Below, in pieces: positions 1-25,840 of a stretch of DNA of 25,840 bases (its first letter is position 1; the number at the start of each line of letters is the position of its first letter). The stretch lies in assembly GCA_022925895.1 (NCBI GenBank), contig JAKSYS010000782.1, forward strand, positions 1 through 25,840, given 5' to 3'. The stretch comes from Fragilaria crotonensis. Its lineage: Eukaryota > Bacillariophyta > Fragilariophyceae > Fragilariales > Fragilariaceae. Made by a program: the position numbers and the translations under genes. Below the pieces are notes generated by a model. That model was given only the letters and a program-made list of their open reading frames with translations. It was not told the DNA's origin and ran no database searches.

Positions 1-302
1 ATGTACAGCTGGTTTTCGTTGAAGCGTCCGAACGTAGGTTGTGTACAATTCGTACCATGCACGCATATTATTTCCATATCCTTTATCAAGTTTTAGTAGC
101 AGCTGTCTCCTGCGACCATAAAAATCCATCTCTGTCGACATGATGATCACACCTCGTCCTCCTCGTTTCTTGTCTTTGCTTCTTTGAGTGCACTGTTGAC
201 GAAGCCACGATCGAAGTCCAATGCACACCTGTGAGACTTGAACAATTTCATCAGGCGTTGGATTTCGAGTACAGAAGTCCTTGATCTTCTGTTATACTTG
301 TG
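1..302 (-). other. Open reading frame running off the left edge, unidentified
   Basis: On the minus strand one frame stays open from about position 302 to position 1 (about 100 codons), directly after an in-frame TAA. It is a different frame from the transposase fragment that ends at 251-253. The translation is basic and Trp/Tyr/Arg-rich (it contains LRSWLRQQC, STEMDFYGRRRQLLLKL and MRAWYELYTTYVRTLQRKP) and looks more like protein than random sequence. An ACAG acceptor-like site lies just before its first codons. I do not recognise a family. It could be the C-terminal part of the neighbouring transposon protein reached by another frame break or an intron, a separate exon of a gene continuing to the left, or chance. 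Confidence 0.3.
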
Positions 303-3300
303 GCGATGAAGTTGTGGGTACGACCTTGCTGCCTCATTCTCTGCTGACTCTCAAAAGATGATGGTAAGTACAAATATATGCGCGTGCTCGAAGCAAACTT
401 TCCCATCCTTTCTTTGGTCAACTCCTTGATTGAACACGTTGAATCTCTCACAAGTTGTTTGAAATTCTCTCGTCCCTCTTTTGAGATACAGGAACCCGTC
501 GGTAGAAAGCCTTTGCGTGACCCCAGCAAAATTCAATGCCTTCCCCTGCTAATTCGGCATGGAACTTTGGTGTTAGAAGTACCGTGATGCCCAGCTGAGA
601 TCCAAGGTACTGAAGTGCCGTTTCCTCATCCTTGAAATCAGCACACTCTGCGATGAGATGGCGTAGGGAATACCGTAAGTCAATCTTCCCTGAAATTGTG
701 TCTTTCTTTCCGTCGACAGTGTATTTATCTAACTCACTTGGATCAATCAGTCCTCTTTCCCACAGAACTTGTAGCATGCCTTTAGATTTTCCTTCCCATC
801 CAGATAGGATTTTGTCGACTTCTTTGTGAGTTTCGATTGAATTGTTTCTTGCCAATTCCTGAAGTTCGGCTTTAGTGTACCCGCGTTTTTGTTGGAGCGT
901 CACACCCTTTTCGTTGAGCTCTTCAAGAAGGGTCTTTGTTTTTCAATTGGCTTGCTTCTTTTCCCCATTATTCGATCATGACGTTGTAAGTCACGTTGCT
1001 CTGGTGTCAAATACCATGGGCCACAGTCGTCAGTATTGAATACCATTGACTGTGTGTCTCCGATGCCCAGGGTTGGTGAGTGTGTGCCCAGATAACCCTC
1101 TTGTGACATTATGACTGTGTCTCTCATCTGCTGTTTTGATCCTCCAAAGTTCTTTTGCATGTTGATCGCACTGAGTGCACCATCACGTTTGCGAGCGTGT
1201 CCCTGAGAATGATCGAACAAAAATACAAAATCGAAGCTTGGATATAGGATTCGTAGGCAATCAACCACATCCTCAAGCTGAAGACTCATGTGGTATGAAT
1301 TCCAATAACCCTGATTATTGATTCCGATGAACAAGTATTTTACGAAGGGGGATTCCAACAAAATCGGCTTCCTCGTTGTTCCCAAGATTTCCATCGCAGC
1401 TGTTGTATCGAGGTAATTTCCACCGCCGAGAGCTGCTGTTTGCCTTGCCATATTCACTCTTTGTAACTCATCCTCTGTCATCTGCCTGCCAAAGCCGAAT
1501 TCGCGTGACACGAACGCAGAAAGCATATACCCATCGCCCTCCGACTTGGGCAGAAGTGGCACTTGTCCTTTGGCCCAACCCATTGTTTGGAGGACAGTAG
1601 ATACTGCGCGAAGACAGACTCATCTTGACCAATAATCATCAAGGGCCTGACTGATGATGACACTCGTATGCTTGTTTTGCTTCAACATCTCGCGCTGCCT
1701 CTTCTCCCTTTTGATTCTTGATATGCAATTCTTCCAATAGTCAACGTGAAACTCAACCCGAGTCTCATCAGATATAATATCATAGTAATGATGTCCGAAA
1801 TCTGTGTCTAAGGTCTTGATCGTAGCAGCTTCACTGAGTGGAAGCTGAATCCAACGCCGACAACGTGGCTCAAGCACGGTAAGGTAGTTCTTGCAGAATG
1901 CATTTCGATGTGCGACAACATCTTCACGTTCATGGCCATCGACGTAGAAGCTCTTCCTTCTCGTATCATACTTGAATCCGAGTAATCGCATCCAGCGCCA
2001 TGCTGTTGTGAAGCTCATGTTTTTAAGTCTATGCGCGAAGGAATAGCGCAATATCATCCTCATCTTGATCGACATCGACAGGATTGCTAGTAGGATTAAT
2101 GGCTGTAGTACTTGTACTCAATGTTGACGTTTCTGCAGTATCTTCGTCTACTACCGATTCACGTTTCCACAACGCAGCCAGCCTTGGGATTACAGACGAA
2201 TGAACGAATTGATAGACTGCTTCAATTGAAAGATGTGACAAGTTCTCGACGCCAAATGCAACAATCTGCTCCTTTGCGCATGGAAACACTTCGAGAACTC
2301 GAGGAAGAGGCGTTTCCCACACTGAACAGACAAGTTTGGGTTTGGGAAGCATTCAAAATTACGGAACACAATGTTCCAATTTGCGATGGTTTTATAGAAG
2401 GTTGCTTGCGTCATACCAACAGTGTTCAATACCTTACAAGATTCAGTGCAACAGTCTTGCCACGTCCATTCATTCATTTTTGCAAGAGCCAATCGGTACG
2501 CATAACAAAGAAACGTCGCCCTTTGCCTGACAGCGCATATCTCAGCTTTGGTACACACGTTGTCGATATCTCTACCTTGCAACATTCCTCCAATTATTTT
2601 CTTCCTCATGAACGCTTTGAAGCAGTACAATCCTTCTGAAGTGCTTCCATTGGAGTTTCAGAATCGAAATCAGTATCATTCCCATCCTCGCAATTCGTTG
2701 TCCCATGTTTCTTTGGTGGTTTGAACACTCGGTATGCCTCTGGGCTACATGGCCAGTAACTTGAGCTAGAAGCATCAGCAGCAATCATTACAGCGGCCGC
2801 ACCAGTATCTCCTATCCTTGCTCGTTTGCTCGGTGATTGCTCAACAATGTCTCCGATCCTTCCTCCCGTTGTAGCCTCCGTGTTGACAGGTGTAGTTATC
2901 ATTGTGTCGAGAGCGGGTCTTGATCTTGTGCTTGGAATGACTAGCACATTTGCGGCTGCTTCCATTTTTTCGTTCCATGCACTGTTAAGTGGACATGGGT
3001 ACCGTATCTGCCTTGATTTCTCTGTGAAGTAGTAATAGAATGTGTTCTTGTATGTGACTCTGAACACTCCTGTTGTGTTTGATCCATCAAATCGGTGCAT
3101 CAATTCTCCGAAAGAAGCCGACTTGGACATCCCTGTATTGAACCTTCTTACATCAATGACGCCAAGGGACGCATTGACATCAAATCTCCCTAAAGCTTCA
3201 GCCCAAGTTGATGCAGGAAGCCAGCAATTTGACAATCTCGGACCATACGTGATGTCTGTTCGAAGTAGCATGACGGCATCAGTCAAAATAGCATATTTAC

Positions 3301-3313
3301 CTTTGTCAACCAT
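251..3313 (-). pseudogene. Degenerate DDE-superfamily transposase (Tc1/mariner-like catalytic core)
   Basis: A minus-strand coding stretch starts at the ATG at 3313 and is spread over frames that change about seven times. The N-terminal part (3313 to about 2635) carries an NLS-like SPSKRAR and has no known domain. The middle holds a helix-turn-helix-like stretch (TAWRWMRLLGFKYDT) followed by VDGHEREDVVAHR, a signature I recall from DDE transposase-like proteins common in fungi and diatoms. The catalytic triad can be placed: Asp in IIGQDES (codon 1622-1624), Asp in FLFDHSQGHA (1212-1214) and Glu in GIEFCWGHAK (532-534). Frame breaks sit near 2632, 2341, 2040, 1644, 1570, 940 and 480; most are repaired by adding one base to a short homopolymer, two by removing one. 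As written it cannot encode a working enzyme. No clear terminal inverted repeats or target-site duplication were found, so element ends are unknown and coding remnants may reach about 150. The family name is inferred from motifs; the triad is seen. Confidence 0.75.
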
Positions 3314-3316
3314 TGT

Positions 3317-3391
3317 ATCTATAGATTTATCACCAACAGTAGGTTCACTGAGTTACATAGGAAGGTGACTGCAGGAGGTAAATCTATAGAT
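3317..3391. repeat. 13-bp perfect inverted repeat beside the transposase start
   Basis: The arms ATCTATAGATTTA (3317-3329) and TAAATCTATAGAT (3379-3391) are exact reverse complements separated by 49 bp. The left arm starts 3 bp upstream of the transposase ATG. The pair could form a hairpin in the transposase leader, be a protein-binding site, or be a remnant of transposon termini. AT-rich composition raises the chance of coincidence. Confidence 0.55.
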
Positions 3392-3663
3392 TAGAATGGA
3401 AATGTTGCAAACGACGGCTTGAAAATCTCATTGTGGAAGCCTTGCTTCCAACACGACAAAGTCCCGCCCTCGTGACGTCATATTGGCAGTGAAATCGGTC
3501 AGCGTCGGAAAAATCAGTTTTAATGGTGTATAATCGGATTTTAATTGATTTTGCTTCCATAATGTGCACTAATGTTCTGGCACCAGGATATCCCGATGGG
3601 TTCCAGAGCCGGTTGTTCACAGTTCATATCTCAGGTAACGCACGTTTTACGAAACAATTCAAC
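3392..3663 (+). promoter_or_regulatory. Upstream region of the thylakoid-lumen gene
   Basis: This 270-bp stretch separates the divergent transposase remnant from the lumen-protein gene and must hold that gene's promoter and leader. It contains the TGACGTCA palindrome listed separately. The reading frame of the downstream gene stays open upstream to about 3523, but the upstream codons do not resemble a targeting sequence, so I treat them as leader. No convincing TATA box was identified. Confidence 0.4.
3473..3480. promoter_or_regulatory. TGACGTCA (CRE-like bZIP site)
   Basis: A perfect 8-bp palindrome TGACGTCA lies 184 bp upstream of the lumen-protein ATG. In diatoms such as Phaeodactylum, TGACGT/ACGTCA elements are known as CO2/cAMP-responsive sites bound by bZIP factors in promoters of plastid genes. 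Use here is inferred. The same octamer also occurs inside the ligase coding sequence near 5748 and 14885, so presence alone proves little. Confidence 0.4.
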
Positions 3664-4071
3664 ATGAGAATCTCCCTTGCGACCCTTGCGTTCCTTGCTT
3701 CTAACTTCGCCGTGGCTGCAGCACTTTCGATGGCTCCCATGTCGCGCAGAAATGTGATGTTCACTGGAATCTCGTTGGCGCTAGGAACCCCTCTTGCCGC
3801 TGTTGCTGCCCCGGATTGCTTGGCCGATTGTGTCAAATCCTGCAAACGAATTGCTCCCAAGGATCCTGGCTACTGTATGGACAACTGCCAGGCATATTGT
3901 GAGCAACCTGATCGAGCCGACGGCCTTTCTGGATCTATCAGTTCGGCAAATGGAGAGACAGGGATTTTGGGGCTGACAACCGTTGTTAAGGGTGAGGACA
4001 AACCTCCTCAGATTAACCTGCCCGGTTTGGATTTCATGAGTGGGACTGGAAAGAAATTGCTAGGCTACTAG
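3664..4071 (+). CDS. Predicted thylakoid-lumen protein with twin CX3C motifs
   Basis: The protein has 135 residues. Residues 1 to about 20 form a hydrophobic ER-type signal peptide ending AVAAALS, a diatom-like cleavage region. Residues 27-49 form a second targeting signal: a twin-arginine pair (SRRNVMF, Arg28-Arg29), a hydrophobic core and an AVAA cleavage site before Pro50. This matches a Tat-type thylakoid transfer signal, so the mature chain of about 86 residues should reach the lumen. It begins with six cysteines at 52, 56, 60, 71, 75 and 79, giving CX3CX3C-X10-CX3CX3C, which suggests a disulfide-linked helical hairpin. The rest is Gly-rich and ends GKKLLGY. I believe similar proteins exist in other photosynthetic eukaryotes, but I cannot name a function. 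The ATG at 3664 was chosen because it opens the signal peptide; an in-frame upstream extension to about 3523 lacks that character. It converges on the giant ligase, whose stop lies 137 bp away. Confidence 0.85.
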   Translation: MRISLATLAFLASNFAVAAALSMAPMSRRNVMFTGISLALGTPLAAVAAPDCLADCVKSCKRIAPKDPGYCMDNCQAYCEQPDRADGLSGSISSANGETGILGLTTVVKGEDKPPQINLPGLDFMSGTGKKLLGY

Positions 4072-4208
4072 AGAGGCCGCACTTAAATCGGTGGACTGAA
4101 CGCTAATACAGGCTAAAGGAAAAATACATAACGCCATAGGATGGTTTTCCTATATCATGAGCTCCAGCCATTCGACCCCATTACCGCTCATCATAAATTT
4201 TTCATTTT
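4072..4208. other. Convergent 3' spacer
   Basis: This 137-bp AT-rich gap separates the stop codons of the lumen-protein gene (plus) and the giant ligase (minus). Both 3' untranslated regions and polyadenylation sites must lie here or overlap the opposite gene. No strong hairpin or canonical AATAAA was recognised. Confidence 0.5.
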
Positions 4209-7200
4209 TTACACCCCACGCCATCCCTCTCCTACTTCGGCATCGTTAGTGACGTAATCACTTTCCATAGTACACACGTTATCAATGGCGAAAGTCAGCT
4301 TGTCTCGCAAGATTTCCTTGGTTGAGTACGGAGGCAACGTCAGCGAGAAGAAACAGGTGCTCGCGCTTGGCAATGACGCGTCGCTGCTTCCGGAGTCTTT
4401 CTGAATCTTGAACGGTGCTTCGAAGTCGCTCTCCTTATTCGGCAAACGATTGCGGGCCCAGACAAACTGAAGAAACTTTTTACGATCGCGGTTGGTCATT
4501 TCTCGCAAAGCTTCCCAGAAGTTGTTTATAACGACATCGCCTTCATCATAACCTTCGTATTCAACCACGCGTTTCAAAAGATCCACGTCCACATCTGGAT
4601 TTCCACACAGAAAGGCGCGGAGTTCCTCGCCAGACAACAAAGGAAGCAGTTCTACAGGGAGCACATGAGACACGCCATCCACAAAGGAATTCAACATGCG
4701 TTGCTCCCACGACAGCAAAGCGCTAGTTTCTCCGGCGGCCACTTGCTTCCCTTCCAGCAAATCTACCTCTCTCAAGCATAGCATTTCCGAAGCGTTGTCC
4801 TCGACTATTGCATTCCAGACTATCGTCATTGGTAGAGGCAAATCCACAGGGATACCGTGCCTGCCAGCAGTACCAACCAATCGACCGAGGAAAATCAAAG
4901 AATCTTCCACCTCTCTAGAGCTCTCGTCGCGAGCCATGGTGAGGCTAGCGAAGCTCTTTCGAATGCGAAGTTCTTCTTCACATAAACCATCAGCGACTTC
5001 CATTCGGTACGACTGGCCACGCTCGCCACGAGCGAACATGAACAGCTCTCGCTCTTCCCCAATTTGAGTCATTTTGTTCGGAGTCGGATCCAACACGCCA
5101 AGGGCACCCTTCCCGTCTTCACCAAATTCAAGGACTTCCTGTATGGCGTCTGTGAAGACTTCTCGGTAAGGACCGGAATAGTCATTTACTCCTTCGCCGA
5201 TGAGCTTCACCTTGAAAGCTCGTTTTTGTCCGCCGTGCCCCTTTGCCACAAAACCACGTCGCAGAGCTGCTCCTCCCCAGCTTTTGTCTCGCTCTGGAGC
5301 TGGGCAAAGACGCTATGCTTTCGCTTCATTCGTAAGTCAGTCCCAGCCATTACCCTTCGAGCCTTCAGCCGATTCACACGAACCGTCCGAATTTCGCGGG
5401 GCAACTCATACTCGTCGTGCGAAAGTGGCGTAGGCGTTGCAGTCGCAAGAATGACGCTTTCCAAGTACTCGAGTTTCACGCTTGAGAAGATAAGTCCCTT
5501 CAACGAGCGCACACGAGAGGCGATCGACGGGACTTGAACCCAAAGGGCCATGCTGTCGGCCAACTTCCTGCGCCCGGCTCGTTCAACGGATGCTCCGTGT
5601 CCGCACAAGCCGCCAAGGATGGCTGTACCTTCCTGGCTAGGGCGGGCAGGTAGCCACGGCAATGCTTTCCGCACTCGCCTGTTGAGTGCACGAATTAGTG
5701 CCATTCTAGCCATCAGCGACTCTCCTGAAGGAAATCGTCCTTTTGCTGACGTCAGAACAGTCGCGGCAGCCTGGTTGGCTCCATCAGCAACAGCTCCTTC
5801 GATGGAGACCTTCAAGCCGCTCGACGAAGCAACCGCATAAGTGACAGCAGCAGCAACCTTCGGGAACGAACAATCGATCGCATCACTTTCTCCGGAGTAA
5901 TCAGCAATCGTGCTCACTAACGTGGTCACGATCGAGTCCGATTCCAGGATTGAGATCCCAGGAATCACACCCTCACTCGCCAGCCTACTAAATTCGTCCA
6001 GGGTAGCAATATTATACTCATCCAATGACGGATCATCGCCATCATCCGCTGGACGTGCAATTGACTTGAACTGATCGTACCATGCGATCGCAGCTTCCTC
6101 TGGAGTTCTGAAAGAAAGCTCATGCCTAACTTCTTCTTTAGAGCTGTCGTGGACGGGTTCAATGATTGATTCCTCTTTGCCGCCACGAATACGGCTGCTA
6201 ATCCAACCTTCACCGACCCCCTCGTAGCGGATTCGGTATCTGATGACTCCGCAAGAGTTCACACGTCGCTCTAACACGTCAAATGGTGGGATAATGGTGT
6301 TAGCTGGGATTGTTCCTAAGTTCGAAGACCGATCGATGATTTCAAGGTCGGACCGAACAACAGCTCCTCCCTCGTACACCACCTTGATTCCACCCGATGA
6401 CATGCATCGGAATCGATCGATTAAAGGTAGATCAACTCCACGGCCCTTCGCTTCGCCAACGATCTGAAGACTGTCTCCAACAACTTCACTCTCGTCCCAA
6501 AACCAGGCGCGACCACCTCCTGCGGTGAGGCTCCCGCCTTCACTCTTCTGAGACACAAGCCTATAGTAGAGGCGACACTGATGTGCACCCAGAATAACAG
6601 CTTCTTCTGCGAGTTCCAAAGGACGACCAACACTGCGCTTCACTACTACTCTGTCTCCGGAAAGGAGTGCGCGTCGAAGGCCGATCGCCGCACATGCAGC
6701 CGCGCAAGCGAGTGGCGAGCAGTCAAGCTCCACGTCAAGTCCAAAAGCAGCTAGGCGGTACTGACCACTGCTCCGAGTTGCCGTTGCGTACCATCGACGT
6801 GAATGCCATCTTCTATACTCATCGAACGCTTCTCGGACAAACCAATCAGGGAACTTCAGGCTCTGAGTATTGATGGCCATCGCCTCACGGCGACCATAGC
6901 CGTCGATCAACTCGTCCACAGCGAGTGCATTTTTCAAGGCGGTTGACCCCTCGATTCCACCGCAGGTTGTCCATTTAGTCGACATAGTCACCCTATCGCC
7001 TGGGTTTCTCAGGCCGATCACAGGCCATAGCGCCCGTGGTCGAACAACTCCGTGTGCATGATATCTCCCACCTCGTCCGCCCTCGATTCCGCTAGGTGCT
7101 CCTTGCCCAGCACCACCACTACCGCATCCGTCTGCATTAAAACCAAACGGCGATATGTTTTCAAATGCACATCCCAAATCATTCAAGATATGTTCACCAA

Positions 7201-10200
7201 ACTTCATGCCGTCATAAAAAAAGGAAACTCTTCCAGCATCGCAATCAAGCAACACTCCAACGGTGTCCTCGTTGTGGCAATGTGCGCCGTAAACCCTTTC
7301 CGCTCCAGCCGTATACGTAGCCCTGAAATTCACGAAGCCCCATCCCAACCAACGATTCAAACGAGGCGAATTTTCGTTGCCAAATGAACTTCGTCCACTG
7401 GAAGGAGCTGTATTAGGTTTTTCAGCCACACCTATGTACACGCTGCCGATGTCGGCTTGCTCAAGCTTGACTTCCCAGTAGTGCACTCCCCTAGTGAACC
7501 CAATGGACGCAAATGCACTACCTCGTCCGTCAGGTGATACGCAAGTCAACGTCCTCCCATCTCTCGAAAGCGTCATCGAGGACGCGTGATAGTCTCGGTC
7601 GAAGCTGATTGGGGGCGGAGACCTCGCAGTGTACTCGAGACAATTAGGAAGTTTAATAGAGGAATCCGGTCTCCGTCCTCTCAACAACTTCATTTCCATT
7701 GTGACTCGGACGCTGCTGCCATCACTCTTATTCCTCAGTCCATTCACGACATGACTTGTGCTCCCGAGGAGCTCCTGATAAACAGACATAAACGACGACT
7801 TTGCGTCAACTTCAGCCATATCTTTGCGCCTCGTGCTTCCCGTTGGCGAGAGCATAATCTCCGTTCCGGGAATAAAAGAGGGCTGTCCGAATCTAGCCTC
7901 CCAACCAGAATCCTTCGAACCAAAAAGCAAGTCGGTTTCCTTCAGGAGTACTGATCCGTCATCATAAAGTACACAATCCACCTTGACTCCGGCTCCGAAG
8001 TCAGGCCATTCTAGGACACCTTCGTGGTGCCATTCTCTTTCGTACCTTTCCACTTCTTTTGCCTTCCCTACCCGACGAAGACGAAGGAGGACGCTATACT
8101 TCCCAGAGCCAAATCCATGACGGGCAACGCATTGCTCAGCGCTCTCAGGTAGGGGGTGCCTTTTCCGAACACGAGTCCCCTTCTCGTTCACTTCGACATG
8201 GCAGATGTCAAAACGGCCGCCACCACCGCCATACCTATAGATCCCTTCTTCGCCCGTCAATTGCCACCTAACTTTCCTTGCCATAGCTGGCACGCCGTCC
8301 CACGGTTCGATCGAGAGTACGGTGCCAATTGGCAATTTAGGGTTAGCAATCTTTGTGCGCTTCTTCTTTTTGAAGGTGTCTGTCTTGACTTTGCTTTCCG
8401 AGGACGGCGCTGTCGCATCTTCATCATTGCTCTCAATCGATCCCAACGCATCTGTTTGCTCGTCGTTGCTTAAGTCACCAGTGTCGAGTTCAGACTCGGC
8501 TGGATCATCGCCAGCCTGTTCTTCTAACGCCTTTTTCTCTCTTTCTCGTTCAGATTTCTCACGTTCGTACTCTTTTTTCCCGTCCGCGTCTGAGTTCAAT
8601 CCTGGTCCTATATCGTCCCAATCAAGCCCCCGTGTGACGACACAACCCTCACGCAACATGGGAGGTCCTTCCCCCCCATCCATGAGAGAGCGCACAGCTG
8701 AACGCGATGGGATTACCCAGTCAACAGCCGTGCATTCAACGGTACCAACCCAAGTTTCCCACCCGGCGTCATTGGCTACCCAACCCTCGTCCCATTCCCA
8801 GCTTGGGGAAATGTTAGGTTTTATCATCTGTCCATCGCATGCGCTAGAATCCAGCGGCAGCGGCGTGGCTGCATCGACTTGCAATGGTCCCCATGTGAAT
8901 GATGACGAGGTTAGTTCTGCTTTGCGGACACTGGCCAGCAGTTCAATAAGAGACTGGACATAACGGGAACATACAGGGACCGCAGCTCTCTCAGCCCAAA
9001 CGCGTCTCAAAACGGTATCCTGTAAACGGGCGTAGAAGTTTGACACTGTCTTGAGTGAAAGGACTGCACGGGACAGCGCAGTAGGGCACTCATTAAGAAT
9101 GCCAGCTGCTGTTAGAGCGCAAACCATTCGCCATGGAGCCGACGCTGATAGAAGTCCGATACTCCAAGCTTGAAGGAGGTCTTCGAAAAGCTGTTGCTTG
9201 TCAGATACACATGATTGCACAGGACCACTAAGGAGGAGTCCAGTCAGGAAGCAGGTTAGTCTTGCGTCAGGTTGTTGTGCCTTCGCATTTTCCTCCTCCA
9301 ACACATCGCCAGCCCGCTTTGCATTAGAACCTGAGGTGTCCATGTCATCATCAGGGTTACCATTGCCTGATGTATTCGAATCGTCACCGGAATAGTCAAC
9401 AACAGCAAGTAACCGTACCGAGCGCCGAATAGTAGCGACTAAAACGGAACGCAGAGACTCAGACCTGCACAACGAGCTTTGAAGTCCACGTTGTAAAAAC
9501 ACCAGTGGACCGGCCCCTCCGTCCGCGCCAATCGACGATTCAGCACATCCAGCGAGACTTCGCCAAGTCTCTCTACCGAAGTCGTCATAACTTCCATCGC
9601 CAATAATAATCGTACTGAGTAACTGGGAAATGCCGGCGACAGGGACCAAAATAGACTCTTCTCCCCATTCTATCGAGGACAATCCCGGTCTGTCAGATTG
9701 CTGACTTTTCGATTGGTGTTCCGTACTTGAAATGCCCAAACCTAGCGCCTCGGCTGCGATTGCCATGGCACCAGCCTCACCCACCCAGCCGGCGGAACGA
9801 AGACTGACGCATGAGTCAATAACTCGCCAGAAACGAAGAGCAGCATCTACTTCCCCAATATCTTTGCTTTCAAAGAGCGAAAGCTCAAATTTTGTTCCCA
9901 ATGTAATAACCAAATGAAGAATGAACTTGCGAGAAAACAGGATCCCGAGGGAAAAACCTTCCTGGAGTGCATCGTGCGCAACTTCGTTTGAGACTGCGAC
10001 AAGGCTCTCTGACATGTTTGCTTTTGCGATGGTGTGATTCTCATTAGGAACCTTCGTGGAGGACCACCTCTTCTCCAATAGAAGAGACACACTACCGAGG
10101 GGCGACGAGTCCACGAACGAACCAGAAACAGTGGAGCTTTTGCCATTTCCTGTGTTTTTTGCATTTCGACTGGAACCAAGGTGCACGGATGCGTCTGACC

Positions 10201-13200
10201 CGTAATACCGATGTTGCCAAGCGAACAATTCGTGCCCATGCTCTCCGTCCGAAAAATCGCATAGGAAACGCTCCCGAATTCCCCGTCGGCCACCGATGAT
10301 GTCTTGGAGAGCAGAATTGCTTCCTTGTCAAGAACAACTTCGCGCTCCCTGACCGCCGACAAAATCGCTTCGCCCACGCCAACAAAACCAGCTGGAGGGG
10401 AGAAAGTAAATGGCTCTGATCCTTCCCCTCCGAGTATCAAGCGCAGTTTCTCTTTTCGGTTAAAGCTGACACAAGCGTATACTCCTCCACACGGCCTGAA
10501 ACCATCCCCCGAGAACGCAACCCCCATGCCAACTTCTTCGCCCTTCCCATTCAAGGTGAACGACACAATCTTCTCGTCCATGTCAACAAGGCATCCAACA
10601 ACATCACCTTCCTTCCATCGGCAGCCCCACTCTGTTGCGCTTGCATGCCAGCGATACCTTCGCCATCCATCAAATGCCCACGAGCTTGGGCCATCACCAC
10701 ACCCGTCACCTCTCTCGGCGTGGCAGTGGCCGGAGAAACTACCATCTGCCCATCCTATTTGCAAGCACCCTGCGGTTTCGAGGATCGCTTCATAGTACCA
10801 CTTTCCAGAGGTCAAGAGGACGCCCTTGGTTCCAACAGAAGAAAACCCACCAGCCGGAAGGCCAGAAATTGAGAGAGTTTTCGAGTTGATGATGGATCGC
10901 CCAGATATAAACCTGACTGGCGTGACTGAGCCGCACCACCCCCGCGGCTCTTCCACGCTTGTCGATGAAACGTCTCCGTCAGCGGCTGTCGCCACTGTGG
11001 CGCTGGCAGGCGCTTCTGCGGGTTGAGTTGGACTTTGTTCTCGTTCTGATACTCTGGCGACGTCGGACTCCTCGTCCGGTTGCGGTTGCTCTTCGTCATC
11101 ATCTTCTTCGTCCTCATCCTCGTCGAAGTCAGCACCATCATCGTCGTCTATTCCCTCGTCTTCTTCACTGAGTCGCACGCCGTTTGATAGAATCCAAGTC
11201 AACGCTTCGTCGACATTATTTTGCGTCGCAGCTAGGGCTTCCGCACACCATCGACTAGGGAAGCCCATCTCCAGTAACTGACGAAGCAAGTGGCTCGATC
11301 GTTCACTGCGATTACTGCGACGACGGGAAGCGCCGGCGGCCGAGCGTTGCATCACACGGTCGCGCTCGCGTTCTTCAGCCAGAAGCCGCTCCATGTCACC
11401 ACCTCTTTCAAGGCAAAAGTGTACGGCCGCCTCAATGTTTGTTCCCCCTGTACGTCGAAGCGCAAGCTCCGACCAGGACCGAGGCAACCCGAGCTCGAGC
11501 ATCTGTGCAATCGCTGCTTCGCGCAGGTGAGACGCGGCAGTAGCAGCTGCTTCGCTTTCTTCTTCGTCTTCGGTACTGTTTGAGCTCACCGAAGACTGCG
11601 AAGTCGCACGTCGTGAAGAGGGCGCATCGCCGCGAGAGGCGCGGCTCAGATTAGAGTCCTCGTGCCCGCTCGACGGCATTGTTGCGCTTGCTGCATCGGC
11701 GCATACTTCTTGTGGACCATCATTTTCCTCCACTGCTTCAGATTTCCTGGTTTGTCTAGCGTGGATTTCATTGGCTCGACGAAACCACGACTCTTCCACT
11801 GCAATTTCCAGTGTGGATCGTCTGACCTGAATTTCTGCAAGCATCGTAACAAAGTGAACGTATCTGCCTTCGTGAACTGGGAGGGATGCGAGGGACTCGA
11901 CTCCGGCTGGCTTCAATACCTTTGTCGAGAGGCATTCCTGTTTTCCCGCCAGGTGCAACAGTTCTGACAGTATCGCTCGGGATCCATCGTGGCTCTTGAA
12001 TTCATCGAGCAATCTGTCGTCAGAAAGTAAGACAATAGCAGCACGCAAGGTTAGGATGGAGGCATGCAAACATTGGATATGCTCTAGTTTGAATGTCCCG
12101 TCAACTGCAATTTCCTGAGAGGTGGTTGCAAAGAAAGCTAGCGCAGAGGGAAGCGAGGCATGAAGAAAGGTGATCACGGGGAAACTGGGACCAAGCACGA
12201 GAGGGATCTGCTCAGCTTTTGCTACGTCCGCGAGAGGAGAGCGAAGTGCTCTCACAGTAAGCGTGACTTTGGACAGCGCAGAGCTCAGATGCGGCTTATT
12301 TGAACGACGCCTTTCAACAAGAATAACCTCACACATTCCTGTTTTCGTATCGATGTTACTCATGACACCAGCTGCCGCTTCTGATCGACATAACCCAGCA
12401 ACTATGCCCTCCGTCCCTGTACCCACGACGTGGTGAGACGCCACCCCACCTGCAGCATTTGACGACCCCGAACCTGCGGAAGACTTGCTGCTGGGTGTCG
12501 ACTGTGCGTCTTGTGATAACGAGGCTGCCGCAGCAGGTTTGAGCAATACATGCGTCCCTGGACCGAGAGCAGTGATAGATCCCGCAAGAAAAGCAAGAAC
12601 ACCGAGCGAGAATGCATCCGAGGACGTAACATCTGCTCGGTCGGCAATTTTCCTCACTATCACCCTGTCGATAGCTTTTCTCCACTCATGGCAACCTGGA
12701 GAATACAATGAGCGCATACACGCAATGGATTCGCTTGCTACAAGCGATTCATCCCCGTGCAATGAATTCGCCTGCACATCATTGGCTTCTCCAACAATTT
12801 TGAACAGTCCTTCAACAACGCGGTCATCGGCAGTGGCCAGGGAAAGCAGAGTCGGCAAGAAACGAAGGATTCGGGCTCGGTAATGAGCAGGGATCCTCAA
12901 GTCGAAACTCCTCAAGACCACACCATCAACATCACCGCCTGGGGCCCTGTGAATCGAAAGTCCGATCGCGGAGAACATTACGTCCATCCAGTGTCCCAAA
13001 TTCACGAGAGCCTTCGAGGCCTCAGCGGACCACACGACACAGTGCATTACGTCAAGCCAACGCGAAACATACAGATCAAACGCTAGTCCGCCTGTGCTAG
13101 TCAAGCTTTCATAGTGTGACCCACTTGGGAACGGCGCCTTCCCCGACGACATGGCCTTGCTCCCAGCCTTCGTGGGTGTACTTGTTGTGCCGCCGACCGC

Positions 13201-16200
13201 GGCAAACATGCCCTTCTCGAACAAATGCGATAAACTTGGACGCAATGGTTTCGCAGCGGCTCGCTTGCGCTTTGCTTTCTCGCTCTGATTGCTGTCTGGC
13301 ATCGTGATATTGACCCAGGAGTTGTATTGATCGTCACCTTGGGCACCGAGGTAACGATCGAGACCTTCGCGGACAGCTGTCTCCATTAAAGGCACGACTT
13401 CCTCGACCTCATTCAGCAGGAGGCCAACACAGCCGCACAAGGCGGCGGAGATGCTGTCGCTGTTGGGATCAACATCTGATTGCCGAGACCACTGACATGT
13501 CTGATAGGTCAGTGTGTGAGACACTGACACAGCCGTCAGGACAACGGTACGCGCAACATCCCGCTGAATAAGTGCTCTCATCTCTGCGACCAGGAACTCG
13601 TTTTCCGTCTCATTTGAAGGCAGCCCTTCGCACTGCGTGGATCTAAGTGCTGCTCGGTTGCTTGATGAGATAACAGACAGAGAATCGAGGATTTGACTTC
13701 GAAGTACTACATTCTCAACATCGCTCGAAAGCATAGCAGTAGCGAACACAGGGAGAATTGAGAGTAGAGATGATTCACGGTCGACATTCGACGTGGTCGT
13801 GGAGGAACTTATTTGGCATAGAACTTCCCCGATATTCGCAACGATACTGTGCACTGAGCTCCGGATTTTATTCCTCAAAAACAGCCCCGCCCCCGATAAA
13901 CGCGCCATGTAGTGGTTCCCGTTGTCGATGTATCGGCGACCCGCCAGTCGAGATGTGGAAGTTTTTTTGCTCGCCAAGCCCCGACCCAGAAAGCGCGGAA
14001 TCGCAACAGAAGTGGATTCAAACGCTACGACCATCGCCGTGTTCAACTTATCACGAGGAGGGAGAACATCTTGAACCTCCGTCAACGCAACATACCGAAG
14101 AAAAGCGCGGCGCATCGACGCGGCGAATTCGTCTGCGAGGAGCTTGAGATCGTCCTGATGGTGCACCGCGGCAAAGAACAACGTGATTGTGCTTATAATG
14201 TCCTCACTGTCAATGGGATGATCGGTCGACGGTTGCAGTGATAGCAGGAACCGTGATACAGCGACAACGTGCTGACAGCGCATCACACCCCGCTCCTTCA
14301 TGCTCAATCCCTCAGGTCCATCTGACAACGCTGCGCGAACTTGACTATCCATGATACTCAAGGCACTGTTCCAGAGATTATCCAGGGCACCAAAGTGACC
14401 CCGAGAAAAAAGCTCACCAATGCCACTGTGATGAAAAAGTGATGCCATAACATGCAGTCTTGCCTCGGTATAATCATCTGGACAGAGGGAATGAAATGAA
14501 CCCCTCCTGCAATTATTCGGAGCTACGTTTCCATCCAGTTTCGCGATCTCAGCAACAAGAGACGAAGAGCTGTTTGTCTCCGGTGCAGTTGGAGGTGCAA
14601 CAAAAGCTGATGACGATAACACTGCGGCTGTGCGTCCTCGTCCGCTGTAGAGTTCTCGTAGAGAATCCAATGTTTTCTCCATTATATGACCGTCGGTATC
14701 TACGAATCCCTCACGGAATGGGGCACTTGTAAGAAACGAGAGACAGCGCACTTTCCTTTCTTCTTCTTCGTCACCTTCAGAACGTACTGCGTGGTCGCCA
14801 GCGGCATCGTTACCGAGGATCATAGCGAGGTGACCATGCGCTAACCGTAGGATGGCTTGACTTCGAGTAAAATCGTTATTCTCTGACGTCAGATCCGTCG
14901 AGTTCACTGGCTCCCGGTCCGATAGGAACAATCCCGCAATGTGTCCTGTCGTGCGATATTGCACATTTCGGTAGGTACCTTCGAATTTCATAGCATCGAG
15001 ACCAAGCCTAGCGGATACGATGCACGACGACGACGATTCTTCTGTCGCAGATGTGGTTCCCTCTTCGACCCCGTCGGTCCACTCCTCAACAAAATGAACT
15101 AAAGAACCGTAAACTGTGCCGGTAATGGAAACCAGTCCGTTCTTCGACTTTCCAGTAGTTCCAATCCCACTACCAACGAATCCGATGATACCTTCGTTGT
15201 CGCTAAGCTTGCTCTTGAAATTTACCACATATTCTTCAAATTCATTCACACCATTTCCTGAAGAGCCAGTCGCTCGTATCACCCATTTCCCCTCTTTCAT
15301 TGCGCTTGAGAACAAACTTTGCTGATCATTGATCACGGTGTCTAAGCGTGTGATGCATTCCGTCAATCTAGACAAGAGGTGTAGGGCGAACCGTGCTGAG
15401 AGCACTGGTATTGACGGAGGCAGCAAACACACAGCAGCGGCAATACTGGGTAGGATGGTATTCAAGGACAAGTTCCGATCACCAACGTCCCCCGAATCGA
15501 TGCTATCGATGATGTTGCCTAGAATGCTGTCAACGAACTCGATTGAACCCCAGGACAGCACGCTGTTGTGGTTACGAATCCTGGTCATTTGGCTGGAAAA
15601 CCCTTCAAGGCTCGATTTCGAAGAATGGTTCGGTCCTGGAAAGTATCCCGCTCCCCCAGCGAATTGTTCGATACCTACGTTGGTATGCTGTCCCCCAGAA
15701 CGTATGCCACTCTCCACCTTGAGAAGGGTGACCATATCATCGCGCTGATACAGCCCAACTGCTGGATACAGTTTTGCATCAAGAGGGAGACCTTCAAAAG
15801 CGATACCCCAATCCTCAAGAGTGCCGCCACTTGACGTCTGGCGCCGCGGGGATGACAGAGTTGGCGACAGCGGATCAAGCGAGAATGACCCAGCCGACGG
15901 ATTCACATCTTTCCACGTACTGAAACTTAGGGTACCAGCGTCTGTATCAAGCGTTACCACTATGATCGACCCTGTTCTGAACGTAGCACCATAGTCCCCA
16001 CGAATCTTCCGGCGGTCGTGCCAAAGCGCTTGTGTTCCGATGACGCCCCATCCATATTTGTCTCCGCCGACGTATGTTCGCACGCTCGCCTGGGCTGTAG
16101 CAACTCCCACAAATACATGCCCCCTCTCACAGCGATCCAAACGCACCGCCCACCGGTGAACGCCACTTTTCGGGTTGTAGTACGTAGACGAAACAACTGT

Positions 16201-19200
16201 TCCCCAAACTTTGGACGCCCGCTGGTGAGCCGACGATCCAGTCGAGGACGATGATGAATCAGCAGAATCCGACAAAATGGCGATGGAATCAGAGCACTTA
16301 GTTGAGTCCAGTTGAAGAGAAGACGACGGGCTTCCGCTTACACGCAGTGATTCTGACCCAGGCACGGACGCTGGTGAGCTGGCTGCTTCATCAGCCTCAA
16401 AGTGAGAGCACGCATAGAGACCATCCCAAAGGATACCGCGAACACAGCATCGGTGGCAAATCGCCATACTTAAACGTCGCAAGAACCGAAGACATGCCCC
16501 ACTTGCTTTGAGTGACGAAAAATACAGCAGCGTCACCAAGGAGCAAGAAAACTCAGATCTTTCGGAATCGGCCACATCAGTATCCCTTGCTAATGATCCT
16601 GCACTCTCCAACTCGGGATTGAAGCACAGTGGCCGGGGTACAACATGGTCAAGTAAATCTGTGACGCAGAATCGACGACAGAGAATGTCAAGCCGATACA
16701 ATTGAGATTCGTCCTCCGTCGTTGGTAAGGACGAGAGGGTGTCGAACGAACCGAAGTGTTGAACTGTCGATGCATTCGAAAAGCAATCCCTGACGAGGTT
16801 CCCGAGCAGCGCCTCACGATCCGAAGTCGATGAAGTCGTCAGGGCTGTGCATTCTCCCCACGCTGTCAATGATTCACAATACAATCGCAAGGGCATGAAT
16901 AAATCCTCTACCTCACCCTCGTCATCACCAGAAACGAGGGTTGGCAAAGAACGGAACTCGCTGACTGATAGCAGTATAGAAAGCGCAGCATCCAATTTTT
17001 CCAAAACGGACGTTGGAAGCAGTCGCGATATACGGCTAAAGAATGCCACACCGCCATCCTCCAACGCATGGCGATCCAACCGAACTGAAACACAAAATTG
17101 CATGAACGTTCGGAACGATTTCAACGCAAGTAACGTGCAGTAGGAATAAAGTTTGACTCGATTCTTCCAGTCATCGGTTTTTTTCTTTAGTGACTTGATA
17201 CGCATCGCAGCATCCCAACCTGCTGCTGCTGCCTTCCTCGACATACCTTTGCTTTCCAGAGATTCAGCTTGTGTAGACGTCGACCGCACCGACGCAGCCA
17301 AATTTCTACTGTCGGTAGGATAACGAAGTCTCATTGCGAGCGTCACTGCATCGTTGTCCTGTTCGTCATCATCGGATAAAGGAGTATCGTTTCCGTCATG
17401 ATCGTCACTCTCGGCAGCATGTGCTTCATCGTCCCTTGCACATTCCGCTGTTCCGCAGAGATGGCTTCTCTCAGGCCTTCTATGGCTTCCTTGCGGCTTT
17501 CGAAGCAGAGAACGACAGTGGCAACTAACAGTTGGAGGGAAGCGGCTGTGCGATTGAATTCGTCATCCATATCAACCTTCCTATCGTCAGAGAGTTGCGC
17601 TTCTGATCCGAACAACATGCATCCCATACCTCCTGGGACTGTCCCAGACTTGATACCGTTTTCGCCGCTTCGCTGCTTCCTTCCTTGTGCTAAATGGCCT
17701 GTTACTGCTCCCAGAGTGTTTTGAAGCAGACGAACGAGTGCCAGGGAAGAAGGAACTGTTCCAAATTTCGAAAGTGCAGAGGGATCAAGGCATGGGTGGA
17801 GGCTAGCGGCAGGGTCGCTTTTGTCATCAACATCGGTGACAGAATCCAACGAAGACCAGTACGGATAAATCGAAGGGGGCATAGGCAAGTCCGGCAGTGC
17901 ATCAAGGTCGTTCAAATTGGGATGATCGCTATCCGAAAAGTCAAATTTTGAGCGGCTGCTACGTCTTGACTCTGGCTTTGGTGTACTCAGCAGTATATCA
18001 TCGTCCTTGTCGTCTTCAGGTCCTTCGCTACTCTGAAAATTGCTTCCTGGTGCTTCGGCAAACCCAGTGTGATCAGACAAACTCATAGCCAGCGCCTGTC
18101 GAAGGATCGAGTCCCCAGCGTCCTCTTCATCATCATCGTCGTCGTCATCGTCGTCCTCGTCATCCTCGCCCTCGTGGTCGTCATCATCGTCGTCAACGAC
18201 TTCAGGACTTGGTTCGCTCTCGTCCTCTTCGTCCGATGAGGAGCTTTCATCATCAAGCTCAACATGAGGGGCGTTATCCTCGTGGGCGTACCTGTCTAAA
18301 TTATGATCGCTGTCGTTGTCATTTGTACTATCGCTGTCGGAGCTATCTTGCTCGAGGCCGCCAGCAGCAAGTCGCAAGGCCGCGCGATCAACGCCATCGG
18401 CAACAGCGGAAATGATCTGATTGAAGACTGTCGGTCTCAAGAGATCATTTCCAATGTTGTCATCGTCGTCGTCATCATCATCGTCGCAACCCTCGTCATC
18501 CTCTTCGTCTTCTTCTTCATCCGGATCATTGCCCTCGACAGCCTGATCCTCGTGATTCGGCAGTGTATCGTCTTCAACAACCACAGCACTCGGTTCGCTT
18601 GCATCGGTAGGAACAAACGGAGCAATTGGGATGGTGATATTATCGTCATCTTCGATCGAAGATCCAACTGTTTTCTGCTGCTTCCTGTCAACTCTGACCA
18701 CTTTAGCTTCTTGCTCAGCCCTAGCCAGAAGCCTAGCCTTCTGAACATCAATTCGATCCTCGTATGCTGAAGCTGCATCTCCAAGATACTTGAGGACCTT
18801 CTCGTCCAACGAAAAGGGGCCCTTCTCGACATTTGATCGCATCAAGCTCAAAATGGCACCCACTTGCAATGCCGGTACATCGCTAGGATCATGGCGTCGT
18901 TCGATTGCACGCGACTCTGCCTTCCCTTGAGACAGATCCGGTACCTCGGCACCATCGTGGTCCAATCCTGTTAAGACCGACAAAACTGCCAGCAACAGAC
19001 CGTGCAAGGCATCTTCCTTCAACCCGTCACAAACATCGCGACATACAGTACCGATGATGCTCTCTAAGATCCCATCATTCTTCGGGTTATCAATCTCATC
19101 GTTGTCAAACGCCTTGTGGTGCAAGACATTCTTGTGCAAATCCGATCCATACAGACTTTTCAAGTTCGCAACTAGTTGAGGGGGCGGCGTTGCTGCGGCC

Positions 19201-19609
19201 TTTTGTGATTTGATGGCGACAATCTTTTCGTGGTGCCTCAAGATGCGTTGCACGGTCGCTTCAGAGAAGGCATTCTCGGTGTCAGATGATCCATCCAAAT
19301 CTTTCAAACCGAAGGCATCCATGTACTTGTCAGAGGAATCAATCTCATATTCCGCCAAGGAGTGTGCTTGTTCTATCAAAGCTGACCTGGTAATCAAGTT
19401 GGGTCGGCTGGAAAGAGCATTCGGTACCAATTCATCCTGATGGCATCAATAAAGTAAGCAATATAGTACCAGCAGTATAAATCCTACAGCAGCCTCGAGA
19501 TATCACTCACCCTGATCCGATTAGCACGATAACTCGCTCCATTGGGCTCCGAGTCGATGAGCGTTTCGATTGCACGTTCACGACCTGACGGTAACTGCTC
19601 TCCTGACAT
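4209..19609 (-). CDS. Giant HECT-type E3 ubiquitin ligase (UIM, UBA, SPRY, MIB/HERC2, HECT)
   Basis: About 5,100 residues, coded 19511-19609 plus 4209-19436 after removing one intron and bridging three one-base frame breaks. It should take ubiquitin from an E2 as a thioester on its HECT cysteine and pass it to substrates. Visible in order: a UIM (DSILRQALAMSLSDH, about residues 474-489) after acidic tracts; SPRY 1 (nt about 15730-16215); two UBA domains (nt 11400-11530 with MLELGLPRSW, and 11170-11305 with LLEMGFPSRW); SPRY 2 (nt 10390-10930); a MIB/HERC2 domain split by a charged insert (nt about 8190-8665); SPRY 3 (nt 6965-7615); and C-terminal HECT (nt 4209 to about 5340) with GEGVNDYSGPYREVF and the catalytic Cys in ASTCFFSLTLPPYS (codon 4353-4355). 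I see no RCC1 repeats. UIM and UBA suggest ubiquitin-chain binding, SPRY suggests substrate binding. The ATG at 19609 follows an in-frame TGA. HERC1/HERC2-like is the nearest description; orthology is not established. The ligase assignment is near certain, the exact chain less so. Confidence 0.9.
5223..5227 (-). other. Frame break 3 of the ligase, in an A5 run (minus strand)
   Basis: Upstream of here the ligase is read in one frame (…CDVVLWQRGTADK) and downstream in another (RAFKVKLIGEGVNDYSG). Adding one A to the five-A run on the minus strand gives a continuous TADKKRAFKVKLIGEG, exactly at the start of the conserved HECT signature. An intron of suitable phase is not apparent. Sequencing or assembly error is the simplest explanation. 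Confidence 0.75.
8335..8590 (-). other. Charged low-complexity insert within the MIB/HERC2 domain
   Basis: This stretch codes for about 80 residues rich in Glu, Lys, Asp and Ser (for example EREKSEREREKKALEEQ and FKKKKRTK). It lies between the opening of the MIB/HERC2 fold (REGCVVTRGLDWDD) and its remainder (IGTVLSIEPWDG, VRWQLTGEEGIYRYG, RFDICHV). It is in frame and without stops, so it is probably a disordered loop with an NLS-like end. It shows no splice-site pattern that I would trust. Confidence 0.6.
10252..10256 (-). other. Frame break 2 of the ligase, in a T5 run (minus strand)
   Basis: The frame carrying UBA and SPRY 2 runs into unrelated residues after YAIF, while the next frame begins SDGEHGHELFAWQHRYYG. 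One additional T in the five-T run of the minus strand joins them as SVSYAIFSDGEHGHELF. The open frames overlap by about 380 nt here, so the exact repair site rests on which residues look conserved. A 53-nt GT-AG segment just upstream would also restore phase but removes plausible coding sequence. Confidence 0.7.
11085..11165. repeat. Acidic-tract microsatellite between UBA 2 and SPRY 2
   Basis: The plus strand is a degenerate run of TCATCTTCG/TCCTCG triplets coding on the minus strand for an Asp/Glu tract (DDDDGADFDEDEDEEDDDEE). It follows the second UBA domain and is probably a flexible acidic linker. Triplet runs like this change length easily. Confidence 0.7.
17433..17435 (-). other. Frame break 1 of the ligase, near a G3 run (minus strand)
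   Basis: The N-terminal frame reads ISAEQRNVQG and then drifts to a stop at 17343-17345. The next frame is already open here and reads DDEAHAAESDDHDGND into the large central frame. One extra G in the GGG run (plus-strand CCC 17433-17435) gives AEQRNVQGDDEAHAAESDD without interruption. The exact base is less certain than at the other two breaks, because the flanking sequence is acidic and poorly conserved. Confidence 0.6.
18115..18200. repeat. GAT/GAC triplet microsatellite coding for Asp/Glu tract before the UIM
   Basis: On the plus strand this is a run of CATCATCGTCGTCGTC-type triplets. On the minus strand it codes for long Asp stretches broken by Glu and Gly, immediately N-terminal to the UIM of the ligase. 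Mixed GAT and GAC codons show it is not a freshly expanded pure repeat. Confidence 0.8.
18455..18530. repeat. Second acidic triplet microsatellite in the ligase N-terminus
   Basis: A second GAT/GAC/GAG triplet run codes for DEEEDEEDDEGCDDDDDDDD on the minus strand, about 90 codons before the first tract described at the UIM. The two tracts give the ligase N-terminus a strongly negative charge. Confidence 0.75.
19437..19510 (-). other. 74-nt GT-AG intron of the ligase
   Basis: On the minus strand the donor GTGAGT starts at 19510 and the acceptor ATCAG ends at 19437. Splicing joins …SYRANRI-R to DELVPNALSS without a frame change in sense, whereas unspliced sequence meets an in-frame TGA at 19448-19446. 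The length is typical of diatom introns. Confidence 0.8.
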
Positions 19610-19748
19610 GACAATGGTTTTTTGTCAGTTGGTACGACGGGCGTTGTTGTTCCTCGATGTCGACGACTTGGTCTTCGTTAGCGTTTGCAGACGGATTGCC
19701 GCGGAGAGTAATCGGCGAGGAAAGACTCTCGCAACATATAGATTATGT

Positions 19749-19805
19749 GTACTTGTACTGTACCAGGTACTATGAACATATAGCTCATACCTGGTATACA
19801 AGTAC
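19749..19805. repeat. Imperfect long inverted repeat (hairpin) upstream of the ligase
   Basis: The left arm 19749-19769 (GTACTTGTA, CTG, TACCAGGTA) pairs with the right arm 19788-19805 (TACCTGGTA, TACAAGTAC): 18 paired bases with a three-base bulge and an 18-nt loop. It lies about 140 bp upstream of the ligase ATG at 19609. It would sit in the promoter or leader, or inside an intron if the basic upstream exon is real. Confidence 0.65.
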
Positions 19806-19870
19806 TGGTAGGGGCATATGCATTATTGACAATTATATATACTATGAAATACACGTGGTATGCTACATAC

Positions 19871-20056
19871 TTGATCCTCCGTACTCTCAGTATTCAATCC
19901 ACTCAATACTCCTACCGCCGCCTTTGATGCTGCACCAGCCTTTCGCTTTACAACTTGCATCGTGCCAGGAGGTCCCGGAATATTTGCTTTCGGACTAGTT
20001 TTTCTTTCATGTTTAAGGACTTTTTTCAAAACCGTTTCTTTTTTTCTGCGTGCCAT
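19871..20056 (-). CDS. Possible basic 5' exon of the ligase or separate small gene
   Basis: An ATG at 20056 opens 62 codons (MARRKKETVLKKVLKHERKT… ending NTESTEDQ) followed exactly by a good donor, CAA|GTATGT (19870). The peptide is strongly basic with an NLS-like start and Gly/Pro/Ala-rich middle; I recognise no domain. The acceptor GAGAGCAG ending at 19595 would splice it in phase to LPSGRERAIETLIDSE of the ligase, giving a 276-nt intron and replacing the first five residues of the 19609 start. An alternative acceptor near 19675 would give a short separate protein ending after about 77 residues. The exon looks real because of the donor position; its partner is uncertain. Confidence 0.4.
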
Positions 20057-20154
20057 GACGTGATAACCTTGGACATCAACCGAAATTGAAAACGTGATGA
20101 GCAAAACAAGTCCATCGATTCATATGCAAGTTCTATATACATTCATAGAAACTC

Positions 20155-20273
20155 CGGAAGAAAAAGCAAGTAAAAGGAAGAAAGGAAAAAATCTGGAAGA
20201 AAAAAGAAGAGAAAGGAAGAAAGAAAATATTCCGTGAAGAAAAAAGGAGAAAAAGGAAGAAAAAGAGAGAAGC
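20155..20273. repeat. Polypurine tract A (degenerate GGAAGAAAA repeat)
   Basis: The plus strand is almost entirely A and G, built from degenerate GGAAGAAA and GGAGAAAA units with few interruptions. It codes for nothing convincing: the minus strand gives only a Phe/Ser/Leu run. It lies in the spacer between the divergent ligase and DUF3067 genes, upstream of both. Confidence 0.8.
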
Positions 20274-20430
20274 TCTACTCGCTCATTTGGAAACGTGTGT
20301 GGCATGGTCCAAAATAGGCTTTTAAAGCAGTGTATACCTCGCAGCACTAAGGTGAATTTTATGTACGACACGTTTTATATGTTCGAGTTCGTATCAACGA
20401 AACTAAAATTCTACGACTTGCAACGTAGTA

Positions 20431-20562
20431 AGCGAAAGGAAGCAAAAGGGAGAAAATAGGAGAAGCTGTTTAGAAAAAAGGAGAAAAAGGGAGAAACTAG
20501 AAGAAAATTGAAGAAGCTTCAATTTGCTTAAGTAGAAGAAAGAAATTAGGAGAAAGAAATCT
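20431..20562. repeat. Polypurine tract B (related to tract A)
   Basis: A second A/G-rich block of the same unit type (GGAGAAAA, AGAAGAAA) lies about 160 bp beyond the first and on the same strand. It has more pyrimidine interruptions (for example AGAAGCTTCAATTTGC) and looks like an older or diverged copy of the same repeat. Confidence 0.75.
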
Positions 20563-20762
20563 GCGGACTTTCTTCTTCTATAATAAAATCCGTCAAATCA
20601 GAAAATGATAATTGTCCATTGTACTTGAGTACCTACGAATACCAACATCATGCAACCAATTCGATCAGTCTATTTTGTCCGTTTGGCGTGGCAATCTGAT
20701 ACACAAAAAGTCCTGTAGAAGAAATACTAGGATAAAAGCAGAAATTCCGGAACCTCCAGTTG

Positions 20763-20774
20763 TACTGTACAGTA
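20763..20774. repeat. 12-bp perfect palindrome TACTGTACAGTA
   Basis: A self-complementary 12-mer lies in the non-coding spacer. Its core words (TACAGTA, GTAC) recur in the other intergenic regions of the window, which suggests a recurring motif rather than a single accident. Confidence 0.6.
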
Positions 20775-21665
20775 ATGTGTTTCATATCATACAAAGCTTT
20801 TATTTCAAGGGGAAATTAAAAAAACCTTTTCATCACCACTTTACAAAAAAGTACAATTACTTGCTAATTCTCACAATTGAGCACTTTTTATTTTCAAAAT
20901 AACTTTTACAACTAGACTCTCCGCTCCTTTGTATTGTTATTACTATCACTATTTTGTTTGTACAGTATGCAAATTACTTTATCATCTTCAGTATATTAAA
21001 TCACATTCCACATGCACATGAAGGTCAAAACTGGAAAGGCAAAGACAGATCAGACTATAATGAGCACCTTTGCATATTACGCAGATCTACTTAAGGCTGT
21101 GAAGAAGGAGAGGAGACACATTGATGATATAATACAAAAACAAGACAAGACCCCTGAAAAACTAAATTATGAACATTCAAACTCATCTGCCCACATTAAA
21201 TGTTGTACATGCATGAAAAGCTCTCATTTAGACGTATTTGAATGCCATGACATTTTGTATAATGCCAGAATTTGTTCTAGGTGAAGATGTCTCTACTAGA
21301 GTGTGCTCTTATCAGACAGAGGGAGTATGTTGTGAGATTATTGAAATAAACTCTCCACAAAGTTCATCCAAAAGTAAGTTCTCATTTATTGCCTTCAACC
21401 ATATAATCCTCAGAGGTCTGGTATGAATTCAGTCCCATCCAGCACCATGGCTGTAGTTAATCCCACCATTTCCAGGAACTTCCAGTCAGTCCTATTGGTA
21501 TGACACCTTCAACATAAGAATCATTGTCCTTCATTTCCATTGTTGAATTCTTCTTCAATGTATTTTAGTTGGAACTGCAGTCCAACCAACGCCATTGGCA
21601 TGCTTGCTGTAATTCATTATATCAACAGCATCAACAGCTCGTATACTGGAATTATCGGGCGCGAT

Positions 21666-21763
21666 GTACATGTGCATACTGGTCGTCTGATACAGTAGCA
21701 CTCGACACTGCATAAGGAGTACATAGTACACATTCAGTACATCCTACTCGGAGCTCGGAGTAC
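21666..21763 (+). promoter_or_regulatory. GTAC-rich region upstream of the DUF3067 gene
   Basis: Five GTAC tetramers occur in 98 bp (21666, 21719, 21726, 21737, 21760), several as AGTACA or CAGTAC, ending 143 bp before the ATG. The position suggests promoter function; this is inference from motif density alone. Confidence 0.35.
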
Positions 21764-21905
21764 AGAATATAGAATACCAGTATGCCATACGAAAAATACC
21801 CACAAGCAGCACCATAAACTGACTCCGGCAGCCGCTGATCCCATACATTACTGGAGCGCTTAAAAGAGATATCTTCATTGCTCTGTCGTCTCCGAGGTTC
21901 ATGTG

Positions 21906-22445
21906 ATGAGGATAAGGACATTGGATTTCCTTTTGCTGGGCTGGTGCGCTTTTGGGGTAGAATCCTTCATTGCGAACCGCAAAATCCTTGTCAGTACAAC
22001 GAATATACCTCGATGTCCAAACGCTATTTGCAGCTCTGATGAGAATGATTTTGACATGGACGTCTTCAAGGCCCGCCTCCAGAATGTGGAGCAGAAACAA
22101 GTGTTCGACGGATACGCCTTCAGAGATCTCATTTTGCAGAAATGGGGAGAATGCTATGATGTCGATTTCAATCGTGTGGATTCATTTGGATTTCGTCAAA
22201 TTTATCTCAATGTGTATCCATTCAAAATGGGAGGACGAGGAAAATGGCGACACGAAACTGAACTCGACTATCTCATGCATCTACAAGCAATTGTGGAGAT
22301 CCTTGAGAGGTATGGGCAGCTTGATAGTGTTATCTATCAGATTCAAGAAACAAATAAAAAGCCCAAAATGGGAGCTCCGATTAAGGCAGTTCCAATCCGA
22401 CTTGATTTGACAAACGAGCAAATAACAAAAATCATGGGCTACTGA
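21906..22445 (+). CDS. Plastid-targeted DUF3067 family protein
   Basis: The protein has 179 residues. Residues 1-20 form a hydrophobic signal peptide (LDFLLLGWCAFGVES) with predicted cleavage just before Phe21 (VES|FIANRK), followed by a basic, Ser/Thr-containing stretch. This is the bipartite presequence with aromatic +1 used for diatom plastid import. The mature part (about 69-177) matches my memory of DUF3067, a small family found in cyanobacteria and plastid-bearing eukaryotes: FRDLILQKWGECYDVDF near the start, HETELDYLMHLQAIVEILERYGQ in the middle and PIRLDL near the end. The function of DUF3067 is unknown. Start at the ATG at 21906; a GTG one codon earlier is unlikely in a eukaryote. 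It is uninterrupted and converges on the WW gene, stop-to-stop gap 38 bp. The family call is from motif recognition and should be confirmed by a profile search. Confidence 0.85.
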   Translation: MRIRTLDFLLLGWCAFGVESFIANRKILVSTTNIPRCPNAICSSDENDFDMDVFKARLQNVEQKQVFDGYAFRDLILQKWGECYDVDFNRVDSFGFRQIYLNVYPFKMGGRGKWRHETELDYLMHLQAIVEILERYGQLDSVIYQIQETNKKPKMGAPIKAVPIRLDLTNEQITKIMGY

Positions 22446-22483
22446 AGAATAGCACAATGTATGTGTTTCAAGTAATCATATAT

Positions 22484-25400
22484 TCATCGACAGTGAAGAA
22501 AACTTAATCTTCTGGCGGGGTCGTTTACGAATGACGCGTTTACCTGCGGCCGTCGTCGTTGGGCTTGAATCCTGCTCAGGTTTTCACTCGCAACGGCAAG
22601 CAAGGAAATTTGATCCAGCGCCTGCAGGGCGCAGATCGGATGTGGCGGGTTGAGAATTCTGCAACTCATCTTTGACAAGTGGGTTCCACCAGCACACGAC
22701 TCTCGTTGGTACCCTCCTCCAATGGTGCTGACAGTGCAGTCGCTGTTCGTGTCTATCACTTTCGGATGGAAAACACTTTGTGCACCTCCCACGATAGCAT
22801 CATCTTGAATCCTATCGTCAGCATGGTAGTCTTCCATCTTATTAATATCGTCCACAGGCGAATCAGCTACATCGTCAACACCAACGAAGCTGCCGACGGC
22901 GCTTGGCGTCGCAAGCTCAGATTCACCGTCGTTCTCGCTGCCACGTAGAGAAAGGATGGTCGAAAATGGTTGTCGTAGGTCGCCAACACCAGCGGGATGG
23001 AGAATAATTCGGTCGATCTCAATTCGAACTTCGCTGTCGTCCATTGGCGGAAAGTCGTCGTCGTCGTCAGCTAACTGGTCTCTGCTGTATGCCACCATTC
23101 CGTCGTCATCACCCTTCCTAGACGCTTTGATTTCAATCGCGTCGACTCTACCAGCACGCAAGTTTCTTGTTGCACAGTGCAGGGCCAAACTGCTGCCAGC
23201 ATCGTTCCTCAAGACGGTGGCGGCATCTGCTCTTGTTGAAAGGTCTTCATGAACCTCGGAAGAGTTGCCTTTTGCCTCATCTTGCGTTGACGTGTCGCGG
23301 CTCGATACATCATGATTCCGCTGCGTAATGGCTCGCATGTTCGGCAGCTGTAAAGGACCATCAACTCGGTCGCATTGATACAAAACTACGGTCTCGCCGT
23401 CTTTTCGCGTCCTCCTCTGCGCAAGATTGACGAGGACAAGGTTTGTGATTTCTTCGTCTGGCGACGTCATATTCAGTGCAACGACCTCTCCATATGAGTC
23501 ATCCACCGAGTATTCGTCGTCGTCCTCGTTGTCATATGATTTTGAGGCATTCGAGGCAGGGCTACCGCCAGACCTCGTGGTTATAGTTGCCTGCAAGATT
23601 GCGTCGGCGGTAACTTCTCCCTCGAGATCCTTAATAGATGATGCGCACACTGGTTTCTCGATCGTGGAATCAGAGCGACGCACGCTGAGATCACCCTGCT
23701 CGACAGTGATAGCACGTTTCACGACATCCCAAGGTAAATTCCCACCTGTTGTCGACGATCTCGTTGTACTTGTGACATCGTTATCACCGTGCTCGTCAGT
23801 CTGCGTCATCTTGCCGTATCCAGCGTTCTCCATGGAGGTTTTGTCTACATATTCAAGCGACGCAATCGAGTGTTGTGCACTCTGAAGACTATCATTTTCA
23901 TCAATTTCGAAAGAGTCAGTGTCTTCTTCATCAGTTCCACCGCACGCTGACGATAGTTCGAAAATTGACTCGATTGGCGACGCCTTAGCCGCACCAACCG
24001 GGTTGACAACAGGGCAATGCCACGTTGCTCCACGTTCAGGATGTATGTAGAATGGGCGATTCTTGCTCTTCGATATTCGCACCTCCCAGCCTGATGGAAG
24101 GGGTGCGTGACGAAACATTTCACCCTGGTACTCAAACAATATATTGTTCGCCGACGGCTCGGGGAGTCGGTCAATACGAATAACCATAGGCGCTGTCTTC
24201 GCGGAAGTATTGGCCTGCTTGGTATACTTCGAAGCCGGCAACGATTGGGTGCTAGGCGGCGATAACAAATCCTCGCTAGATTTGACTTCGGAAATTTCTC
24301 CGGCGAGGTCAGGGCTTCGAGTCTCCGCAGGAAGTAACTCGTCGCCAGTAATCGATCGACGAGAGCCTTTCAAAATATCTAGACACTTGCTCCGAGCAGC
24401 TTGAGTGGCTATCGAAATGTTTGTGTCCTTAGGACCAAAGTATTTCTTCGCGTTGATGTTGGATCGATAGGTCCGTGACGGAATCAGCAGAGAATCAATA
24501 CCAGTTTCCTCAGACACGATCTCCAATTCCTCCATTGTTCGCATGGTCAGCTCACTCGCGTCCACAGACTCCCAATCATCAAGGTGGTCGGCACCTATGG
24601 TACTTCCAAGAGGGAAACCACGACTCGTCGCGGGACGCTGACGACTGGAAAGCATCGCGGAGACAACCTCTGGATTGTCAAGTTTTGACGTTCGAAGTTT
24701 CTCGAGCTTAGACGATGTGAATGATGAGTCGTCTGTTCTCGTTGGATACTTGGGAGTCCCGTGTTGTGGAAGCAGCAATCCTGAGTGCTCCATACCAAGG
24801 GATTCCCCGGACGAACAGTCCATGGAATCCAAAGTCTTGGGCGACTCTTGAAGTTCACGACGAGGAGAATGCACCATTGCATTCAAGATGGCACTGGTTG
24901 AGGAGGTCCTCTTCGCAGCGCAATGAACGGGATCTTTGATTATCAAGGCGCGCTTAGCTGCAGAATCAATTGAGTGGTACGAAGTAGCTGTAACCCCTTC
25001 CATAAGTTTGCGCTTCGAGGAAAGTCTGTTCTTTGGGTGGCTGAGAAGTGGGTGAGACGCATCCTGATTGCCATTCAACTGTCTGTGATTTGCAAGAGCC
25101 CTAGGTGACTGATTTCTGGTTGGTTCAATCTTCGTAACAAACTCCTCCGCGTTTGACTCGACAAAAGCTTCCACGGAAACGGATGGGACTGTGCGATCTT
25201 GGTATAGGTTTGATCGGTGGATGGGACCCAGGGTTGGCTTTACGCTCGCACGCAGGTTTCGATCAGTGTCATGAAGGTCAAGATGACCCTTGTGGTGGTT
25301 CTGAGGATGCAAAGTGTCTGGTCTGGCTCGATTAGAAATTTTGGGTGTCTTGGTCGGTCCGTCAACGACAAAGATCTCCTTTTCTTTCTCGACGACGTTC

Positions 25401-25513
25401 GCATCTGAAAACTCCTTAGCACTATGGCTTCGACGTCGCAACGAAACAGAGGAGGAACTGGCAGAACCGTGTGTATTGGATCCGCGCACACGGCCGTGTC
25501 GTCTGAACTTCAT
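22484..25513 (-). CDS. Large mostly disordered WW-domain protein
   Basis: The protein has 1,009 residues from the ATG at 25513 (MKFRRHGRVRG…). One WW domain is clear at about residues 472-503: LPSGWEVRISKSKNRPFYIH, then GATWHCP, with both signature Trp residues, the Tyr and the closing Pro. WW domains bind proline-rich or phospho-Ser/Thr-Pro ligands. The rest is rich in Ser, Asp, Glu, Arg and Thr with basic segments near the N-terminus (SLRRRSHS, SKRKLMEG) and an acidic patch (ADDDDDFPPMDDSEV); it shows no catalytic domain, signal peptide or membrane segment that I can see. A nuclear or cytoplasmic adaptor or scaffold role is only an inference. The frame is uninterrupted over 3 kb, which contrasts with its broken neighbours. 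The frame is open further upstream to 25591 and may join a 5' exon. Confidence 0.85.
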   Translation of the reverse strand: MKFRRHGRVRGSNTHGSASSSSVSLRRRSHSAKEFSDANVVEKEKEIFVVDGPTKTPKISNRARPDTLHPQNHHKGHLDLHDTDRNLRASVKPTLGPIHRSNLYQDRTVPSVSVEAFVESNAEEFVTKIEPTRNQSPRALANHRQLNGNQDASHPLLSHPKNRLSSKRKLMEGVTATSYHSIDSAAKRALIIKDPVHCAAKRTSSTSAILNAMVHSPRRELQESPKTLDSMDCSSGESLGMEHSGLLLPQHGTPKYPTRTDDSSFTSSKLEKLRTSKLDNPEVVSAMLSSRQRPATSRGFPLGSTIGADHLDDWESVDASELTMRTMEELEIVSEETGIDSLLIPSRTYRSNINAKKYFGPKDTNISIATQAARSKCLDILKGSRRSITGDELLPAETRSPDLAGEISEVKSSEDLLSPPSTQSLPASKYTKQANTSAKTAPMVIRIDRLPEPSANNILFEYQGEMFRHAPLPSGWEVRISKSKNRPFYIHPERGATWHCPVVNPVGAAKASPIESIFELSSACGGTDEEDTDSFEIDENDSLQSAQHSIASLEYVDKTSMENAGYGKMTQTDEHGDNDVTSTTRSSTTGGNLPWDVVKRAITVEQGDLSVRRSDSTIEKPVCASSIKDLEGEVTADAILQATITTRSGGSPASNASKSYDNEDDDEYSVDDSYGEVVALNMTSPDEEITNLVLVNLAQRRTRKDGETVVLYQCDRVDGPLQLPNMRAITQRNHDVSSRDTSTQDEAKGNSSEVHEDLSTRADAATVLRNDAGSSLALHCATRNLRAGRVDAIEIKASRKGDDDGMVAYSRDQLADDDDDFPPMDDSEVRIEIDRIILHPAGVGDLRQPFSTILSLRGSENDGESELATPSAVGSFVGVDDVADSPVDDINKMEDYHADDRIQDDAIVGGAQSVFHPKVIDTNSDCTVSTIGGGYQRESCAGGTHLSKMSCRILNPPHPICALQALDQISLLAVASENLSRIQAQRRRPQVNASFVNDPARRLSFLHCR

Positions 25514-25549
25514 GGTAGATCTTGTGGTTGGAAGGATGGAATACCTGTC

Positions 25550-25618
25550 CTCAGAATATGTACTAGTAGAATATATCAAAAAGGGCGCCAACTACCCAAC
25601 TACGGAATCAAGACTCAC
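25550..25618 (-). other. Possible 69-nt intron in the 5' region of the WW gene
   Basis: On the minus strand a GTGAGT donor begins at 25618. A pyrimidine run (CCCTTTTTG) is followed by an acceptor-like TTCTGAG ending at 25550. Splicing keeps the same phase as the WW frame, and the unspliced path has an in-frame TAG. The GAG acceptor is unusual. It may be a leader intron or absent. Confidence 0.35.
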
Positions 25619-25783
25619 ATTCGTTGAGAGGTTGCCTATCAGAGCCCAGTCTACAGTACCGGTACCGTAGTATCTTTTTAGACTACCAGTACTGTAAACT
25701 TGATTTGCCATCTGAGCATCTGCGACGCTGCCACTGCGACTGATGACGAGAAGGCGCGAGACACTCGACATGAAATGGGACAT
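25619..25783 (-). CDS. Possible 5' coding exon of the WW gene
   Basis: An ATG at 25783 opens 55 codons (MSHFMSSVSRLLVISRSG… ending LIGNLSTN) directly up to the GTGAGT donor at 25618. Joined to 25549 it would continue in phase through DRYSILPTTRST into the MKFRRHG start of the WW protein. Against it, the exon overlaps the GTAC palindrome cluster typical of non-coding DNA here, and it has no recognised domain. Confidence 0.25.
25651..25694. repeat. GTAC-cored palindromes in the WW gene promoter
   Basis: CTACAGTACCGGTACCGTAG (25651-25670) is a 20-bp palindrome with one mismatched pair around ACCGGT. CAGTACTG (25687-25694) is a second perfect one close by. More GTAC words follow at 25797, 25828 and 25835 toward the window edge. 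Confidence 0.6.
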
Positions 25784-25840
25784 ATGTAGGACATACGTAC
25801 TACAGTATCAACACGACTCTGTAGACGGTACACAGTACCA

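Follow-up and report, generated by a model that had tools for sequence, protein, structure and literature searches.

Between positions 19609 and 4209, the minus strand of the window analysed here (25,840 nucleotides of DNA from the diatom Fragilaria crotonensis) probably carries one nuclear gene, whose product would be a giant E3 ubiquitin ligase of the HECT type, about 5,100 residues long. Within a well-known enzyme family, it arranges familiar parts in a new way and is not a new type of machine. Four long open frames of 700, 2571, 1706 and 367 amino acids follow one another from 19609 to 4209 in a single order, which bore out the original prediction that all domains lie on one strand and in one order, and the stretch read end to end amounts to about 5,108 residues. 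The reading frames and the intron are as follows:

19511–19609, minus strand: first coding exon of 33 codons with the predicted start ATG at 19609 (direct reading)
19437–19510, minus strand: ordinary-looking 74-base GT-AG intron, frame continued in phase 0 (direct reading and frame P0005)
17343–19445, minus strand: open frame P0005, 700 aa, with acidic stretches and a UIM-like motif
9847–17562, minus strand: open frame P0001, 2571 aa, with SPRY1, UBA1, UBA2 and SPRY2
5207–10327, minus strand: open frame P0002, 1706 aa, with the MIB/HERC2 domain and SPRY3
4209–5312, minus strand: open frame P0003, 367 aa, with HECT and the stop

Adjoining frames overlap by 220, 481 and 106 bases, leaving no gap between them, and a single transcript seems to run over the whole of 19609–4209. 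Codon-use scoring of the frames placed the three expected frame changes near 17.45, 10.25–10.15 and 5.28–5.22 kb, in addition to the one 74-base intron at 19510–19437. At the first break the best-scoring frame switches cleanly, and an intron was rejected here, as the coding frame passes over without a gap. At the second (about 10.23–10.15 kb) the codon scores are weak in all frames, and at the third the score of the P0002 frame is negative between about 5.39 and 5.31 kb; given these weak scores, a splice or gene boundary is possible at both. The expectation that HECT would bridge the third break was contradicted: for the end of P0002, Pfam listed no HECT match (E up to 10) and the PDB search found no HECT chain, and therefore no domain is seen bridging any break. 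The weak codon scores and the lack of a spanning domain would both suit a region of at least two adjacent genes, for example a UBA/SPRY adaptor (P0005 and P0001) and a MIB-SPRY-HECT ligase (P0002 and P0003) split near 10.2 kb, a reading that we consider unlikely. The 481-base overlap of P0001 and P0002 leaves no intergenic gap, and from 10135 to 9790, a range that includes the P0001 stop at 9847, all sampled points give P0002 the highest score of the three frames. P0003 has its first methionine not before residue 81, beyond the motif where the HECTD3 alignment begins, and is therefore an unlikely start of a separate gene. The assembly is moreover indel-rich, judged by the duplicate contigs C660 and C37, which carry another HECT gene of the same genome and, across 3,610 aligned positions, show 18 gaps and not one mismatch. 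Because these duplicates differ by gaps and not by substitutions, the three breaks appear to be assembly indels within one gene.

The original prediction had combined a UIM, two UBA, three SPRY, a MIB/HERC2 and a HECT domain on a chain of about 5,100 residues. UBA, SPRY and HECT scored above their Pfam cut-offs and the size held, while UIM and MIB/HERC2 remained under theirs. The UIM, UBA and SPRY features are:

18069–18113, minus strand: weak UIM-like motif (Pfam UIM E 0.037, 14.3 bits, in a hand-picked 42-aa piece)
15916–16158, minus strand: SPRY1 (40.5 bits genome-wide, 50.6 bits as a piece)
11398–11526, minus strand: UBA1, approximate bounds set by eye on the translation
11143–11292, minus strand: UBA2, the best UBA_7 stretch of P0001
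10426–10803, minus strand: SPRY2, ryanodine-receptor-like (80.3 bits; best PDB match RyR2, 87 bits)
7199–7486, minus strand: SPRY3 (40.8 bits; best PDB matches TRIM67 and TRIM9)

The UIM profile (PF02809) has a cut-off of 21 bits and did not appear in a Pfam scan of the complete P0005 frame at E up to 10, so that the UIM in P0005 is suggestive only. The UBA and UBA_7 profiles each match two stretches of P0001, with 40 bits for UBA (cut-off 22.4) and 64.6 bits for UBA_7 (cut-off 27). The pair is centrally placed in the chain; of the ubiquitin-binding N-terminus that had been predicted, the two UBA domains thus stood and their position did not, and the N-terminal UIM is weak. All three SPRY scores exceed the Pfam cut-off of 26.3 bits. 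A match of 32% to P0001 on contig C448 was rejected as a paralogue, the match being a SPRY domain that P0001 shares with an SDE2 gene.

The putative MIB/HERC2 domain in P0002 is split by a charged stretch:

8195–8647, minus strand: MIB/HERC2 domain (Pfam PF06701), interrupted by the charged insertion
8339–8572, minus strand: 78-residue insertion within the domain, 47% D/E/K/R

With the insertion excised, the domain scored 31.0 bits (E 2.3e-7), or 27.3 bits with wider margins, and the unexcised 174-aa piece scored 26.5 bits (E 6.1e-6), against a gathering cut-off of 33.5 bits for PF06701; no match was obtained with any of six shuffles. The domain was not listed in a scan of the whole 1706-aa frame P0002 at E up to 1, this locus (contig C759) was not listed in the genome-wide scan with the MIB_HERC2 profile, and a PDB search with the piece gave no match (E up to 10). 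The sole genome-wide match of the profile, on C437, proved to be a rhodanese protein. The identification as MIB/HERC2 is thus supported statistically as beyond chance, though under the Pfam cut-off. AlphaFold2 models made without an alignment for two stretches with no domain assigned, 14818–15570 and 5828–6655, were set aside (mean pLDDT 37.8 and 36.2).

The chain ends in a HECT domain, P0003 matching Pfam HECT with 154.5 bits (E 6.4e-45; cut-off 23.9):

4713–5216, minus strand: divergent HECT N-lobe, assigned mostly by eye and by position
4263–4703, minus strand: C-terminal half of HECT, profile positions 156–304 (142.5 bits genome-wide)
4353–4355, minus strand: codon of the presumed catalytic cysteine, S-T-C-F, aligned with S-T-C / H-T-C of HECTD3 and HUWE1

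The first 200 residues of P0003 reached just 13.0 bits for HECT (E 0.082), and the alignment to HECTD3 begins at P0003 residue 33 with 5.0 bits. In the PDB search with the C-lobe, which comprised 59 sequences with HERC1, HERC2 and HECTD4 (which we take to be KIAA0614) not among them, human HECTD3 was the best solved-structure match (91.3 bits), followed by HUWE1 (78.8 bits). The HECT phylogeny proposed along with the original prediction was run in part, with HECTD3 and HUWE1 taken in and HERC1, HERC2, HECTD1 and HECTD4 left out; in this small tree of 7 rows and 158 columns, two of the rows being long and none of the branches starred, the C-lobe groups with HECTD3 at a support of 82/94. This grouping fits the published one that joins KIAA0614, HECTD3 and the large HERCs (Marin 2010, PMC2837046, in excerpt), and the HECT domain is probably of the HECTD3/HECTD4/large-HERC kind. 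HECTD3 itself is an 864-residue chain in PDB, for which the excerpted table of human HECT ligases gives DOC and HECT and lists no UBA, SPRY or MIB (PMC6457168).

HUWE1, the second-best PDB match, shares giant size, UBA and HECT with the diatom gene (excerpts of PMC6457168 and PMC6063350), and its plain C-lobe identity of 37.6% is slightly above the 35.3% of HECTD3. That the gene descends from a HUWE1-type ligase, with UBA and HECT, to which SPRY and MIB were added is nevertheless very unlikely, as HECTD3 outscores HUWE1 and is joined in the tree, and as another gene of the same genome, on C631, is much closer to HUWE1 (49.7%). Furthermore, WWE was not listed in any frame, nor were the BH3, UBM and ARM that the excerpts give for HUWE1, whereas the diatom gene has three SPRY domains and a putative MIB.

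That RCC1 repeats had gone unseen was confirmed: RCC1 was found in none of the gene's frames (Pfam, E up to 1), and none of the 48 matches listed in a genome-wide RCC1 scan falls on contig C759. Those 48 lie elsewhere in the genome, some within a separate gene on contig C101 that carries both RCC1 and HECT. The diatom gene therefore differs from small HERCs, described in an excerpted source as one RCC1-like domain plus HECT (PMC6692442). As judged from its sequence, the gene product is HERC-like in build and not a HERC, because the RCC1 propellers, the HERC-defining domain, are lacking. A HERC1 or HERC2 orthologue whose propellers were lost in the lineage could still account for the large size, the SPRY domains as in HERC1, the MIB/HERC2 as in HERC2 and a HECT nearest to HECTD3, the relative of the large HERCs; we regard this as rather unlikely, since WD40, Cyt-b5 and DOC, like RCC1, are unlisted in every frame at E up to 1. 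The excerpted human table (PMC6457168) assigns about 5,000 residues, two RLDs, SPRY, WD40 and HECT to HERC1, and about 5,000 residues, three RLDs, Cyt-b5, ZnF, DOC, MIB and HECT to HERC2; the diatom gene shares the size, HECT and SPRY with the former and the size, HECT and MIB with the latter, whereas none of the other domains was found. UBA is given in that table for HUWE1 and UBR5 and for neither large HERC, so that HERC1 does carry SPRY, as had been predicted, and lacks the UBA predicted with it, while the diatom gene has two UBA domains and a putative MIB.

A second gene of the same genome, on C660/C37, likewise places SPRY ahead of HECT on a single strand, but its HECT is distant (26.9% C-lobe identity) and carries extra stretches, and the gene was not among the genome matches of P0001 or P0002. 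Beyond this genome, no relatives were found in viral contigs (P0002, P0001), genome contigs (P0002) or phages (P0003), the viral- and genome-contig searches of P0001 and P0002 resting on few exact peptide patterns; the collections hold viruses and prokaryotes, and the null result is therefore uninformative on spread among diatoms. This architecture was not described in the literature titles and abstract openings searched, which is not proof of absence from print.

In the mechanism that we infer, substrates and chain type included, the SPRY and MIB/HERC2 modules would hold substrates, and the two UBA domains, perhaps with the UIM, would bind ubiquitin already on them. The C-terminal HECT would accept ubiquitin from an E2 on its cysteine before passing it on, and the grip of the UBA domains on substrate ubiquitin may favour chain extension. 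It is possible, albeit on balance doubtful, that the gene represents an as yet undescribed, separate class of giant HECT ligases of diatoms or stramenopiles, sister to HECTD3, HECTD4 and the large HERCs, in which tandem UBA and three SPRY domains replace the RCC1 propellers and which extends chains on already ubiquitinated substrates. If such a class were widespread, large-HERC-like ligases could be made without RCC1 propellers, and it would allow one to test if the RCC1 parts are ancestral or were added. For diatoms, a single giant ligase can be named as a candidate ubiquitin-chain enzyme.

The predicted giant HECT gene of contig C759 (JAKSYS010000782.1, of which bases 1-25840 make up the window) consists of four long open frames in succession, all on the minus strand, which are preceded by a predicted short first exon.

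19609, minus strand: ATG of the predicted first exon, which joins P0005 in phase 0
19510-19437, minus strand: predicted 74-base GT-AG intron between the first exon and P0005
19445-17343, minus strand: P0005, open frame of 700 aa
17562-9847, minus strand: P0001, open frame of 2571 aa
10327-5207, minus strand: P0002, open frame of 1706 aa
5312-4209, minus strand: P0003, open frame of 367 aa

Read through from the first exon to the P0003 stop, the stretch would give about 5,108 residues, in agreement with the claimed size of about 5,100. Elsewhere in the window, a 1035-aa frame (22484-25591, minus strand) carried a WW-like match under cut-off (20.3 vs 26.9 bits), and DUF3067 (82 bits) was found in a 193-aa frame (21864-22445, plus strand). 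Genome scans covered the assembly of 62.1 Mb in 881 contigs. The silicon-transporter family, known also from some other algae, gave 19 matches (18 above cut-off, best E 4e-193), including three in tandem in a 1456-aa frame (C97:29749-33762) and two in a 1008-aa frame (C771:21664-24330); only one of 14 control genomes was matched, below cut-off. Light-harvesting proteins gave 61 matches, the best of which was nearest in PDB to the fucoxanthin-chlorophyll proteins FCPI-7 (270.8 bits) and Lhcr11 (269.7), both presumably from a diatom, with the next at 185.7. On these matches, a diatom is the most likely source of the genome.

The three frame breaks were analyzed with codon log-odds, for which 4,483 codons of the gene itself served as the training set. 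Near 17.45 kb, the coding frame passes to the next without a gap, while near 10.2 kb the switch is blurred across roughly 80 bases, with the P0002 frame the top scorer among three from 10135 onward. The third switch, near 5.3 kb, is ambiguous: the P0002 frame falls below zero at about 5.39-5.31 kb, and both frames are slightly above zero from there to about 5.23 kb. Both C660 (23000-32900, L005) and C37 (L011/L013) carry another gene in which SPRY precedes HECT, and over 3,610 aligned positions these copies differ by 18 gaps (23 gap bases) and no substitution. Indels without substitutions are a signature of base-calling or assembly error. Since the two copies differ by indels alone, and 3 breaks per 15 kb fit their indel rate, the breaks are most likely artefacts. 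HECT was not found at the end of P0002, nor was any domain seen to bridge a break in Pfam or PDB searches; P0002 and P0003 were linked because they overlap, P0003 has no methionine before residue 81, and its HECTD3 alignment starts at residue 33, albeit at just 5.0 bits.

The three SPRY and two UBA domains of the original prediction were recovered above Pfam cut-offs. In P0001, two stretches each were matched by UBA_7 (64.6 bits against a cut-off of 27), by UBA (40 bits against 22.4) and by SPRY, which was also matched in P0002; C759 holds three of the seven SPRY matches listed genome-wide (80.3, 40.8 and 40.5 bits, cut-off 26.3). SPRY2 is nearest in PDB to ryanodine receptors (RyR2, 87 bits), and SPRY3 to TRIM67 and TRIM9. 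On C448 (L002:375-2126), SPRY shares a single 583-aa frame with an SDE2 domain and the SDE2 C-terminal domain. The predicted UIM is weak, as a UIM-like motif reached 14.3 bits (cut-off 21, E 0.037) in an isolated piece and was absent from the Pfam scan of the entire P0005.

The predicted MIB/HERC2 domain was missing from the whole-P0002 Pfam scan at E up to 1, from two short pieces scanned separately, and from the C759 matches of the genome-wide scan, likely because a 78-residue insertion (47% charged) interrupts it. With the insertion excised, which was our choice, profile positions 1-65 of 66 were matched at 31.0 bits (E 2.3e-7); retaining 16 insertion residues gave 27.3 bits, and the unexcised region 26.5 bits (E 6.1e-6, positions 22-65). 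None of six shuffles gave a match. Every score lies below the cut-off of 33.5, and we regard this as a genuine, if divergent, copy of the domain. A rhodanese (UPF0176-type) protein on C437 (L001:326-1993) carries a C-terminal MIB_HERC2 match of 23.2 bits, also under cut-off.

RCC1 was not found in the frames of the gene by Pfam, and none of the 48 RCC1 matches listed by the genome scan falls on C759, consistent with the claimed absence of these repeats. The search was able to find such genes in this genome, as a separate gene on C101 carries both RCC1 repeats and HECT in a 1300-aa frame. RCC1 matches at C353/C829 and C58/C416 have equal or near-equal scores by pair, which suggests duplicate contigs.

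The claimed HECT end is borne out in P0003 (154.5 bits, cut-off 23.9), with the codon of the presumed catalytic cysteine at 4355-4353 on the minus strand. The strong part of this match is the C-terminal half; the first 200 residues reach just 13.0 bits (E 0.082). Among 59 PDB sequences (E up to 1e-10), which include no HERC1, HERC2, HECTD4 (presumably KIAA0614), HECTD1, TRIP12 or UBR5, HECTD3 ranked first (91.3 bits) and HUWE1 second (78.8). A phylogeny of seven HECT C-lobes compared this gene with HECTD3, HUWE1 and four more HECTs from the genome, with four further loci left out; the gene pairs with HECTD3 at 82/94, below the starred level, with two other rows flagged as long. Raw C-lobe identity slightly favours HUWE1 over HECTD3 (37.6% vs 35.3%). 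In the relevant part of Marin 2010, KIAA0614, HECTD3 and the large HERCs form one group (PMC2837046). Given the PDB ranking and the tree, the HECT sequence probably belongs to this wider group. RCC1-like domains, which define HERCs according to the pertinent passage of PMC6692442, were not found in the gene.

In the human HECT table of PMC6457168, as far as it is covered here, SPRY is listed for HERC1, MIB for HERC2 and HECTD1, and UBA for HUWE1 and UBR5. No HECT of that table unites all three, so relative to it the gene is a new arrangement of known parts. The SPRY and HECT pairing itself is not unique, as the C660/C37 gene, of dissimilar sequence (26.9% C-lobe identity), has both. On C37, a Mad3/BUB1 homology region and a protein kinase domain share an 817-aa frame (L013:6493-8946). 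HECT genes expanded in oomycetes after the oomycete-diatom split (PMC2926784), and a kelp transcript is labelled HECTD3 (PMC6742357); the relevant stramenopile passages of both papers do not contain this architecture. Relatives were not found in viral, prokaryote and phage collections. Taken together, the evidence makes a genuine HECT ligase gene of large size very probable, one that is built like a HERC but without RCC1.

Substrate binding by SPRY and MIB, ubiquitin binding by UBA and transfer by HECT are established for these families. By analogy, the SPRY and MIB modules would bind substrates and the UBA domains ubiquitin, which HECT would pass on via its cysteine. We surmise that the likeliest use of the tandem UBA would be chain extension on substrates already marked with ubiquitin.
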